In this document: piece by piece, positions 1 through 64,000 of the stretch
Numbering within the stretch: position 1 is the stretch's first letter
Layout of the letters: every line of letters begins with the position of its first letter
Source: Chloroflexota bacterium
Lineage (GTDB): Bacteria > Chloroflexota > UBA11872
Length of the DNA: 64,000 bases
Direction: 5' to 3'
Assembly (NCBI GenBank): GCA_026708035.1
Contig: JAPOVQ010000014.1
Location: forward strand, 66,826-130,825
Made by a program: the position numbers and the translations under genes
The notes under the pieces: model-generated
Told to the model about the DNA's origin: nothing
Seen by the model: only the letters and a program-made list of their open reading frames with translations
Database searches by the model: none

Positions 1-1068
1 ATCGACGCCGATCCGTCTCGAGTCCTGCCCCGTGGGCACCGTCAACTGGTACTCGGCCAGCGGCTGGTCGGGGCTATCCAGCCTGGAGACGCGCAGCGAC
101 GCGATCCCGGAGTCACGGTCCGGGTCGCGGTGGGCGAGTCTGAAGTCGAGCCTGCCGAGCGGATACGAGGGCATATGCACTTCTTGGACGACGGATTCCT
201 TGGCGCCCAAGCGCAGTCCAAAAGCGTCTGTGTGACTTGGCGCTCGCGCATCGATGAGCAAGGCGCGAAAAACGAATGCGATCGCCAGGACTCCGAGCAC
301 GGCGACCACGGTTGCTGACCCAATGAGCGACACACGCCAGCGGCGGCTGGCTCGCCCGGATTGCATTCGAGATCCGTTGTGGCCGCGCAACGCCGTGGCC
401 GCGCTCAGACCAATGAGCAGGGCGCCGCTGAACTCCAGAGTCTCTTCGACAACGATCACCAGTTCGGAAGCGCGGCCCGAGGCGAAGGCCCAGTAGCCCG
501 CCTCTTGGGCGATGGCCACCAGCCAGGCAATCAGGCCAAGGATGAACGGCCCGCGAACCGCCTGAGCACGCAGCTCCCGGCATGCAAAGAGCCCCATCGC
601 GACCAGAAATCCCAAGATCAGCGGGCTGAGTATGAAAACCCAGAGCTGTGTGCCCGCCGAGCCCAGAAACTCCCCGCCGAAGATGGTTCGTCCGATGGGA
701 TCCAGGTCCGTCGCGTGGAAATCGGACACCTCTTCCCACGCCAGATACGCGGCCGTGAGCCCCAGTAAGCTCCAGCCGCTGACGGCGAGCCGTCCAGCCG
801 CCTTGCGGCGGCAGACGATGGCATTCGCGAGGGCCAATAGGGCGGCCATCACTAGTGCCACGGCGGAAACCAGGTTGGCCAGGCTCCCGTCCTGCTCGGG
901 ATTCAGCTGAGGCGGCAGGGCGTCCGGCGACAACAAAGCCGGGAACGCGAAGCTGAAGAGTTGGGGACCAACGTGTCCGCCCCACCAGAAGACCACCGCG
1001 CCCACGAGCAGCAGCCGTCCGGTCCATTCCGTCATCCGCGGGGCCGGGGAGTGGTTGGCACGTCGCAT
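1..1068 (-). CDS. Family A multi-TM membrane protein, 3' end cut by window edge
   Basis: The gene enters at base 1 and starts at an ATG at 1068, giving 356 visible residues. The N-terminus has a TM helix followed by W-W-G-G-H-V-G-P-Q-L-F-S, then hydrophobic stretches making about eight TM segments. An extracytoplasmic beta-rich stretch follows (E-S-V-V-Q-E-V-H-M-P, then LGRLDFRLAHRD). It is a clear paralog of the next gene at 1252-2676, matching it from the first residues (M-R-R-A-N-H against M-R-L-A-N-H) and in upstream DNA just before the start, so the pair is a tandem duplication. I recognise no catalytic motif and the function is unknown. By comparison with the paralog about 115 C-terminal residues lie outside the window. 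Confidence 0.8.
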   Translation of the reverse strand, partial: MRRANHSPAPRMTEWTGRLLLVGAVVFWWGGHVGPQLFSFAFPALLSPDALPPQLNPEQDGSLANLVSAVALVMAALLALANAIVCRRKAAGRLAVSGWSLLGLTAAYLAWEEVSDFHATDLDPIGRTIFGGEFLGSAGTQLWVFILSPLILGFLVAMGLFACRELRAQAVRGPFILGLIAWLVAIAQEAGYWAFASGRASELVIVVEETLEFSGALLIGLSAATALRGHNGSRMQSGRASRRWRVSLIGSATVVAVLGVLAIAFVFRALLIDARAPSHTDAFGLRLGAKESVVQEVHMPSYPLGRLDFRLAHRDPDRDSGIASLRVSRLDSPDQPLAEYQLTVPTGQDSRRIGVD

Positions 1069-1251
1069 CAGGGCTCTCGACGATCTTCATCTACAGGGCA
1101 TGGAGCTAACCGCCGGCACCAAAGGTAGTACGGCCGGACCTCTGCGATAGTCCTCCGCACTGCTGCACGACCGTCCCGCCGCTCAATTCGCAGGCGGCAT
1201 GCCCCGCCGCGCGCAGCAGCCCACCGGCGCTCGGCGACGCGTTGCCGACAC

Positions 1252-2676
1252 CTAGTGGCGACGGATTCCTGAATCGCCTGACCGCCGGCAGGCGGCGGCA
1301 ACCAGCACAATCGGAAAGCATGTAATCAGCGTTAGCCCCACCACCATGCGGACCAGCGTCGCGGGCCAGCGCCAGCCGGAGGAAAAGCTCTCCCAGACGG
1401 CGCCCAGCTTGCTTCGCGTGGGTTCCGCCGGGCCGTAGGCCACGAACTCGAGGTCTTGGTGCCGCGCGGCGGGCTCGCCATTGATCCAGAATCCCCCGTC
1501 GGGATACCAGTTCGACTTGGCAACGCCAACCCAGAGTTCGGCGTCGGTATTGATGTCGGCAATCACCGCTACGCGCAATCGGCGGCCCTCGGGCTCGGTC
1601 AGCGGTGGCAAGAGATCGATACTCCGCCATTGCGTTCGCACGCCGCTGGGAAACTCCACCGAGCCGACGGCCAATACGCGGTCCGGAAGTTCCGGGCTGG
1701 TGACGCGCACGGCCGCTGTGCCCGTTCCGCCGCCCGGATCACGCTGGGCGAGCCGCAGATCGATTCGCCCAATGGGATCAGCCGGCATTCGCAACTCCTG
1801 CGCGACCGTTTCCTGTGCGAATAGGCGCAAGTCCAGCGCGTGAAGGCCGCGGACGGCCCCCACGTCGATGAGCAGGACTCTGTACGTGAACACGACGGCC
1901 AGAGTGCCGAGCACGACAACGGCAACGAACGATCCGATCAGCGGCGCCCTCCACCGGACGAAATGTGCGTGAGACCGCGTTCGCAGCGCCGCGTCCGCGC
2001 GCAGGGACATGGCGGCGCCCAACCCAATCAGCAACGCCCCGCATATCTCCAGCATCTCTTCGATGATGCTCCCCAACACATGGTCCTGGCCGGTGAGCAG
2101 GATGTGCTGCGTGGCGTCATAGGCCACAGACAGCAGCCAGGCTCCGGCGCCGAGGACAATTGGCACCCGCGCCGCGGACGCACCCAAGCCACGGCGGACG
2201 AACATCCACATCGCGACCGCAAACGCCGCGAGCAGCGGACTGATCAGCGCGATTCGTGCCCACTCCGCGGGACGTCCCTCCACGCCGAATACGTTTCGCA
2301 GCACGTCGGCTTGCGCGTCGTTGTGCGTATCGCTCATCTCGCTGACGGCGATGGCCGCGACCAACGCCGCCAGCAGGAACCAGCCGCCAATGGCGACTCG
2401 GCCGGCGCCCCGCCGCCAACCCACGAAGGCATTCGTGGCGGCCAGCAGCGCCACGATCAGCAGCGTCGCCGCGGACGCCGAGTTGGCAAAGCCTTCATCC
2501 AGCTCCGGGTCAAGCTGCCGCAGCAGACTGTCGGGCGGCAGGAGCGACGGGAATGCCAGGCTGAAGAGCTGTGGCCCCACGTGACCGCCCCACCACAACC
2601 CCACCACTGCCACGAGCAGGATCCGCCCAATCCATTCCGCCACCCGCACGGCCGCTTGGTGGTTGGCAAGTCGCAT
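1252..2676 (-). CDS. Family A multi-TM membrane protein
   Basis: 474 residues. The start at 2676 aligns with the paralog's start, in preference to the longer in-frame start at 2748. Topology read from sequence: TM helix around residues 15-35, seven or so further TM helices to about residue 270, an extracytoplasmic beta-sandwich-like region (about 270-430, with RMPADPIGRIDLRL and WYPDGGFWINGE), then a conserved block EPTRSKLGAVWESF, a terminal TM helix and a basic tail. The third family member at 56157-57575 has EPTRSKLAALW and the same W-R-W-P-A motif before the last TM. The beta region resembles lectin-like jelly-roll modules found at the C-termini of some membrane glycosyltransferases, but no glycosyltransferase motif is visible. 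Function unknown. Confidence 0.85.
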   Translation of the reverse strand: MRLANHQAAVRVAEWIGRILLVAVVGLWWGGHVGPQLFSLAFPSLLPPDSLLRQLDPELDEGFANSASAATLLIVALLAATNAFVGWRRGAGRVAIGGWFLLAALVAAIAVSEMSDTHNDAQADVLRNVFGVEGRPAEWARIALISPLLAAFAVAMWMFVRRGLGASAARVPIVLGAGAWLLSVAYDATQHILLTGQDHVLGSIIEEMLEICGALLIGLGAAMSLRADAALRTRSHAHFVRWRAPLIGSFVAVVVLGTLAVVFTYRVLLIDVGAVRGLHALDLRLFAQETVAQELRMPADPIGRIDLRLAQRDPGGGTGTAAVRVTSPELPDRVLAVGSVEFPSGVRTQWRSIDLLPPLTEPEGRRLRVAVIADINTDAELWVGVAKSNWYPDGGFWINGEPAARHQDLEFVAYGPAEPTRSKLGAVWESFSSGWRWPATLVRMVVGLTLITCFPIVLVAAACRRSGDSGIRRH

Positions 2677-2822
2677 CAGGGCGCTACAAAAGCTCCATGC
2701 ACGCCGATTGGTTCCTTGGCACGCAATGCCCACGGTATATGAGCGCAATCTGAGCGGTCGTCGGGAGGGCTGCGCGACAGCTCACCCCATCACACGTCGG
2801 CGCAGTACGCGTGGGAATTGTC

Positions 2823-4301
2823 CTAGCGGCCCACGTCCGGCCACTCGACGACCGGTCCCTTGCCCGGCACGAAGGCGCGATGCGGCTGGCCGGCAATCAG
2901 GCGCTGTCCGTCGGTGAACCCCTCCGGCCGGTCGGCGAGCGCCTCGATCATTCGCCGACGCCACGGTTCCAAGTCGTGCTCGCCGGATAGGTCGTGCAGC
3001 TCATTCGGATCGGCCGCGAGATCGAATAGCAGCTCCTCTGCGGTCTGGCTGTACCAGATGTACTTGTGCGTGGCCGTCACCAGCCAGTGGGTGCCGCTGT
3101 CGGTTGTGCGCCAGGTGCTGTGCTCGCCGTGCAAGGCGTCGCGCCACTCGGGCCGCTCGCCGCGCATGAACGGCAGCAGGCTCCGCCCGGTCACGCTCGC
3201 TGGAATCGGCACGCCCGCCGCGTCGAGCAGGGTGGGCATCACATCTTGCAGGCCGATCGGAGCGTCGCAGGAGATTCCCGAGGGAAACTCGGCATTCACC
3301 TTGCCCCGGCCCGGCTGGGGCGCCATCGCCATGAAGGGGATCCTGGCGGACGCCTCGAACGGCTCGGTCTTTGCGAACAGGTGGTGATCGCCAAGCATCT
3401 CGCCGTGATCCGACACGAACATGACGAACGTGTTGGTCAGCAACGAACCGCGAATGGCGTTGAACAGCCGGCCGAGCTGGGCGTCGATCTCGTTGATCAG
3501 GCCGTAGTACGCCGCCCGGCAGTAGTGCATGGTCAGTGGATCGAGATGCAGGCGCTGCGAGCCGCCGAGGGGGTCCAGCCCGAGCGACGCGCCGGGCGGC
3601 AGGGGATCGACCCAATCCCCGATGACCGGCTGCGGGAGATCGAGCGCGGCGTATCGCTCATAGAAGACGCGTGACGGCGCAAGCGGCGGGTGCGGCGGAA
3701 AGAACGAAAGGTTGAGGAAGAACGGCGTCGACGGATCGCGCTTCTCCAGGTACTCCAACGCCCGCGTGACCACCCAGGCCGAGTAGCTCAGGTGCTCCGG
3801 CAGGTGCGACGGCCGGCCAACCCAGCTGTTCGAGCCGACGCCGTGAGCGGCTTGCAGTTGATCCTCCGGCACCCGCTCGCGCAGCCAGTCCGCGTAGTCG
3901 TTGTCTTCCCCGCCGATGCCGTCGGCCAGCTCCATGGCGTCGAACCCCCAACGCCGCCGCCGCGGTTGCAAGTGCAGCTTGCCGATCAGGCGCGTCTCAT
4001 ATCCCGCCCGGCGCAGCTCGCCGGGCAACGTCGCTTCGGGCTGCCACGTCGAATCTTCGGATCGGTAGTAGAACCCCACCATCCCGCTCACGTCCGCGGA
4101 CTGCCCCGACATCAGCACGTGGCGCGCCGGGATGCACGACGGCACTTCGCTGTAGCCGCGGGTGAAGTGCGTGCCGGCGCCGCCGATGTAGTCCATGTTG
4201 GGCGTCCGCAGCACCGGGTGACCCGCCAGTCCCAGGCAGTCGCCGCGCTGCTGGTCGGTGACGATGAGCAGGATGTTGGGACGGTTCACATCGGACTCCA
4301 T
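2823..4301 (-). CDS. Sulfatase (arylsulfatase/choline-sulfatase-like)
   Basis: 492 residues from the ATG at 4301; the open frame extends further upstream but the family begins at NRPNILLIVTDQQRGD. The D-Q-Q part holds N-terminal metal ligands. The motif C-I-P-A-R near residue 70 is the Cys-type site for formylglycine conversion, and VSDHGEMLGDH with a following KTEPFE block is the second metal/substrate region. Such enzymes hydrolyse sulfate esters. No Sec signal is apparent, so cytoplasmic action is likely. It is the last gene of a minus-strand run (two GH-like proteins, GNAT, sulfatase) with a 16-bp gap to the GNAT, suggesting work on a sulfated glycan. The substrate cannot be assigned. The formylglycine-generating enzyme is not in this window. 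Confidence 0.93.
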   Translation of the reverse strand: MESDVNRPNILLIVTDQQRGDCLGLAGHPVLRTPNMDYIGGAGTHFTRGYSEVPSCIPARHVLMSGQSADVSGMVGFYYRSEDSTWQPEATLPGELRRAGYETRLIGKLHLQPRRRRWGFDAMELADGIGGEDNDYADWLRERVPEDQLQAAHGVGSNSWVGRPSHLPEHLSYSAWVVTRALEYLEKRDPSTPFFLNLSFFPPHPPLAPSRVFYERYAALDLPQPVIGDWVDPLPPGASLGLDPLGGSQRLHLDPLTMHYCRAAYYGLINEIDAQLGRLFNAIRGSLLTNTFVMFVSDHGEMLGDHHLFAKTEPFEASARIPFMAMAPQPGRGKVNAEFPSGISCDAPIGLQDVMPTLLDAAGVPIPASVTGRSLLPFMRGERPEWRDALHGEHSTWRTTDSGTHWLVTATHKYIWYSQTAEELLFDLAADPNELHDLSGEHDLEPWRRRMIEALADRPEGFTDGQRLIAGQPHRAFVPGKGPVVEWPDVGR

Positions 4302-4317
4302 CGGCTGCCGCGGCCCG

Positions 4318-5517
4318 CTATGAGTGGTCAATTTCCCAGATTGGCGCGTAGATCGGGAACAGCGCGTCAAGGAGATGCGCGCCGCTGCCGTGCAGCCCGA
4401 GCGGCGGTGCCGACGCATGTCCTCCGAAGACCAGTTGCGTCAGCTGGCGGCGGCGGAGCGTCACCGCATCGGGCAAGCGCTCGTCCGTAACTTCGACCTC
4501 GCCGTCGCGCACGTGCAGCGACACGGCCTCGCCGGTGTCTTGGCACACCACGCACACTTCGCCGCGGAGGCCCGTCGACCGGCGCCCCAGGTGGTTCCGA
4601 ACCTGGTGCATCAGCAGACCGAAGTCGTTGACGCGCATCATCTGAAACCCGATGCCGCTGGCCTCCTCCGCCGGCCGCTGCCGCCCCGGCTTGATGGCTT
4701 CGACCACGTCGCCCAGGGCGCAAGGCGTCAATGGCAATACGACTTGCAGGTCTTGGTCGGCGGGCCACTCGGCGCGGGCGTGGCGCACCAGCGCCTCCAG
4801 CGCCCGGAGGTCGCCCCCACCCTCGACCAGGCCCGGTTTGTTCGTTCCCTGTCCAACCGTGAGGTAGGCAGCCACGTCGTCGCCCTCGAATGCGAGGAGC
4901 GTGTGCATCTTGGGCAGGCTAAAAAGCACGGCGTACTCGTCCGGGGACCGGGCGATGCGCAACGGCTCGCGGTCGTGAATCTCGCGGATGGCGCGCAGGT
5001 GCTCGTGGTTGCCGGGCTCGTAGACGGTGATCCGGTGGTGGCTGGGCCGTAGCCGCGCGACGTCATCCGCCGCCAGCGTGTACATCCAGCCCTGCGACCC
5101 CACGGCCTCCCAGCCCGAATTGCGATAGAACGGGAAGGTCGGCTCGATCGTCCACAGCGCCGATACCGGCCAGCCGCGCTCGACCATGATGCGCACCCCG
5201 TCCCGCAGGCAGGCGGTCGCGTAGCCGCGATGCCGATGGTCGGGGTGGGTCACCGTGCCACCGATGATGGCCAGCGTGAAGGCATCCCCGTCGATCACCA
5301 CGCCCCGCGGCGCCACCGGCACGTGCGCCACCACGGCGCCATCGACGCTCACCACTCGCATGTACTCGCGCCGCGCGCGATCGAAGATCAACGGATAGTC
5401 GGTCTGCGTGTTCTGGTCGGAGCCTTCGCGAAACACGCGATTGAGCAGTGCGACCACGCCGTCGAACTCGTCGGCGGCGCACGCCCGCGGTCCGTCCACC
5501 ACTGGACTGCCGGTCAT
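4318..5517 (-). CDS. Eis-like GNAT N-acetyltransferase
   Basis: 399 residues. The N-terminal GNAT fold carries the acetyl-CoA loop in GTVTHPDHRHRGYATACL, where the R-x-x-G-Y-A part is the pyrophosphate-binding motif, followed by FPFYRNSGWEAVG. Length and layout (GNAT, second GNAT-like region, C-terminal sterol-carrier-like domain) match the Eis family, which acetylates amines on diverse small molecules. It sits inside the GH-like/sulfatase operon, 36 bp from the upstream gene and 16 bp from the sulfatase. A second member of the same family is at 41232-42422. The acceptor substrate is unknown; involvement with amino sugars is only a guess from context. Confidence 0.88.
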   Translation of the reverse strand: MTGSPVVDGPRACAADEFDGVVALLNRVFREGSDQNTQTDYPLIFDRARREYMRVVSVDGAVVAHVPVAPRGVVIDGDAFTLAIIGGTVTHPDHRHRGYATACLRDGVRIMVERGWPVSALWTIEPTFPFYRNSGWEAVGSQGWMYTLAADDVARLRPSHHRITVYEPGNHEHLRAIREIHDREPLRIARSPDEYAVLFSLPKMHTLLAFEGDDVAAYLTVGQGTNKPGLVEGGGDLRALEALVRHARAEWPADQDLQVVLPLTPCALGDVVEAIKPGRQRPAEEASGIGFQMMRVNDFGLLMHQVRNHLGRRSTGLRGEVCVVCQDTGEAVSLHVRDGEVEVTDERLPDAVTLRRRQLTQLVFGGHASAPPLGLHGSGAHLLDALFPIYAPIWEIDHS

Positions 5518-5553
5518 GCGACATGCCGCCGTTCGAGTTGCCGCATGGCGGAG

Positions 5554-7332
5554 CTAGCCCGGCGTGGCGTAGGACATGTCCCAGTCGCCGAGCGTCAGCA
5601 GGCGCATGGTGGTCGACCCGAGCGACGGCTCGCCCGCGTCGCTCCAGGCCGCAATCTCGTCGCGATGGCCCAGCCGGCGCAGCGCGTCCCAGTAGTCGTT
5701 GAACATCACCCGCCCGCCCAGGACCACCGCGTCCCAGGCGAAGAAGTGCGTCACGCCGGCGTCGTAGAGCTGGCGCGCGCCGCGTCGCAATTCGGCTGGG
5801 GGCACGTAGCGCGGCATCAGGTTCGGCGCCAGCACGCAGTCGGTGCCGCTCACCAGATTTATGAAAAACTCGATCGACTCCGGGTCGCCCCAGGCTTCGG
5901 CGCCGCTGTCGAGGTTCGGCGCCGAGCTGTAGGGAATCACCGTGTCCACCAGGCCTTCCGCGACCCACGTGCGCAGGTCGATGGCGCGGTAGAGGTTCTC
6001 CGCTTCGCTGCTCAGCACCACGGCCGAGATCTGGGTCGGGCGCTTGCGCCCCAACTCCTTGTCCGTCGCGTCCAGACCGGTGCGCAGCTCGCGCATGAAC
6101 GTGGTCAGGAATTCGGCGCGATATCGCAGCCAGCGCTCGTCGCGCTCGTCTAGTGTGCGGGGATCCACGCCGAATTGCGCCTGGAATCCCTCCACCAGCG
6201 GTTGCTCGTACTCCAACAGCGGCGGGCGACGATTGAACAGCAGCGCCACGCCGTCGACCGGATAGCTCGCCATTTCGCGCAAGAGTGAGATCACCAGCTC
6301 CCGCGTCTCGGGGTAGGCGTACGAGAGGCGCGGCGCCGCATTGCCGTCGCGTGTCACGCAGCGAAGCTCGGGGTGGTCCAGGTAGAACCCTCCGGCGTTC
6401 CACGAGTCGTAGATCGGCGCCGCAAAGTGAAAGCCGGCGACGCGGTACGAGGCGTGCAGCTCGATCCCGATGGACTGCGCGGTCTCGGCGGCGATGCGCA
6501 GCGGATCGATGCCCTCATCGCGAAAGTGCCGCCAGGCGCGCGCGTGCGTGTGATCCCCGACGCGAATGAAGTCCTCCACGCCGTCGGCCGTCGGCATGTG
6601 GCCGATGGCCGACGGATAGAACGTCAGATCGCCGACGGCGCCCTCCCAGTAGATCCGCGCCACATCCGAGTCGGCGAACGGCGCGACCTCGCGCTGGATC
6701 TCTTCGACCGTGAGCGGCCCGCCATTCCAGATATAGCCGTGGGCGTCGTTGTGCGCGAACACGCGCCGCCGGTCGGTGCGGGCCTCGTCGGCCAAGTGCG
6801 CTTCCACCTCGGCCGGTGACAGCGGAACCAGCTTGATATAGGCGATGTTCGCGGGCGTGCAGACGAACGAGCCGGCCTCGTCACCGGACCCCACGCGGGG
6901 GCTGATCTGTCCCAACTCGATCTGCCGATCCGTGAGGTCCGCAATCTTCCAGAAGCGCTCCAGCAGGTGCTCGGCCTGAAACGTGCCCTCGTCGGGATGC
7001 GTCGCCAGGTACGTGAACGACGGCTCGCCCGTGAGCCGGGCGCGCAGCGCGCGGCTCTCCCCGTGCGTTTCGGCGTAGACGCCGATCGAAATCGCGTGCC
7101 AGCCCGCGACATCGAGGGGATAGGTGACGTCGGGCGCCGCGGTTTCGGGACCGGCCAGCAGCATCGTCCCGGCGCAGGCCTCCGCCGTGAATGGCAGCGC
7201 GCGCCAGCGCCGCAAGGCAGGCGCGGGGTTCATGGCGTCGGCGGGCAGGCAGCGGTCGAGGTCCGCCAGATACACCGGCGAACCGGCAAGCCAGCGGTCG
7301 GTGTGGCGATCCACGCTCGCGCTACCCGGCAT
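5554..7332 (-). CDS. Glycoside-hydrolase-like TIM-barrel protein (GHL10-like)
   Basis: 592 residues. The N-terminal half (about residues 30-210) is a beta-rich module. The C-terminal half resembles family-10-like glycosyl hydrolases: SIGIELHASYRV, then a HPEL segment, and a strand-helix unit in which conserved YPVDGVALLFNRRPP would carry barrel residues. It is paralogous along its full length to the adjacent gene at 7322-9127, whose stop overlaps this start by 11 bp, indicating translational coupling. No signal peptide is seen. A TIM-barrel carbohydrate enzyme is likely; catalytic acids cannot be fixed from sequence alone. An alternative GTG start at 7314 would align better with the paralog. 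Confidence 0.72.
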   Translation of the reverse strand: MPGSASVDRHTDRWLAGSPVYLADLDRCLPADAMNPAPALRRWRALPFTAEACAGTMLLAGPETAAPDVTYPLDVAGWHAISIGVYAETHGESRALRARLTGEPSFTYLATHPDEGTFQAEHLLERFWKIADLTDRQIELGQISPRVGSGDEAGSFVCTPANIAYIKLVPLSPAEVEAHLADEARTDRRRVFAHNDAHGYIWNGGPLTVEEIQREVAPFADSDVARIYWEGAVGDLTFYPSAIGHMPTADGVEDFIRVGDHTHARAWRHFRDEGIDPLRIAAETAQSIGIELHASYRVAGFHFAAPIYDSWNAGGFYLDHPELRCVTRDGNAAPRLSYAYPETRELVISLLREMASYPVDGVALLFNRRPPLLEYEQPLVEGFQAQFGVDPRTLDERDERWLRYRAEFLTTFMRELRTGLDATDKELGRKRPTQISAVVLSSEAENLYRAIDLRTWVAEGLVDTVIPYSSAPNLDSGAEAWGDPESIEFFINLVSGTDCVLAPNLMPRYVPPAELRRGARQLYDAGVTHFFAWDAVVLGGRVMFNDYWDALRRLGHRDEIAAWSDAGEPSLGSTTMRLLTLGDWDMSYATPG

Positions 7333-9127
7333 CGGCGTACGCCGTGCTCCAGGCGCCCACGCTTCGCAGGTCGGACGAGATCCAGCCCAACTCCGGCTCG
7401 CCGTCGCGGCTCCAGGCCAGCACCTCGTCCACGTGGCCCAGGCGCCGCACCGCGTTCCACATCGGGCGGTAGTTCGCGCGTCCGTGGCCGCCCGCGCAGT
7501 CCCAGAAGAACAAGTGCTCGACGCCCGCGCCGTAGATCGTGGCGGCCCGTCGGCGAAAGTCCTCGGGACTCATCCGGCGCGGCATCACGTTCGGCGCCAG
7601 CAGGCACGACGTGCCGTCGACCGCATCCAGGAAATAGTCCAGCTCCCGTGCGTCGGACCAGGGCGCCACGGAGCCGCGCGATTCCAAGTCGGAGACGTAG
7701 GGAATCAGTGTGTCGACCAGGCCGTCCTGGGCCCAGGTCTTGAGATCGCAGCCAAAGAAGGCGTTGGCGGCCTCGGTGCCTTCGACGACGGCCGACACCG
7801 CAATCGGCGTCGACCGCCCCTGCTCGCGGCTTACGTCGTCCATCGCCTGCCGCAGCTCGCGCATGAACTGGGTGAGGACGCGCGAGCGATAGGCCAGCCA
7901 GGTTGGATCGCGCTCGTCCAGCTCGCGCGGATCGGCGCCGAACTCGCGCTTGAATCCTTCCACCAACGGCGGCTCGTACTCCACCAGCGGCAGACGCCGA
8001 TTGAAGAGCGGACACACGCCGTCGATCGGGTATTTCGTCATTTCGCGAAACAGGGAAACCGCGAACTGGCGCACACCCTCGTAGGTGTAGGCCATGATCG
8101 GCGTGCGCCGGCCCCGGCGGTCCTCGCCGCGCCACTCGGGGTGGCGGTCGTAGAACGTATCGCCAAAGCTGTTGTGGTCGATCGGCGGCGGGTAGTGGAA
8201 CCCCGAAACTCGCCAGGCCGCGTGAAACTCCATGCCGAGCTCGTGGGTGTGCTCCACCGCGACGGCAAACGGGTCGATCCCCGCATCGCGGAATATGCGC
8301 CAGCTCTCGGCATGGAGCCGGTCGCCGCGGCGATTGAAGTCCTGCACCTCCTCGATCGTCGGGATGTGCGCGATCTTCGAGAAGTAGCGGACCTCGTCGC
8401 CGCCCCCGGCTTCCCAATACATGCGGCTGAAGTCGGTGTCGCGATAGGGCTCGATCTCGCGGCGAGTCTCGTCCGCCGTCGTCAGCCGCCAAACCCAATG
8501 GGGCCCGTGGGAGTCGTTGTGCGCGAACAGTCGCTTGGTGTCGGCTCGCTGCCGATCCGCCTCGACATCGGCCGCCTCGTCGTCGGTCAGCGGCACGAGC
8601 TTGATATACGCCACGTGCACCGCGCCGCAGGCAAACGACGCGTGCTCGTCGCCGGACTTCAGGCGGGCCGCCGGCTGGCCCAGCTCGAGCTGTTGCCCGT
8701 CCAGCTCCGCGCATTTCCAAAACAGCTCCGCCACTTCCCGGTGCTCCGGCATGGGCTCGTCCGGATAGTGATCCGCCAGTGAGGGGAGAGTCAGCATCGT
8801 CGACACCTGATCGTCGGTGAGCCGAACCTCGAGCTCGCTGTACCGGGCGTGGTGGCCTCCGGCATGGCATCGCACGAGTCCAACCGAAATGGCATGCCAG
8901 CCCGACGCTTCGAGCGGATAGGTGACGGTCGGCGCCGCGGTCTGCGGGCCGGCCAGCAGCATCGTGCCTTCCAGGTCGTCGGTGGAGTAGGTTAGCTTGC
9001 GCCAGTGCCGCAATGCGGGAACGTCAACCAGAGCCGCTGCCGGCTCGCAGCGGTCCAGGTCCGTCAGGTATACGGGATCGCTGGCGAGCCATCGGTCCGC
9101 GTAGCGGTCGTGCTCAACCCCAGCCAC
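7322..9127 (-). CDS. Glycoside-hydrolase-like TIM-barrel protein (GHL10-like), paralog
   Basis: 601 residues from a GTG at 9127 preceded by a GGAGGGGG ribosome-binding site. This start aligns with the neighbouring paralog (D-R-Y-A-D-R-W against D-R-H-T-D-R-W), whereas the upstream in-frame GTG at 9238 would leave no space for a promoter before the divergent gene at 9241. It has the same two-part layout: beta-rich N-terminal module with GTMLLAGPQTAAP, then a barrel with LGMEFHAAWRVSGFHYPPP, HPEWRGEDR and YPIDGVCPLFNRRLP. It is first gene of the four-gene operon that ends in the sulfatase. Probably carbohydrate-active; substrate unknown. Confidence 0.75.
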   Translation of the reverse strand: MAGVEHDRYADRWLASDPVYLTDLDRCEPAAALVDVPALRHWRKLTYSTDDLEGTMLLAGPQTAAPTVTYPLEASGWHAISVGLVRCHAGGHHARYSELEVRLTDDQVSTMLTLPSLADHYPDEPMPEHREVAELFWKCAELDGQQLELGQPAARLKSGDEHASFACGAVHVAYIKLVPLTDDEAADVEADRQRADTKRLFAHNDSHGPHWVWRLTTADETRREIEPYRDTDFSRMYWEAGGGDEVRYFSKIAHIPTIEEVQDFNRRGDRLHAESWRIFRDAGIDPFAVAVEHTHELGMEFHAAWRVSGFHYPPPIDHNSFGDTFYDRHPEWRGEDRRGRRTPIMAYTYEGVRQFAVSLFREMTKYPIDGVCPLFNRRLPLVEYEPPLVEGFKREFGADPRELDERDPTWLAYRSRVLTQFMRELRQAMDDVSREQGRSTPIAVSAVVEGTEAANAFFGCDLKTWAQDGLVDTLIPYVSDLESRGSVAPWSDARELDYFLDAVDGTSCLLAPNVMPRRMSPEDFRRRAATIYGAGVEHLFFWDCAGGHGRANYRPMWNAVRRLGHVDEVLAWSRDGEPELGWISSDLRSVGAWSTAYADAG

Positions 9128-9240
9128 GGCACCACCCCCTCCGCCGGCTCGCGCATCGCCCTCGCTCGCGCGGGCCACCAGTTGACGGCGAAGCCTATCA
9201 GACGCTATGCCAGCAATGACCCGAACGCATCGGGCCACAC

Positions 9241-10191
9241 ATGGGTACTCAGTTTCTCACCGCCGGTGATCTGGTCGTCGAGGTCGTCGACAACGCCGAC
9301 GCTGCCGACCCTCCAACTCGGGACGACGCTCGCATGGCCGCGATCAAGGACGGCACGTTCGAAGACGGCCCATACCGCTTCGACCGCTACACCGGCTACA
9401 ACGGCATTCGACAGCTGTTCAGCCGTCACGGCCCGGCGGAGAACATCTTCGGCGTGGGCGGCGGAAGCGGCATGAATTTCGAGTTTGTCTATGACGCCGA
9501 CGGCTCGTCGTTTCGGCCGCGCTGGATCGATGGGCGACCGGGCGGCGCGCCCACGCCCGGCAGCCTCACGCGCGTGGACGAATCGACGGTCGTGTTGGAG
9601 ACCCGCGTCCAACAACCGCAACGCGTCGACGTGCAGACCACATTCAAAGTCGTGCCGCCCCACTACGTCGATCTGGAATCCGTGTTGTCGCCACATGCCG
9701 GCTCGTTCACCGGCGACTGGGTAGGGCTGTTTTGGGCCTGCTACATCCGGCGGCCCGAGGTCAAGACCACCTACGTTCGCGCGCGGGCGCAGCCGCGGGC
9801 GGAGAGCGACTGGACGGCGACGCTGGCCGAGCCGCCGCACGATGCGCGCGCCTTCGCCTCGGAGCGGGAGGCGCAGCTGCTGCCCAACGAGCCAGACGCG
9901 GCCGGGCGCCTGCTGCACAACATCCGACCGCTGCGCTACGTCGAGCCCGTGATGTTCGGCCGCTGGCGGAACATGGTGCTGGCCTTGATGCTCCGCTCGG
10001 ATGACCATCTGCGGTTTGCCATACAGCCGACCGGCGGCGGCCCGCGCAATCCCGCTTGGGACTTCGGCATCGTCATCAAGCAATGTCAGGTTGGCGCGGC
10101 GTATCGCTGGAGCGGACGTATGGTCTTCAAGCCGGACAGGGGATCAGACGACATTTGGAGCGAGTATCAGCGCTGGATGCAAGGCGTATAG
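9241..10191 (+). CDS. Conserved-looking hypothetical protein
   Basis: 316 residues from an ATG, transcribed divergently from the GH-like/sulfatase operon. The sequence is soluble and beta-rich, with DRYTGYNGIRQLFSRHG near residue 50 and FGVGGGSGMNFEFVYDADG near residue 75, and ends in aromatic-rich strands. The pattern is compatible with a beta-sandwich carbohydrate-related protein (aldose-epimerase or GH accessory type), but no family motif was recognised with confidence. Its position back to back with carbohydrate genes suggests shared regulation from the 9128-9240 interval. Confidence 0.65.
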   Translation: MGTQFLTAGDLVVEVVDNADAADPPTRDDARMAAIKDGTFEDGPYRFDRYTGYNGIRQLFSRHGPAENIFGVGGGSGMNFEFVYDADGSSFRPRWIDGRPGGAPTPGSLTRVDESTVVLETRVQQPQRVDVQTTFKVVPPHYVDLESVLSPHAGSFTGDWVGLFWACYIRRPEVKTTYVRARAQPRAESDWTATLAEPPHDARAFASEREAQLLPNEPDAAGRLLHNIRPLRYVEPVMFGRWRNMVLALMLRSDDHLRFAIQPTGGGPRNPAWDFGIVIKQCQVGAAYRWSGRMVFKPDRGSDDIWSEYQRWMQGV

Positions 10192-10601
10192 ACCAGTCCA
10201 ACAACGACGAGGGTAATAGTTTCTATACGTTTCGCTAGAATTGTATTCGTGACGCTCTTATTGAATTGAACATCTCTCAGAGAATTCGAGACTATCTGCG
10301 CATGTACAGCGGGATTACCGAACGGGATAAACCATCGGAGGCAACCCTTCATCATTCCCGCGAAGGCGGGAATCCATGCCCCCGACATTTCGAGGTGTCA
10401 AACTGAAATATGGATACGTCACCAGTCTTCAATGTGCATTTGAGCAGACAGATTCCGCGACACACAGTCTCCGGGGAATGTCGCCGCCCGCGACGCCGGA
10501 CGCACCGATCACCACAGGCGATTTCCGCAATACGTCTGACCCTCGCTGGCCTCAATCGCAGACCGCAGCGCGCCGATCCTGTGCTACCGTGAAAGTGGCG
10601 G
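10192..10601. other. Intergenic region, no gene seen
   Basis: About 410 bp between the hypothetical gene and tRNA-Trp. The first 150 bp are noticeably more AT-rich than the rest of the window. It contains one short palindromic repeat (10352-10376). The short open frames here lack ribosome-binding sites and family similarity. The tRNA promoter must lie near its right end, but I could not pick a convincing -35/-10 pair. Confidence 0.5.
10352..10376. repeat. Short REP-like palindrome
   Basis: The core is ATTCCCGC, a GAAG loop and GCGGGAAT, flanked by TC and CCA, an 8-bp perfect inverted repeat. Variants of the same design occur at 17529, 19873 and 55183, all intergenic, so this is a dispersed extragenic palindrome family. 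Confidence 0.75.
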
Positions 10602-10678
10602 AGGAGTGTAGCTCAGTTGGCTAGAGCAACGGTCTCCAAAACCGTAGGTCGGGGGTTCGAGTCCCTCCACTCCTGCCA
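10602..10678 (+). tRNA. tRNA-Trp (CCA)
   Basis: A full cloverleaf is visible: acceptor arms AGGAGTG and CACTCCT, D-loop with AGCTCAGTTGG, anticodon arm ACGGT-CTCCAAA-ACCGT with anticodon CCA at 10636-10638, and T-loop GGTTCGAGTCC. Discriminator G and the 3' CCA are encoded. Three bases separate it from tRNA-Leu, so the two are probably co-transcribed. Confidence 0.96.
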
Positions 10679-10681
10679 CGC

Positions 10682-10769
10682 GCCGAAGTGGCGGAATTGG
10701 TAGACGCGCTGGTCTCAAAAACCAGTGAGGTAACTCCTCGTGTCGGTTCGATCCCGACCTTCGGCACCA
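10682..10769 (+). tRNA. tRNA-Leu (CAA)
   Basis: This 88-nt tRNA has a long variable arm, typical of class II tRNA-Leu. Acceptor arms are GCCGAAG and CTTCGGC, and the anticodon arm is CTGGT-CTCAAAA-ACCAG with anticodon CAA at 10716-10718. The T-loop is GGTTCGATCCC and the 3' ACCA is encoded. Confidence 0.96.
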
Positions 10770-10784
10770 ATACTCGGCCTTGGC

Positions 10785-11015
10785 CTATGTCGCGGGTTCC
10801 GGAATATCCAGGTCCATTCCGGGATAAACCGCCTGCGGATCCTCGTCGTCAAATCGCCACTTATTGCGTTCGAAGATGATCTGCCATTGGTGTTGATCGC
10901 CGTACTCACGCTCGGCAATCGTTCGCAGCGTCTCGCGCGGCATCACTTTGACGGTGTGGCGGATCGGCCACTCGCTGGGTGCCGGGGCTTTTCGGAATAG
11001 CTTGCGAAGGTCCAC
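10785..11015 (-). CDS. LysM-domain small protein
   Basis: 76 residues from a GTG start. After a short basic N-terminus, residues 20-74 form one LysM-like module: HTVKVMPRETLRTIAEREYGD, then W-Q-I-I-F-E-R-N, and finally VYPGMDLDIPEP, the usual ending of a LysM repeat. LysM modules bind peptidoglycan or other GlcNAc polymers. There is no signal peptide, so this resembles the short LysM proteins of unknown role found in many bacteria. It is divergent from pyrF and its 3' end lies 15 bp from the tRNA-Leu gene on the other strand. Confidence 0.8.
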   Translation of the reverse strand: MDLRKLFRKAPAPSEWPIRHTVKVMPRETLRTIAEREYGDQHQWQIIFERNKWRFDDEDPQAVYPGMDLDIPEPAT

Positions 11016-11066
11016 CGGCGCGCACCCGCGGCGATTTGATTGGTGGGCGATAGGCTACCATTGCCG

Positions 11067-11948
11067 ATGAGCATGAGTCATCGACCACGGCCGGCGGCCG
11101 ATCAGTCCCAAGCGCTCCGCGTTTCCACCGACCCACCGGATTTCTCGGCAAGGCTGTGGGCTGAGGCTGAGGCCAAGCAGTCGTGGGTGTGCCTCGGCCT
11201 CGATGTCTTGCGCCAGCAGCTGCCGCGGAGCATCCCTCACACCGTCGAAGGCGCTGGCAGATTCCTGCGAAACATTGTTGACGCATCAGTTGAAGATGTG
11301 TCGGCCTTCAAGCCTAATCTGCCGTTTTACCTTGCCATGGGATCCGATGGAATCCGATTGCTTACCGACATCATTGAACATATCGATCACCGCGCCATCG
11401 TGATCCTCGATGGAAAGTTCGGCGATGTCTCGGACACCATGGAGCAATACGCTCGCGCGGCATTCGATGTGTTCGACGTCGACGCAGTGACCGTCGACGT
11501 CTACGGCGGCTGGGACACGGTCGAGCCGATGCTCGTCGATCCGACGCGCGGCGTGTTCGTGTGGACGCGCAGCAGCAATCCCGATGCGGATGCCGTTCAG
11601 GGCGGTTCCCAGGACACGGATCCACTGTTCGTGCGCCTGGCCGGCGAAATCCAGTCGCGGGCGGAGTTGGGCAACCTGGGAGCGGTTGTTGGCGCCACCC
11701 GGTCCGACGACGTGCGCCGCGTGCGTGCCGCGGCGCCATCCGTCCCGTTGCTCGCGCCCGGCGTCGGCGCCCAAGGCGGTGATTTGGAAGCTGTCGTGCG
11801 CGCAGGCTTCGGCGAGGCGCCTGCCGGAGTGCTCATCAACGCCGGGCGCTCCGCGCTCTGGGCCTCAGCCGACGCCGACTACGCGCTCGCGACCCGTGCC
11901 GCCGTGCAAGTGCTGCGCGACCGGATCAACGCCGTCCGATCCACGTGA
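11067..11948 (+). CDS. pyrF: Orotidine 5'-phosphate decarboxylase
   Basis: 293 residues from the ATG at 11067; a TTG at 11040 is a less likely start. The enzyme decarboxylates OMP to UMP, the last step of pyrimidine synthesis. SWVCLGLDV near residue 40 and FKPNLPFYLAMG are the substrate-binding strands, and ILDGKFGDVSDT carries the D-x-K-x-x-D catalytic array. The C-terminal LLAPGVGAQGGD and LINAGRSALW hold the phosphate-binding loop. Length and motifs match the longer pyrF subfamily rather than the E. coli type. The stop overlaps the GTG of the DUF951 gene (GTGA), implying coupling. Confidence 0.95.
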   Translation: MSMSHRPRPAADQSQALRVSTDPPDFSARLWAEAEAKQSWVCLGLDVLRQQLPRSIPHTVEGAGRFLRNIVDASVEDVSAFKPNLPFYLAMGSDGIRLLTDIIEHIDHRAIVILDGKFGDVSDTMEQYARAAFDVFDVDAVTVDVYGGWDTVEPMLVDPTRGVFVWTRSSNPDADAVQGGSQDTDPLFVRLAGEIQSRAELGNLGAVVGATRSDDVRRVRAAAPSVPLLAPGVGAQGGDLEAVVRAGFGEAPAGVLINAGRSALWASADADYALATRAAVQVLRDRINAVRST

Positions 11949-12169
11949 CTGAAACAACGTCGCCTGACGTTCCCCAATTCACCGTTGGAGAATCTGTGCG
12001 CATGCGCAAGGCGCATCCGTGCGGCGCGGACACCTGGACGGTGAGGCGGGTGGGCGGTGACGTCGGGCTCCGCTGCAACGGCTGCGGTCGCCGGATCTTT
12101 CTGGCGCGGCGCGAGCTGACGCGTCGTCTGCATTCCCAACACCGCGCCGGCGCTGCGCGCCCGGGTTAG
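11945..12169 (+). CDS. DUF951 small zinc-finger-like protein
   Basis: 74 residues from a GTG at 11945 that overlaps the pyrF stop. RMRKAHPCGADTWTVRRVG followed by RCNGCGRRIFLARREL is the DUF951 signature: one C in H-P-C-G and a C-x-x-C pair, a possible metal site. Members occur mainly in Firmicutes and Chloroflexota and are thought to bind nucleic acid; the exact role is not established. Its 3' end overlaps the 3' end of pheA on the opposite strand by four bases. Confidence 0.9.
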   Translation: MTETTSPDVPQFTVGESVRMRKAHPCGADTWTVRRVGGDVGLRCNGCGRRIFLARRELTRRLHSQHRAGAARPG

Positions 12170-13284
12170 TCGGGCGCCGGATTGACCGGCCAGGCGCCGA
12201 GCACCCGAGCAAGCACGCTCGTCCGCGAGAGCTCGGCAAGCGCCTGCTCCACGTTCGGGTCGTCCGGGTGCCCGGTCAATTCGAGGAAGAACAGGTAGTC
12301 GCCGGGCTTGGTGCGGGATGGGCGTGACTGGATGAAGCTCAGATTCACGTCGTGGCTGCGCAGCATGCCCAGCATGTCGTGCAGGGCTCCCACGCGGTCG
12401 CGGATGGAAACCAGCAGCGCCGTGCGGTCCCGCCCGGTGCGGCTCGCCGGCCGGCGTGCCAGCACGTAAAACCGGGTGCGGTTGGTGGCAATGTCCTGAA
12501 TATGCCGCCGGACCACCGTTAAACCATGGGCCTCGGCGGCGGACATCGTTCCGATTGCAGCCGTGCCGGGCTGATCGCTAGCCCGCTGGGCCGCCTCGGA
12601 CGTGCTGGCCACTTCGTGTCGCGTTGCTGACGGAATCTGGCGCGCCAGCCAATCGCGGCACTGATGCAGCGCCTGAGCGTGGGAATAGACCGTCGCGTAG
12701 GTGTCCTCGATGGCCGAGGCGATCAGGTTGTGCGATATGGGCACCACGACTTCGCCGCAAATCGAGACTTCATGCTCTGTAAACAGATCCAGGGTTTCGC
12801 CAATCGTTCCGCTGGTTGAGTTTTCTACCGGCACCAGCCCGTATGCCGCATCCTCGCGCTCGACGTGGGCAAACACCTCGCGAAACGAATCCGCCGGCAG
12901 GTAGCTGGCGGAACGTCCGAAGTGAGTGCGCGCGGCCTCATGGCTGAAGGTGTAGGCCGGCCCGAGGAACACCACCCGCTCGGGCTCTTCGAGGCTGCGG
13001 CAGGCCGAAATGATCTCGCGAAAGATGTCTCGAATGTGCGTCGCGCTCAGGGGACCGGGGTTTTGCGCCGTCACTCGGTCCAGGATCGCGCGCTCACGAT
13101 CCGGGTCATATGACGGGCTGGAGGCTTCGGCCTTGAGGGCGCCGACGCGGCGGACGACTGCCGCTCGCTCGCTCAGCAGCCGAATCAACCCATCATCCGA
13201 CGCGTCCACCGCGCGCCGGAGCTCATCGAGCTGATCGGCCACCGCCGGCTGGCCCTCCGTCACAGGTGAGCGGGATTCTAGCAC
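12166..13284 (-). CDS. pheA: Bifunctional chorismate mutase/prephenate dehydratase
   Basis: 372 residues from a GTG at 13284. Three modules are visible. An AroQ-type chorismate mutase helical domain covers about residues 15-100 (LDELRRAVDASDDGLIRLLS, then IREIISACRSLE-like helices). The prephenate dehydratase domain (about 103-280) has VVFLGPAYTFSHEAA and VPVENSTSGTIGETLDL, and N-R-T-R-F near its end contains the catalytic Thr region. A C-terminal ACT domain (about 290-365) has V-G-A-L-H-D-M-L and FIQSRPSRTKPGDYLFFLE, the usual phenylalanine-binding regulatory site. The protein converts chorismate to phenylpyruvate for phenylalanine synthesis and is probably feedback-inhibited by Phe. Confidence 0.95.
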   Translation of the reverse strand: MLESRSPVTEGQPAVADQLDELRRAVDASDDGLIRLLSERAAVVRRVGALKAEASSPSYDPDRERAILDRVTAQNPGPLSATHIRDIFREIISACRSLEEPERVVFLGPAYTFSHEAARTHFGRSASYLPADSFREVFAHVEREDAAYGLVPVENSTSGTIGETLDLFTEHEVSICGEVVVPISHNLIASAIEDTYATVYSHAQALHQCRDWLARQIPSATRHEVASTSEAAQRASDQPGTAAIGTMSAAEAHGLTVVRRHIQDIATNRTRFYVLARRPASRTGRDRTALLVSIRDRVGALHDMLGMLRSHDVNLSFIQSRPSRTKPGDYLFFLELTGHPDDPNVEQALAELSRTSVLARVLGAWPVNPAPD

Positions 13285-13386
13285 CGGACCTCCTCGACCC
13301 GGCCTAGCTCGAAGATCGTCGTGGGACCCACCGTCGCCGATTGACGCATTCCATATTCCGGGACGCAGATACTCGGCACGTGCCCC

Positions 13387-14562
13387 TCAGTTGAGGCCGA
13401 GATCGGCGGCTGCCTCGGCAAAGGCGCGGATGGCCTCGTCCAGGTCGTCGCGGCTGTGGGCGGCGCTCACCATCACGCGCACCCGCGCGGCGTCGCGAGC
13501 CACCGTGGGAAACGCCACGCTCTGGACGAATATCCCAAGGCTGCGGAGTTTGTCGCTCAAGGCATGGGCCGTCTCCGCCTCGCCCACGATCACCGGCGTG
13601 ATCGGCGTCTCGCTGCGTCCCGTGTTCAGTCCGAGGTCCGCCAGGCCGGCCTTGAAATAGCGGGCGTTCTCCCAGAGCCGCTCCACCCGCTGTGTCTCGC
13701 GCGAGAGGATGGCGATGGCGGCCCGCGTGGCGCCCACCACGGCCGGCGGATGCGAGGTCGAAAACAGGAATGGCCGAGCGTTATGAATCAGGTAGTCGCG
13801 CAGCGTCTGCGAGCCTGCCAGGTAGCCGCCCATCGACCCGATGGCCTTGGACAGCGTGCCCATCTGCACGTGGACGCGTCCCTTGAGGCCGAAGTGATCC
13901 ACGGTGCCGCGCCCGCCCCGCCCCAGCACGCCGCTGCCGTGGGCGTCGTCCACCATCACCATCGCGCCGAACTCCTCGGCAACCTCCACCAGATCGGGCA
14001 GCGGCGCGATGTCGCCGTCCATGCTGAACACGCCGTCGGTCACCACCAGCTTGCGCGGATAGCCCTCGCATTGCCGCAGCTCGGTGCGCAACGAATCTGC
14101 GTCGCTGTGCGCGAAGCGGCGAACCGTGGCGCGGCTGAGCCGGCAGGCGTCGATGATGCTGGCGTGGTTCAGCTCGTCGCTGAGGATCACATCGTCGCGC
14201 CCCACCAGCGAGGCCACCGCGCCCAGATTGGCGGCGAATCCTGACTGCAGGACCAGCGTCGCTTCCACGCCCTTCCATTCGGCGATCTCTCGCTCCAGCG
14301 CCTCGTGGATATCCATCGTCCCGGCGATGGTCCGCACCGCACCGGCGCCCGCGCCAAACTCATCCACCGCGGCCTGGGCGGCGGCGCGCATCTCGGGGTC
14401 ATTGGCCAGACCGAGATAGTCGTTCGACGACATGTTCAGCAGGTCGTGCCCGCCGATGCGAATCCGCGGACCTTGCGGGGACTCCAGGACGCGCAGGGGC
14501 CGCCAGAGGCCCTTGCTGCGGAGGTCTGCGAGCTCTTGATCGGCAAACGTCAGCGGATGCAT
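13387..14562 (-). CDS. kbl: Glycine C-acetyltransferase / 8-amino-7-oxononanoate synthase family (alpha-oxoamine synthase)
   Basis: 391 residues from an ATG at 14562; an upstream in-frame start would add residues without family similarity. PLP fold-type I features are clear: SSNDYLGLA near residue 45, GTMDIHEALE, a D-D-A-H-G-S-G-V-L-G motif with the Asp contacting PLP, and GTLSKAIGSMGGY with the Schiff-base lysine. These enzymes join glycine or alanine to an acyl-CoA. The length and the GTMDIHEALE region favour 2-amino-3-ketobutyrate CoA ligase (threonine breakdown), but BioF cannot be excluded. No tdh or bio genes are adjacent. Confidence 0.85.
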   Translation of the reverse strand: MHPLTFADQELADLRSKGLWRPLRVLESPQGPRIRIGGHDLLNMSSNDYLGLANDPEMRAAAQAAVDEFGAGAGAVRTIAGTMDIHEALEREIAEWKGVEATLVLQSGFAANLGAVASLVGRDDVILSDELNHASIIDACRLSRATVRRFAHSDADSLRTELRQCEGYPRKLVVTDGVFSMDGDIAPLPDLVEVAEEFGAMVMVDDAHGSGVLGRGGRGTVDHFGLKGRVHVQMGTLSKAIGSMGGYLAGSQTLRDYLIHNARPFLFSTSHPPAVVGATRAAIAILSRETQRVERLWENARYFKAGLADLGLNTGRSETPITPVIVGEAETAHALSDKLRSLGIFVQSVAFPTVARDAARVRVMVSAAHSRDDLDEAIRAFAEAAADLGLN

Positions 14563-14812
14563 GGAGTGCGCTCTCGATGCGTGCGGGGCATGGCCGCTAG
14601 CGTACCCCGTGCGCGCCATGGTCCAGGGCGCCGTTCGTGGTGAGCCAATCCCGTTGGCGGTGGGTCAGTCGAACCACGGGCTGGTGGGCATGGTCGTCGA
14701 TTGACCAGCCGTCTATGATGCCGCCGCCAGGCCAATGCCAGAGCAACCCGCCCATGAACACAGCACCCGCGCCCGGCATGATGCCGCTCGGTCGGCGCCA
14801 CGCCCGGAACTC

Positions 14813-15652
14813 ATGACTGCCGACCCTGCCGCCATGCTCGAGGCCGCCACCCAGGCGGCTCGGGCGGCCGGCGACGAGTTGATGCAGCGGCTGGGCGGCA
14901 CGATGGACGTCCGCTGGAAGACCTATCAGGGAGAGACAACCGTCGTCACCGACGCGGATATGGCTGCGGACCGCGCCATTCGCGACGTGCTGCTCGCCCA
15001 GTTCCCCGACCACGTGATCCTCTCCGAGGAAGTGCCGCACGACGACACTCTCGGGCCCGACGTCTGGGTCATCGACCCGCTGGACGGCACCGACAACTAC
15101 TCACGCGGCCAGCCGCAGTTTTGCGTCAGCGTGGCGCATGCAACCCACGGGCGGGTCGACGTCGGCGTGGTATTCGATCCGGTCCGCGACGAGCTATTTG
15201 CCGCTACCGCCGATGGGCCCGCGCAGTGCAATGGCGCAACGGTGCGCGTCACGGATCGCGACGATCCCGCCGACGCAGCCGTGGCCTGGGCGCAAGCCGG
15301 CGCCTCGCCGGAGGACTCGAAGCGTCTGCGTGCGGCGCTGCCGGCGGCGGCCGAGATATTTCATCGCGTTCGGCTGACCGGCAGCGCCGCCCTGGAGATG
15401 GCATGGGTGGCGGCGGGCCGCTTTGACGGCGCGCTCTTGGGCAACGTCAAGTGGTGGGACCAGGCAGCGGCGTCGCTGATCGTCGAGCGGGCCGGCGGTC
15501 GCGCCACGGATATCTATTGGCGTCCCATGGGTCCCGACAGCCGCCGCTGCGTGTTCAGCAACGGGCGGCTGCACCAGGCCATGATCGAGCTCGCGCATGC
15601 GCACGGTTTGCACCTGGCGTTCCCGCCCCCGGATGTTGACCCCTCGATTTAG
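14813..15652 (+). CDS. Inositol monophosphatase family phosphatase
   Basis: 279 residues from the ATG at 14813. The metal-dependent phosphatase motifs are present in order: an E-E-V segment in VILSEEVPHDD, WVIDPLDGTDNYSRG with the D-P-L-D-G-T metal site, and KWWDQAAASLIVERAGG with the W-D-x-A-A motif. Members hydrolyse inositol phosphates, fructose 1,6-bisphosphate, histidinol phosphate or PAP. Neighbours do not decide between these. It is divergent from the kbl-like gene and 43 bp upstream of the c-di-AMP receptor gene, with which it may be co-transcribed. Confidence 0.92.
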   Translation: MTADPAAMLEAATQAARAAGDELMQRLGGTMDVRWKTYQGETTVVTDADMAADRAIRDVLLAQFPDHVILSEEVPHDDTLGPDVWVIDPLDGTDNYSRGQPQFCVSVAHATHGRVDVGVVFDPVRDELFAATADGPAQCNGATVRVTDRDDPADAAVAWAQAGASPEDSKRLRAALPAAAEIFHRVRLTGSAALEMAWVAAGRFDGALLGNVKWWDQAAASLIVERAGGRATDIYWRPMGPDSRRCVFSNGRLHQAMIELAHAHGLHLAFPPPDVDPSI

Positions 15653-15695
15653 CCGGTGCTAGCGTCGCGCGCTGCCCGTCCCCCGCTGCTGGCTG

Positions 15696-15995
15696 ATGCT
15701 TCCCGAGATCCCGGTTGAACGCATGGTGCTGGCCGTGTTGTCGAACGACGACGCCAACACGGTACAGGCGGCGCTGGTTGAGGACGAGTTCCGCGTCACG
15801 CGCATCAACACCACCGGCGGCTTTCTCAGACGCGGCAACGTGACCCTGCTGGTCGGCGTGGCCGAACGCGAGGTCGACTCGGTCATTGAGCACATTCGAG
15901 CCAATGCTTCCGCCGAGAGCGACAGTGAGGCAGGCGGCCGCGCCGGCTCCACGATGCTTGTTGTCCTTCCGGTCACCGTGTCCGCACGCGTGTAG
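15696..15995 (+). CDS. darA: Cyclic-di-AMP receptor, DarA/PstA type (DUF970)
   Basis: 99 residues. The PII-like fold of the DarA/PstA family is indicated by the order of motifs: MVLAVLSNDDANTVQAAL, then RVTRINTTGGFLRRGNVTLL, where T-T-G-G-F-L is the nucleotide-binding turn, followed by VGVAEREVDSVIEHI and a closing strand MLVVLPV. Known members bind c-di-AMP and have no known enzymatic activity. No diadenylate cyclase gene is in the window. Its presence suggests c-di-AMP signalling in this organism, which fits a Terrabacteria lineage. Confidence 0.9.
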   Translation: MLPEIPVERMVLAVLSNDDANTVQAALVEDEFRVTRINTTGGFLRRGNVTLLVGVAEREVDSVIEHIRANASAESDSEAGGRAGSTMLVVLPVTVSARV

Positions 15996-16080
15996 CCCCG
16001 GAGTCAGCTCGGGGAGCCACTTCGCGACCGCAGTAAGCTTGGCTTATGCGCCTACTCGCTGCCGGTGAGCTTCGACATCC

Positions 16081-16428
16081 ATGACCCTATCCAGCGCCGG
16101 TGGGCGAGTGCTCGCGCGCGCGGCGCTGCTTGCCCTGGCCGCGCCCCTGCTGACCGTGCTGCTCGCGCAGGCCATCGGCATCGAGGTTCCGCCCGGTCAC
16201 GAGGGGCACCGCCACGTGCACCTCGCGACCGGCGACGCGCCGCTGGGGACTGAAACGGAGGCGTCCTCGGGCGAATTCCCCGAGGGTGCCTTTGGTCTGC
16301 TCGCGGGCGTACTGCCGGCCCTCCTGGCCACGGCCCTGCTGCCCATCACCTTTCGACGGATCACGCACGCGACCCAACGGGTCTCGGAGTGGTCGCCGCA
16401 GGCGGCGCATCCACCTCCTCGGAGCTAG
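16081..16428 (+). CDS. Small two-TM membrane protein with His-rich loop
   Basis: 115 residues with a TM helix around residues 10-32, a loop containing PGHEGHRHVHLATGD, and a second TM helix around 66-90. The loop has four histidines within nine residues, which suggests metal binding. It lies just upstream, on the same strand, of the copper-type genes at 16503 and 17642, so a role in copper handling is plausible. No named family was recognised. Confidence 0.65.
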   Translation: MTLSSAGGRVLARAALLALAAPLLTVLLAQAIGIEVPPGHEGHRHVHLATGDAPLGTETEASSGEFPEGAFGLLAGVLPALLATALLPITFRRITHATQRVSEWSPQAAHPPPRS

Positions 16429-16502
16429 TCGAGTCGTCGACACCCTTCACGGCAGGCGCAATTTTTTGGCGCCGCCGAGCACAGGCACCCAGGAGAAATC
16501 AG

Positions 16503-17522
16503 ATGCGATGGATATCCGCGCGCGCCACGGCGCGCGCGCTGGTGGCGGCGGCGGTCCTCACCGCCGCCACGGCCTCGGGCACGTTGGCGCACGAAGGCCG
16601 GGAATCGGCCGGCTTCGACGTCGTAGTCGGCTTCCTGAACGAACCCGCCTACGAGGGATACCTCAACGCCGTATTCCTCGAGGTCACCAGAATGGCGAGC
16701 GGGCAGGGGGCTCAAGAGCCGCACAAAATGTCGGGAAGCCAGATGCCCGACGTCATGGCCCACGGGGGCATCTTCGTGTCCACGCCATTCGAGGATGGCG
16801 ACGCCTTCGAATCTGAGATTCCGCACGACCTCGACGGCATGACGATTCCCTACCACAGCCACCTCAATCCCGATATCGCCGGATTGATTGAAGTCACGCG
16901 GGACGTACCCGCGGCAAGCCGCGTCGAAATTGAACTACACGCCGACGGCGCCTCGCCGCACATGCTGCGGGTGCAGCCGGGAACCACCGTCGTGTTTCGG
17001 AACCGCACCGGCGAGCCCCAGCTCATCGCGAGCGGCATGCATACCGACGAGGCCCACGCCGCCGCCGGCCTGGACGGGCCGGTGACCGGACTGGAGGACA
17101 CCCTGCAAGTCGAGGTCACCCACGTCGCCACGGGGCAGTCGACGGTCATGGCCCTCGCGCCGCTGTTCGAACACCCCGGCGCGTACACGGCGGACTTCAT
17201 ACCAACGCAACCCGGCGCCTATCGATTCCGGTTCTTTGGAAGCATCGAGGGCCAGCCGTTCGACGAGGCATTCGAGTCGGGCGCGAACACCTTCGACGCC
17301 GTGCAGTCCCGCGCGGCCGCGCAGTTTCCCGTCACGCTGCCCAGCGTCCGCGAGCTCGAGGGGGTGGTGCGGACCTCGCGGGCATCGGCCGACGAGGCGC
17401 TCGACGCAGCGGCGGGCGCGCGAGTGATCGGCATCGTCGGCATCGCCGTGGGCGCCGTTGGCCTTGTGACCGCCGCCGGCGCGATCGCGCTGGCGATTCG
17501 GAGTCGCCGTCGTGGCGCATAG
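16503..17522 (+). CDS. Secreted membrane-anchored FixH/YtkA-like protein with cupredoxin-like insert
   Basis: 339 residues; ATG at 16503 follows an AGGAGA site. A signal peptide (residues 1-30, ending around T-L-A-H) and a C-terminal TM helix (about 313-335) with a basic tail place the bulk outside the membrane. Residues about 35-60 and 185-275 read as the two halves of one beta-sandwich common beside CopC/CopD genes (GFLNEPAYEGYLNAVFLEVT, then GLEDTLQVEVTH and PGAYRFRFFGSIEG). Between them lies roughly 120 residues rich in His and Met, with IPYHSHLNPDIAG and PHMLRVQPGTTVVFRNRTGE, a strand pattern like cupredoxins. It probably handles copper outside the membrane; no electron-transfer role is shown. 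Confidence 0.75.
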   Translation: MRWISARATARALVAAAVLTAATASGTLAHEGRESAGFDVVVGFLNEPAYEGYLNAVFLEVTRMASGQGAQEPHKMSGSQMPDVMAHGGIFVSTPFEDGDAFESEIPHDLDGMTIPYHSHLNPDIAGLIEVTRDVPAASRVEIELHADGASPHMLRVQPGTTVVFRNRTGEPQLIASGMHTDEAHAAAGLDGPVTGLEDTLQVEVTHVATGQSTVMALAPLFEHPGAYTADFIPTQPGAYRFRFFGSIEGQPFDEAFESGANTFDAVQSRAAAQFPVTLPSVRELEGVVRTSRASADEALDAAAGARVIGIVGIAVGAVGLVTAAGAIALAIRSRRRGA

Positions 17523-17528
17523 GCTCCG

Positions 17529-17554
17529 TCATTCCGGCGCAAGCCGGAATCCAG
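17529..17554. repeat. Short REP-like palindrome
   Basis: ATTCCGGC, loop GCAA, GCCGGAAT, flanked by TC and CCAG. It is the same family as 10352, 19873 and 55183, and lies directly after the stop of the 16503 gene. Confidence 0.75.
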
Positions 17555-17584
17555 TCCGGTCAAACCCAGGGACGCCATGCCTCC

Positions 17585-17612
17585 GGTAGGGGCGGGTTTC
17601 AAACCCGCCCGC
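17585..17612. repeat. Second-type palindromic repeat (GGTAGGGGCGGGTTT type)
   Basis: GGGCGGGTTT and AAACCCGCCC form a perfect 10-bp inverted repeat around one base, preceded by GGTAG. It matches the arms of the double-hairpin elements at 28213 and 28622 and the hairpin at 35894, and falls in the 5' leader of the CopCD fusion gene. Confidence 0.78.
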
Positions 17613-17641
17613 ACCGGGCGATGCCGGCGCCTCTCCAACGC

Positions 17642-19849
17642 ATGACGCTGGCGCCGGCCCGACGCTGGACGCTGGCGGTCGTGCTTGCGGCTGTGCTCAC
17701 CACCGTCGGGCTCATGCCGGTCGCCGCCCATGCCAATCTCGTGCGAGCGATTCCGGCTGCCGGCTCCACGGTAGACACGCCGCCGCAGGTCGTCGCCGCC
17801 GAGTTCTCCGAGCGGATCGAGCCGGGTTTCAGCCGCATCGATGTCCTGGATGCCTCCGGGGCGTCGGTGACTGACGACCCCAGCCAGGTCGACCCGTCGA
17901 ACCGTTCCGCCATGTTGGTGCGCGTGCCGCCGCTCGCCGATGGCACCTACGTCGTGACCTGGCGCACCTTGTCGGTGGTCGACGGTCACGTTATCCGGGG
18001 CTCCTACGCCTTCAGCGTGGGCGAGCCCATCGACGCCGACGTGGCGAGCACCCCGGCGTCCGCGCTGGTTCTTAGCCCCGCCGAGCCCGTCCTTCGGGCC
18101 GCGCTGCTCGTCGGCGCCATGCTCGTGCTGGCCACCGCGGTGCATGTGCCGCTGATCTTCGCGCCGGCCGCCCGAGCGGTCGGCGTAAGGGCCGCGGGAT
18201 CCCGCTACGTCGAGCTCGGATGGATTGGATTCGGTCTGGCCGCCGGCGCCCACGTGGGACTGCTGGTGACCCAGGCCGCGAGCCTCGCCGGCGATGCCGA
18301 GGCGGACCTGGTCGGCGCCGTCGGCAACGCGCTCGGCTTGGGCCAGTGGGGCACGCTGTGGATCGTCCGGGCCGTCGTGCTCGCCGGGTTGGCCCTGGCC
18401 CTGATGCGAGCCGGCCGCGAATCGCGGCCGCTGCGAGCCTGGTTGCCGGTCGCGGCCCTGGCCGCGGCTGTGCTGGTCACAATCTCATTGGGCAGCCACG
18501 CGGCGGCGCTCCTCGAGTCCACGACGGCGGCCACCAGCGCCGACGTGCTCCATTTGCTCACCGCCGCTCTTTGGGCCGGCGGCCTCGCCCCGCTGCTTCT
18601 GTCGCTCGTGCATGCCCGCCGGACGCTCGACGGCAACCCGCGCCGCCGCCTGCTAGGGGCGCTGCTGGCGCGGTTTTCGACCATCGCCACGATCTCGGTC
18701 GGCGCTCTCGTCATCACCGGCGCGTTTGCCACCTGGATTCAGGTCGTCGAGCTGCCGCGCTTGGCGCAAACCGACTACGGCCGCGCGCTGGTGGCCAAGC
18801 TCGTGCTCGTGGCGCCGCTCATTGGCCTGGGCGGGGTCAACCTGCTCTGGACGCGGCGTCGACTGAACGAATTGCGGCCCACGGCTGCCGGCCGGTGGGC
18901 GCCGCGCCTGGTGGCCGCCGAGGTGCTGCTCGGCGTCGCCGTCGTTGCGGTGGTCGGCCTGCTGACCAGCCTCGAACCCGCGCGCCAGGTCGCGTTGGGC
19001 GATGCACGGGGCGTCAATCTGGAGGCCCGCCTTGACGACCTCGAAGTGGCCCTGAGCATTCAGCCGGGAACCCCGGGCCACAACACCGCCACTCTGACGC
19101 TTCAGGATCGGGGACAGCCCGTGGTCGACGCCGACATCCAGTTGCAGTTCAAGTTTCTCGACTCGGACATCGGGCAGCGCGATCTGCGTCCCGATCCGGA
19201 CGCTGACGGCCGCTACGTCGTGGCGGGCGATTTCATTGGCCTCGTCGGGCGCTGGCAGGCGCTGGTCGTTGTCCGGCGCCCCGGCGAGTTCGATGCGCGC
19301 GCGCCCTTCCGGTTCGACGTCACGCCCGGCGGTGCAGCGGCAGGCGGCGCGCGGCCACCGGCCGCCGACGACGTGCGCCGCGTGTGGGCCATTGCACTCG
19401 CGGGTCTGGGCCTACTGCTCGCCTTCGGCATGCTGCAGCCCATGGCCTGGGCGGACTGGGCGCGACGAGGCGTGACGGTCGCCGGCTTCGGCGCCGGCGC
19501 GGTTGGGCTTGCGCTGCTGGTCACCACCCCCGAGTTCACCCCGAGCTCGTTGAGTGCCGTGAACCCCGTGCCGCCCGACCAGACATCCATCGACGCCGGA
19601 CGCATGCACTTTGAGGCCCACTGCGTCAGTTGCCACGGTCCTGGCGGACAGGGCGACGGACCGCTGGCGGCCGGACTCGATCCGCCGCCGCTGGACTTGA
19701 CCATTCACGTGCCGCTGCACCCCGATGGCGAGCTCTACGCCTTCATCGAAGCGGGCATTGCCGACACGGCTATGCCGGCGTTCGGGGAGACGTTGACCGT
19801 GTTCGACATCTGGAACCTGGTCAACTTTCTCCAGACGCTGCCGCCGTAG
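17642..19849 (+). CDS. CopC-CopD-cytochrome c fusion protein
   Basis: 735 residues from the ATG at 17642; an ATG at 17621 is also possible. Module order: signal peptide (1-29); CopC beta-barrel (about 30-125) whose mature end begins H-A-N-L-V-R and which includes DGHVIRGSYAFSVG, so both copper-ligand His regions are present; an eight-TM CopD region (about 145-455); an extracytoplasmic YtkA-like beta domain (about 460-570); two TM helices; and a C-terminal cytochrome c (about 645-735) with C-V-S-C-H for heme and AMPAFG as axial Met. CopC binds Cu(II) and CopD is linked to copper import. The cytochrome tail suggests coupling of copper redox state to transport or delivery. Confidence 0.92.
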   Translation: MTLAPARRWTLAVVLAAVLTTVGLMPVAAHANLVRAIPAAGSTVDTPPQVVAAEFSERIEPGFSRIDVLDASGASVTDDPSQVDPSNRSAMLVRVPPLADGTYVVTWRTLSVVDGHVIRGSYAFSVGEPIDADVASTPASALVLSPAEPVLRAALLVGAMLVLATAVHVPLIFAPAARAVGVRAAGSRYVELGWIGFGLAAGAHVGLLVTQAASLAGDAEADLVGAVGNALGLGQWGTLWIVRAVVLAGLALALMRAGRESRPLRAWLPVAALAAAVLVTISLGSHAAALLESTTAATSADVLHLLTAALWAGGLAPLLLSLVHARRTLDGNPRRRLLGALLARFSTIATISVGALVITGAFATWIQVVELPRLAQTDYGRALVAKLVLVAPLIGLGGVNLLWTRRRLNELRPTAAGRWAPRLVAAEVLLGVAVVAVVGLLTSLEPARQVALGDARGVNLEARLDDLEVALSIQPGTPGHNTATLTLQDRGQPVVDADIQLQFKFLDSDIGQRDLRPDPDADGRYVVAGDFIGLVGRWQALVVVRRPGEFDARAPFRFDVTPGGAAAGGARPPAADDVRRVWAIALAGLGLLLAFGMLQPMAWADWARRGVTVAGFGAGAVGLALLVTTPEFTPSSLSAVNPVPPDQTSIDAGRMHFEAHCVSCHGPGGQGDGPLAAGLDPPPLDLTIHVPLHPDGELYAFIEAGIADTAMPAFGETLTVFDIWNLVNFLQTLPP

Positions 19850-19872
19850 CTCAGGCCTTCCAAACCCCTTCG

Positions 19873-19897
19873 TCATGCCGGCGAACGCCGGAATCCA
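19873..19897. repeat. Short REP-like palindrome
   Basis: ATGCCGGC, loop GAAC, GCCGGAAT, with one mismatch in the 8-bp arms. It lies between convergent genes, 23 bp after the CopCD stop, and belongs to the 10352/17529/55183 family. Confidence 0.7.
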
Positions 19898-19980
19898 GGT
19901 CCGGCCCCCTCTCCCTGTGGGTTGGCGTGAGGCGAACCGCCCTGTCCGTTATCCCCGCACCGACCGCCGACTTCCGGCTC

Positions 19981-19999
19981 CCTCTTCCCAGGGAAGAGG
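19981..19999. terminator. Possible bidirectional hairpin between convergent genes
   Basis: CCTCTTCCC and GGGAAGAGG form a perfect 9-bp inverted repeat around a single A, between the convergent CopCD fusion and SDR genes. No clear T-tract follows on either strand, so intrinsic termination is uncertain; it could equally be a dispersed repeat. Confidence 0.4.
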
Positions 20000-20015
20000 C
20001 CCGCGGTGAGGGACC

Positions 20016-20816
20016 CTACTCGTCGTAGTTCCCCGCCCAGGCGCCCTGGGCCATGTACCCGCCGTCGACGCACAGGTATTCGCCGGTGATCAGGCTGGCC
20101 TGATCGCTGGCGAGAAACATCGCCGCGTTGGCGATGTCCGCGGGCTGGCCGATGCGACCGATGGGATGCGTGCGCCCCCAGGTTTCCACCATGGCGTCCT
20201 CGTCGCCGGCCTCCCGTGCCTGCTGGCGCAGCATGGGCGTATCGATCGAGCCCGGGTTGATGGCCACCACCCGGATGTTCTCCCGCGCATAGTCCAGCGC
20301 CATGTTGCGCGTCAGGGAAAGCACCCCGCCTTTCGATGCCGCGTAGGCCGGCACCATCGGTTGCGATTGCAGCCCCTGCACGCTGGCGATGTTGATGACG
20401 ACGCCCCCGCCGCGCTCGCGCATCGAGGGAATGGCGTATTTCGACATCAGGAAGCAGGCCTTGAGGTTGACGCCGATGATCCGGTCCCAGCCCTCCTCGG
20501 TCTCGGCATCGAGCTTGACATAAGAACCCATCGGCTGAATGCCCGCGTTGTTCACCAGCACGTCGACACCGCCGAAGGCCGACACGGCCTGCTCGATGGC
20601 CCGCTTGGCGTCCGCGTGACTGCTCACGTCGGCAATCGCGTACTGCGCCGTGCACCCATCGTTTCCCAGGCTGCCGATAAGCGCCGCGGCCGCCGCCTCG
20701 TCGATGTCCACCACCGTGACCGACGCGCCGGCCCGCGCGAAGCCCTCGCTCACGCCGCCGCCGATGCCCTGGGCGCCGCCCGTCACCACGACTGATTTCC
20801 CGTCGAATGTGCCCAC
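20016..20816 (-). CDS. Short-chain dehydrogenase/reductase
   Basis: 266 residues from a GTG at 20816 with AAGGAG nine bases upstream. Classical SDR motifs: TGGAQGIGGGV for NAD(P) binding, V-N-N-A-G, NIASVQGLQS with the catalytic Ser region and Y-A-A-S-K, then INPGSIDTPM and YLCVDGGY at the end. VVDIDEA after strand 2 has an acidic residue typical of NAD(H) preference. It oxidises or reduces an alcohol or carbonyl of unknown identity, in the cytoplasm. It is divergent from the MFS transporter gene, which could move its substrate. Confidence 0.93.
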   Translation of the reverse strand: MGTFDGKSVVVTGGAQGIGGGVSEGFARAGASVTVVDIDEAAAAALIGSLGNDGCTAQYAIADVSSHADAKRAIEQAVSAFGGVDVLVNNAGIQPMGSYVKLDAETEEGWDRIIGVNLKACFLMSKYAIPSMRERGGGVVINIASVQGLQSQPMVPAYAASKGGVLSLTRNMALDYARENIRVVAINPGSIDTPMLRQQAREAGDEDAMVETWGRTHPIGRIGQPADIANAAMFLASDQASLITGEYLCVDGGYMAQGAWAGNYDE

Positions 20817-21010
20817 CTGTGCCCGCTCCTTGTGACCCCGCGTGCGGGTCCACGATAGCCCGTGTCGCGCCCGCCTAGAATGCCCGCACGTCCACGCCGG
20901 GAGACAGGCTCACGTCCATCATTCCGTCGCTGACCGCCCCACAGCGCATCACGGCGACGCTTTTTGCCGCCCAAGCCGCGTTTTCGGCCGCCGGCATCGC
21001 CAGCTTCTCG

Positions 21011-22159
21011 GTGCTGTCCATCAGCGCGGCGATCCTGGCCGGCAACCCCGCCTATGCGGGAATCCCCGGCGCCGCCATGCTGTTTGGCCGGGCGCTGGCG
21101 GCCTATCCCATCGGTTGGCTCATGGATGCCGCTGGGCGTCGGCCCGCGCTTGCGCTTGGCTATTTCACGGGCGTGGCCGGCGCGGTGGTGGGAGCCCTTT
21201 CCATCATGGGCGAGTCATACCCGGGGCTGGTTGTCGGAGCCGCAATCTTTGGCATGTCGCGGACGGCCAGCGATCAGTCGCGCTACGTCGCCGCCGAGGT
21301 GCATTCGCCGCAGCGCCGCGGGCGCATCATCGGCCGCATCGTCTTCGCCGGCACCATTGGGTCCATCACTGGGCCGCTGATTGTCAAGGCGTCCACGAGC
21401 CTGGCCGAGGGCGCCGGGATCGATGAATTCGCCGGGCCGTGGCTGGCCGCCGCCGTACTGGTCGGTGCGGCCGTGGCCCTGGTCCTCACGTTCGTACGAC
21501 CCGATCCACGCGACATGACCATCGCGTCGCCGCTGGCCGCCGTCACGGCGGGCGGCGGCCTGGACGCGGATGCGCGTCCGTTGCGCGAGATCTTTCGCGC
21601 CGTCAACGTCCGGGTGGCCGTGCTCGCCATGCTGGTCGGCCAGCTCGTGATGGTGATGGTGATGACCATCGCGCCCGTGCATCTCCACGATCACGGCCAC
21701 GTGCCCACCACCATCTCCATTGCCATCGCGGTCCACACCGTGGGCATGTTCGGGCTGGCGGCGCTCACCGGTCGCCTGGTGGACCGCTATGGTCAGATGC
21801 CGGTGATCGTGCTTGGCGCGGCCCAGCTGATCGCCGCCAGCGTGCTGACGCCGTTTTCGGCCGACCTGGGCGTGATGCTGCTGGCGATGTTCCTGGTTGG
21901 CTACGGCTGGAACATGTGCTTCGTCGCCGGCTCGGCCCTGCTGATCGACGGACTCTCGCCGCACGAGCGTGGCCGAACCCAGGGCGCCGGCGATGCGCTG
22001 GCCGCCGTGGCCGCGGCCACCGGCAGCCTGGCGACCGGCCCGGTGTTCAGCGCCGGCGGCATGAGCTGGGTCGGCGTCGCGGCGCTCGCGGGTTCTCTGG
22101 TGCTCGTCAGCGTCCTCGCCCGGCGCGGCCTCACGCGGCAGCGAGCGCTCGGGGCTTAG
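21011..22159 (+). CDS. MFS transporter (5' start unclear)
   Basis: 382 residues from the first canonical start (GTG, 21011), with about 11-12 TM helices and the A-loop motif GWLMDAAGRRPALALGY between TM2 and TM3. The reading frame is open upstream to 20879, and residues encoded from about 20930 (TATLFAAQAAFSAAG) look like the first half of TM1, so the real protein probably begins near 20910-20930. No ATG, GTG or TTG exists there in frame; a non-canonical start or a small sequence error is needed. The substrate is unknown. It is divergent from the SDR. Confidence 0.85.
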   Translation: MLSISAAILAGNPAYAGIPGAAMLFGRALAAYPIGWLMDAAGRRPALALGYFTGVAGAVVGALSIMGESYPGLVVGAAIFGMSRTASDQSRYVAAEVHSPQRRGRIIGRIVFAGTIGSITGPLIVKASTSLAEGAGIDEFAGPWLAAAVLVGAAVALVLTFVRPDPRDMTIASPLAAVTAGGGLDADARPLREIFRAVNVRVAVLAMLVGQLVMVMVMTIAPVHLHDHGHVPTTISIAIAVHTVGMFGLAALTGRLVDRYGQMPVIVLGAAQLIAASVLTPFSADLGVMLLAMFLVGYGWNMCFVAGSALLIDGLSPHERGRTQGAGDALAAVAAATGSLATGPVFSAGGMSWVGVAALAGSLVLVSVLARRGLTRQRALGA

Positions 22160-22209
22160 AACCGCCTCCGCTCAGCACAAGGACGATTAGTGGGTCGCAG
22201 CCTGCGCCG

Positions 22210-22827
22210 CTAGCGCAACGTGCGCACGCCGCGCGGCCACCGATAGCGACGCCACTTCTTGCGCGAGTCGTCTTCCTCCACGCGGAAGCGCCGCCGGCGC
22301 CGCGGGCGATCGGACCGCCGGTAGGCCACGACGAGATAGATGACGGCCAGGCTGCCGCCGGCGATTGCCGTCCACGCGCTGGGCACGAAATCCGGGTCAG
22401 CGACCAGGAAGGCAATACCCGCAGCGCAAAACGGCAAGCTGATGACGGCTGCGGCCTGCCGTCGGCTCATTGGCTGCAGCCACCATGAGGATTCGATGGC
22501 TGGGACAGGGGGCGCTGAACTGCTGCTGGCGGGGTGTTCGCCTGCCTCTGCCAAGTCGATTGGCCGGCGGCCCCAGGTTTTCCGGCGCACGAAAAGCAGA
22601 CCGCGGACCAACATCGACACGCCGGCTCCGGCCAGGATGAACCACATGCCGATCACCAGCGACTGCGTGATGAGCACAGCCGTGCCGAGCGCTACCAGGA
22701 AACACGCGGAGGCGGCGCCCAGCCAGCGCGAACGCGGCGGGCCGCGCCGCCTTCTGGGCTCTTCAAACTTCGGGTCACTCAGGGACGGCCCGCCCGGGCC
22801 AAGGCTGTCGTGCCACCCGTACGCCAT
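22210..22827 (-). CDS. Hypothetical four-TM membrane protein
   Basis: 205 residues. A Pro/Arg-rich N-terminus (about 1-33) is followed by two TM helices (about 34-55 and 60-78), a linker rich in Ser and Pro, two more TM helices (about 125-145 and 150-168), and a very basic tail containing R-R-R-R-R. The charged ends are probably cytoplasmic. No family was recognised. It converges with the MFS gene. Confidence 0.7.
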   Translation of the reverse strand: MAYGWHDSLGPGGPSLSDPKFEEPRRRRGPPRSRWLGAASACFLVALGTAVLITQSLVIGMWFILAGAGVSMLVRGLLFVRRKTWGRRPIDLAEAGEHPASSSSAPPVPAIESSWWLQPMSRRQAAAVISLPFCAAGIAFLVADPDFVPSAWTAIAGGSLAVIYLVVAYRRSDRPRRRRRFRVEEDDSRKKWRRYRWPRGVRTLR

Positions 22828-22954
22828 GGGGTCAGAATAGCCGGGGCGCCGTGCCGTCAGGCCGCGTTTGCGCGTGCGTGATGCGCGACTCGCCCCGATC
22901 CAGCCGACGACGTCGCCGTAGACTCACCGGCGAGGTTCCTGGGTGAGGCGTTGC

Positions 22955-23764
22955 ATGCGGGTCGTCTGCGTCATCCTGCTCGCGGCGCTGGTGCTGCCGG
23001 CCTGCGGCGAGCCGCAGAGCGAGTTCGACCGACTCATCGGGCGATTGTGCGCGCGGTATCAGTCCCCGGAATTCCAAACGGCCATTCTGACCGCGCGGCA
23101 AGAGAACGAGATCCTGCGCGATACGGAGTATTGGGCAATCAGAAGCGAATTGGATGCCCTCGGGAAGGGCAGCGCCACTGATTTGGTTACCGGAATGCGG
23201 GAGCTCTGCCCGGAGGCCTATTGGGAGTTGCAGTCAGTCACGCAGGGGAGGGACCTGAGCAGCCTCGCCACGCTGGATCGCTTGGCCATGCGCGCCTGCG
23301 CGCGCTTGCGGGAGCCGGCGGTGAAGGCCTGGCTGGCCGGCGAGGCGGGCGCGGAAGCGGACGGAGAGTTGGTGGAGGTTTTCCACGCCGGGAGGGATGC
23401 GGAGCTCCCCGTATTGCTCGAACCGGAGCTCTGGGTGCATTGTCCCGAGCTGGAGGAACAGATCGAGGCGGCGATTCGGGTCGTGAGCGGAGGTTGGGAG
23501 ATGATGCGCGCCCGCCTGCAGGCGCGGGAGACGTGCGCGAAGCTGGAGCACGCGCTGGGGCAACGGGAATCGGCGCGGGCCGGGGCCCTGGCGCTGGCCT
23601 GGGCGTCGGAGCTGGCGGCCTTGAACAGGGTGGATCGTGTTACGGCGGAGGTAATGCGGGCGGGGCAGCCGCCACTTGATCCTATCGCGGTGCCGGTCCT
23701 GCGGCGCGCATTGGAAGAACGCTGCCCGGAGGCGGCCGCGGCGGTGTCGGGCCTGCCGGGGTGA
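22955..23764 (+). CDS. Lipoprotein with three two-cysteine helical repeats
   Basis: 269 residues from the ATG at 22955. The signal ends in the lipobox L-P-A-C (Cys17). The mature part is alpha-helical, with six further cysteines at residues 32, 85, 115, 163, 194 and 257. They fall as three pairs with a recurring pattern: L-C-A-R-Y or C-A-R-L at the first Cys and C-P-E-x at the second. The downstream gene is a full-length paralog and starts within this stop codon (GTGA). It is probably anchored on the outer face of the membrane with disulfides within each repeat. No family was recognised. Confidence 0.78.
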   Translation: MRVVCVILLAALVLPACGEPQSEFDRLIGRLCARYQSPEFQTAILTARQENEILRDTEYWAIRSELDALGKGSATDLVTGMRELCPEAYWELQSVTQGRDLSSLATLDRLAMRACARLREPAVKAWLAGEAGAEADGELVEVFHAGRDAELPVLLEPELWVHCPELEEQIEAAIRVVSGGWEMMRARLQARETCAKLEHALGQRESARAGALALAWASELAALNRVDRVTAEVMRAGQPPLDPIAVPVLRRALEERCPEAAAAVSGLPG

Positions 23765-24558
23765 GGGAGTCTCGCCTCGGTGGGAAAATCCTGGGCGTCC
23801 TCATGCTGGCTGTGCTGGTGCTGACGGGATGCGGCTTCACCGAGCGAACGTACGACGAATTGGTCGAGCGCTTGTGCGCGCGGCTGGAACAGCTAGGAAA
23901 TCAGTCGAGCGTCTTGTCCTACGAGCGGCGTGGACAGACCTATGCCTCCTATCTCGGCGACTCCGAACTTCGCGAGATTATCGACGCCCTGGAAGACTTG
24001 GCGGATCGTCGCCGCACTCCCAATCACGAGCTGGCGGCGCGCACGAGCTGCCCCGAGGCCTGGTGGCGGTTTGTGTCACTCACGGACGGCGTCGAGCATA
24101 CGGCCGATATCGAGTTGGATCGCATCGCCGACGGCGTGTGCGAGCGGCTGAGGAACCCGGAGACGGCGGATTGGGTGCGACGCCGATATCGCGCCGAGCC
24201 CGACCGCGAGCTGCAGGTGCTCCTGGTCAGGGCGTTGGACCTGGGGCTTGACGAAGAACGTCTCCAGGTCATGCTAAATGCGCACTGCCGAGACATGAGC
24301 CTGCTGGCCCTGGTGAGGTGGGCGGTGGCGGACGTCGGCCGAAACACGCGCATGCCGTTCGCTCGGGAACGGGCGCCAGAGACCTGCCGGGCGCTCGAGC
24401 AGGCGCTAAGCGAGCCGGAAAGCGCCCGGCCGCGGGTGGTGGCGGAAGTCCTTGAGTCTGAGCGGTGGGAAGCCACCGTGACGACGGAGATGATGCTGAT
24501 TGCGGTGGCGGCGCGTTGCCCGGACACGGCCGCGGTCATTGACGCGCTTCTGGAATAA
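23761..24558 (+). CDS. Lipoprotein with three two-cysteine helical repeats, paralog
   Basis: 265 residues from a GTG overlapping the upstream stop. The signal ends in the lipobox L-T-G-C. As in the preceding gene, six cysteines follow in matching contexts: ERLCARLEQL, RTSCPEAWW, VCERLRNPE, NAHCRD, ETCRALEQAL and RCPDTAAV. Overall identity to the neighbour is modest, but cysteine order and length agree, so this is an old tandem duplication expressed as a coupled pair. Function unknown. Confidence 0.78.
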   Translation: MRESRLGGKILGVLMLAVLVLTGCGFTERTYDELVERLCARLEQLGNQSSVLSYERRGQTYASYLGDSELREIIDALEDLADRRRTPNHELAARTSCPEAWWRFVSLTDGVEHTADIELDRIADGVCERLRNPETADWVRRRYRAEPDRELQVLLVRALDLGLDEERLQVMLNAHCRDMSLLALVRWAVADVGRNTRMPFARERAPETCRALEQALSEPESARPRVVAEVLESERWEATVTTEMMLIAVAARCPDTAAVIDALLE

Positions 24559-24667
24559 GGCGCGCCTTGGGGGATCGACCCTGGAACGCTCTACCGAACG
24601 CCCGCTGGATCTGGGATTGGCCCGGAATCCTGCTCCGCAAACCGATTGGGCGTGGCGACATTACGCA

Positions 24668-26086
24668 CTAACCACCGCCACTCGCGGTGGTTTCGGAGTC
24701 AGACTCCGAATTCGGTGGCCGGTCGGACCGCCAGATGATGCCGAGGTCCTCGTCCAACGTGGCGATGAAGGGCTCTTGCGTGCTGCGGATGAAACCGGCG
24801 GCTACGCGAGGATTCTGCGACGAGTCGTTCAACGAAAACCCGGGGCTGCCTTGCGAAAAGCTCAGATTGGCGCGCACTGTGCCCTGGGAATCGTAGAGCT
24901 CGAACGCGGAACCCTGCGGCGTATGCGCCACGCTGGTCCGCAGGGTGCCGGATTCGTCGAACAGCCCCAGCACTCCACCATCGGCGCTGATGCCGAGTGC
25001 CGTCCTTGGAATCCCCTGCTCGTCCTGCAAAACGAGCCTGGTGGTGTCGGCCGTGTCGCTCAAGTGCGCGCGCACGGTGCCCTCGGCGTCGGCGAGTTCA
25101 AGCGTTGGCCCAGGACCTACGAAGCCCAGGGCGGCGCGGATGGTGCCCGTCTCATCGGAGAAACCCATGACCGATCCATCGTCCGAGACTCCTAGGGATA
25201 CGCTGAAGCTGTCCTGCGCGTCGAAGAGGAAGAGTGACGAGGCTTCATCACTGCTCTCGAGGACGGAACGAACCTGGCCGCGAGGCCCAAAGAACGACAG
25301 GGATGTCTCGAAGGGATTGACCATGAACGCGGCGCGCTGCTCCTCCTCATCGCCCCTCAGGATGACTCCGACCTGGTCCAGATTGGTGAGACCAAAGTCC
25401 CCCCGCGCGTTGCCGGCGGCATCGTGGAGCCTGAGGATCGGACCGGTCGGACCGGCGCTCAGCTTCGCGCGCGGGAAGTCTTCCCTATCGGCCAGCACGA
25501 CTTCGGGAGAGTCATCGCGGACGCCGACGAGCAAGCGCCGGTCGCCCTCTTGATCCCAGAATCGGAGGAAGCCATCGCCGTTTCCGGAGGCGGAGCTGAG
25601 CGCAAGCGCCGTCCGGGGGCGCCCCTCGAGGTCGACCATTTCCAGGTGGGGAAGGCCATTCGCGTTGAGCTTCAGCGTGGCGCGGGCGGAACTCGCGGCC
25701 AGTCCCGGACCGTTGACCGTAAGCTCCGGCCCGGTGTTCGTCACGCCGATGAACACCTGAGACTCGCCGCTCACATCCGAAACTCGCAATGACGGCCCGG
25801 CTTCGTCCATCTGCAGGACGGCGCGTTCGTGGCCGATGTCGTCCACGAGACGGAAGCGGCGGGCGCTGAGCACGGGTTGAACCGCATCAAGCGAGATGGG
25901 CGCGTCTTCCAGGGCAAGCACGCGCGGCTCCAGGGCTGCCGCTGCGGCTTCGAGCCGGTCGACTCGCGCGGTGGCGTCGGCAAGCTCCTGCTGCAACCCC
26001 ACGACTAGCAGGAAGGCGACCGCTGCGAAGGCGATGGCGCCAAGCGGCACGGCCACTAATCCGAAGAGCTGAAGGCGGCGTTTCAT
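24668..26086 (-). CDS. Membrane-anchored coiled-coil protein with 22-residue beta repeats
   Basis: 472 residues. A basic start and a TM helix (about 8-30) are followed by a coiled coil (about 32-62, ELADATARVDRLEAAAAALE) and then a long run of repeats to about residue 450. In the last third the period is exactly 22: hydrophobic-x-hydrophobic-x-D-x-x-G-x-x-R-x-x-hydrophobic, as in LELADAEGTVRAHLS, LVLQDEQGIPRTALG, LGLFDESGTLRTSV and FELYDSQGTVRANLS. The pattern suggests a beta-solenoid or trimeric beta stalk projecting from the cell surface. The Ser/Glu-rich tail has no sorting motif. No enzyme motif is present. Confidence 0.8.
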   Translation of the reverse strand: MKRRLQLFGLVAVPLGAIAFAAVAFLLVVGLQQELADATARVDRLEAAAAALEPRVLALEDAPISLDAVQPVLSARRFRLVDDIGHERAVLQMDEAGPSLRVSDVSGESQVFIGVTNTGPELTVNGPGLAASSARATLKLNANGLPHLEMVDLEGRPRTALALSSASGNGDGFLRFWDQEGDRRLLVGVRDDSPEVVLADREDFPRAKLSAGPTGPILRLHDAAGNARGDFGLTNLDQVGVILRGDEEEQRAAFMVNPFETSLSFFGPRGQVRSVLESSDEASSLFLFDAQDSFSVSLGVSDDGSVMGFSDETGTIRAALGFVGPGPTLELADAEGTVRAHLSDTADTTRLVLQDEQGIPRTALGISADGGVLGLFDESGTLRTSVAHTPQGSAFELYDSQGTVRANLSFSQGSPGFSLNDSSQNPRVAAGFIRSTQEPFIATLDEDLGIIWRSDRPPNSESDSETTASGGG

Positions 26087-26376
26087 CGGTGAACTCCCTC
26101 GTTGACGACTTGAGTCTGGTGAGCGGAGCCCGCGCGGGCCCCGGAGCGTCCAGTGTCGCCTGGAACGTACCCTACGGTTCCGACCGCGGTCGCGGTGGCG
26201 AGCAATTGCTCACCCAGACGGAGACCCTTGCGGAAACCGGTCGGGGCGGGACTGTGATGCGCCCGTCCGGCTTGACTCCAGCCGCGAATCGAGTTCGGGG
26301 CAGGCCCTCCGCCGGCATGACGCAGGGATGACGCAAAGGTCTCCAGACTCGGGTAATTGAGTCGGCGGACGGTTCC

Positions 26377-26970
26377 CTACATCCGCAGGCGGTCGATCAG
26401 CTCCTCATCCAACTCGAATCGCTCGTCGGCGGCCTTGAAGAGATTGGACGAGTACATCGGGCGTCCGTCGCTGCCTTGCCGCGGCCCATGGATCAACCAG
26501 GCAATGGAGCCCTCGCTCTTCAGGACCTGCACGGCGGGATAGAGGTCACCGTCGCCGGCGACGAGCGCGACGTGTTGCACGTGCCGTTTGCTGGCGAGCA
26601 GCGCCATGTCAAGGCCCAGCAGCAAATCGACCTGCTTCTGCTCGAAGACCGGGTTCCCCCACTCGTCGATGCCGCTCTTGCGGAGATACCCCAACCGCAC
26701 CTCGAAGCGCGGCAGATAGCGCAGCGCGTCCTCGAAGCGCCGGGAATTCGAATACCGGTCCATTTCCTCCGGCGTTGGGGGGTCGCTCTGATACGGACGG
26801 CAGTTGTAGTAGTACGTCCGCAGGACCTCGACCGGATCCGGGCTGTTGTCCTCGATGTGATTCTGAATCTCGTCGACCAGCTTCGTCAGATCGATCCGAA
26901 CTCCGCCAAACTCGTACTTGAGGACCGACTCCAGGTACGCGCCATCGATAAAAATCGCCAAGCGGGCCAT
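26377..26970 (-). CDS. NYN-domain (PIN-like) ribonuclease-family protein
   Basis: 197 residues from the ATG at 26970. The PIN-like NYN fold is shown by ARLAIFIDGAYLE at the N-terminus, Q-V-D-L-L-L-G-L-D-M in the middle, and LVAGDGDLYPAVQVLKSEG, which together supply the conserved acidic residues expected to bind Mg2+ or Mn2+. Such proteins (LabA/DUF88-like) are predicted RNases. The same strand carries the repeat-protein gene 290 bp downstream; no strong operon link is evident. Confidence 0.88.
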   Translation of the reverse strand: MARLAIFIDGAYLESVLKYEFGGVRIDLTKLVDEIQNHIEDNSPDPVEVLRTYYYNCRPYQSDPPTPEEMDRYSNSRRFEDALRYLPRFEVRLGYLRKSGIDEWGNPVFEQKQVDLLLGLDMALLASKRHVQHVALVAGDGDLYPAVQVLKSEGSIAWLIHGPRQGSDGRPMYSSNLFKAADERFELDEELIDRLRM

Positions 26971-27413
26971 GGGACATGCTCCGTCCATGAAAGGGTTGGG
27001 CCTAAGGCCCTCGCCGGTCGATAACCACACGACGTGCGGCGACATTTTCGCTCTGCCGGACCCGGGTCCGCGCCGCGATGCGCGAACCAATCGTCGTTTC
27101 CAAGCTGTCGGGCGGATCAACAGATCCGACCCCGCACCGCTTGCGCGGGTGGAATGGCGTTCAGCCGTGCACGCCCAGCCTCAGGGTCGCCGCACTTCAG
27201 CCGATATGACTGTAAGCATAGCCACTGTCGCTCGGAAAACCGTGGACGGCGTGCCTCGGTACAAGAGCCGGCGGGCGCGACGGTTTGCCACCCGAGTCAA
27301 CCTCCGATCGGCGGTGGCGTCTCGCGAAGCGCTCGGCGAAACACCCGATACGCGCGGTATCTCCGCCTGTGTGAGGCTTGGTGGGTATCGGAACAGCCGC
27401 GATCGAGGCTTTG
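26971..27413. other. Intergenic region, no gene seen
   Basis: About 440 bp between the divergent NYN and nitrilase genes. Short open frames exist on both strands but none has a convincing start, family motif or codon pattern. Promoters for both flanking genes should lie here; no confident boxes were identified. Confidence 0.45.
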
Positions 27414-28217
27414 ATGCGGATTGGCATGGTCACCCTGTGCTCGCTGCGAGGGCAGCGGGACGCAAACCTGGAGAAGATCGAGGCCTTCGCCGAGCAGGCG
27501 GCCGCCGCCGGCTGCGACCTGGTGCTCTTCCCCGAATTCTCCGTGCATGGTCCCTGGGTGACCTATGACGCGGACGCCGACCTCGACGACCTGGAGACGC
27601 GATCCGAGCCGATTCCCGGTCCCTCGACCGAGCGGCTCGTGCGCATTGCCGCGCGGTTCGAACTGGCAATCGGCGCCGGCATTGCCGAACGCGGGCTCGC
27701 GCAAAAGCCGTTCAATGCGTACGTCATCGTTGATGGCGACGGCGTGCGGCACGTCCAGCGCAAGCTGCAACCGACCACCAGCGAGATGGACTTCTATCGA
27801 GGCGGCGGCGACGCCATGGCGCCGTTTCAGCTTGGCGAGACGTCGATTGGCGTCACCATCTGCGCCGACAACGAGTCGCCGGCCATCCACGACACGCTCG
27901 TGGGTCTCGGCGCTCGCGTCATCATCGAGCCGCACTTCGACTGCATCAAGGATTTCCAGGATGCCGGGGCGTCATGGGACGAAATTCTGAATTTCAACCA
28001 GCGCGACACGCTCAAGCGCCGTGCCGAGGACCTGGCCGAACGGCTGGGGGTGTTTGCGCTCTACCTCGACGCCAAGGACCCGCGCGACGACTTCAACGAG
28101 CGCCCGGATTGGCCGCACCGGGTCACCGGCAGGGCCGCCGTCTTCGCCCCGGGCGGCGATCTGCTGGCGGCCAACGCCGGCAACGAGGAATCGCTGCTGG
28201 TTGTCGATATCCGGTAG
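27414..28217 (+). CDS. Carbon-nitrogen hydrolase (nitrilase superfamily)
   Basis: 267 residues from the ATG at 27414. The catalytic triad is visible: Glu in DLVLFPEFSVHG, Lys in QRKLQPTT and Cys in GVTICADNESP. The family cleaves non-peptide C-N bonds such as amides, carbamoyl groups or nitriles; the substrate is unknown. The stop codon TAG lies inside a palindromic repeat starting at 28213, so the last residues may have been altered by insertion of that repeat. Confidence 0.88.
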   Translation: MRIGMVTLCSLRGQRDANLEKIEAFAEQAAAAGCDLVLFPEFSVHGPWVTYDADADLDDLETRSEPIPGPSTERLVRIAARFELAIGAGIAERGLAQKPFNAYVIVDGDGVRHVQRKLQPTTSEMDFYRGGGDAMAPFQLGETSIGVTICADNESPAIHDTLVGLGARVIIEPHFDCIKDFQDAGASWDEILNFNQRDTLKRRAEDLAERLGVFALYLDAKDPRDDFNERPDWPHRVTGRAAVFAPGGDLLAANAGNEESLLVVDIR

Positions 28218-28281
28218 GGGCGGGTCTCAGACCCGCCCGCTCGGACACACCGGACGGGCCGGTTGGAAACCGGCCCCTACC
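28213..28281. repeat. Double-hairpin REP element (left of RAYT)
   Basis: The left hairpin is GGGCGGGTCT with AGACCCGCCC, and the right hairpin is GGCCGGTT with AACCGGCC. The outer ends are inverted (GGTAGGGGC and GCCCCTACC). The element supplies the stop codon of the nitrilase gene. A near-identical element follows the transposase remnant at 28622-28716. Confidence 0.82.
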
Positions 28282-28334
28282 GGGGCGTGATCGTGAGACC
28301 GTAGGCTGCGGTTATGTTGGCTCTGGCGATCTGA

Positions 28335-28621
28335 TTGTCCGTGGAAGGCCAATCGAGGTGGCCGCGGCGCCGGTCGCCACGGCTTCGTGGTTGTGACTAT
28401 GCGACGCCGGGCGCGTACTTCATTACGGTCTGCACGCACAACCGCGACGTGCTGTTTGGCCGGATCGCCGCTGACCGCATGGTGTTGAACCGGACGGGCG
28501 AGGCCGTGGCGGCATGCTGGGTGGATCTGCCCAAGCACTACGAGCACGACCTTCTGGATGTGTTCGTCGTCATGCCAAACCATATACATGGCATCGTGAC
28601 CCTCGGCGACGCCCCGACGAC
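28335..28621 (+). pseudogene. REP-associated tyrosine transposase (RAYT, Y1_Tnp) N-terminal fragment
   Basis: About 95 residues of a RAYT protein: RLRGCDYATPGAYFITVCTH near the start is the family's first strand, and VVMPNHIHGIV carries the HUH metal-binding His pair. A complete protein would continue for roughly 80-100 residues including the catalytic Tyr helix. Instead the frame runs straight into a REP element at 28622 and then into antisense of the next gene. The element is bracketed by two cognate REPs, the expected configuration of such transposases, but the transposase must be inactive. Confidence 0.82.
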
Positions 28622-28716
28622 GGTAGGGGCGGGTCTCCGACCCGCCCGTTGCAATGGCGGGAATGCCCGCAGGCGTTGGCGATCGCGGACGGGCCGGTTG
28701 GAAACCGGCCCCTACC
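28622..28716. repeat. Double-hairpin REP element (right of RAYT)
   Basis: It has the same ends and arms as 28213-28281, with a longer spacer containing a further small hairpin (GCGGGAATGCCCGC). It begins directly after the HUH-containing part of the transposase fragment and ends 27 bp before the stop of the convergent TPP-enzyme gene. Confidence 0.82.
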
Positions 28717-28742
28717 GGGGGCGGAAATCCCGGGTGGGCCGC

Positions 28743-30395
28743 CTAGCTAATCACGTTCTTGTTCGAAAACGTGATTTCCTCGCTGGTGATGAACTCCAGC
28801 AGCGCCGTGTGGCCGTCCTCCGTGGCGCGTCTGGCCCGCTCCAGGGCCGGGCCGACATCGTCCGGCTCGTCCACGCGTTCGGCCCACGCCCCCATGGCCG
28901 CCGCCATGTCAGCGTAGTCGCCGCCGATGTCTCGTGTGCGGTACTTCTCGTGCGAGAGCGGCAGATGGCGGGCCTCGATGGCCATCGATGAGTTGTTGAG
29001 CACGATGGTCAGAATCGGGATCTTGCAACGCACGGCCGTCTCGATGTCGAGCCCGGTCATCCCGAAGGCGGCGTCGCCCATGTAGTTGACGACGAACTTG
29101 TCGGGGGCCGCGAGCTTCGCGCCCAGGCTCAGGCCCAGGCCCGTGCCCAGCCCGTGGGACTTGCCCCAGCCGAGATACGTCCGCGGTCCGCCGGCCTGGT
29201 AGAACGGCATGATCTGATCGCGCGGGCTCCCCGAGTCGTGCGTCACGATCGCTTCGTCCGGGTCGACCCGCTGCATGAACTCCCAGATAACCCGATACGG
29301 ATTGATCGGCTTCGCGTTTGCGGACAGCTTCGGCATCCACTCGCTCAGCCAGCCGCGGCGCAGCTGCTCGATCTCGTCGGCCGGCGCTCCATCGCGGGTA
29401 TTTGAGCTCCCGCCCAAGAGATCGCGACACGCTTCCGTGAGCCCACGCAGCGCCAGCCGCGCGTCGCCCACGGCCGCCACGTCGACGTCGTAGTCCTTCG
29501 CGATGTCGCGCGGGTTGTTGGTCAACTGAACGATGGTTGTCCCGGCCGGAACGGGCATCGACATGATGTGCTTGGTGAAGCTGGTGCCGATCCCGCACAC
29601 GAGGTCCGCCTGCTGCACGAAGTGCCGCGCGGCCTCGTTCATCACCCCGGAAACGCTGCCCAGGGCCAGCGGGTGCGTCTCGGGAAACGCGCTCTTGCCG
29701 GCCATGGTCGTCGCCACGGGCGCGCCGAGCAGCTCCGCGAGCTCGATCAGCTCGCGGCTCGCGCCCGCATAGAGCGCGCCCTGTCCGGCGAGCAGCACCG
29801 GATGCCGGGCGTCGAGCAAGGCCTGTGCGGCGCGAATGACGTCGTCCGGATTCGGGGCCGCGACCACGGGTCGCACCGGTCGATAGCTTGCCGGAATGGC
29901 GTCGTCGACCTCGGCCTCGGCCACGTCCGCCGGTATTTCGACCATGACGGGTCCACCGGGACCCATTCGCAGCGCGGCAAACGCCCGCCGCATCCTGTCC
30001 GCCACGTCCTCAGGCGCGTTCAGGCGCTGGATGGACGTCGTGATCGGGGCATAGGCCCGCACCGAGCTGAACAAGGGGGCCACACCCTCACGGTCCCCCG
30101 GCTGGCCCAGCGGCAGCACCAGAATCGGCGACGCGTCGGTGAATGCCGTCGCGATGCCGGAGAAGGCGTTCTCGGCGCCCGGTCCGTACTGCATCGCGAA
30201 CACGCCGGGCGGATTGCCGTTGGTGACCCGCGAATACCCGTCGGCGATGTCAACGCCCACGCGTTCCTGCCGGCAGATCACCGGGCGGATGCCAACCTCG
30301 GCCACCGCTTCGATCACGGGCGTGGTGGGATAGGCGCTGAGGAACTCGATGCCCTCGGCCTGCAGGATGTGGGCAATCGCGAGCGTGGTTTTCAT
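28743..30395 (-). CDS. Thiamine-pyrophosphate-dependent enzyme (acetolactate synthase-like)
   Basis: 550 residues from the ATG at 30395. The three-domain TPP fold is clear: an N-terminal Pyr domain with CRQERVGVDIADGYSRV containing the conserved Glu, a central domain with VLLAGQGALYAGASREL, and a C-terminal PP domain with MGDAAFGMTGLDIETAV continuing to VLNNSS, the GD...NN cofactor motif. It acts on a 2-keto acid or related compound; the reaction is not decided by motifs. It heads toward a minus-strand cluster of M24, lipocalin-like and RraA genes, which suggests a catabolic pathway. Confidence 0.9.
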   Translation of the reverse strand: MKTTLAIAHILQAEGIEFLSAYPTTPVIEAVAEVGIRPVICRQERVGVDIADGYSRVTNGNPPGVFAMQYGPGAENAFSGIATAFTDASPILVLPLGQPGDREGVAPLFSSVRAYAPITTSIQRLNAPEDVADRMRRAFAALRMGPGGPVMVEIPADVAEAEVDDAIPASYRPVRPVVAAPNPDDVIRAAQALLDARHPVLLAGQGALYAGASRELIELAELLGAPVATTMAGKSAFPETHPLALGSVSGVMNEAARHFVQQADLVCGIGTSFTKHIMSMPVPAGTTIVQLTNNPRDIAKDYDVDVAAVGDARLALRGLTEACRDLLGGSSNTRDGAPADEIEQLRRGWLSEWMPKLSANAKPINPYRVIWEFMQRVDPDEAIVTHDSGSPRDQIMPFYQAGGPRTYLGWGKSHGLGTGLGLSLGAKLAAPDKFVVNYMGDAAFGMTGLDIETAVRCKIPILTIVLNNSSMAIEARHLPLSHEKYRTRDIGGDYADMAAAMGAWAERVDEPDDVGPALERARRATEDGHTALLEFITSEEITFSNKNVIS

Positions 30396-30447
30396 TCGGG
30401 GACCTTACGTCGGCACGAGGCAGCCGACGCGTACGCTACCACCGATT

Positions 30448-31602
30448 TCACACCGGCCACGTGCGCACTGGGATGCTGGAAAGCCGTTCGGGCGCGCCGT
30501 CGGTCACCAGCACCGCGTCTTCGATCTTCGCCCCGCCGGTTCCCGGCCGACCCAGGATGGTCTCGAACACCACCACCATGCCGGGCTGGATCACGTCGGT
30601 TGAATCGAGCTGAATCTCCGGCAGCTCGTGGACCCAGCAGCCGATGCCGTGGCCCAGCATGCCCGGCGGATGGTCCGGGGTCGGGCGATACAGGCAGTCG
30701 CCGAGCCCATTCGCTTCCGCCACGCGCATCCCGGCGCGCGCCACGTCGGCCGCGGCCGTTCCCGGGCGCAGGTCGTCCAGCATCGCTTCGTACATCTGGG
30801 CCGTGGCCTCCATGATGTGCCCGACCTCCGGCGACGGGCGGCCGACGGTGGTGACCCGCGAGAGATCGCCGCGGTAGCCGCGATACATCGCCCCGCAGTC
30901 CACCTGGACCTGGTCGCCCGCCTGCAGGCTGCGGTCCGTTCGCATGCCCATGCCGTGCGCGACGCTCGCCCCGCTGTAGATCTGCGGGTTGTAGTAGAGG
31001 CCGTCGGCCCCCGCCCGCATGAGCGCCTCGTAGACGGCGATTTGGAGCGACCGCTCGTTCACTCCCTCTTGGACGCCGTCCAGAAATGCCCGCCCGCCGT
31101 GATCGTTGATCGACATGCAGGTGCGAATCACCTCGATCTCGGCCGGACTCTTGATCTGCGCCACCTCCATGACCAGGCGGGTGGCGTCCACGATCTCGCA
31201 TTGTGGGTGAGCCGCCTTCAGGCCCAAATAGACCGGAGCGGGCAGATAATCGAAGCCCGCCACGCCGATCCGCGATGCCGTGCGCGGCAGCAGCTCCGGC
31301 AGGCTCGACTCGAACTTGTAGGAAATCACCACGTCGTCGACCCACGTCCGCGAGTCCGGATCGTCCCAGAACCCATTCGTCACCAAGACGGCGTCGGGCC
31401 GCCCGCCGGGGATCAATAGGAAATACGACACGTCGTGCAGGCCGAGGTCGGGCTCGTAGCCGCCGAGATAGGCCACGGGCCCTTGGCTGTTGCGAACCGA
31501 GTACGCCACCAGCGCGTCCAACCCGGCATCGCGCATGCGCGCGGTTACGGCGGCGGCGCGGCGCTCGAATTCAGCTTTGGAGAAGGCCAGCGGATAGCTC
31601 AC
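30448..31602 (-). CDS. M24 family metallopeptidase (Xaa-Pro aminopeptidase-like)
   Basis: 384 residues from a GTG with GGGGAG seven bases upstream. The N-terminal creatinase-like domain covers about residues 8-140 and the pita-bread catalytic domain about 150-375. All five metal ligands are visible: Asp in VQVDCGAMY, Asp in GYRGDLSRV, His in MLGHGIG, Glu in VFETILG and Glu in AKIEDAV. It is predicted to hydrolyse X-Pro dipeptides or related amides such as creatine; the neighbouring TPP enzyme 52 bp downstream could use a product. Confidence 0.92.
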   Translation of the reverse strand: MSYPLAFSKAEFERRAAAVTARMRDAGLDALVAYSVRNSQGPVAYLGGYEPDLGLHDVSYFLLIPGGRPDAVLVTNGFWDDPDSRTWVDDVVISYKFESSLPELLPRTASRIGVAGFDYLPAPVYLGLKAAHPQCEIVDATRLVMEVAQIKSPAEIEVIRTCMSINDHGGRAFLDGVQEGVNERSLQIAVYEALMRAGADGLYYNPQIYSGASVAHGMGMRTDRSLQAGDQVQVDCGAMYRGYRGDLSRVTTVGRPSPEVGHIMEATAQMYEAMLDDLRPGTAAADVARAGMRVAEANGLGDCLYRPTPDHPPGMLGHGIGCWVHELPEIQLDSTDVIQPGMVVVFETILGRPGTGGAKIEDAVLVTDGAPERLSSIPVRTWPV

Positions 31603-31684
31603 CGAGGGCTCCCCATCTTACGCGTCGGTGCATCGTACGCGCCGACGTGAGTTGGCCGCGGTCGCGAGCGAGCCCTGAGCGGTG

Positions 31685-32122
31685 CTATTCGATGGCGTGC
31701 ACGCGCTCCAAGACCAGGTGCGCGGTCTGCTGGACGCCGCCGAGCTCGAAGGGCGGCGTCCGCAGCCGCAGGCGATCGCCCTCAAGCTGATAGAAGCGCT
31801 CTTGGTCCGCGCCGCACCAATTCGGAAAGTGGCTGAGCTCGATGTGGTGGACGACGCGATCGGGGTGCACGGTGTAGCGACCGCAGTAGGAGACGTAAGT
31901 CTTCATGGCCCGCGCGTACTCGTCGGGCGTGCCTGCGAGACGGTCCTCGGACGCCAGGTTCGGCCGATTGGCGCCCATGATCGTCACCGACATGTAGCCC
32001 TCCGGGGTATAGATCAGGTATCCGCTGACGCGCTCCCCATACGGCAGCCGAGTCGCTCCGGACTCCGAGCGCGACTCGTACGACACGAGCCGCCACACCC
32101 CAACGATCGACGACTCCGTCAT
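31685..32122 (-). CDS. Lipocalin-like domain protein
   Basis: 145 residues. The motif V-G-V-W-R-L-V-S-Y-E near the start and LPYGERVSGYLIYTPEGYMSV are characteristic of the Lipocalin_5-like family, a small beta barrel predicted to bind hydrophobic ligands. There is no signal peptide. It is 30 bp downstream of the RraA-like gene and 82 bp upstream of the M24 gene on the same strand, so probably in the same operon. Confidence 0.85.
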   Translation of the reverse strand: MTESSIVGVWRLVSYESRSESGATRLPYGERVSGYLIYTPEGYMSVTIMGANRPNLASEDRLAGTPDEYARAMKTYVSYCGRYTVHPDRVVHHIELSHFPNWCGADQERFYQLEGDRLRLRTPPFELGGVQQTAHLVLERVHAIE

Positions 32123-32152
32123 GCGTCGGCGCCCGCTTGCTGATCGGCGCGA

Positions 32153-32863
32153 CTACTTATGTCCGCGCGCCGCTTTCCACGCGGGGAAGCCCTGCATGTT
32201 GTCGTCAGTAGGCGGATACACGTCGACGGTGGAGGCGCCGCCCTCGATCAATTCCAGGACGAACTCCTCCTTGAGATCCATTTCCACACCCTCCGCGGCG
32301 ACTTCCGCGGCAACAATCGGCGGCACAACGGCCGCGCCGTTCGCGTCGCACACGATCCAATCGCCCGGCACAACCGTGCACCCGGCGCAGCGAACCGGCA
32401 CGTCGTGTCCTATGGGCACCAGGTCGCGCATGTGCGCCGCGCCGTGAATGCCCCGCACGAACACCGGCATCTCCAGTTGCCCGATAGCCTCGGGGTCTCT
32501 TACCGCCCCATCCACCACGAACGCCGCACCGCCGCGCTTGGCGACTCGCGTGAGCAGGATGTCGCCCAGCACCCCGGCGCCCAGCTCGCCGCCGGCCTCT
32601 GCCACCAGCACCTCGCCGGGCTCGACCGACTCGATCGCCAGACGCTGCGGGTTTTGCGACAAGTCCTCCGGATAGAGATCGGGCCGGTGGGGTGTGTAGC
32701 GCAGCGTGCGCGCCCGGCCAACCGCCCGCACGGACGAACCGACCGGGTGCAGCCCGCTGAAATAGACGTTGCGATATCCACGCTGCTGCAGGAGGTGGGT
32801 AAGCGTGGCCGTGGACGTGGCGGACAGCAGCTTCTTGACTTCCGAGTCGGGCAAGTTCGTCAT
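32153..32863 (-). CDS. RraA-family / HMG-aldolase-like protein
   Basis: 236 residues from the ATG at 32863 with GGGAG upstream. The RraA fold is indicated by GVLGDILLTRVAKRGGAAFVVDGAVRD, where G-D-I-L and D-G-x-x-R-D form the metal and 2-keto-acid site, and by PGDWIVCDANGAAVVP. Members are either regulators of RNase E or divalent-metal aldolases/decarboxylases acting on 4-hydroxy-4-methyl-2-oxoglutarate and oxaloacetate. The conserved catalytic residues and catabolic neighbours favour the aldolase/decarboxylase role. Confidence 0.9.
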   Translation of the reverse strand: MTNLPDSEVKKLLSATSTATLTHLLQQRGYRNVYFSGLHPVGSSVRAVGRARTLRYTPHRPDLYPEDLSQNPQRLAIESVEPGEVLVAEAGGELGAGVLGDILLTRVAKRGGAAFVVDGAVRDPEAIGQLEMPVFVRGIHGAAHMRDLVPIGHDVPVRCAGCTVVPGDWIVCDANGAAVVPPIVAAEVAAEGVEMDLKEEFVLELIEGGASTVDVYPPTDDNMQGFPAWKAARGHK

Positions 32864-32876
32864 GACGGGTGCTCCC

Positions 32877-33779
32877 TCAGCGAATCTCAACGTGGCTGGC
32901 GCCGGCGTCGATGGTGATGTCTAGGCGGTTGGTGGCGCGATCAAAATTGGGCGAAATGTAAACGTCGTCGGACGCTTGCGGAAATCGGCCCTCGTCAATC
33001 TGCACGCTGGAAAGCCCGGCGTCGATTTCAATCCGAGCCGCCACTCCGCCGGGCACGGTGATCCGCAGGCTGGCCGCGCCGACCTCGATACTGGCTTCGG
33101 TCTTCCGGGCGGCAGCAGGCATCACCAGGTCAATCTCGGCCGCACCGGCCTCAATCTGTAGGTTTCGAAGGCTGAGGTCGCGAAGGTCCAGGTCGATGTC
33201 CGCGGCGCCGGCCTCCATGCGGATATCGGTGGGGATCTGCGGCGTGAGATGCAGCGTCCAGTTTTCGGACGGAACCTGCCCGGGAATGAATGAGAATTCC
33301 CAACCGGGCGAATTCCTAAGCTTGACGACGCTTCGACCGCCGGATTGACGCGATTCGCTGATCGAGTAAGTGTTGTCGATCGCGCGCGATTCCAGCTCAC
33401 CGGCGAGCAGTAGCTCGGGCGGCGCCTCGGCGTCGAGCGTCAGCGACCCTGCCCCTACGTTCACTTCGAGTCGCGCCGCGGTGGCTTCGCCAAGGTTCAC
33501 GGCGATGGCTTCGCGGTGCAGGACCGGTCCCTGGCCGGCGGCCGCCAGACCCCACGCCGCGCCGAATCCGGCGACCAGCACAACCAGAAACGCCGTCGAT
33601 CCCAGCCAGACCCGCACGCGTGAGAGCGCCAGGCCGGCGCCCACCGCCACCAGCGCAACCGGCCACAAGGACCAGGCGACGGGCCAAAAGTGGTCGGGAA
33701 GGACGTCGAAATTCCATAGCAGAGCGACGATCCCGACCAGGATCAGCGCCCCGGCGAAGCCAAATCCGCGTTGGTCCAC
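32877..33779 (-). CDS. LiaF-like membrane protein with toast-rack beta domain
   Basis: 300 residues from a GTG. Three TM helices lie in residues 8-80. The remainder is a repetitive beta region with recurring V-G-A-G-S, A-G-A-A-D, A-G-A-A-E and V-G-A-A-S turns about 19-20 residues apart, the parallel-beta 'toast rack' pattern of LiaF/DUF2154-type cell-envelope stress proteins. It follows the PspC-like gene by six bases, and the two are likely an envelope-stress sensing pair. The stop is 13 bp before the RraA-like start. Confidence 0.82.
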   Translation of the reverse strand: MDQRGFGFAGALILVGIVALLWNFDVLPDHFWPVAWSLWPVALVAVGAGLALSRVRVWLGSTAFLVVLVAGFGAAWGLAAAGQGPVLHREAIAVNLGEATAARLEVNVGAGSLTLDAEAPPELLLAGELESRAIDNTYSISESRQSGGRSVVKLRNSPGWEFSFIPGQVPSENWTLHLTPQIPTDIRMEAGAADIDLDLRDLSLRNLQIEAGAAEIDLVMPAAARKTEASIEVGAASLRITVPGGVAARIEIDAGLSSVQIDEGRFPQASDDVYISPNFDRATNRLDITIDAGASHVEIR

Positions 33780-33785
33780 GCTTGC

Positions 33786-34217
33786 CTAGCGCCGCTGGTT
33801 GAAGATCAAAAGACCGCCAATCGCGATCAAGAGCAATGGCCAGAGTCGCCAGGCGTCAAACCAACCAAACTGGCTCATGAGCGCAGCGGCGCCGATGATG
33901 ATCAAAGCCGAGCCCACCACAAGCGCGGCGCCGTTGGTGGCGGCGACGTGCCGGGCTGGCGTGCTCGGCTGGCTGCCCTCTGCCTGCTGCGCCGAGGCGT
34001 CATCCGGAGCTTCGACGGCGTCGTCCAGCTGTGGCGCGGTCGGCATGACGATCGCCAGGGCCAAATACACGAGCAGCCCCACGCCGCTGGAGAGGAACAC
34101 GGCCACGACCCAGAGCATGCGGACGATCACCGGGTCCACGCGCAGATACTCCGCCATGCCGCCGGCGACGCCGGTGAGCATGCGATCGACCTGGCTCCGG
34201 TAGAGGCGTTGGGTCAT
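33786..34217 (-). CDS. PspC-domain membrane protein
   Basis: 143 residues from the ATG at 34217 preceded by AAAGGAC. RLYRSQVDRMLTGVAGGMAE and YLRVDPVIVRMLWVV form the PspC domain with a TM helix (about 30-55). A linker rich in Ala, Pro and Gln leads to two more TM helices (about 95-110 and 117-137) with WLWPLLLI-like packing found in LiaI/LiaF partners. PspC proteins sense or transmit envelope stress. It is first gene of a minus-strand run with the LiaF-like gene. Confidence 0.88.
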   Translation of the reverse strand: MTQRLYRSQVDRMLTGVAGGMAEYLRVDPVIVRMLWVVAVFLSSGVGLLVYLALAIVMPTAPQLDDAVEAPDDASAQQAEGSQPSTPARHVAATNGAALVVGSALIIIGAAALMSQFGWFDAWRLWPLLLIAIGGLLIFNQRR

Positions 34218-34301
34218 GGGGCGTCCTTTGTCAGTGGCGGCCCGGTTCGCAGGAAACAGTTTAGAACTGCCATCGCACGACCGCCCGACGGAAGGTCGAG
34301 G

Positions 34302-34978
34302 GCGCTGCGACAATACGGCCGGCGCGGAGGCGGGTGAAGGAGCGTGGGAAATGTTGCGACTCACACTGGTGGCGTTGCTGCTGGTTGTTGTGGCGGTGGG
34401 ATGCGGCGAAGCCGAACCCGAGGGATCCAAGACCTACGCGGCCTATCCGGCCATGGACATTCCCGCCGGTGAGCCCTGGGTGATCGTCACCACCAGTCTC
34501 GGGCGCATGACGTTTACGCTGTTCGCCGAAGAGGCGCCGTTGGCCGTCAACAGCTTCCTGTTCCTGGCGAACGAGGGCTATTTCGATGGCGTGACCTTCC
34601 ACCGGCTGATCCCGGGCTTCATGGTGCAGGGCGGTGATCCCACCGGCACGGGGACGGGAGGCCCGGGCTACTCCTTCGAGATCGAGCCGCCGCAGCGGCC
34701 CTACGTCCGGGGCGGGCTGGCTATGGCGAACAAGGGCCCGGGCACGTCCAACGGGTCGCAGTTCTTCATCATCCTGGACGATCTCACGGCGCAGGACCGG
34801 CTGTCGCCGGACTTCACGCTCTTTGGGCAGATCAAGGAAGGGCACCAGGCATCGTTCGACACGCTGGCCAAGATCGAGGCGGTGCCGGTCGGGACGGCCG
34901 CGGACGGTGAGTCGTCGGCGCCGCGGCAGGAGATCACGATTTCGGCGATGAAGACCGGCGTGACGCTCAACTGCTCCG
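34302..34978 (+). repeat. Direct repeat copy 1 (cyclophilin gene plus leader)
   Basis: This segment and 35164-35840 align without gaps at a fixed offset of 862 bases, with only scattered mismatches. The repeat includes about 49 bases upstream of the ATG, so promoter-proximal sequence and ribosome-binding site were duplicated with the gene. Confidence 0.85.
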
Positions 34979-35013
34979 GCGAGGGAGCGATCGGGTTCAC
35001 CTGCAAGCCGTAA
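34351..35013 (+). CDS. Lipoprotein cyclophilin-type peptidyl-prolyl isomerase, copy 1
   Basis: 220 residues from the ATG at 34351, with AAGGAG upstream. The signal ends with V-G-C, giving a lipidated Cys near residue 18. The cyclophilin domain (about 43-205) has FYLANEG-like FLFLANEGYFDGVTFHRLIP with the catalytic F-H-R, GFMVQGGDPTGTGTGGPGY, and GSQFFIILDD. It catalyses cis-trans isomerisation of prolyl bonds in exported proteins at the outer face of the membrane. The tail beyond the domain (TGVTLNCSGEG) differs from copy 2. Confidence 0.93.
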   Translation: MLRLTLVALLLVVVAVGCGEAEPEGSKTYAAYPAMDIPAGEPWVIVTTSLGRMTFTLFAEEAPLAVNSFLFLANEGYFDGVTFHRLIPGFMVQGGDPTGTGTGGPGYSFEIEPPQRPYVRGGLAMANKGPGTSNGSQFFIILDDLTAQDRLSPDFTLFGQIKEGHQASFDTLAKIEAVPVGTAADGESSAPRQEITISAMKTGVTLNCSGEGAIGFTCKP

Positions 35014-35163
35014 GGCCTCGCTGTTGACGTGGCGTGCTCGGCCGCTGGCGCTGGAGTTCGGCACTGACGTGATCTGACCCCGGAGAAAGGTAAGAGGCGG
35101 CTCGCGAACCGCACCTGGCATTGCCCGTCCACCGCATGACCCGCGTGCGACAAAGCCTTGAAC

Positions 35164-35840
35164 GCGCTGCGACAATGCGGCCGGCGCGGAGGCGGGTGAA
35201 GGAGCGTGGGAAATGTTGCGACTCGCACTGGTGGCGTTGCTGCTGGTTGTTGTGATGGTGGGATGCGGCGAAGCCGAACCCGAGGGACCCAAGACCTACG
35301 CGGCCTATCCGGCCATGGACATTCCCGCCGGTGAGCCCTGGGTGATCGTCACCACCAGCCTGGGGCGCATGACCTTCACGCTATTCGCTGAAGAGGCGCC
35401 GCTGGCCGTCAACAGCTTCCTGTTCCTGGCGAACGAGGGCTATTTCGACGGCGTGACCTTCCACCGGCTGATCCCGGGCTTCATGGTGCAGGGCGGCGAT
35501 CCCACCGGCACGGGGACGGGAGGCCCGGGCTACTCCTTCGAGATCGAGCCGCCGCAGCGGCCCTACGTCCGGGGCGGGCTGGCTATGGCGAACAAGGGCC
35601 CGGGCACGTCCAACGGGTCGCAGTTCTTCATCATCCTGGACGATCTCACGGCGCAGGACCGGCTGTCGCCGGACTTCACGCTCTTTGGGCAGATCAAGGA
35701 AGGGCACCAGGCATCGTTCGACACGCTGGCCAAGATCGAGGCGGTGCCGGTCGGGACGGCCGCGGACGGCGAGTCGTCGGCGCCGCAGCAGGAGATCACG
35801 ATTTCGGCGATGAAAACCGGCGTGACGCTCAACTGCTCGG
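35164..35840 (+). repeat. Direct repeat copy 2 (cyclophilin gene plus leader)
   Basis: The partner of 34302-34978 at an offset of 862 bases. Similarity stops shortly before the 3' end of the gene, where the two C-terminal tails diverge. Confidence 0.85.
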
Positions 35841-35881
35841 GTGACGGGTCAACCGCGGCTGGATTCAACTGCCGGCCCTGA
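35213..35881 (+). CDS. Lipoprotein cyclophilin-type peptidyl-prolyl isomerase, copy 2
   Basis: 222 residues, nearly identical to copy 1 including the ribosome-binding site and lipobox (V-G-C-G-E-A-E-P). The catalytic F-H-R and G-S-Q-F-F-I segments are unchanged, so both copies should be active. Most differences are in the signal peptide and the last dozen residues. A strong hairpin at 35894 follows the stop. Confidence 0.93.
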   Translation: MLRLALVALLLVVVMVGCGEAEPEGPKTYAAYPAMDIPAGEPWVIVTTSLGRMTFTLFAEEAPLAVNSFLFLANEGYFDGVTFHRLIPGFMVQGGDPTGTGTGGPGYSFEIEPPQRPYVRGGLAMANKGPGTSNGSQFFIILDDLTAQDRLSPDFTLFGQIKEGHQASFDTLAKIEAVPVGTAADGESSAPQQEITISAMKTGVTLNCSGDGSTAAGFNCRP

Positions 35882-35893
35882 GCGTCGCAGCGA

Positions 35894-35916
35894 GGGGCGG
35901 GTTTCGAACCCGCCCC
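35894..35916. repeat. GGGGCGGGTT palindrome, possible terminator
   Basis: GGGGCGGGTT, a TCG loop and AACCCGCCCC form a perfect 10-bp inverted repeat of the same family as 17585 and the REP arms at 28213 and 28622. It sits 13 bases after cyclophilin copy 2 and before the convergent gene, so it may also end transcription, though no T-tract follows. Confidence 0.7.
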
Positions 35917-35925
35917 GGCGCACTC

Positions 35926-36855
35926 TCAGCGCACGAACCAGCGGATCGCGTGGCGCGACTCGCTGTCCTGAAAGCGCAGCGTGTAGGGATTGCACAGGCG
36001 GCGGATCACGCGGCCGTCACTGCGCAATATCAACCAGCCGAAGTCCCAGGCCCGGGTCGCGTACCGCAGCGGCATTGACGCCCGGACTCTCGGCAGCGGG
36101 TGCGTCCCGCCGATGAAGAGCCGTTGCTCCGTGTAGTAGTAGCTCGATCCGACCTGGACGAAGACCTCGTGGTCGACGGCGTCCGATTCAGGTCCGGCTA
36201 GGTCCGCACACAGCCCCCGAATCGCGGCCTTCACCTCGCCACCGGCGCCGCAAACGTCGCCCAGCGCCTCCGCCGATCCGTGCGCCATCTCGCCGGCGGC
36301 ATCGTGCGCCAGAACCTCGGTCCAGTCGTCCCGCACCAGGAAGTCGAAGTGCTCGAAGTCGTAGATGAAGGTGCTGCTCGGGGCGTTGGTGTCGGCATCC
36401 CAGCTGTCCAGCACGTGATACTTGGGCATGTCCGGGTGGCTGTCGATCGGCGCCGCGCCGGTCGCGCCGGCGCTGGCCGCCCCGTCGAGATGCGGTCGCG
36501 CGATGGCCTGCGTCCCGTCCTGGTTGTAGAGAAAGAACGACATCGACGGCCGCGGGCCAAAGGCGTCCGGCAGGCTCACCGGCTGCCTGAGCGTCATGAT
36601 GCCCGCCGTCCAGTGGTCCTCGATCAGAAACGTCGTCCGAAACTCGGCCAGCTCGCGCACGATCTCCGGGTTGTCGGACGACGTATCCACATGCTCGTTG
36701 TGCCGGAACTCCGTGCCGATGTGAAGGTCGGCGCCCCGCCGGATCGCGTCGGCCAGCGCCTCGAAGCCACCCTCGCGCACTCGCCGCTCGGAGTCGAGCG
36801 CCAGCGCCCGCCGCAGCCCGCCCCGCGCACTGCCGGGGGATTGCTCTGCGCCCAT
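35926..36855 (-). CDS. Hypothetical soluble protein
   Basis: 309 residues from the ATG at 36855 with a ribosome-binding site AAGGGTGA. The sequence is acidic and aromatic-rich, with a helical N-terminus (RRALALDSERRVREGGFEAL), TEFRHNEHVDTSSDNPEIV and paired beta segments such as FIYDFEHFDFLVRDDWTEVL, and ends in a basic stretch. There is no signal peptide or TM helix. No family was recognised. It converges with cyclophilin copy 2. Confidence 0.7.
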   Translation of the reverse strand: MGAEQSPGSARGGLRRALALDSERRVREGGFEALADAIRRGADLHIGTEFRHNEHVDTSSDNPEIVRELAEFRTTFLIEDHWTAGIMTLRQPVSLPDAFGPRPSMSFFLYNQDGTQAIARPHLDGAASAGATGAAPIDSHPDMPKYHVLDSWDADTNAPSSTFIYDFEHFDFLVRDDWTEVLAHDAAGEMAHGSAEALGDVCGAGGEVKAAIRGLCADLAGPESDAVDHEVFVQVGSSYYYTEQRLFIGGTHPLPRVRASMPLRYATRAWDFGWLILRSDGRVIRRLCNPYTLRFQDSESRHAIRWFVR

Positions 36856-36958
36856 CGGGTCACCCTTCTCCGCTTGCCGGATGTGAGGCCGCGAGCCTAC
36901 ACAACCCGAGCCGATGGGGAGAGGCGCGTGAGCCGTCCCAACGAGCGCGTCGGTTTGC

Positions 36959-37882
36959 TCATACCGTCCAGTCGATTCGCCGTCCAATCGCGCGACCGAA
37001 CAAATGTGGGACCCAGCGAGAAAACGCCAGCAACGGGCGCGCCAGCAGGGGCACCGGCGGATGCCCATGCTCTGCTCGTCGACGTTCCTCGTCGGTCCAA
37101 AGGTCCACGTATAGGCCGTAGGTAGCCGTGATGAGGAATGGCCGCACGATCTTGATGACCACCCACACGAGCGAGGGCAGCATCGCCTTGAACACCGCCC
37201 GCGTCCCGTCCGCTTCGTCCAGCGTGAAGGCCAGTGTCGTCAGCACAACCGCCAGCGGCACCGCCGTAGGCGCCGACGACACGATGAACGTGCCGAACAC
37301 GATGGGGAAGCGGCGTCCGCTCATCCGCCACGACTCGATGGTCGCCAGCGTGGCCGGCAGGTTGCCATGCACCGCGAAGAACGGCGCCAGGAGCGTGCGC
37401 GAGTGGATGTAGAGGGCGGCGACGCCAATCAGCACCACCCAGGCCGCCGTCAGGGCCAAGCCCGCCCCGCCTCCGACCGGCGCCTCGTTTCGCTGCCACT
37501 CGAACAGATTCAACAGCACGAGGATCGGCGCCCAGAAGATGACCGTGGTGTGCACGTTGGTCCAGAGATAGCGCAGCAGCCACCAGAGCCCCTGCCGCAT
37601 GGCGTTGATGAAGCCCAGGTTGACGCCGTGGAACCCAGCCGCCACGGCCGTCATCACCACGACCGGCGCGGCGGATGCCGAGATGGCGTTGAGCACGTAC
37701 AACAGCGCCGATCGGCCGAATCCCTCCGGAATGTCCGATGCCGTCACGTAGGCGGCGACCGCCGCCGGCGCCGCAAAGGCGCTCAGAATCTGGACGTACA
37801 ACCAGGGGGTTGCCCCCAGGACGCGCAGTCCCCGGCGTGTGTAGTCCAGGGATCCGGTCCAGGTTGCGCTGAGGGTGGACAT
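36959..37882 (-). CDS. Hypothetical multi-TM membrane protein
   Basis: 307 residues with about six TM helices: roughly residues 25-45, 58-80, 108-128, 142-162, 195-220 and 230-255. An amphipathic N-terminus and a basic C-terminal tail (RRRAEHGH, then FGRAIGRRIDW) are likely cytoplasmic. The layout resembles the DUF-type integral membrane proteins found near transport genes, but no named family was recognised. It lies 103 bp upstream of the hypothetical gene at 35926-36855 on the same strand. Confidence 0.72.
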   Translation of the reverse strand: MSTLSATWTGSLDYTRRGLRVLGATPWLYVQILSAFAAPAAVAAYVTASDIPEGFGRSALLYVLNAISASAAPVVVMTAVAAGFHGVNLGFINAMRQGLWWLLRYLWTNVHTTVIFWAPILVLLNLFEWQRNEAPVGGGAGLALTAAWVVLIGVAALYIHSRTLLAPFFAVHGNLPATLATIESWRMSGRRFPIVFGTFIVSSAPTAVPLAVVLTTLAFTLDEADGTRAVFKAMLPSLVWVVIKIVRPFLITATYGLYVDLWTDEERRRAEHGHPPVPLLARPLLAFSRWVPHLFGRAIGRRIDWTV

Positions 37883-38149
37883 GCGTCAGCCGATCACGCC
37901 GGCCGGGTGCTGATCGGGACTCGAATCCATGCCAACCGTCACCACGGGCTACGCCAAAGGGCCTCATTCCACGCACGATTTTGGCATAGCTGCTCAGGCC
38001 GAAATGCCATCGCGGTTACTGCCCGGTTGCGACTGGCTCGGCGATGCCTGGGAGCGCCGCGGCACAACCGGCCAGCCGCTTCAGGCGACCAAGGCAGATA
38101 TGCTGCGAAAGCCGTTGTGGACTCGAATCGCCTTCCCGCACGACGCCTC

Positions 38150-38854
38150 ATGCCCGATTCACCCATCCAAGCCGTGTTCTTCGACCTCGACGGCACCATG
38201 CTCGACCACGACGCGGCCACTCGCGCCGGAGCGCTAGGGATGTTCAGCAGGTACCGAGACCGGCTGACCGGTTCCGACGAGCATCTCCTCCAGCGCTGGG
38301 AAAAACTGACGGAACTTCACTTCGATCGCTACCTGCGGGGCGAAACCTCTTATGCGGGCCAGCGGCGGTGGCGGATTCGAGGCTTGTTCGACGTCACACC
38401 AAGCGAAATGTCCGACGCCGAAGCCGACGAGGTCTTTTCCGTCTACCGCCGTGCCTATGAAGTGAACTGGGAGCTGTTCCCCGACGTCGTCGACACGCTG
38501 GAGGCGTTGCGCAGCTTCCGCCTTGGCGTCATCACCAACGGAGGGTCCGTGCACCAGCGCCAAAAGCTCGAAGGGGTTGGCATCTTGGACCGCTTCGCGG
38601 CAGTCGTGGCTTCAGAGGACGAAGGAGTGGCGAAACCCGACTCCGAAATCTTCAAGGTGGCCTGCCAGGCTGTAGGTGCGCCGCCGTCGGCGTGTGTGCA
38701 CGTGGGCGATCGCTTGGCCGTGGACGCGATCGGGGCCCGCGACGCGGGGCTCACGGGTGTTTGGCTCGACCGACACGATTCGGGTTCTAGACCGCCGGGC
38801 GTCATACGAATAACCCGCCTGACCGAACTGCCGGCGCTGATCTTGGAGTCCTAA
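38150..38854 (+). CDS. HAD-superfamily hydrolase
   Basis: 234 residues from the ATG at 38150. The HAD motifs are complete: VFFDLDGTMLDHD with nucleophile Asp and acid Asp (motif I), LGVITNGGS (motif II), KPDSEIFKVAC with Lys (motif III) and HVGDRLAVDAIGARDAGL (motif IV). A helical cap lies between motifs I and II, as in class C1 phosphatases of the YjjG/haloacid-dehalogenase-like branch. The substrate is unknown. The following gene starts 13 bp downstream, so they may share a transcript. Confidence 0.92.
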   Translation: MPDSPIQAVFFDLDGTMLDHDAATRAGALGMFSRYRDRLTGSDEHLLQRWEKLTELHFDRYLRGETSYAGQRRWRIRGLFDVTPSEMSDAEADEVFSVYRRAYEVNWELFPDVVDTLEALRSFRLGVITNGGSVHQRQKLEGVGILDRFAAVVASEDEGVAKPDSEIFKVACQAVGAPPSACVHVGDRLAVDAIGARDAGLTGVWLDRHDSGSRPPGVIRITRLTELPALILES

Positions 38855-38867
38855 CGCCCGTCACCTC

Positions 38868-40256
38868 ATGTTGCCGCGCACCATTCGAACCAAACGGCTG
38901 ACCCTGCGACCGCACCGGTCGGATGACTTCGAGGCGATGTGCCGGTATATGACGGCCTTCGCGAGTTCCGAGGACTCTTCCGCGTCGCGCGGAGTCGACC
39001 CCGAAGCGGCCGCGCGGGACTGGCTAGAGCGCGCTCAGCGGTATGACTGGCGCACCGAGCCTCACTGGGGCGTGTGGTGCGACGAGGAGCTCATGGGTGG
39101 CGTGAGCCTGCGAATCGATGAAGCGAACCGCCGCGCTGAGATCGCCTACGAGGTCGCTAGCGCGCACCGGAATCGCGGCGTTGCAACCGAGGCCGTCCGA
39201 GCGGTCATCGAGTCTGCATTCGCTGCCGAACCGGATTTGAACCGCATCACGGCCAGGGCAGACGCGCGCAACCAGCCGTCAATCCGTGTCCTGCACAAGC
39301 TGCGCATGCGCTATGAGGGCACATTGCGCGAGCACTTGGCAGCCTCCGGCACCTCCGCGGACGAGGTGCGATACGGGCTCCTGCGGCGCGAATTCGAACG
39401 CTCCCCGCGGGCACGCGCCGTTCCCTGGCGCGGCTGGCCGCGCATGGGGATCGATCCGATCCGACTATGGGATCTCCAGCTTGCGGATCTCGTGCACCTG
39501 AACACCTACTTCGTCAACACGTTTCTGGGAGACGAACGCGGCAACCCGGGACTTTTGCGCGAGTTTGGGGATCGCCTGTATGCGGCGCTGATGCCGCTGC
39601 CTGACGTGGTCGAGCACTTCTCCCAGGCGTCTCCCGCGTTCAGTGCCGGACTGCGCGAGGCGCGGGTAGATGCGTTGGAGCTGTCACCCGAGGAGCTGCG
39701 ATCCACGCAAGAGGCGGTCCTGCAACGCTGCGCCTGGAACCTGGGCATGGCCAAGTCGCCGTCAACGTGGGATGCGCTGCCGTGGAGCTATTGGGACCCT
39801 CGCGAGATTCACGACCGTGTGGACGTCCGCGATCGCGTGGTCCTGGATATTGGCGCGGGCACCGGCCAAGCCACCCTGCGGTGCGCGCCGTACGCCGAGC
39901 GGGTGTTCGCGCTGGAGCCTGTCGCCGTGCTGCGTGCATATACCGAGCGGAAGCTGGCCGCGCTCGGATTTCACAACGTCACCACATTGGACGGACTTCT
40001 GGAGCGGGTACCGCTGGCGGACGACGCGGTGGACGTGGCGATCCTGACCAATGGGTCGTTCGGTTGGAAGCCGGATGACGAGCTGCGCGAGATCGATCGT
40101 GTAGTGAGGCCCGGCGGGACTGCGCTCATGTTGGCGCCGTGCCGACCGAGCGATTCGGACATCTTGGACGGAATCCGTCGCGCGGGCTACGAAGCGTTCG
40201 ACCTCGAGATGCCGACAATGGGGACGTTCCCGGGCTTCATCAAGCGGTTCGGCTAG
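38868..40256 (+). CDS. GNAT acetyltransferase fused to SAM-dependent methyltransferase
   Basis: 462 residues from the ATG at 38868. Residues 1-170 form a RimJ/RimL-type GNAT domain (TKRLTLRPHRSDDFEAM, then SAHRNRGVATEAVRAVI and NQPSIRVLHKLRMRYEGTL). After a linker and a helical region (about 195-310), residues 315-462 are a class I methyltransferase with VVLDIGAGTGQATL as the SAM loop, LEPVAV at the acidic position, and VPLADDAVDVAILTNG. Typical GNATs of this type are about 180 residues, so the methyltransferase is an added domain. Small-molecule or peptide tailoring is plausible; substrates are unknown. Confidence 0.85.
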   Translation: MLPRTIRTKRLTLRPHRSDDFEAMCRYMTAFASSEDSSASRGVDPEAAARDWLERAQRYDWRTEPHWGVWCDEELMGGVSLRIDEANRRAEIAYEVASAHRNRGVATEAVRAVIESAFAAEPDLNRITARADARNQPSIRVLHKLRMRYEGTLREHLAASGTSADEVRYGLLRREFERSPRARAVPWRGWPRMGIDPIRLWDLQLADLVHLNTYFVNTFLGDERGNPGLLREFGDRLYAALMPLPDVVEHFSQASPAFSAGLREARVDALELSPEELRSTQEAVLQRCAWNLGMAKSPSTWDALPWSYWDPREIHDRVDVRDRVVLDIGAGTGQATLRCAPYAERVFALEPVAVLRAYTERKLAALGFHNVTTLDGLLERVPLADDAVDVAILTNGSFGWKPDDELREIDRVVRPGGTALMLAPCRPSDSDILDGIRRAGYEAFDLEMPTMGTFPGFIKRFG

Positions 40257-40369
40257 TGTTTGCCGTCCGTTGAACCGTCTCGACCACGCGTCCGCGTTGC
40301 GCTCGGCCATACCGGTTGATCGCAATGCCAAGCATGCGTGGTGCCAAGGCCTCCGAATCCTGCAACGCC

Positions 40370-41185
40370 ATGACCGCAATTCCTGATCCTTCACCGTACG
40401 AGCGGCACGACTCGCTGACGGTTGCGACCTACGACCACCTCGAAATCGTTCACAACCTTGCAGATACCGACTTCTACGTTGACCTTGCATGCCGGTCGGG
40501 TGGACCGGTTCTGGAACTGGGGTGTGGAACTGGCGAGGTCCTGTTGCCGATTGCCCGTGCCGGCGTCGAGGTTGTGGGGCTCGATTCCGCGTCGCCAATG
40601 CTCGACCGCTGCCACGCCAAGCTAGCCCGTGAATCCGGGAGGGTTCGGCGGCACGTGCAGCTGGTCCACGCCGACATGCGGCGATTCGACCTCGATCGGT
40701 CGTTCAACCTCGCAATCGTCCCATTCGGCGGGTTCATGCATCTCCTCACGCGAGACGATCAAACAACGTGCCTCCGCAAGGTCATCGATCACCTCGGGCC
40801 TGGTGCCCGACTTGCCATTGACATACCCAGTCGCCAACCGCGCTGTTTTGCCGAGCCTGGGCCTGCGGACTGGCGACTGGACGACGACCTGATATCACTC
40901 TCGGACGGCCGGCAAGTCGCACGGTTTTCCCGGTCCGTTGTCCGGGACAAAGGGCAGCAGGTGTTCGACTTCGAAGTCGCATTCGAGGTTATCGGTCAGG
41001 ACGGCCGTTCGAATCGCGCGGTGGAACGCATGCCGTTGCGGTATACGTCCCCCGCGGAGATTGAGCAGCTTCTCCGCGGCGTAGGGCTGGAATTCGAACA
41101 CGTCTATGGCGGGTTCGATCACCAGGCATTCGACGCTTGCCGCTCAGCCGATTTCGTCGTCATCGCCCGCTCGGTGCATAGTTGA
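40370..41185 (+). CDS. Class I SAM-dependent methyltransferase
   Basis: 271 residues if started at the ATG at 40370; in-frame ATGs at 40325 and 40334 are possible. VLELGCGTGEVLLPIARAG is the SAM-binding loop, GLDSASPML holds the acidic residue for the ribose, and VHADMRRFDLDRSFNLAIVP is motif III/IV. The C-terminal beta-rich part includes YTSPAEIEQLLRGVGLEFE, typical of small-molecule methyltransferases. The acceptor is unknown. It follows the GNAT-methyltransferase gene on the same strand after about 110 bp. Confidence 0.9.
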   Translation: MTAIPDPSPYERHDSLTVATYDHLEIVHNLADTDFYVDLACRSGGPVLELGCGTGEVLLPIARAGVEVVGLDSASPMLDRCHAKLARESGRVRRHVQLVHADMRRFDLDRSFNLAIVPFGGFMHLLTRDDQTTCLRKVIDHLGPGARLAIDIPSRQPRCFAEPGPADWRLDDDLISLSDGRQVARFSRSVVRDKGQQVFDFEVAFEVIGQDGRSNRAVERMPLRYTSPAEIEQLLRGVGLEFEHVYGGFDHQAFDACRSADFVVIARSVHS

Positions 41186-41231
41186 GGTCGAGGAGTTTAG
41201 GAGGCCGGTCGGCAGCCCCCGAGCACCGGCA

Positions 41232-42422
41232 TCAATACCGGTCCGGCCAGAAGCAGTAGCCGTCATTGCGTGGGAAAAGCCCCGCCAGCACATCGTCGGC
41301 CGCGCCAGTCGCGCGCGCCTGGCCCATGTCCCGAAGCTCACTAAACGTCCGGTAGCCGAACAGGAGCTGGACGAGACCGAGCCGATCTATCGACAGCTCG
41401 GCGGGCGGCGCCGAGCCGCCAAGCGCAAACCGCCCATCGCCGATATCGGTCTTCACGTGGAGCACCTCTGGAACCGGCAAATCGCTGGCGGCTGCCTGAG
41501 CGGTGAGTGTCGGCGTGCGCCTCTCCAGCACGGCGCCCAGGTCAACGATGCACGCCATGTAGCCGGCGTTGTCCGGGCGTGTCACCACGGGCGTGCCGCC
41601 GCATCGGGTCAGCAGCGGGCCCAGCCCCGTGTCTGGAGGCAGACAAGCCAGCAGGCCTGTCGCGCCGCGCGCTCTGGCCACCTCGGCCAAACCGCCGGCC
41701 AGGGCTAATCCGGCGGCGTTATCTCCCGCCACCGCTTCCGACACCACCAGGCAATCGTCCGTCAGCTCGGTGTCGACCACCGCGTAAGCCGCCGGACGTC
41801 CCCGCGCGTCACGACTCACCAAGGCTTGCGTCTTTCGGAACCAATCCGAGCCCTGTCTGGGACCTCGCCACGCGCCTTCGCTTCGGACGACCGAGCCGTC
41901 GAGCGACCCGTAGGCCGCGTTGCACACCCGGGCGATCGCATCCCAGTCCGAGGTCTGGATGTCTTCGAGCGAAGCGGTTGGACCGTCCGTCTCGAGGGCG
42001 TCGAGTTCGATCCGGATTTCGTACTCCGGGCAGACCGTGGCGTAGCCGAAGCGGTGATAGAAGTCCGGAATCCCGAACAACGTGCTGATCGCGTAGCCCC
42101 GCTCAGCCGCATACCGCTCGCACATCTCCATCAGGCGCCGCGCATAGCCCTTCATGCGATGCGGCTCGGGCGTCCCCACACCGGCGACGCCGGCGCTGCG
42201 AAGCTCCTCGCCCCACGCCCGCACCGTGACGTCGACGACCCAGAGTTGGCTGACCAACTCCCCGTCCGCGTCGAGCCACAGGTGGTCGACGATCTCCTTG
42301 GACACCCAGCCGGCGGCCTCGCCGGCATCGTTGAGCGTCACCGGCACGCGCTCGACGAACTCCTTGAGCGCCGTGCCATCATCATCCACGCCGACGGGGT
42401 TCGAGCTGGCGCCCGGCGTCAT
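41232..42422 (-). CDS. Eis-like GNAT N-acetyltransferase
   Basis: 396 residues from the ATG at 42422, chosen because GAGGTG lies just upstream; ATGs at 42458 and 42470 are alternatives. The acetyl-CoA motif is G-V-A-G-V-G-T-P-E-P-H-R-M-K-G-Y-A-R-R-L, with R-x-K-G-Y-A, followed by GIPDFYHRFGYA. The length and second half (a further GNAT-like region and a C-terminal sterol-carrier-like domain) match the Eis family and the gene at 4318-5517, with low overall identity. It probably acetylates an amine; the substrate is unknown. It is divergent from the RbsD/FucU gene. Confidence 0.85.
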   Translation of the reverse strand: MTPGASSNPVGVDDDGTALKEFVERVPVTLNDAGEAAGWVSKEIVDHLWLDADGELVSQLWVVDVTVRAWGEELRSAGVAGVGTPEPHRMKGYARRLMEMCERYAAERGYAISTLFGIPDFYHRFGYATVCPEYEIRIELDALETDGPTASLEDIQTSDWDAIARVCNAAYGSLDGSVVRSEGAWRGPRQGSDWFRKTQALVSRDARGRPAAYAVVDTELTDDCLVVSEAVAGDNAAGLALAGGLAEVARARGATGLLACLPPDTGLGPLLTRCGGTPVVTRPDNAGYMACIVDLGAVLERRTPTLTAQAAASDLPVPEVLHVKTDIGDGRFALGGSAPPAELSIDRLGLVQLLFGYRTFSELRDMGQARATGAADDVLAGLFPRNDGYCFWPDRY

Positions 42423-42522
42423 TTCACCTCGAGATTCCGTCGCTTCGCCACTGTTCATGCCGCGGAGCATAGCCGTCTACGTGTGCCACCATGCCGCCGC
42501 GCCGACGGTTGAGGACTCCGCT

Positions 42523-42948
42523 ATGTTGAAGGGCATCGACCCGCTCCTGGGGCCGGATTTGCTGCGCGTGCTCGCGGCAATGGGGCACGGCGACGAGGTC
42601 GTGATCGCCGATGCCAACTTTCCGGCCGAAGCCAGCGCCCGTCGTCTGGTGCGCCTCGACGGCGTCGACGCCGCGCGCGCCGCCCAGGCGATCTTGTCGG
42701 TGCTGCCGCTCGATGAGTACGTGGACGCTCCGGCTGCGGTCATGGCGGTGGTCGGCGACCCGGATGCCGAGTTGCCCATCGTGGACGAGTTCCGCCGCAT
42801 CGCCGAGGCGGCCCACGGCGCGCCGGTGAGGCTCGAGCGAGTTGAGCGCTTCGCCTTCTACGAGCGGGCGCGGCAGGCCTTCGCGATCGTGGCCACCGGC
42901 GAGCGGCGACCCTACGGCAATTTGATCCTGACCAAGGGTGTGCTGTAG
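42523..42948 (+). CDS. RbsD/FucU-family sugar mutarotase
   Basis: 141 residues from an ATG with GAGGA upstream. MLKGIDPLLGPDLLRVLAAM and GHGDEVVIADANFPAEA are hallmarks of the family; the His in G-H-G-D and the Asp in A-D-A-N-F-P form the active site. The C-terminal RRPYGNLILTKG also fits FucU. The enzyme speeds interconversion of pyranose anomers (fucose or ribose). No fucose or ribose operon is next to it. Confidence 0.92.
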   Translation: MLKGIDPLLGPDLLRVLAAMGHGDEVVIADANFPAEASARRLVRLDGVDAARAAQAILSVLPLDEYVDAPAAVMAVVGDPDAELPIVDEFRRIAEAAHGAPVRLERVERFAFYERARQAFAIVATGERRPYGNLILTKGVL

Positions 42949-43211
42949 CCGGACAGGCTCAGTTCACTCGACGCAATCCGGCATGCAGTTCCATCCGTGA
43001 CGGCTGGCCTGACATGACGGTTGGCGATACCATCCGCGAATTGGAGATGGCCTGCTGAGCCTCCAGGAGCCTGCCACCGAGTGATTGTGACTGGGCCGCG
43101 CGTACCGGCCGGGCGGTACAGATCGGACGGGCCTTCCCAATTGCCGGATGACGCTATTTCGATCAATCACCCACCAAACAGCCTCACGGGATGACAAAGG
43201 AGAACTGCCGT

Positions 43212-44237
43212 ATGTTGACCATGTCGAGAAGGTCCGTCATGGCAATTGCGCTGATCGCCGTCATTCTCGGGGCGGCCTGTTCTGAGACCGAAGCGGTTGC
43301 GGAGAAAGAGCCTATCGTCTTTAGCGACCTGAACTGGACTAGTGCGCAGTTTCAGAATCGCGTCGCCCAATACATCGTCGAAAAGGGCTATGGCTATCCC
43401 ACCGAGGTGGTGTTCGGCGCCACGTTGCCGCTGTTGCAGGGACTGCGCCGAGGCGACACCCAGGTCACCATGGAGATCTGGCTGCCGAACCAGGAGGATG
43501 CCTGGGTGGAGGCTCTGGCAGCGGGCGACGTCGAATTGGTCGGCGAAAGCCTCGGCCGAGACTGGCAGTCGGCGTTCGTGATCCCTGCATACCTTCAGGA
43601 GCAATACCCTGAGTTGGACAGTGTCGAGGATCTGAAAGACGAAAAGTACAAGGCGCTGTTCGCCACGGTCGAAACCCGCGGCAAAGCGCGCCTCGTATCG
43701 TGCGTCATAGGCTGGGTATGTGAGGAAATAAACGCCGAGCAGATCGAGGCCTACGGACTTTCCGACCACGTCCATATCGTGAATCCGGGAGACGGAGCCG
43801 CGGCGAACGCCGATCTCTACGGCGCATATGAACGAAGGGAACCGTGGCTCGGCTACCAGTGGGGAACGAACGATCCCGCGGCCGAGCTCGACTTGGTCCG
43901 ATTGAAGGAGCCCGCATACAGCGATGAATGCTGGGCTACGACCAAGGCTTGCGCCTACCGTGAGGCAACGATATCCATTGCCGTGCATCGAGATATTCCC
44001 GGTAGGGCGCCGGAAATAATCGAGATGCTCCGGGCCTGGAATCTGAATCTTGAGAGCTACAAAGAAGTCGGCAAATGGCGGCTTGAGAATAGGGATGCGA
44101 GTATCAACGAAACAGCCCTCTGGTGGCTGAAGAGCAACGTGAGCGTATGGTCGGGCTGGGTTACGCCCGAGGCCGCCGAAGCCATCAAGTCCGCGCTCGA
44201 CGCCAATGAAATTCCCGACGGCTGGCCAACTGAATAG
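43212..44237 (+). CDS. Glycine-betaine/proline-type ABC transporter substrate-binding protein
   Basis: 341 residues from the ATG at 43212, nine bases after AAAGGAG. An N-terminal signal ends in A-A-C, a possible lipobox. The OpuAC-type fold is indicated by VFSDLNWTSAQFQNRVAQYI, VTMEIWLPNQEDAW, CVIGWVCEEINAEQI and PGDGAAANADLYGAYERREP, which also include aromatic residues expected in a quaternary-amine cage. No cognate ATPase or permease is adjacent, so it is an orphan here. The gene is visibly less GC-rich than its neighbours, which might reflect transfer. Confidence 0.88.
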   Translation: MLTMSRRSVMAIALIAVILGAACSETEAVAEKEPIVFSDLNWTSAQFQNRVAQYIVEKGYGYPTEVVFGATLPLLQGLRRGDTQVTMEIWLPNQEDAWVEALAAGDVELVGESLGRDWQSAFVIPAYLQEQYPELDSVEDLKDEKYKALFATVETRGKARLVSCVIGWVCEEINAEQIEAYGLSDHVHIVNPGDGAAANADLYGAYERREPWLGYQWGTNDPAAELDLVRLKEPAYSDECWATTKACAYREATISIAVHRDIPGRAPEIIEMLRAWNLNLESYKEVGKWRLENRDASINETALWWLKSNVSVWSGWVTPEAAEAIKSALDANEIPDGWPTE

Positions 44238-44263
44238 CCAGGTCGACGCCGCCCGCTGAACCT

Positions 44264-45112
44264 CTAAACCAGCAGCGGCGCCAGAAACTGCTGGGCCAGC
44301 AGCAATCCCTTGAGCGCGTCGTGCGTGGGATCGGTCCTGGCGCTCCAGAACGGGTCCTCGTGCTCGACGACCAGCGGACCGTCGTAGCCGATCTCCAGTA
44401 GCGCGGTGATGTAGGCGGGCCAGTCGATCACGCCGAATCCCGGAATCCGAAAGCGATAGGTTCCCTGGCCGATCCGCCCGCGCTCGACGCCGATGACGCC
44501 GAACCGGTAGCGCGCCTCCGGCAGGATTTCGGTGTCCTTGGCGTGCGCGTGGTAGATGCGTGAGCCGAACTCCCGCGCCGCGCGCAAATAGTCGATGCCC
44601 AGCCAGGCCAGGTGCGACGGATCGAAGCACAGCCCCAGCGCCTCGTGCGGGACGGCGTGGAAGATTGCCTCCCAATGCGCCGGGGCATAGGCCAGGTTGC
44701 GGCCGCCGTCGGCCCAGTTCTCCATCACCAGACGCACGCCAACCCGTTGCGCGTGATCCAGCACCGGCGCCACGCCCTCGGCGAAGAGGCGCACGTTGGC
44801 GTCGAACCCCAGGTCCGGCGCCATCTGGTGCCCCAGCCAGGCTATTGAGATGTGCTCGGCGGCGGCGTAGTCCAGCGCCTTTCGGGCCTCGGCCGCTTGC
44901 TCGGTCCGTGTCGCCGCGTCGGTGGCGATGGGCTGGCAAACCATGCCCGTGGTGGACGTCGGTTCCAGGCCGTGGCGCTCGCAGATGGCGCGGGCGTCGG
45001 GCTGGAACAGCGGCACGTCGATGGCCTGATAGCCGTTCGCCGCGCCCCAGCGCACGAACTCCTCAAACTCGATCGGCGGAAAGTGCCCGTTGTGGAAATA
45101 GCCGAGCTTCAC
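44264..45112 (-). CDS. Sugar phosphate isomerase/epimerase (xylose isomerase-like TIM barrel)
   Basis: 282 residues from a GTG. The AP-endonuclease-2-like barrel has all four metal ligands in the expected order: Glu in LVMENWADGGRN, Asp in CFDPSHLAW, His in YHAHAKDTE and Glu in LVVEHEDPFW. Members isomerise or epimerise sugars or inositol derivatives such as 2-keto-myo-inositol. It converges with the binding-protein gene, and the exact substrate is unknown. Confidence 0.9.
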   Translation of the reverse strand: MKLGYFHNGHFPPIEFEEFVRWGAANGYQAIDVPLFQPDARAICERHGLEPTSTTGMVCQPIATDAATRTEQAAEARKALDYAAAEHISIAWLGHQMAPDLGFDANVRLFAEGVAPVLDHAQRVGVRLVMENWADGGRNLAYAPAHWEAIFHAVPHEALGLCFDPSHLAWLGIDYLRAAREFGSRIYHAHAKDTEILPEARYRFGVIGVERGRIGQGTYRFRIPGFGVIDWPAYITALLEIGYDGPLVVEHEDPFWSARTDPTHDALKGLLLAQQFLAPLLV

Positions 45113-45310
45113 GGCGCCCTCGTTCTAGCCCAGAGGTGCGCGATTGTGGGCAGTGCCGCGGGCGATGTCCATGTCGCGATCGCGCCAGCGCAGTTGAGCT
45201 ATGCGGTCCACGAGTGGTGAGTCTGTGGCCGTGTGGCTCGGGGAGATGTGCCTATCCCCTTCGGTAGCCTGCGGTTGCAGGACCTGGTGTGGGACTCATG
45301 AGGAGAGCAC

Positions 45311-46303
45311 GTGAAACCGAATTCGCTCTCGGCGCGCCAGGCGAGTCAGATTCTTGGCGGCGTCGGTGTGTCGGGGCCGATAGGCATCGAGCTGGTTCAC
45401 GAGCGCAATCACGTCTGGCGACTGGTCTGCCAAGCCGGATCGTTCTTTCTGAAGACACATACAAAGTCCTGGTATGCGGCGCATGGCGACTCGCACGCCT
45501 TTCCCGTCATCCACGAGTCTGGCGCCTGGCGATGTCTCGGGGCGCACCGACTCGCAACGCCGGAGGTCGTCGCAGCGGAGATGGGTACTGCCAACCCACT
45601 GGGACGACCGTTCCTATTGACGCGCGAGCTGGCCGGGCAGTCGCTGGGCGCCGTTCTGCGAGAGCGCCCTGCATTCAGCGCACCGCTCAGAGCCGTCGGC
45701 GACTACCTGCGACGGATGCACGCGATTGCGTTCACGTTTCCTGGCTATGTCTCCAGCGAGCGGGGGCCAACCTCGCCCCTGCAGCCTGGCAAGTGGCGGC
45801 ACCGCTGCTGGACAGTCGAATCGCGACAGAAACATGCCCGGGACACGCTTGAGGCAGAGGCCGGCGGGCTCTCTGTGGATGTGCGTGGGCGCATGGAACG
45901 GGCAATCGACTCCATGCCCGACCGCCTGAGGTCAAGCTACGAGCCGCCCCGCTTCGTCCATGGGGATTGCCACGCCAACACGTTCTTTCTCGTCGAGGAC
46001 GGCGACGAATGGCATGTCACCGGGACCGTCGATATGGAAGTGGCATCAGCAGGCGACGCTGGTGAGGACCTCATGAAGCTGTGCGTCGAGCTCGCCGCGC
46101 TGTTGCCGGCATCCGACCGCTGGTGGGAGGCCTTGTTTGACGGCTATGGCGCCACGCCGGAGTTTGACCACATCAAGCTTCGGCTACTTGGAATGGAGCC
46201 TACGGAGTTCGCGTGGATCGACGGGTGGCCAAAGCGCTGGAATGATGTTGCCCAACACATTTTTGACGCCAGATCGTGGAAGCAACTGTTAGATCTGGGA
46301 TAG
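45311..46303 (+). CDS. Aminoglycoside phosphotransferase (APH)-family kinase
   Basis: 330 residues from a GTG, five bases after AGGAG. The kinase-like fold has a VWRLVCQAGSFFLKTHT segment with the ATP-site Lys, RFVHGDCHANTFF with the catalytic Asp, and GTVDMEVASAGDAGEDLMKL with the metal-binding Asp. Members phosphorylate small molecules (homoserine, choline, macrolides, aminoglycosides); nothing in the context identifies the substrate, and resistance should not be assumed. Confidence 0.87.
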   Translation: MKPNSLSARQASQILGGVGVSGPIGIELVHERNHVWRLVCQAGSFFLKTHTKSWYAAHGDSHAFPVIHESGAWRCLGAHRLATPEVVAAEMGTANPLGRPFLLTRELAGQSLGAVLRERPAFSAPLRAVGDYLRRMHAIAFTFPGYVSSERGPTSPLQPGKWRHRCWTVESRQKHARDTLEAEAGGLSVDVRGRMERAIDSMPDRLRSSYEPPRFVHGDCHANTFFLVEDGDEWHVTGTVDMEVASAGDAGEDLMKLCVELAALLPASDRWWEALFDGYGATPEFDHIKLRLLGMEPTEFAWIDGWPKRWNDVAQHIFDARSWKQLLDLG

Positions 46304-46416
46304 CCGCGCCGAGGCGACCGCTCTTTTCCCGCACTTCATTATAGCCCCGGTTTTCCGAATCCTCGGCGGGAATCGGCACTGACGGCGGCGGCGATTGCCG
46401 TCACAGTGTTGGGGTC

Positions 46417-48228
46417 GTGAGGCCGTGGACAACTGAACCCAGAATCGCCGCCAACCTAGAAACATCCAGAGATTCCGAATCGGCCGCCATCGTGCGGCAA
46501 GAGCTCCGGCGACGCTGGCGCGCTGTGGCGCTTGCGTCGGGGCTCATGGTGGGTGGCGCGGCCGCCAGCATCGTTCCGGCGCTGCTGGTCGCCGCGCTGA
46601 TCGATCACGCCCTGCCCGGCGGCGACCTCGGCTTAGCGGCGGTGCTCGCCGCCGGGATGGCCGGAGCGGGCCTCGCGCTGCTCGTTCTGTCGTCTATTGA
46701 GAGCTACATGCGGGCCTCGATCGGCGAAGCCGTGTCGCAGCGCCTCCGCCGGAAGGCATTCGACTGCGTCTCGTCCGCCGAACTCGTCGAGCTCGAGCAG
46801 ATGCCCTCGCAGCAGCTCGTGTTTCGACTCACCAGGTCATGCGGGCGCATCGGCGAGATGTATGTATCGGAGTCGTTGCTCCCCGCGGCCTCTCACACAC
46901 TGCTGCTGGTCGCCGCGCTGGCGGCCATGTTCGTCATCGCCTGGCCGCTGGGACTCATGGCCGTCGTGGTGATTCCAGTCCTGGCGCTTGGCGTCGGCCG
47001 CCTCGGATCACTTTCCACGCGTCTCGACCGAGAGTTCTTTGGGCATCTCGAGCGCGGTCAAGGATTCCTTCAGGAGGTGCTTGCCGGCATTCGCGTGGTC
47101 CGCGTGTTCGACGCCACGGCGCACGAGCGCCGGCGATGGCTTGACTGGATCCACGAGCACTGGCGCGCCAAGGCCAAAACGGTCGCCCTGCACGATGTGG
47201 TGATTGCCCGCATCGGTCCGGCCGCACAGGCGCTCGTCACCGCGGCGGCATTTGGATTTGGCGCCGTCCTCATCGCCGGCGACCACCTGTCGCTCGGCGG
47301 GCTGATCGCGGCGGCGGCGCTGGCGCCTCGGGCCTATGTGTCCGTGCAGCGCCTGCTGACGCTCCAGGGAAACCGGGCGCGCATCGACGCGGAGTATGAG
47401 CGCGTGGATGCCCTGTTCGGCCTGGCCCCGGAGCGAGTCGGCGGCAGGACACCGCCGCGGCTGCCGGCGGCTGATTCGGGATCTCGGATTGAGTTTCGGG
47501 ATGTCACATTCCGCTACGCGCGGGAAGACGCGGGCGTCTTTGGCGTCTCGTTCTCGGTCCAGCCGGGTGAGTTCCTCGGCATCGTGGGGGAAACCGGCAG
47601 CGGCAAGTCGACGCTGCTGGATCTCATGGTCGGCTTCTATGCGCCGCATGAGGGAGCGGTGCATGTCGATGGGGTCGACGCGCGCGAGATCGATCTCTCG
47701 TGGCTGCGCCGGCAGGTCGGCTTTGTGCCTCAGGAGCCCAAGCTGTGGGACGCGACCATCGCCGACAATATCCGCTACCCGACGGGCACGGCCGGTGACG
47801 CGGAGTTGCGGCAGGCGCTGCGGGACGCCCAGCTCGACGACTTCCTCGCCAGACTGCCGCAAGGGCTCGAGACCATTGTTGGCGAGCTGGGCCACGGTAT
47901 TTCCGCCGGCGAGAGGCAACGGATCGCCATCGCACGAGCGCTGCTGCGCGACCCGCGCCTGCTCATTCTGGACGAAGCCACGGCCTCGTTGGACGCGGCT
48001 ACCGAGCGAGACCTGCGACTCGCGCTCGCATCGTCACGGCGCGGCCGCACCCTGATCGTCGTCACCCACCGCATCGAAACGGTGATGGGCGCGGATCGAA
48101 TCGTCGTGATGGACCGCGGCCGGGTGCTGGAGCAGGGGACGCCAGACGAGCTGCTCCAAGCCAGCGGCCGGTTCGCCGGCTTGCGCCGGGCTCAGACAAC
48201 GGACGAGGCAGCGGATCGGCCGGGCTAG
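46417..48228 (+). CDS. ABC transporter, fused permease-ATPase (half exporter)
   Basis: 603 residues from a GTG. Six TM helices occupy about residues 35-325 in the ABC-B (MsbA/MDR-type) arrangement, followed by a nucleotide-binding domain (about 350-595): Walker A GETGSGKST, Q-loop FVPQEPKLW, signature ISAGERQR in place of the usual LSGGQ, Walker B LLILDEATASLD and H-loop in VVTHRIE. Such half transporters function as dimers and export lipids, peptides or drugs. No second half gene is adjacent, suggesting a homodimer. Confidence 0.93.
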   Translation: MRPWTTEPRIAANLETSRDSESAAIVRQELRRRWRAVALASGLMVGGAAASIVPALLVAALIDHALPGGDLGLAAVLAAGMAGAGLALLVLSSIESYMRASIGEAVSQRLRRKAFDCVSSAELVELEQMPSQQLVFRLTRSCGRIGEMYVSESLLPAASHTLLLVAALAAMFVIAWPLGLMAVVVIPVLALGVGRLGSLSTRLDREFFGHLERGQGFLQEVLAGIRVVRVFDATAHERRRWLDWIHEHWRAKAKTVALHDVVIARIGPAAQALVTAAAFGFGAVLIAGDHLSLGGLIAAAALAPRAYVSVQRLLTLQGNRARIDAEYERVDALFGLAPERVGGRTPPRLPAADSGSRIEFRDVTFRYAREDAGVFGVSFSVQPGEFLGIVGETGSGKSTLLDLMVGFYAPHEGAVHVDGVDAREIDLSWLRRQVGFVPQEPKLWDATIADNIRYPTGTAGDAELRQALRDAQLDDFLARLPQGLETIVGELGHGISAGERQRIAIARALLRDPRLLILDEATASLDAATERDLRLALASSRRGRTLIVVTHRIETVMGADRIVVMDRGRVLEQGTPDELLQASGRFAGLRRAQTTDEAADRPG

Positions 48229-48321
48229 TACAGACCAGGCTCAGCCCAAAGCGCCCCCGTTCTTGCGCCGCTAGCGGCCGGAAGCCCACCTGGCTCCCAC
48301 GGCGGCTCGCGAGCAATCTCC

Positions 48322-49149
48322 CTACACGGACGCTTGTTGACCGGCGTCGCGAGGCTTGCTGGCAACGAGAAGATACGAGCCCGGGAGTTTTTGAAGACGC
48401 TCCAGATCGTCGCCGAAGCGCCAGGCAGCCGTACTTGGAAACTCTGTCAAGCGTTCAACTCGGAGCCCGGCCTGCGCCACGCTGGTGACGATGTCGCCCA
48501 GGGGCCAGGTCCAATCCCACTTCGTCTCAGGGGCGTCTTTGGCGCCGGGGAAATGGCACCACCCTGTGGACGCTTCGGGCCGCCGGTCGAAGTAATCCGC
48601 CGCGATTGTGATCGCCCCCTCCCGCACCTCGACGCGGGCGATGACCGGATGCTCCTCGCGCACGATGAGCCGTCCCGAGGGTTTGAGCAGACCGTGGATC
48701 GTCGCCGCCCAGCGGTCGAGGTCTGGCAGCCAAACGAGGGCGCCGCCGCCCGTGTAGACGATGTCAAACGACGCCGGGCGGAGCAGATCGCGAGGAAGCG
48801 CAAAGACGTCCGCGGCCACGAAGTCAGCCGGTATCCCGGCGGCTGCGGCCTTGGCGGTGGCCAGCTCGACCTGCTTCGAGCTGATGTCGACACCAGTCAC
48901 CTCGGCGCCGACATTCGCCCACGAGAGCGCCTCTTCCCCGCTCCCGCACTGCAAATGGCACAGCCGCAGTCCCCGGACGTCGCCGGCGGCCTCCCGATCG
49001 CGCTTGTCGAGCACTGACCCGCCCTCGGCAAAGAAGTCCGCCGCCGGCCAAATCTTCTGGCGCTTGTCCGCAATTGCGTCCCAGGCGACGCGATTCGCGG
49101 CGGTGTAGGGGTTGCCGGGATCGCCGGATCCGTCCGGCACGGTGCTCAC
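48322..49149 (-). CDS. Class I SAM-dependent methyltransferase
   Basis: 275 residues from a GTG at 49149 (another at 49140). LRLCHLQCGSGEEALSWANVG is the SAM-binding loop and GVDISSKQVELA carries the acidic residue; DIVYTGGGALVWLPDLDRW follows as motif IV. The C-terminal half includes aromatic W-C-H-F-P and WDWTWPLGDIV, suggesting a small hydrophobic acceptor. It is 25 bp after the TauD-like gene on the same strand, so probably in one transcript. Confidence 0.9.
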   Translation of the reverse strand: MSTVPDGSGDPGNPYTAANRVAWDAIADKRQKIWPAADFFAEGGSVLDKRDREAAGDVRGLRLCHLQCGSGEEALSWANVGAEVTGVDISSKQVELATAKAAAAGIPADFVAADVFALPRDLLRPASFDIVYTGGGALVWLPDLDRWAATIHGLLKPSGRLIVREEHPVIARVEVREGAITIAADYFDRRPEASTGWCHFPGAKDAPETKWDWTWPLGDIVTSVAQAGLRVERLTEFPSTAAWRFGDDLERLQKLPGSYLLVASKPRDAGQQASV

Positions 49150-49174
49150 GCGAGATGCACCCAGCAGCCGGTGG

Positions 49175-50029
49175 TCAGACCGGCAGGTCGCCCTGAATCG
49201 TGGTGCGGTGCATGTGGCGCGTGTATTTCGGGTCGAATGCCGTGGCTTGGTGCAGGGTGCAGCGGTTGTCCCAAAACACAATGTCGTGCAGCCGCCACAC
49301 GTGCCGGTAGACGAACTCAGGTTGCGTGGCGTGGTCGTTGAGCTCTTGCAGCAGCGCCTGGCCCTCGGCGTCGTCCATGCCGTCGATCCCGGCAACGAGC
49401 GACGGGCTCACGTACAGCGCCTTGCGACCGGTTTCCGGATGCGTGCGCACCAACGGATGTATGGCCGTGGGCACCTTGGCCGCCTGCTCCGCGGTAAGCG
49501 TGGGCCGCTCCATTGCGGATTCCTGAAACCGGCGATTGATGAAGTCGGCGTAGGAGTGCCGCAGGCGGAGCCCGCTGATCCGCTCCTTCATTTCGGGCGA
49601 CAGCGTCTCGTAGGCCGAGTAGAGGTTGGCGTATAGCGTGTCGCCGCCGGTCGGCGGGATTTCTAGCGCGTAGAGCAACGATCCCAGCGAGGGGAGCCGC
49701 ATGTAGGACAGGTCGCTATGCCACTCGCGCCCCGCGTCTTGCAGCCCGACGGGCACACCGTTCACGTGCTTGTTGGACAGCACCAGGACCTCGGGCTGCT
49801 CGGGCAGCAGGAACTGGTTCAACACGTGCAGCTCGAGCTTGCCGAACCGGCCGCTGAACGCCGCGTGGTCCGCCGGCGAGATCTGCTGGTCGCGGATGAC
49901 TACCACGTTGTGATCCAGTAACGCCCGGTGGATCGTCTGGAACTGCTCGTCGTCGTCCGGCTGTGTGAGATCGGCGCCAATGACTTCGGCGCCGAGGGCG
50001 GGCGAAATCGGCCTGACCTCGATCGCCAT
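49175..50029 (-). CDS. TauD/TfdA-family Fe(II)/2-oxoglutarate dioxygenase
   Basis: 284 residues from the ATG at 50029. The H-x-D iron ligands are in EWHSDLSYM and the distal His in DNRCTLHQATAFDP; the 2-oxoglutarate Arg is in KYTRHMHRTTI. Members couple 2-oxoglutarate decarboxylation to hydroxylation of taurine, aryloxyacetates, sulfate esters or similar compounds. With the sialidase-like and PhyH genes nearby it forms part of a run of oxygenase and glycan genes on the minus strand. Confidence 0.93.
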   Translation of the reverse strand: MAIEVRPISPALGAEVIGADLTQPDDDEQFQTIHRALLDHNVVVIRDQQISPADHAAFSGRFGKLELHVLNQFLLPEQPEVLVLSNKHVNGVPVGLQDAGREWHSDLSYMRLPSLGSLLYALEIPPTGGDTLYANLYSAYETLSPEMKERISGLRLRHSYADFINRRFQESAMERPTLTAEQAAKVPTAIHPLVRTHPETGRKALYVSPSLVAGIDGMDDAEGQALLQELNDHATQPEFVYRHVWRLHDIVFWDNRCTLHQATAFDPKYTRHMHRTTIQGDLPV

Positions 50030-50113
50030 GGCGCCATCTCGATTTCGGGGAGCCCCCGCGCGTTCCGCGGGAATTGGGGCGCCAATCGTAGCAGCGCCCC
50101 GCCGAAATCCGGG

Positions 50114-51409
50114 CTACCCCGAGGGCGCCGTCAACGGGGCCAGCAGTTCATCGGTGATGTAACGTCCCAGGCCGAAGATCTTGCGATCGGCGTACCACAG
50201 GATGCGCTCGCCGCTGTGCTCCGTGACGCTGGCGTACATCGAGAGCCACTTCATGTAGAAGGGAAACACCCCGATGTTCTGCGTGTCGAAGAGCAACTGG
50301 GGCTGGCTGAACCAGATTGGCTGGTGGGCGTCGGGCCGGAACTCGCCCACGGCGATGAACTGTGGGCGACGCGCATGAAAGTCGCGTGGTCCGCGGCCGC
50401 CGAATCCGTGCCCGTCGTGGTTTTGCAGCATGAGCAGAAACCGGCCGTCGTCCAGCGCAAAGATGGGGCATGGCGAGACGGGATTGAGCATGGGCCGGCC
50501 ATCGTCGCGATTCAGCAGCGGCTCCGTCGGGCGCCAGGTGACGCCGTCGTCGGTCGAAACCGTGTACCAGATCTGCCCCGTCGCCGTGCGCGCCACGGTG
50601 AACAGGCGGCCGTCCGGCAGCAGCACTGCGCTCGGCTCCTCGCAGTATGAGTAGTTCCGCGAGGCCTCCGGCTCGTAGGGCACGGGCACGCGAATGGCCG
50701 TGTCGTCGTCTTGCAGCCACGTGATCTCGACGTCGCGCGGATGCGGTGACTCATCGATGTTCTCGAACCGCATGAACTCCGCCTGGCTGTCGCGGCGGGA
50801 CATGGTGAAGTCGTCCTCGCGGCGCGCGGTCTTGACGTACGAATTCGTCCAGCGGGTGAAGCCGATGATTGGGCGATCCTTCGCGTCGCGGATCGGCTTT
50901 TGCCACACCACGCAGTTGGCGCCGATGGAGCGATCCGGATGGTCGTTCGCGCTCGAGCGATAGGGAATCACGACCTCCCCATCGATCCAGGATCGGCCGT
51001 CGTCGTCCGAGTACTTGCAGCGCAGAAAGCTAGTCTGATAGCTGTCGCCGATGGCGCGACCGTGGTTGTAGAAGCAGTAGATGCGCCCGCGCCGGCTGAT
51101 GACCGGAAACCCGAAGGCGCTCACCTGCCCGGGCTTGGCCCCCGGACCGTCGATAACGCCCACCGGCGACCACGTCCGGCCACCGTCGGCGCTGCGTGAG
51201 TACGCCACCCGATAGTCGGCCCCGTGCGGTTGGCTGGCTAACGCGAAGATCGCCAACAGGTCGCCGCCCGGCGTGACCTCCACCAGGACGTGGTCCACCG
51301 CCTCGATCCAGTACGAGGGCTCCTTGGGCAGATAGAGCACCAGGTCGGGGTCGGTGCGCCGCCAGTCCTCGCTGAAGCACTCGTGGTCGCCAGGGATTGT
51401 CTTTGTCAT
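50114..51409 (-). CDS. Sialidase/BNR-repeat family protein (predicted exo-glycosidase)
   Basis: 431 residues. Asp-box repeats mark a six-bladed propeller: YSRSADGGRTWSP, CKYSDDDGRSWI and STDDGVTWRP, with RLFTVARTATGQIWYT before the third. The family includes sialidases and related exo-glycosidases or non-enzymatic propellers. No signal peptide is evident, and I could not identify a full Arg triad, so sialic acid is only one possible substrate. Confidence 0.8.
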   Translation of the reverse strand: MTKTIPGDHECFSEDWRRTDPDLVLYLPKEPSYWIEAVDHVLVEVTPGGDLLAIFALASQPHGADYRVAYSRSADGGRTWSPVGVIDGPGAKPGQVSAFGFPVISRRGRIYCFYNHGRAIGDSYQTSFLRCKYSDDDGRSWIDGEVVIPYRSSANDHPDRSIGANCVVWQKPIRDAKDRPIIGFTRWTNSYVKTARREDDFTMSRRDSQAEFMRFENIDESPHPRDVEITWLQDDDTAIRVPVPYEPEASRNYSYCEEPSAVLLPDGRLFTVARTATGQIWYTVSTDDGVTWRPTEPLLNRDDGRPMLNPVSPCPIFALDDGRFLLMLQNHDGHGFGGRGPRDFHARRPQFIAVGEFRPDAHQPIWFSQPQLLFDTQNIGVFPFYMKWLSMYASVTEHSGERILWYADRKIFGLGRYITDELLAPLTAPSG

Positions 51410-51505
51410 TGATTCACCAATGCCGGCTTGTCGCTGTGGCCGTGCTCACAGCCTAGCGGCATGCGGAGGCAACCGCCTTCGTCGATCGCGGGAGCGGCAC
51501 GCGGG

Positions 51506-52354
51506 CTAGCTGCGGGACGGCTCGCTCATCTCCTGGCGGGCCTGGCGGACAAGCTCAGGCAGATGGCCGTCATTGGCCAGCCGCTGCTCCAGGTGCCGCA
51601 TCCGGCGCGGACCCGCCGTGCGAATCATCACGTCGCCGTACGCTCGCTCGGCCCAGAACCTGACCATCGTCGCAATGTCCTCTCGCAGCTCGTCCACGTC
51701 GTCGTCACGGAAGCGCTGGGACATATTGATGGTGAACATGCGCCGGCGGGTTCCGCCGCCGAACGCCGCGTGCTTCAGGTCGTGAATGAACAGCACCATG
51801 TCACCCGGTTGCGATTCCAGCGCCACCGCGGGCATGTCGCGGCCCGCGACGCCCAGTTGCTCGTCGACCGTTGCCGACCGACTGCTCGGCATGATCCGCT
51901 GCAGCGACTCGGCATAGCCGTCACCGCGATGATGGCTGCCGGGAATCACCCGCAGGCATCCCGAGTCTCGCGTGACGGGATCCAGGTAGAACGCAATCTT
52001 GATTGAGCGGTATTTCGAGCCGGCGAACCCGTCCGAGTGCCAGCGCGTGTCGCCCACGTAGAAGTTGCCGTCGCTCCCGTTGTAGTTGTAGTCATCGCCA
52101 AGCAACGCGCTGACGACACCGTCCACCCGCGGGTCGTCCAGCAGCGCGCTCAGATATTCGCTCTGGTCGATGAACGGCACCAGGGCCGACCGGCGCTCAT
52201 GATCGTGCGCCTGTCGGTTGTGGCCGCCGCCGTGATCCGCCCACACCCGTTCAAACTCCTCGGTGATCTTTTCGGCTTCGTGGGCGAAGGCTCCCGGAAA
52301 GACCAGGTAGCCGAAGGTCTCGAAGAACGACAATTGCTGGTCGGAGAGCGTCAT
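51506..52354 (-). CDS. Phytanoyl-CoA dioxygenase (PhyH)-family protein
   Basis: 282 residues from the ATG at 52354. LSFFETFGYLVFPGAF is the typical N-terminus. The iron ligands are His and Asp in RWHSDGFAG and the distal His in FIHDLKHAAFGG. GCLRVIPGSHHRG is the conserved strand of the jelly-roll. PhyH-family oxygenases hydroxylate lipids, amino acids and natural products; the substrate here is unknown. A second member is at 53563-54327. Confidence 0.92.
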   Translation of the reverse strand: MTLSDQQLSFFETFGYLVFPGAFAHEAEKITEEFERVWADHGGGHNRQAHDHERRSALVPFIDQSEYLSALLDDPRVDGVVSALLGDDYNYNGSDGNFYVGDTRWHSDGFAGSKYRSIKIAFYLDPVTRDSGCLRVIPGSHHRGDGYAESLQRIMPSSRSATVDEQLGVAGRDMPAVALESQPGDMVLFIHDLKHAAFGGGTRRRMFTINMSQRFRDDDVDELREDIATMVRFWAERAYGDVMIRTAGPRRMRHLEQRLANDGHLPELVRQARQEMSEPSRS

Positions 52355-52426
52355 GGCGCCGACCCTTCATCCAGGCGACCGCACGGAGTCAATTCTAGCG
52401 GCGAGCAGGCCATATGGACCGCGGAA

Positions 52427-52996
52427 TCACGCCTCGGTTCTGTCGTCACGCGCTCGCCGCGCCCGCTCCAAGACTCCCTCCACGAACGCCTCTTTCCCCG
52501 CCGTGTACTCGCCCCGGCTGTTGGGAAGTCTCCGCGCCAGGCCAAGCTTCAGTTGCTGGTACTCCGCCGCTACGTCCGGATGGCTGCGCACGTACTCGCG
52601 GAAGAGCAGCATCGCCTCCCATTGGGGGTGGGTCACCTCGAGCATATGCAGCTGGTGCGTGCGGCGGCCCTGCGCATTGAGCCGACGAAAGAAGTGCCGC
52701 CGCGGCATGCCGCGCTCGCCGCGAAACTCCCATCCGATTTCGGCCAACGGCCCGAAGGTGACTCGGGCCTCGTCCCAATCGCGGACCCCGACCAGGATGT
52801 CGATGGTCGGCTTTCCAGCCATGCCCGGAATGGCGGTGCTGCCTGCGTGCTCGATGCGCAGGACGTGTTGACCGATGCACGCGGCAATCTCCGCGCGTTC
52901 CCGCTCGTACATGGCCGGCCACTCTGGATCGTAGGGAACGACAGCCAGGCGCGTCTCCGCCGGCACGCGAACGATCGGGCGTTTCGCCTCAGCCAT
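52427..52996 (-). CDS. GrpB/UPF0157 family protein
   Basis: 189 residues from the ATG at 52996. VVPYDPEWPAMYERERAEI, then RIEHAGSTAIPGMAGKPTID and ILVGVRDW, define the GrpB (UPF0157) nucleotidyltransferase-like fold, where G-S-T and the D-I-L segment form the presumed nucleotide site. The biochemical role is not established. Its start overlaps the end of the paralog at 52989-53570 by eight bases. Confidence 0.92.
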   Translation of the reverse strand: MAEAKRPIVRVPAETRLAVVPYDPEWPAMYERERAEIAACIGQHVLRIEHAGSTAIPGMAGKPTIDILVGVRDWDEARVTFGPLAEIGWEFRGERGMPRRHFFRRLNAQGRRTHQLHMLEVTHPQWEAMLLFREYVRSHPDVAAEYQQLKLGLARRLPNSRGEYTAGKEAFVEGVLERARRARDDRTEA

Positions 52997-53570
52997 CCGT
53001 TGTGGGGCAAGTGCCGCGTGCCCGCTCGAGAACTCCCTGGATGAACGGCGCTTTCGCCTCCTGGTAGCCGGGCCCGTCAAGGTTTCTGCGCGCGAGATCA
53101 AGTTTGAGGCGTTCGTAATCAGCCGCGGCATTGGGATGGCCGCGGAGGTAGTTGCGAAACGACAGCATGGACTCACACTCCGGGTGCGTCACCTCGAGCA
53201 TGTGCAGGTGGTGCGTGCGGCGCCCGCTCACGGCGCCCCGGCGAAAATAGTGCCGGCGCGGGATGCCGTGCTCGCCAACGTATCCCCATCCGATGTCGGT
53301 TAGCGGCGCAATGGTGATCTTGGCTTCGTCCCAATCGCGCACGCCCACAAGAATGTCAATCGTTGGCTTGGCAGCCAGTCCAGGAATGGACGTGCTGCCA
53401 ACGTGTTCGATTCGCAGGGTGTGCTGGCCGATACACGCGACAAGCTCCGCGCGCGCCTTCTCATACATGGCTGGCCATTGCGGGTCGTAGGGCTTGAGGA
53501 CTACACCCTCTTTGATGTGCACCCACTTCCCCCGACCGTTCCTAGACGCGGAGCGTGCCGGCTCAGCCAT
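52989..53570 (-). CDS. GrpB/UPF0157 family protein, paralog
   Basis: 193 residues from the ATG at 53570. VLKPYDPQWPAMYEKARAEL, RIEHVGSTSIPGLAAKPTID and ILVGVRDWDEAK match the downstream paralog closely. Its start overlaps the stop of the PhyH gene by eight bases and its stop overlaps the next GrpB start, so the three are translationally coupled. Confidence 0.92.
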   Translation of the reverse strand: MAEPARSASRNGRGKWVHIKEGVVLKPYDPQWPAMYEKARAELVACIGQHTLRIEHVGSTSIPGLAAKPTIDILVGVRDWDEAKITIAPLTDIGWGYVGEHGIPRRHYFRRGAVSGRRTHHLHMLEVTHPECESMLSFRNYLRGHPNAAADYERLKLDLARRNLDGPGYQEAKAPFIQGVLERARGTCPTTDG

Positions 53571-54327
53571 CGATCCTCGGCACACGCCGGAGGAGATTCT
53601 GCTCGGCCGGCGGCAGTGTCCGGTAGAACGACTCCAGCAGCATTGGCGTGTCCTCGTTGGCCTCCAGCCGCAGTTCGCCTTCGAGGTGGTACCAGTCGCG
53701 GTTGTAGACGATCACCGCGAAGGGCCGCGGCGCATCGGTTCGATTGGCCGTGCCACGGTGCAGCGTGCGGGCATCGCTGATCAGCACGTCGCCGGCGTGG
53801 AGCAGCAGCGGCGCGAGCTCGATCTCCCCCGCCGCGAGCCTGGCCTGCGCCTCGTCGCGCGTGAGGTGCTGGGTGCGTTCGGATGTGCTGTAGGGTCCGT
53901 TCTCGAGGGTCATGTCCACGCTCGTGAACCGCACCGAGAGCGTCGGAGGCGGATAGCGCAGGTCCGGCTGCTCGGGAAACAGCGGGCGAATGTCCGAGTG
54001 CACCTGCTGGTCTTCGGATCCCGCGATCGGCGTGTCGGTGCCGTAGTAGGCGATGAACATGTCTTCGCCCAGGATGCGTCCGACAATCTCGTTAACCGTG
54101 TCGTCGCCAAAGAACGCCGACTGATAAAACGGCGGGGCGAAGGGCAGGCCGATGGCCCAGCGGTTTGCGCGTCGATTTCCCTCGGGGATGCGGGCTGCCA
54201 CCTGCCCCAGCAGCGGTAGGAACCCCTCATGGAAGGCGTCGATCGCCGGCTTGGGAAAGTGATTGGGTACGACGCAGTGGCCGATGTCCAGGATGTCGGC
54301 GACGCACTGATCGATGTCGACGCTCAC
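53563..54327 (-). CDS. Phytanoyl-CoA dioxygenase (PhyH)-family protein
   Basis: 254 residues from a GTG. The iron ligands are His and Asp in DQQVHSDIRPLF and the distal His in DARTLHRGTAN, with R-P-F-A-V-I-V-Y-N following. It has little identity to the PhyH gene at 51506 beyond the family motifs. It is first in an overlapping PhyH-GrpB-GrpB run. The substrate is unknown. Confidence 0.9.
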   Translation of the reverse strand: MSVDIDQCVADILDIGHCVVPNHFPKPAIDAFHEGFLPLLGQVAARIPEGNRRANRWAIGLPFAPPFYQSAFFGDDTVNEIVGRILGEDMFIAYYGTDTPIAGSEDQQVHSDIRPLFPEQPDLRYPPPTLSVRFTSVDMTLENGPYSTSERTQHLTRDEAQARLAAGEIELAPLLLHAGDVLISDARTLHRGTANRTDAPRPFAVIVYNRDWYHLEGELRLEANEDTPMLLESFYRTLPPAEQNLLRRVPRIDG

Positions 54328-54480
54328 GAGTTCCCCTCACGCCTGACGGCGTGCCCGGCACGGCCCCAAACCGTAGCGCACGCGGCTGGTCGGCCGGCTC
54401 AGCGGGCCATGCATGGCGATAGAGCGGCCAACGCGGCAGAATAGCGGGAGAACCGGCGGTTGGATGCGGAGCGAACGGCA

Positions 54481-55140
54481 ATGTGGCGAGCAATCGTGAT
54501 TGCGTTGGTCCTGGCGATCGCGGCAGTTGCGGTCGTCGCGTGCGGAGAGCCGGAACCCGAGGGGCCTCCGACGTTCGCCGCCGAGCCGGAGATGACGGTC
54601 GAGGAGCTCCGACCCTATAGCGTGGTCATGACCACCAGCCTTGGACGGATGACGTTCAACCTGGTGCCGCAGGAGGCGCCGCGGGCGGTCAATAGCTTCC
54701 TGTTCCTGGCCCAGGAGGGCTATTACGACGGCATAACCGTGCATCGCGTGGTGCCGGGCGTGCTCATTGAAACCGGCGACGCCACCGGCACCGGTTCCGG
54801 AGACGCGGGCTACACCTACGAGATCGAGCCGCCCCAGCAGCCCTACCGGCGCGGTGATCTGGTCATGGCCAATAACGGCGCGCCGAACTCGAACGGATCG
54901 CGCTTCTTCATCATCCTCAATGACCTTTCGGACGCCGAGTTGCCGCCCGACTACACCATCTTCGGACGCGTCAAGGAGAACCACGCGCCGTCGTTAGCGA
55001 CGCTGGACAAGATCGGAGGCGTGGCGCTGGGGCCGGGACGGGACGGTGAGACGTCGGCGCCGGTGGAGGAGGTCACGATTCAGACCACCAAGATCAACTT
55101 CGGCTGTCTTCCCAGCATGACCATCTACAGCGGCTGCTAG
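54481..55140 (+). CDS. Lipoprotein cyclophilin-type peptidyl-prolyl isomerase, copy 3
   Basis: 219 residues from the ATG at 54481. The signal ends in V-V-A-C-G-E-P-E-P, so it is lipidated like the copies at 34351 and 35213. The cyclophilin domain has FLFLAQEGYYDGITVHRVVP, with V-H-R where the other copies have F-H-R, and GSRFFIILND in place of G-S-Q-F-F-I. It is clearly homologous but diverged, and the Q-to-R change in the active-site strand may lower activity. It is divergent from the PhyH-GrpB-GrpB run. Confidence 0.92.
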   Translation: MWRAIVIALVLAIAAVAVVACGEPEPEGPPTFAAEPEMTVEELRPYSVVMTTSLGRMTFNLVPQEAPRAVNSFLFLAQEGYYDGITVHRVVPGVLIETGDATGTGSGDAGYTYEIEPPQQPYRRGDLVMANNGAPNSNGSRFFIILNDLSDAELPPDYTIFGRVKENHAPSLATLDKIGGVALGPGRDGETSAPVEEVTIQTTKINFGCLPSMTIYSGC

Positions 55141-55182
55141 CGAGCGCTGACGGGGATCGATTCGCGGGTCGCCTTGGCTCCG

Positions 55183-55207
55183 TCATTCCGGCGAAAGCCG
55201 GAATCCA
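55183..55207. repeat. Short REP-like palindrome
   Basis: ATTCCGGC, loop GAAA, GCCGGAAT, flanked by TC and CCA. It is the fourth copy in the window of the family at 10352, 17529 and 19873, and lies between cyclophilin copy 3 and tRNA-Phe. Confidence 0.75.
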
Positions 55208-55281
55208 GGACCCAACTGACATTGCGGCGCGGCGCACAGCGCGCCCTAAGCCCTCCGCGGAGCGGGAGCGCGCGCTATTCC

Positions 55282-55357
55282 TGGTGGCGAGAGCCAGAAT
55301 CGAACTGGCGACACATGGATTTTCAGTCCACTGCTCTACCGACTGAGCTATCTCGCC
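55282..55357 (-). tRNA. tRNA-Phe (GAA)
   Basis: The minus strand gives acceptor arms GGCGAGA and TCTCGCC, D-arm AGCTCAGTCGGTAGAGC, anticodon arm GTGGA-CTGAAAA-TCCAT with anticodon GAA (55322-55324), and T-loop AGTTCGATTCT. Discriminator A and 3' CCA are encoded. It is isolated, with no neighbouring tRNA. Confidence 0.96.
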
Positions 55358-55559
55358 ATGCGCACTGTCCCTAAAGGGGCATCGCGCGATGCCGGTGGGC
55401 GAGCCTGCACTGTACTACGAGCCTTTCGGCAAAAGATCTTGTTGCAGGCCGTGACTCAGAATGCACTGGCTCGACTCTCGGGCCAATGGAAGCCGACGTG
55501 CATGCCGACAGTAGACCTGTTGGGGAGCTGTTGACGGTCGATCTGAGCTGGCCTGTGTC

Positions 55560-55796
55560 ATGGTCGCCGACGCCAATGCTGCAGCGGCCTGCCCCGCCGT
55601 TCGTGCGAGCACTTGTAGTGCCGCCGGCATCGTGCTCGTCAGCCTCGCGCTCTTCGCGCTGCTAGCCCCAACGCGACCGTGGACCATGACCGAAATCGTG
55701 GACTCGATCGAAGCTCGCGAGCCCGACGCGTGGGACATCACGAAGCGCCGCTTCGACCGCGAAGCTGGCTATCACGGCGAGCGACCCTCAAAGTGA
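55560..55796 (+). CDS. Small single-TM hypothetical protein
   Basis: 78 residues from an ATG. An Ala/Cys-rich start leads to one TM helix (about residues 19-38), then TEIVDSIEAREPDAWDITK, a short charged helix. The next gene starts inside its stop codon (GTGA), which supports both being real. No family was recognised. Confidence 0.5.
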   Translation: MVADANAAAACPAVRASTCSAAGIVLVSLALFALLAPTRPWTMTEIVDSIEAREPDAWDITKRRFDREAGYHGERPSK

Positions 55797-56125
55797 CCCA
55801 CTGCCAACTGGTCACCAATGTCGACCAAGATTCGAGCATCATGCAGACTGCAGCGTTCAATCTCGCGTTCGCCGGTCAGGTTGCGGCGCTCGATCTCACC
55901 GCGCAGAACATACTTGGCCGCACGTCACCGACGTCAACTCGGGGGAAGGACTTTCGCGCCGTGGCGGCGAAAATGGCTGCTTCGACCATAACCTTCCTCG
56001 ACGCCATCGAGGCGGCCATTGACACCGCTAACGTCGACGAACTCGAGGAAGCCGTTCCGCGCATGGCGGATTGGCTTGCCGATTTGGACTCGGTGGGCAC
56101 CTTAGCCGACGAATTCTGCGATTGA
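55793..56125 (+). CDS. Small helical hypothetical protein
   Basis: 110 residues from a GTG overlapping the upstream stop. The sequence is predicted helical, with FLDAIEAAIDTANVDELEEAV and TLADEFCD at the end. There is no TM helix or known motif. It converges with the family A gene at 56157. Confidence 0.5.
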   Translation: MTHCQLVTNVDQDSSIMQTAAFNLAFAGQVAALDLTAQNILGRTSPTSTRGKDFRAVAAKMAASTITFLDAIEAAIDTANVDELEEAVPRMADWLADLDSVGTLADEFCD

Positions 56126-56156
56126 CGCGCCGCCCCGTAGCGACTGGGCGCAGTCG

Positions 56157-57575
56157 CTAGGCTCGTCGTAGAGCCGGGTTTGGCCGCCGGCGGTGTTTCC
56201 GCCTGCCCCACGGTGCCCCCGCGGCGTACGCGCTCGCTACGAGCAGCACGGCGGGGGTGAGCGTGACGAGCGTGAGCCCGACGGCGAGCACGGCGAATAG
56301 CGCCGGCCAGCGCCAGTCGGACGTCACCAGCCACCAGAGCGCCGCCAGCTTGCTTCGCGTGGGTTCGGGCGCGGTGTAGGCAACGAAGTCGAGGGCAGTG
56401 TCGGGCCAGGCCAACGCACCGTTGATCTGTAGTCGCCCGTCGGTCCTGTTGTCCCCGCGCGTCATGGCCATTCGCAGTTCGGCGTCTGGCCCAACGTCGC
56501 CGACGACCTCGAGGGCTAGTCTCTGTCCGGCAGGCTCAGCGACGGGCGGAAATAGGTCCACGCTTACCCGTCCGGGCCAGTCGGCAGGCGGAGTCTTCGC
56601 AGATCCGTGCGATAGGAGTCGCGCCGGCCCATCTGCGATCTTGAAGACGCGAATACCAACGTCACCCAGACCATCACGAACGGCGACCCGAAGGTCAATG
56701 CGTCCAATTGGGGTCGCGGGCATGTGCAGTCCCTGAACGATGGATTCGTGGCGCTTCAGGCTTAGCTCAAACTTGCCGACATTCGCCGGCGGGTGCGCAT
56801 TGACGATAGGCACTCGAAACACGAACGCGAACGCGAGACTGCCCAGCACGATCACCGCGGCCACCGCCCCGGCTGCTAGGCGGCGGCAGCGGATGCCGCC
56901 CGACCTGCGAGCACCTGCCGCGCGATGCCGCATGGCGATGGCCGCACTGCAAGCGATCAGCAAGGCACCGCTGACTTCGAGCGTTTCCTCGGTGATGCTG
57001 GCCAGCCCGGGTGCCCGGTACCGGATCAGCAGCGGCCCATGCAGGCCGTCGATCACAATTGCAGCGAGCACCGCTGCGGCTCCAAGGGCGAACGTCCGTC
57101 GCGACTCCGGTGGTAAGGCCTTGCGGGCAAACGCCCAAGCTCCAAGCGCGAGCGCAATGATCAACGGCAGCGATAGGAGCGACAAGGCCCACGGCGACTG
57201 GTCCAAGTGTGCGCCGAACACGGGTAAATCGGTGCTGTGTGCGTCGGCAATCTCATTCCAGGCAAGCAGGCCAAGCACGACCGCGGGCGCTACCCAACTG
57301 CCGACGACGACCCCGCCAGATGCTGTGCGCCAACTGCCGACAGCATTCGCAAGCGCGAGGATTGCGGCTACGGCAAACGTGAAGGCGGAGGCTGCGTTTG
57401 CCAGGCTCCCCTCTTGCTCAGGATCCAGCTGCAGTTGCCGGATCACGTCCACTGGCAACCACTCGGGGAAAGCAATGCTGAAGAGCCGCGGCACCAAGAT
57501 TAGACCCCACAGGAACGCCACCGCGACGAGCAGCAGGCCGCGCGCGGGAATCGGTCGCGGCGGGATGCGCGGCAT
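56157..57575 (-). CDS. Family A multi-TM membrane protein
   Basis: 472 residues from the ATG at 57575, which overlaps the stop of the B gene as TGATG, so its expression is coupled to B. It matches the layout of the 1252-2676 protein: N-terminal TM, LFSIAFPEWLPVDVI, a ladder of TM helices to about residue 270 (including ITEETLEVSGALLI, where the 1252 protein has EEMLEICGALLI), an extracytoplasmic beta region (ESIVQGLHMPATPIGRIDLR), EPTRSKLAALW, and terminal TM W-R-W-P-A-L-F. Function unknown; no catalytic motif seen. Confidence 0.85.
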   Translation of the reverse strand: MPRIPPRPIPARGLLLVAVAFLWGLILVPRLFSIAFPEWLPVDVIRQLQLDPEQEGSLANAASAFTFAVAAILALANAVGSWRTASGGVVVGSWVAPAVVLGLLAWNEIADAHSTDLPVFGAHLDQSPWALSLLSLPLIIALALGAWAFARKALPPESRRTFALGAAAVLAAIVIDGLHGPLLIRYRAPGLASITEETLEVSGALLIACSAAIAMRHRAAGARRSGGIRCRRLAAGAVAAVIVLGSLAFAFVFRVPIVNAHPPANVGKFELSLKRHESIVQGLHMPATPIGRIDLRVAVRDGLGDVGIRVFKIADGPARLLSHGSAKTPPADWPGRVSVDLFPPVAEPAGQRLALEVVGDVGPDAELRMAMTRGDNRTDGRLQINGALAWPDTALDFVAYTAPEPTRSKLAALWWLVTSDWRWPALFAVLAVGLTLVTLTPAVLLVASAYAAGAPWGRRKHRRRPNPALRRA

Positions 57576-58242
57576 CAGCCCAGCCACGGCGCAAGCAGCT
57601 CGAATCCGACCCGCAGTGCGATGGCCATGATCGCCGCGGACAGGCCCCACGACCGCAGCCGAGCGCGCAGCAATCCGACCACCGCGCCGCCAGTGAGCAG
57701 AACAAAGCCCGCTCCTGGCGGGCTGGCCTGCCACAGTTCCCGGCCGACATCCATCGCACGCACTGCCCGCCACGCATCCGGCCAGAGATCAACGCGGCCA
57801 CCTCCAGGATCGCCGTGCGCCGCCGCCATGCCGTCGGGGTAAGGGTCGGCCCAATTCGCCTCTGCGGTGAGCAGCCAATCTGATGCGCCGGGATTCACGA
57901 TCTGCAGCTGCAAGCGTCTTCCGCTCGTATCCACCGGCTCGGGGATGGTGAAGCGAGCCGGCCGCTAGCGTCAGTCATCGCCACGGATTCGGCGATCAGC
58001 CGTGGCTCGCCACCTCCCGTGTCAAACACGCGCATGTGGGCAGGCATGGACGGTGGCGGGCCGACAGAATAGATCGCAACGGCCCTCAGCGGCGTGGATG
58101 GGGCCAATAGCGTCTGTGTGAAGCTCCCGCCTGGCTCGAACGGCCCCAAGGCGAGGTTGGCATCATACGCCGGGAACGCTGGCCAATCGCGCACAGCAGT
58201 TCGCAGTGATGCACCGATACCGAGCGCCACCAGCCACGGCAA
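57575..58242 (-). pseudogene. Family B membrane-anchored beta-domain protein, frameshifted
   Basis: The N-terminal part from a TTG at 58242 (one TM helix, then WPAFPAYDANLALGPFEPGG and AHMRVFDTGGGEP) and the C-terminal part in another frame (VDTSGRRLQLQIVNPGASD, WADPYPDGMAAAHGD, then two TM helices) together match the intact copy at 63546. One missing base around 57953-57960 would join them: the copy at 63546 reads through this point with RLRWEIPQPVDTSGRW. The defect is either a real frameshift or a sequence error. The end overlaps the start of the A gene (TGATG). Confidence 0.8.
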
Positions 58243-58792
58243 GACCGCGACTAGCCGTAGCCCCCGAACGCGCCTGGAAGTGCTGGAAATATCTGGTGGC
58301 TCGCGAGAGCTGCTTCGGTCGCGGACGCAAGGTTAGCGTCACCGTAGAACTATACGAAGCGCCCATTGCCGCCAATGCCGCCGTCACCCGCGCGGGACGA
58401 ACCACCGGCGACCGCTCGCGGGATGCCAAAACAGAAGGGAACGTAGCCGATAGGTACTGAAAGGAATGGGCGGTAGGCCGAAGGGGACTGTACTGCAAAC
58501 CTTCCAGTGGGAAGTCTCCTTGCAGACTAGGGTGACAGAACGGGCGCGGGCGTCCTCGTCGGCGCCCGCTCATCCGAGTGAGGGAGCCGGACTCGTCTCG
58601 TCAAGTGAGAGGGCACTGTTCGGCATTCCTCGCGGAGGGACGGTCACCTAGTCCTCGGACGCGGACTATCGGCTCTGAGTTGTCGAGCACGCCGTGGCGG
58701 GCGGTCCACAGAAGAATGCGACACACGGAGGCGACCGCTACGCCTTCAGGTGAGTCGAGATCGTTGCCGACGCCCGCCGGGTCGTTAAGGTT

Positions 58793-58984
58793 CTAGAGCA
58801 GCTGCCCGCAGTGAATCCGCAGCAGCAGGGCGAGGGAAAAGGGCGGTCGCCCGCGCGCGCCGGTGGGGTAGACGGGGTGCACATGCGCTGCCAGCCGCGC
58901 CCAGGACAGCAGCGCGTCCCATGCGCCGCGGAACGCGATCCCGCCGCGTCTGGCGCGGCTGGCTGTCATACTCCACGTCGGCAA
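58793..58984 (-). pseudogene. IS5-family transposase N-terminal fragment
   Basis: About 60 residues ending at a stop: HPVYPTGARGRPPFSLALLLRIHCGQL matches the conserved opening of IS5-type DDE transposases (P-x-Y-P, G-R-P-P, L-R-I-H). The catalytic D, D and E regions are absent. It is a relic, not a mobile element; inverted repeats were not found. Confidence 0.65.
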
Positions 58985-59073
58985 ATGAGCGTAGCGGGTG
59001 CATCGAGATCCTCACCGGCTATCGGTCACCCCTGAGCATAGGCCCTGCCGACAGGCCGCGACCCGCGACTAAA

Positions 59074-59196
59074 TCAGAGGTTTTCTAAGTTGAAGTCATA
59101 CGCTGGGATTGCTGACCACTGTCGTTCGGCCGTTGTCAGCGAAAGGCCTGCTGCGAGAGCAAGCAACCATGGACCCAGGATATCCACACCGCCCAT
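59074..59196 (-). pseudogene. Family B gene remnant (first 40 residues)
   Basis: GPWLLALAAGLSLTTAERQW followed by SAIPAYDFNLENL matches the start of the B copies (PWLVALGIGASLRTAVRDW and WPAFPEFDGNLEFGPF at 63546), but a stop codon follows immediately where the others continue into the beta domain. A truncated gene copy. Confidence 0.72.
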
Positions 59197-59366
59197 TTCA
59201 GTGCTGGGCGAAGCTTGAACGTAGTCTCCGAGTGCACAATCCCAGCGTCTTGGCGAACGCAGGCAGCCTTTTACCCCGCCACCGAAGAAATCAACCGCTC
59301 GTCCCGCTTGGACTCGGGCGCACAGGTCACTAACGAGGCGTCGATGGCCAATCTTCGCGAGATGCA

Positions 59367-62300
59367 CTAGCCATTGAAGATCAGCGTGGTTGTCGGCCCG
59401 CTGCCGATCGCGTTCTTCGGCGTCACCCGGAAACTGTATGACCGGTCCAAGTGTCCTCCGGGCCACTGGTTATCATCGGGGAGGTCGAGCGACCTGGACG
59501 TTGCCGACGCCGCTACAGAAACTTCGCCCGACTGGATCGCATGACCGCCCGCGTCATCTTCCGTAAACGCTGTCCAGGCGACTGAGATGCTCGTCAACGG
59601 CGAGCCGCCGTTATGCGAGGGCAGCTGCCACGTCAAGTCATAGCGATTCTGGGTCCTCGATCTCCTCGTCGCTTTAAGATTCCTCACCGCGTCCGGCGCT
59701 TCGATGGCGTCGGTGACGGTGACGGTGAGGGCCTGGGTGGCGGCGAGAGCCCGGGCACCGCTGCCGCTGGTGGCGGTGACGGTGAGGGTGTAGGTGTTTG
59801 AGTCGTCGTTCGTCCCACCCTGCGGATCCTCGAAATCGGGCGCCGCGCTGAACGAGAACACGCCGCCGGCGGTGATCGCGAACAGGGCCGCATCCGTTCC
59901 GCTGAGGCTCAGCGTCACGCTGTCGGCCGCGTCGGGATCGGCGGCGACCACCGTGCCCACCGCTGTGGTGTTCTCCGCGAGGCTGAAGATGGCGCTGGAC
60001 GAGAATGCGGGCGCTTCGTTGACGTTGGTGACGGTGACGGTGAGGGCCTGCGTGGCGGTGAGGGCCCGCTCACCCGCGCCGCCGGTGGCGGTGACGGTGA
60101 GGGTGTAACTGTTGGAGTCGTCGTTTGTCCCGCCCTTTGGAGTCTCGAAGTCTGGCGCCCCGCTGAATGAGAGCGCGCCGGCGCTGGTGATGGCGAACAA
60201 GGCCGCGTCCGTCCCGCTGAGGGCGAACGTCACGCTGTCCGCGGTGTCGGGGTCGCTGGCAACCACGGTGCCGACGGCTGTCGTGTTCTCCGCAAGGCTG
60301 AAGGTGGCGTCGGACGTGAACGTGGGCGCTTCGTTGACGTCGGTGACGGTGACCGTGAGGTCCTGGGTGGCGGTGAGCGCCCGGCCGCCCGCGCCGCCGG
60401 TGGCGGTGACGGTGAGGGTGTAGGTATTGGAGTCGTCGTCCGGCCCACCCTTAGGTTCCTCGAAGTTAGGCGCCGTGCTGAACGAGAGCACACCGCCGGT
60501 GGTGATGGCGAACAGCGCCGCGTCCGTCCCACTGAGGCTGTACCCCGTCATGCTGTCCGCGGCGTCGGGGTCGCTAGCAACTACGGTGCCGACGGACGTC
60601 GTGTTCTCCGCAAGGCTGAAGGTCGCGTCGGACGTGAACGCGGGCGCTTCGTTGACGTCGGTGACGGTGACCGTGAGGTCCTGGGTGGCGGTGAGCGCCC
60701 GATCGCCCGCGCCGCCGGTGGCGGTGACCGTAAGCGTGTAGCTGTTGGAGTTGTCGTCCATCCCGCCCTGCGGAGCCTCGAAGTCGGGCGCCGCGCTGAA
60801 CGAGAGCGCGCCGGCGGTGGTGATCCCGAACAGCGCCGCGTCCGTCCCGCTGAGAGCGAACGTCACGCTGTCCGCCGCGTCGGGGTCGGCGGCGGCGACC
60901 GTGCCGACCGCCGTCAGGTTCTCCGCGAGGCTGAAGGTGGCGTCGGACGTGAACGCGGGTGGCTCGTTGACGTCGGTGACGGTGACCGTGAGGTCCTGGG
61001 TGGCGGTGAGCGCCCGATCGCCCGCGCCGCCGGTGGCGGTGACCGTAAGCGTGTAGCTGTTGGAGTCGTCGTCCATCCCGCCCTGCGGAGCCTCGAAGTC
61101 GGGCGCCGCGCTGAACGTGAGCACGCCGGCGGTGGTGATCCCGAACAGCCCCGCGTCCGTCCCGCTGAGGGTGTACCCCGTGACGCTGTCATCGGCGTCG
61201 GGATCGGTGGCGGTGACGGTGCCGACGGCCGTGGTGTGCTCCGGGAGGCTGAAGCTGGCGCTCGACGTGAAGGCGGGCGCCTGGTTCGCGGTCACGGTGA
61301 CGGTCACCGTGTCCCGGTCGCTGCCGCCCTTGCCGTCGATGACGGTGACCCGGAAGGTCAGCGTGGCCGCGCTCGACGGGGCGGTGAAGGTGGGACCGGC
61401 CACCGTGGTATCACTCAACGTGACGGTGGCTCCGGCAGTCTGTTCCCAGCTGTAGGTCAGCGTGTCGCCGGTGTCGGCATCGCTGCTCCCCGAGGCGTCC
61501 AGCGTCACCGTCGCGCCGGTGTCCACCGCCTGGTCGGCACCCGCGCTGGCCGTGGGGGCCTGGTTGGCGGCGCCCAGACCCGTCTGGATGCCGTTGTACT
61601 TGATGGTGACGCCGCCCGTTTCGACGCCCGAGGCGGGGAAGCTGGCGGCAGTGACACTGACGGTGACCGGCGCATCGCCGCTGGGCGTCACGGTGACGGC
61701 CGAGCTCTCGTCGCTGCCGGCCGGGATCTTGACGGAGGACGTGGACAGAGTCCCGCCGGCGACCGCCAGCGTGACCGTCAGGTCGAAGGGCGCCGCCTGG
61801 GCGACCGCCACCGTGACTTGGGTGGCCGTCGTCTGTTGCAGCGCCGCCGTGAAGGTGAAGGGGCTGCCGGGGTTATTGGCCAGGAACAGCCCTTCGAGGT
61901 CCGTGAGGCCGTCGAACAGGTCGTCCGGCAACGCCGTCAGCCCGTCATTGTTCAACCGCAACGTGGTGAGGCTGGTCAGCCCGTCGAACACGTCCGCCGG
62001 CAACGTCGCCAGGGTGCTGTTGTGGTTCAACCGCAGCGTGGTGAGGCTGGTCAGACCGTCAAACACGTCCACCGGCAGTGCCGCCAGGCGGTTGTTGCTC
62101 AGCGACAGCGTGGCGAGGGTGGTCAGCCCGTCGAAGACGTCCTCCGGCAACGCCGTCAAGGCGTTGTTGTTCAGATACAACTCTTGCAGGCTGTCGAGCC
62201 CATCGAAACCGTCGGCCGGGACGGCGGCGAGCGAGTTGTGGTTCAGTCGCAGCACTTTCAGGCCGGTGAGCTCCCGGAAGTCACGGGCTTGCACGGCGGT

Positions 62301-63257
62301 GAGGCTCTCGTCTGAGAGATCAAGGGTGCCGGTGATGCCGCGCAGATCGGCGTCCGTCACCTCCGCGCAGGCGCTCCTGCTGGTCAACGCGGCCAGAATC
62401 GCGCTGCGCACCGCGGTCGTGCGGTCGCACACGCCCTCGGTGATGGTCACCGTCGCCGACGCCCGGTCGCCCAGGCTGTAGCTCGACCCCTCGGGCAAGG
62501 AGATCGTGACCACCAGCGTCTCGCGGGCGCCGTCGTCGATGGCGCTGTCGTCGGTGATGGCGATCGCGATGCTCCCCTGGGTGGCGCCGGTCGCAATCGT
62601 GATCGAGCCGGTGGCGGTCCCGCTGTAGTCGCTGCCGTCCCCGTCGACGGTGGCCGTGTCAGCGTCGGCGCCGATGGTGTAGTTGACCGTGAGCGTGGCC
62701 TGGGGCGCGGGAGCGGCGGTGACGGTGAGGGTGGCGGTGCCGCCTTCGGCCACCGTCACGTCGGAACTCAAGGACACCGTGGGGGTCGTGAGCGTCGACG
62801 CCCGGCCCCAATTGCTCCAGCGAAACCACGTGTTGGGGCTGCCTTCGGAGGGCGCCCGGACCCCGAGCACGGCAAACCAGTACAGCGTTCCGGCGTCCAG
62901 CCCGCTGACGGTGGTCGTGTGCGCGGTCCCGGACACGCCCTGTTGCCCCGAGGTGCCCTGGGGCGGGTCGGGCACCGCCACCTGAAACCGTCCGCTCGTG
63001 CCGTCGGATTTCACCACGTAGAGCCAATGCACGTCGGTGTTGTCCGCCGCCAGCCAGATCACCGCGATGGAACTCGTCGTGGGCTGCGTCAGGGCGGAGA
63101 TCTGCGGCGCTTCCCGGGGCGGAATCTGCGCCTGCGCCGACCCGGCCAGAGACGCTCCGGGCAGGCCTGAAAGCTGGGCGAACGCGCCCAGCGCCGCCAG
63201 CACCAGGCCCACGGCCACAACCCGGGCAAATCGCCGATGCCCCGAGCCGCAATCCAT
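59367..63257 (-). CDS. Giant modular surface protein: FnIII, Calx-beta, LRR, PKD/REJ-like and five cadherin repeats
   Basis: 1296 residues from the ATG at 63257, after GGGGGCGGAGC. Module order: signal peptide (about 1-43); FnIII-like domain (about 45-155); Calx-beta-like domain (about 160-270, VAEGGTATLTVT); Cys-containing cap and about six leucine-rich repeats (about 280-450, L-x-x-L-x-L-x-x-N-x-L); a beta domain; a PKD/REJ-like domain with DASGSSDADTGDTLTYSWEQ; five cadherin-like repeats (ATDPDADDSVTGYTLSG, then L-T-V-T-V-T-D-V-N-E); and a final FnIII-like domain. No C-terminal anchor motif was seen. The architecture is adhesive and calcium-binding, suited to cell-cell or host contact. Confidence 0.9.
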   Translation of the reverse strand: MDCGSGHRRFARVVAVGLVLAALGAFAQLSGLPGASLAGSAQAQIPPREAPQISALTQPTTSSIAVIWLAADNTDVHWLYVVKSDGTSGRFQVAVPDPPQGTSGQQGVSGTAHTTTVSGLDAGTLYWFAVLGVRAPSEGSPNTWFRWSNWGRASTLTTPTVSLSSDVTVAEGGTATLTVTAAPAPQATLTVNYTIGADADTATVDGDGSDYSGTATGSITIATGATQGSIAIAITDDSAIDDGARETLVVTISLPEGSSYSLGDRASATVTITEGVCDRTTAVRSAILAALTSRSACAEVTDADLRGITGTLDLSDESLTAVQARDFRELTGLKVLRLNHNSLAAVPADGFDGLDSLQELYLNNNALTALPEDVFDGLTTLATLSLSNNRLAALPVDVFDGLTSLTTLRLNHNSTLATLPADVFDGLTSLTTLRLNNDGLTALPDDLFDGLTDLEGLFLANNPGSPFTFTAALQQTTATQVTVAVAQAAPFDLTVTLAVAGGTLSTSSVKIPAGSDESSAVTVTPSGDAPVTVSVTAASFPASGVETGGVTIKYNGIQTGLGAANQAPTASAGADQAVDTGATVTLDASGSSDADTGDTLTYSWEQTAGATVTLSDTTVAGPTFTAPSSAATLTFRVTVIDGKGGSDRDTVTVTVTANQAPAFTSSASFSLPEHTTAVGTVTATDPDADDSVTGYTLSGTDAGLFGITTAGVLTFSAAPDFEAPQGGMDDDSNSYTLTVTATGGAGDRALTATQDLTVTVTDVNEPPAFTSDATFSLAENLTAVGTVAAADPDAADSVTFALSGTDAALFGITTAGALSFSAAPDFEAPQGGMDDNSNSYTLTVTATGGAGDRALTATQDLTVTVTDVNEAPAFTSDATFSLAENTTSVGTVVASDPDAADSMTGYSLSGTDAALFAITTGGVLSFSTAPNFEEPKGGPDDDSNTYTLTVTATGGAGGRALTATQDLTVTVTDVNEAPTFTSDATFSLAENTTAVGTVVASDPDTADSVTFALSGTDAALFAITSAGALSFSGAPDFETPKGGTNDDSNSYTLTVTATGGAGERALTATQALTVTVTNVNEAPAFSSSAIFSLAENTTAVGTVVAADPDAADSVTLSLSGTDAALFAITAGGVFSFSAAPDFEDPQGGTNDDSNTYTLTVTATSGSGARALAATQALTVTVTDAIEAPDAVRNLKATRRSRTQNRYDLTWQLPSHNGGSPLTSISVAWTAFTEDDAGGHAIQSGEVSVAASATSRSLDLPDDNQWPGGHLDRSYSFRVTPKNAIGSGPTTTLIFNG
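59690..61290 (-). repeat. Five tandem cadherin-coding repeats, 315-318 bp
   Basis: The conserved junction encoding A-P-x-N sits at about 60010, 60325, 60643, 60958 and 61276, so the period alternates 315, 318, 315, 318 bp. DNA similarity between units is high, making the array prone to unequal recombination and assembly collapse. Confidence 0.85.
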
Positions 63258-63545
63258 GCTCCGCCCCCGCTGGTGTGCTCGCACGTTGGGCTACCGAGCA
63301 CCTCAGGAGGGGCGGACCAGCCCAACCCGGCGTACCGCGCAAACGCATGTAGTTATTAGACGTGCATATTAGCAGTCGGTAATGAAGAAAACTGCACTGC
63401 GATCAACCCGCCGAGCTCGGATCCGACCGTGCGTTTCCGGCAGCCGTTCGGGTGTAGGCATTCGTGGCTGCGGGCCCGAGGCTGGCCGGGCTCGCGGCGA
63501 CCTAGGTGAACGCAACTCCCCGGAGGCGGTCGGATTCCTCTAGAC

Positions 63546-64000
63546 GTGCGGGCGCTGCGGGCCATTGCCCCTTGGATCGTGGCGACTGGCGCGCTGCTGA
63601 TACTGCTGACTGTGGAGCGTCATTGGCCAGCGTTCCCGGAGTTTGACGGGAACCTCGAGTTCGGGCCGTTTCAGCCTGGCGACAGCCTTTCACAGACTGT
63701 GAAGGCCCCGCGAACGCCGCTACGGGCCGTGATGGTCTATCCCATAGGAACACCGCCACCCGGCACGCAGCTCCGGGTGTTTGCGATAGACGATGAGCCG
63801 GCGTTGATCGCCGAGTCGATAGCGGCGATTGACCCAGAGGGGCGGCTGCGGTGGGAGATACCGCAGCCCGTCGATACCAGCGGGCGATGGCTGCGGTTAC
63901 AGATTGTCAATTCACCAGAGTCGCGGCAGACGCTGACTGTGGAGGCCAACTTCTCTGATCCCTATCGTGATGGCGAAGCGGCGGCGCACGGCGACGTTGC
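63546..64000 (+). CDS. Family B membrane-anchored beta-domain protein, 3' end outside window
   Basis: 151 residues visible from a GTG at 63546 to the window edge. An N-terminal TM helix (about 6-25, IAPWIVATGALLILLTV) is followed by WPAFPEFDGNLEFGPFQPG, SLSQTVKAPRTPLRAVMVY, LRVFAIDDEPALIAESI, and IPQPVDTSGRWLRLQIVN, a beta-rich extracytoplasmic domain. The frame is intact through the point where the copy at 57575-58242 is broken. By comparison about 70 residues with two TM helices remain outside. A downstream family A gene is predicted but not visible. Confidence 0.82.
   Translation, partial: MRALRAIAPWIVATGALLILLTVERHWPAFPEFDGNLEFGPFQPGDSLSQTVKAPRTPLRAVMVYPIGTPPPGTQLRVFAIDDEPALIAESIAAIDPEGRLRWEIPQPVDTSGRWLRLQIVNSPESRQTLTVEANFSDPYRDGEAAAHGDV

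Follow-up and report, generated by a model that had tools for sequence, protein, structure and literature searches.

The gene and its neighbourhood

The window, which is the whole stretch of 64,000 nucleotides that was analysed, contains at positions 16503..17522 a single open frame encoding a protein of 339 aa; this gene, the features within it and its two neighbours all lie on the + strand. From its N-terminus the protein consists of an apparent signal peptide, a beta domain (referred to here as the host) that carries an inserted, apparently permuted cupredoxin domain, then a stalk and, at the C-terminus, a transmembrane helix. The signal peptide, its predicted cleavage and the transmembrane stretch were assigned by eye: cleavage between TLA and HEGRE, within an A-H-E-x-R motif, would make His30 (16590..16592) the first residue of the mature protein. 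Host profile matches place the first part of the host domain at residues 30-63 (16590..16691) and the second part at residues 192-262 (17076..17288), with the inserted domain at residues ~83-190 (16749..17072), as recognized by hhalign, AF2 and VIA-align. Searches of Pfam and NCBIfam returned no family at cut-off for the protein, and neither the insert nor the host is named there. A full-length AF2 prediction of the protein made without an alignment gave a pLDDT of 39.7, and a scan of viral contigs found no relative of it.

The gene lies directly upstream of one for a CopC-CopD-(weak YtkA-like)-cytochrome c fusion (17621..19849; Pfam), and is preceded by one for a small His-rich protein (16081..16428), judged by eye to be a membrane protein and containing GHEGHxHVHLA. 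Both neighbours had been recognized correctly in the earlier note. The small protein matches no Pfam family over cut-off; tblastn found it in 3/20 fetched stretches from relatives (L203-L205), a similar ORF is present in L042, taken to be from the same genome as L205, and L202 also has a small His-rich ORF. In several relatives it likewise lies upstream of the host gene. CopC and/or CopD are present in 18/20 of these stretches (~8 to 11 kb around the host genes), 17 of them with CopC; L201 has CopD together with YtkA-like and cytochrome c domains. The CopC/CopD matches in L197, L201 and L206 lie a few kb from the host gene, and neither domain was found within the fetched stretch of L198 or L214. 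The distant genome G361 has a similar set of neighbours: a CopC-CopD-YtkA-like-cytochrome c protein, a protein with a YtkA-like match below threshold (E 0.0057) and a small His-rich ORF. In the window, the copper cluster is preceded by a gene for a cyclic-di-AMP receptor family protein (PF06153), at 15696-15995.

The host family and its interrupted loop

A search of relatives with the whole protein gave a match in 30/61 genomes, where congeners align end to end and the others mostly in one or two pieces. With a host-only profile, the host family was found in 106/400 genomes of a phylum sample. It is split in 21 of these 106, by a permuted cupredoxin in 8 and by a different inserted domain in 13 (one of the latter loci, L011, is truncated). 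Among the 85 remaining genomes the best host match is continuous through the insertion site in 83; the matches in the other two, G073 and G113, do not cover the site. The proposal in the earlier note that a separate segment interrupts a beta domain which normally runs without a break is thus borne out, and the homologs lacking the insert that it suggested searching for exist in these 83 genomes. The host loop is an insertion hotspot.

The ORFs fall into three classes: those with the permuted insert, those with a GEGHAHVYVNG-type insert and those with none (L012, L019, L023-L030). We counted the permuted insert in 8 genomes and not 13, since loci L038-L042 probably duplicate genomes already counted (L042, for example, is probably a locus of G016). 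A profile of the insert in its native order matched 7/41 genomes of the class at E 0.001, and in the phylum sample it matched G361 strongly (E 4.4e-19). The GEGHAHVYVNG-type domain, of ~95 aa, occupies the same host loop in L008, L009, L010, L013-L018 and L020-L022, as one copy in L008/L009 (one genus) and in tandem in L010 and others (another genus); the one copy checked has no Pfam match and no significant sequence match in the PDB.

The host is an unnamed family that is widespread and usually found near CopC-CopD genes. Its assignment to the FixH/YtkA type in the earlier note did not hold, as the window protein matches neither in Pfam; the resemblance to YtkA/CtaK-like domains (PF13115) consists of matches below the curated cut-off in 2/8 host sequences (best E 0.033). 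No match to DUF1775 was found in the window protein with an E limit of 10 or in 8 host sequences with a limit of 1, in searches where the HMMER filters drop weak matches. The A-H-E-x-R motif, with the cut between Ala and His, stands at the predicted mature N-terminus in 30/31 loci examined, the remaining one being the truncated L011, and in 9 further host proteins (L207-L215). The host domain is predicted, and likely, to expose a histidine as its mature N-terminus.

Across six congeneric genomes, dN/dS was 0.06 for the N-terminal part of the host, 0.12 for its C-terminal part, 0.13 for the stalk and transmembrane helix, 0.17 for the insert and 0.34 for the linker. The insert is maintained by selection, as its value of 0.17 compares with 0.06-0.13 for the host parts. 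In a host tree of 33 sequences, which included only 7 of the 13 other-insert hosts and left out G293, the cupredoxin-bearing hosts share a group with support 100/100, which also contains the other-insert hosts and three hosts without any insert. A single clade of all 8 cupredoxin-bearing hosts was rejected on this tree (p-AU 0.017), and a clade of genus g1 and G361 was not (p-AU 0.117). Because the branches are long, we tentatively conclude that the cupredoxin-bearing hosts are not a single clade, with gain plus replacement, or transfer, as possible histories. As to the origin of the insert, our guess, which we consider likely, is that a cupredoxin was duplicated in tandem and the outer halves were then lost. 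Another domain does occur in tandem in this host loop in sister genomes, and no unpermuted cupredoxin intermediate was seen in the loop among the loci examined.

The order of the cupredoxin halves

From its N- to its C-terminal side the insert runs IFVSTPFEDGDAF...PYHSHLNPDIAGLIEV and continues with RVEIELHADGASPHMLRVQPGTTVVFRNRTGEPQLIASG, such that the end of a cupredoxin appears to precede its start. Its first half (16755..16904; AHGGIFVSTPFEDGDAF...PYHSHLNPDIAGLIEV) corresponds to the C-terminal half of an ordinary cupredoxin, and its second half (16917..17036; SRVEIELHADGASPHMLRVQPGTTVVFRNRTGEPQLIASG) to the N-terminal half. Profile alignment is the main evidence for this permutation. In hhalign against 45 linear rows, the second half of the insert aligned with columns 2-32 (97.3%) and the first half with columns 33-73 (83.8%); the score was 53.5 in native order against 75.0 after reordering, with 31 and 72 aligned columns, respectively. 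The highest scores in 200 column-shuffle controls were 15.8 for the first half, against a real score of 28.4, and 13.7 for the second, against 53.0; a further control with six segments taken from the host parts of these proteins gave at most 14.0.

These linear rows derive from 52 loci, made up of 12 loci and 40 regions hand-picked from the hit list of the native-order profile, from which other hits were omitted; 51 loci carry the domain, 50 rows remained after 80% reduction, and 45 rows (43 loci) of >60 aa entered hhalign. The set was gathered with the native-order profile, so its rows were chosen mainly by likeness to the second half of the insert. An HMM built from a first linear set, 40 cupredoxins picked out by Pfam in the class, did not separate the two orders clearly: the window insert scored 8.8 against a maximum of 4.7 in 200 shuffles, and the gain on reordering was +0.6 bits for the window insert, +0.7 for G016 and +3.4 for G361, the latter two within the shuffle range.

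When the inserts were compared with the linear set as single sequences, the second half was unmatched by any of 1000 shuffles in 8/8. The first half is weaker, with 0 to 61 of 1000 shuffles scoring as high (10/1000 for the window insert; 61/1000 for G003, where the alignment is confined to columns 34-49). For the window insert alone, reordering adds only 2.7 bits (from 25.4 to 28.1) and the alignment remains in columns 3-32; the best-scoring cut point nevertheless lies between the halves in each single sequence. Against PDB sequences, the native-order insert as a single sequence gave no cupredoxin match, and the first match of the reordered insert was the blue copper protein 5fc9 (12-87 of 90, E 0.069). 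Profiles of seven rows matched 5fc9 at E 0.0043 when reordered (best stretch 13-65) versus 0.67 in native order. In the 400 phylum genomes, the native profile gave weak matches that lay mostly within the second half of the insert, and the reordered profile gave near-full-length ones (e.g. 11-88 of 90, E 2.6e-9). By these alignments the insert is a cupredoxin-type domain with its halves in circularly permuted order: each half fits the cupredoxin sequence profile, as does the whole domain once reordered, and the canonical strand order is absent. The cupredoxin-like strands named in the earlier note are thus of the type proposed, but run in a permuted order.

A template-free AF2 prediction of the insert from six rows (the insert and five relatives) gave a pLDDT of 85 and a pTM of 0.76, with 80/112 residues at 90 or above; two of the five models were poor (pLDDT 63.5 and 56.6), and the input alignment was shallow. 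Foldseek returned no match to this model at E 0.001 or below, and its best rows were a gamma-carboxylase, a designed beta-helix and cupin chains. VIA-align against 972 PDB chains placed 5syd, a circularly permutated azurin, at the top, with rmsd 3.0 over 86 residues and a Z of 6.8, a moderate value since the tool warns that values <8 may reflect a common arrangement; the next rows had a Z of 5.2. Ordinary cupredoxins are absent among the best 50 of the 972 rows, which does not count against a cupredoxin fold. The 5syd match is telling because an artificial permuted connectivity ranks first and because the sequence result agrees with it. Residues 2-88 of the insert model align with residues 35-130 of the 5syd chain. 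The engineered azurin (cpAz), which is reportedly the subject of a paper of its own, is man-made and stands alone, whereas the window insert is natural, lies within another domain and lacks the type-1 ligands. The permuted arrangement was otherwise met in our analysis only in this artificially rearranged azurin, and a search of the open-access PubMed Central literature by title or abstract found no natural permuted cupredoxin.

The type-1 copper positions and the probable role of the protein

At the type-1 positions, the 58 linear rows (16 of them come from loci that the reordered profile detected) have His in 53, Cys in 52, His in 50 and Met in 52, and the His/Cys/His set is intact in 50/58 versus 0/8 permuted inserts. 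In the latter, three of which were aligned by hand since the aligner had trimmed them, the first His position holds Gln in 7/8 (Gln173 in the window, 17019..17021) and Ser in 1/8, the Cys position holds Ser or Asn, the second His position holds Asn/Asp/Glu, and the Met position holds Ile/Leu/Ser in 7/8, with Met only in G361. The insert thus matches the linear cupredoxins of the phylum and 5fc9 in sequence once its halves are exchanged, and differs from them in the order of the halves and from the linear rows in the loss of their His, Cys and His. Two features are conserved in 8/8 permuted inserts, namely H-x-H, which in the window is His118-Ser119-His120 (16854..16862) with Ser119 at the type-1 Cys position, and an Ala-His where the chain enters the insert (His87, 16761..16763). 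The His118 position is also His in 26/58 linear rows, and is thus not special. The earlier note had described a segment of about 120 residues rich in His and Met; an extra segment of ~110 residues (about 83-192) is present, but its content of 8 His and 4 Met is modest. The structure model that the note proposed as a check for a cupredoxin with clustered H, H and M ligands suggests such a fold, with a moderate Z for its best match, but the ligands are missing from the canonical site in the sequence. Three linear cupredoxins from another family of the phylum (L163, L078 and L076) have also lost the type-1 ligands (e.g. AESVTS...YHSTTNPALKG). No PF13473 or PF00127 cupredoxin was found at E 0.001 in any of six genomes of the window's genus.

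Because the type-1 ligand set is missing, the insert is unlikely to be a blue-copper electron carrier. The proposal that an ordinary type-1 cupredoxin was inserted for this function would account for the cupredoxin-type sequence and predicted fold, and for the adjoining cytochrome c and CopC/CopD; the replacement of Cys and both His in every permuted insert, and of Met in all but one, together with the permuted strand order, leaves this reading largely refuted and highly improbable. Even less weight attaches to the view that the whole protein is one known domain family with the segment as a normal component, which the earlier note had named as grounds for abandoning its proposal. The single continuous ORF and the conservation of the insert, which is near that of the rest, agree with such a view, but it is refuted by the uninterrupted host match in the genomes without a split; moreover, 13 further genomes have a different domain at that site, and a good model is obtained from the insert by itself.

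Two further explanations concern how the halves came together and what copper site they may form. The halves could pair between two chains, as in a domain-swapped dimer, or represent two half-domains left from neighbouring cupredoxins. Each half is clearly cupredoxin, the linker between them is short, and relatives carry tandem inserts in this loop; the confident single-chain AF2 model, which matches the permuted azurin entry, nonetheless makes this improbable. The insert might also come from, or resemble, domain 1 of a multicopper oxidase, with His118-x-His120 replacing an HSH/HCH pair and creating a copper site between domains or subunits. HSH/HCH pairs have such a role in laccases, which also have an HWHG motif, and domain 1 of the multicopper oxidases carries two H-x-H pairs. 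The invariant H-x-H and the weak laccase rows (E 0.4 to 1.2) obtained with the reordered profile are compatible with this origin, but the laccase scores are far weaker than that of the small cupredoxin 5fc9, the window protein has one H-x-H and no second, and His118 is common in linear cupredoxins; we regard it as quite unlikely.

Taken together, we favour a reading in which a cupredoxin-type domain was inserted, is circularly permuted and has lost its type-1 site, in a protein with a copper-related role, and give this combination a probability of about 0.75. The protein is predicted to be secreted and anchored C-terminally in the membrane, and it probably handles copper. In this lineage the host loop would have received the cupredoxin-type domain, such that the polypeptide goes in close to mid-sequence of the cupredoxin, continues along its C-terminal half and over a linker between the former ends, and then follows the N-terminal half back into the host. 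It is plausible that copper is carried through the predicted N-terminal His of the host, and perhaps through the conserved histidines of the insert. In the mechanism that we favour, the host domain would hold Cu(II) at this His and exchange it with the adjacent CopC-CopD-YtkA-cytochrome c protein; by analogy, such an exchange is possible, at somewhat less than even odds. What the permuted domain does is the point of least certainty: it may act as a docking module, or provide a second metal site through the conserved His-x-His and Ala-His. A bolder version, which we consider rather unlikely, is that a natural permutation let a cupredoxin be spliced in mid-sequence into another copper-protein domain, where a new copper site of His118-x-His120 and His87 replaces the type-1 site near the host's N-terminal His, and metal passes between the two sites in one chain toward CopC-CopD.

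Cupredoxins are a textbook fold for which 5syd is the laboratory precedent of permutation. The window protein would show how a domain can enter another by way of its middle instead of its ends, and how a blue-copper fold is reused after its copper site was lost; the unnamed host family near CopC-CopD genes is a candidate copper donor. This donor role is suggested by analogy with YcnI and YcnJ of Bacillus subtilis. In that species, YcnI uses its N-terminal His to bind Cu(II), which it exchanges with the CopC domain of YcnJ; YcnJ is a CopC-CopD-YtkA protein, and its YtkA domain supports oxidase assembly (PMC12362106, PMC13344008). The host and the window protein differ from YcnI in having no DUF1775 match, and their copper binding is proposed from the likeness. 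They share with the YcnI/YcnJ system an extracellular beta domain, an N-terminal His and a C-terminal membrane anchor (all three predicted in the window protein), and a gene beside that for a CopC-CopD-YtkA protein (PMC12362106, PMC13344008).
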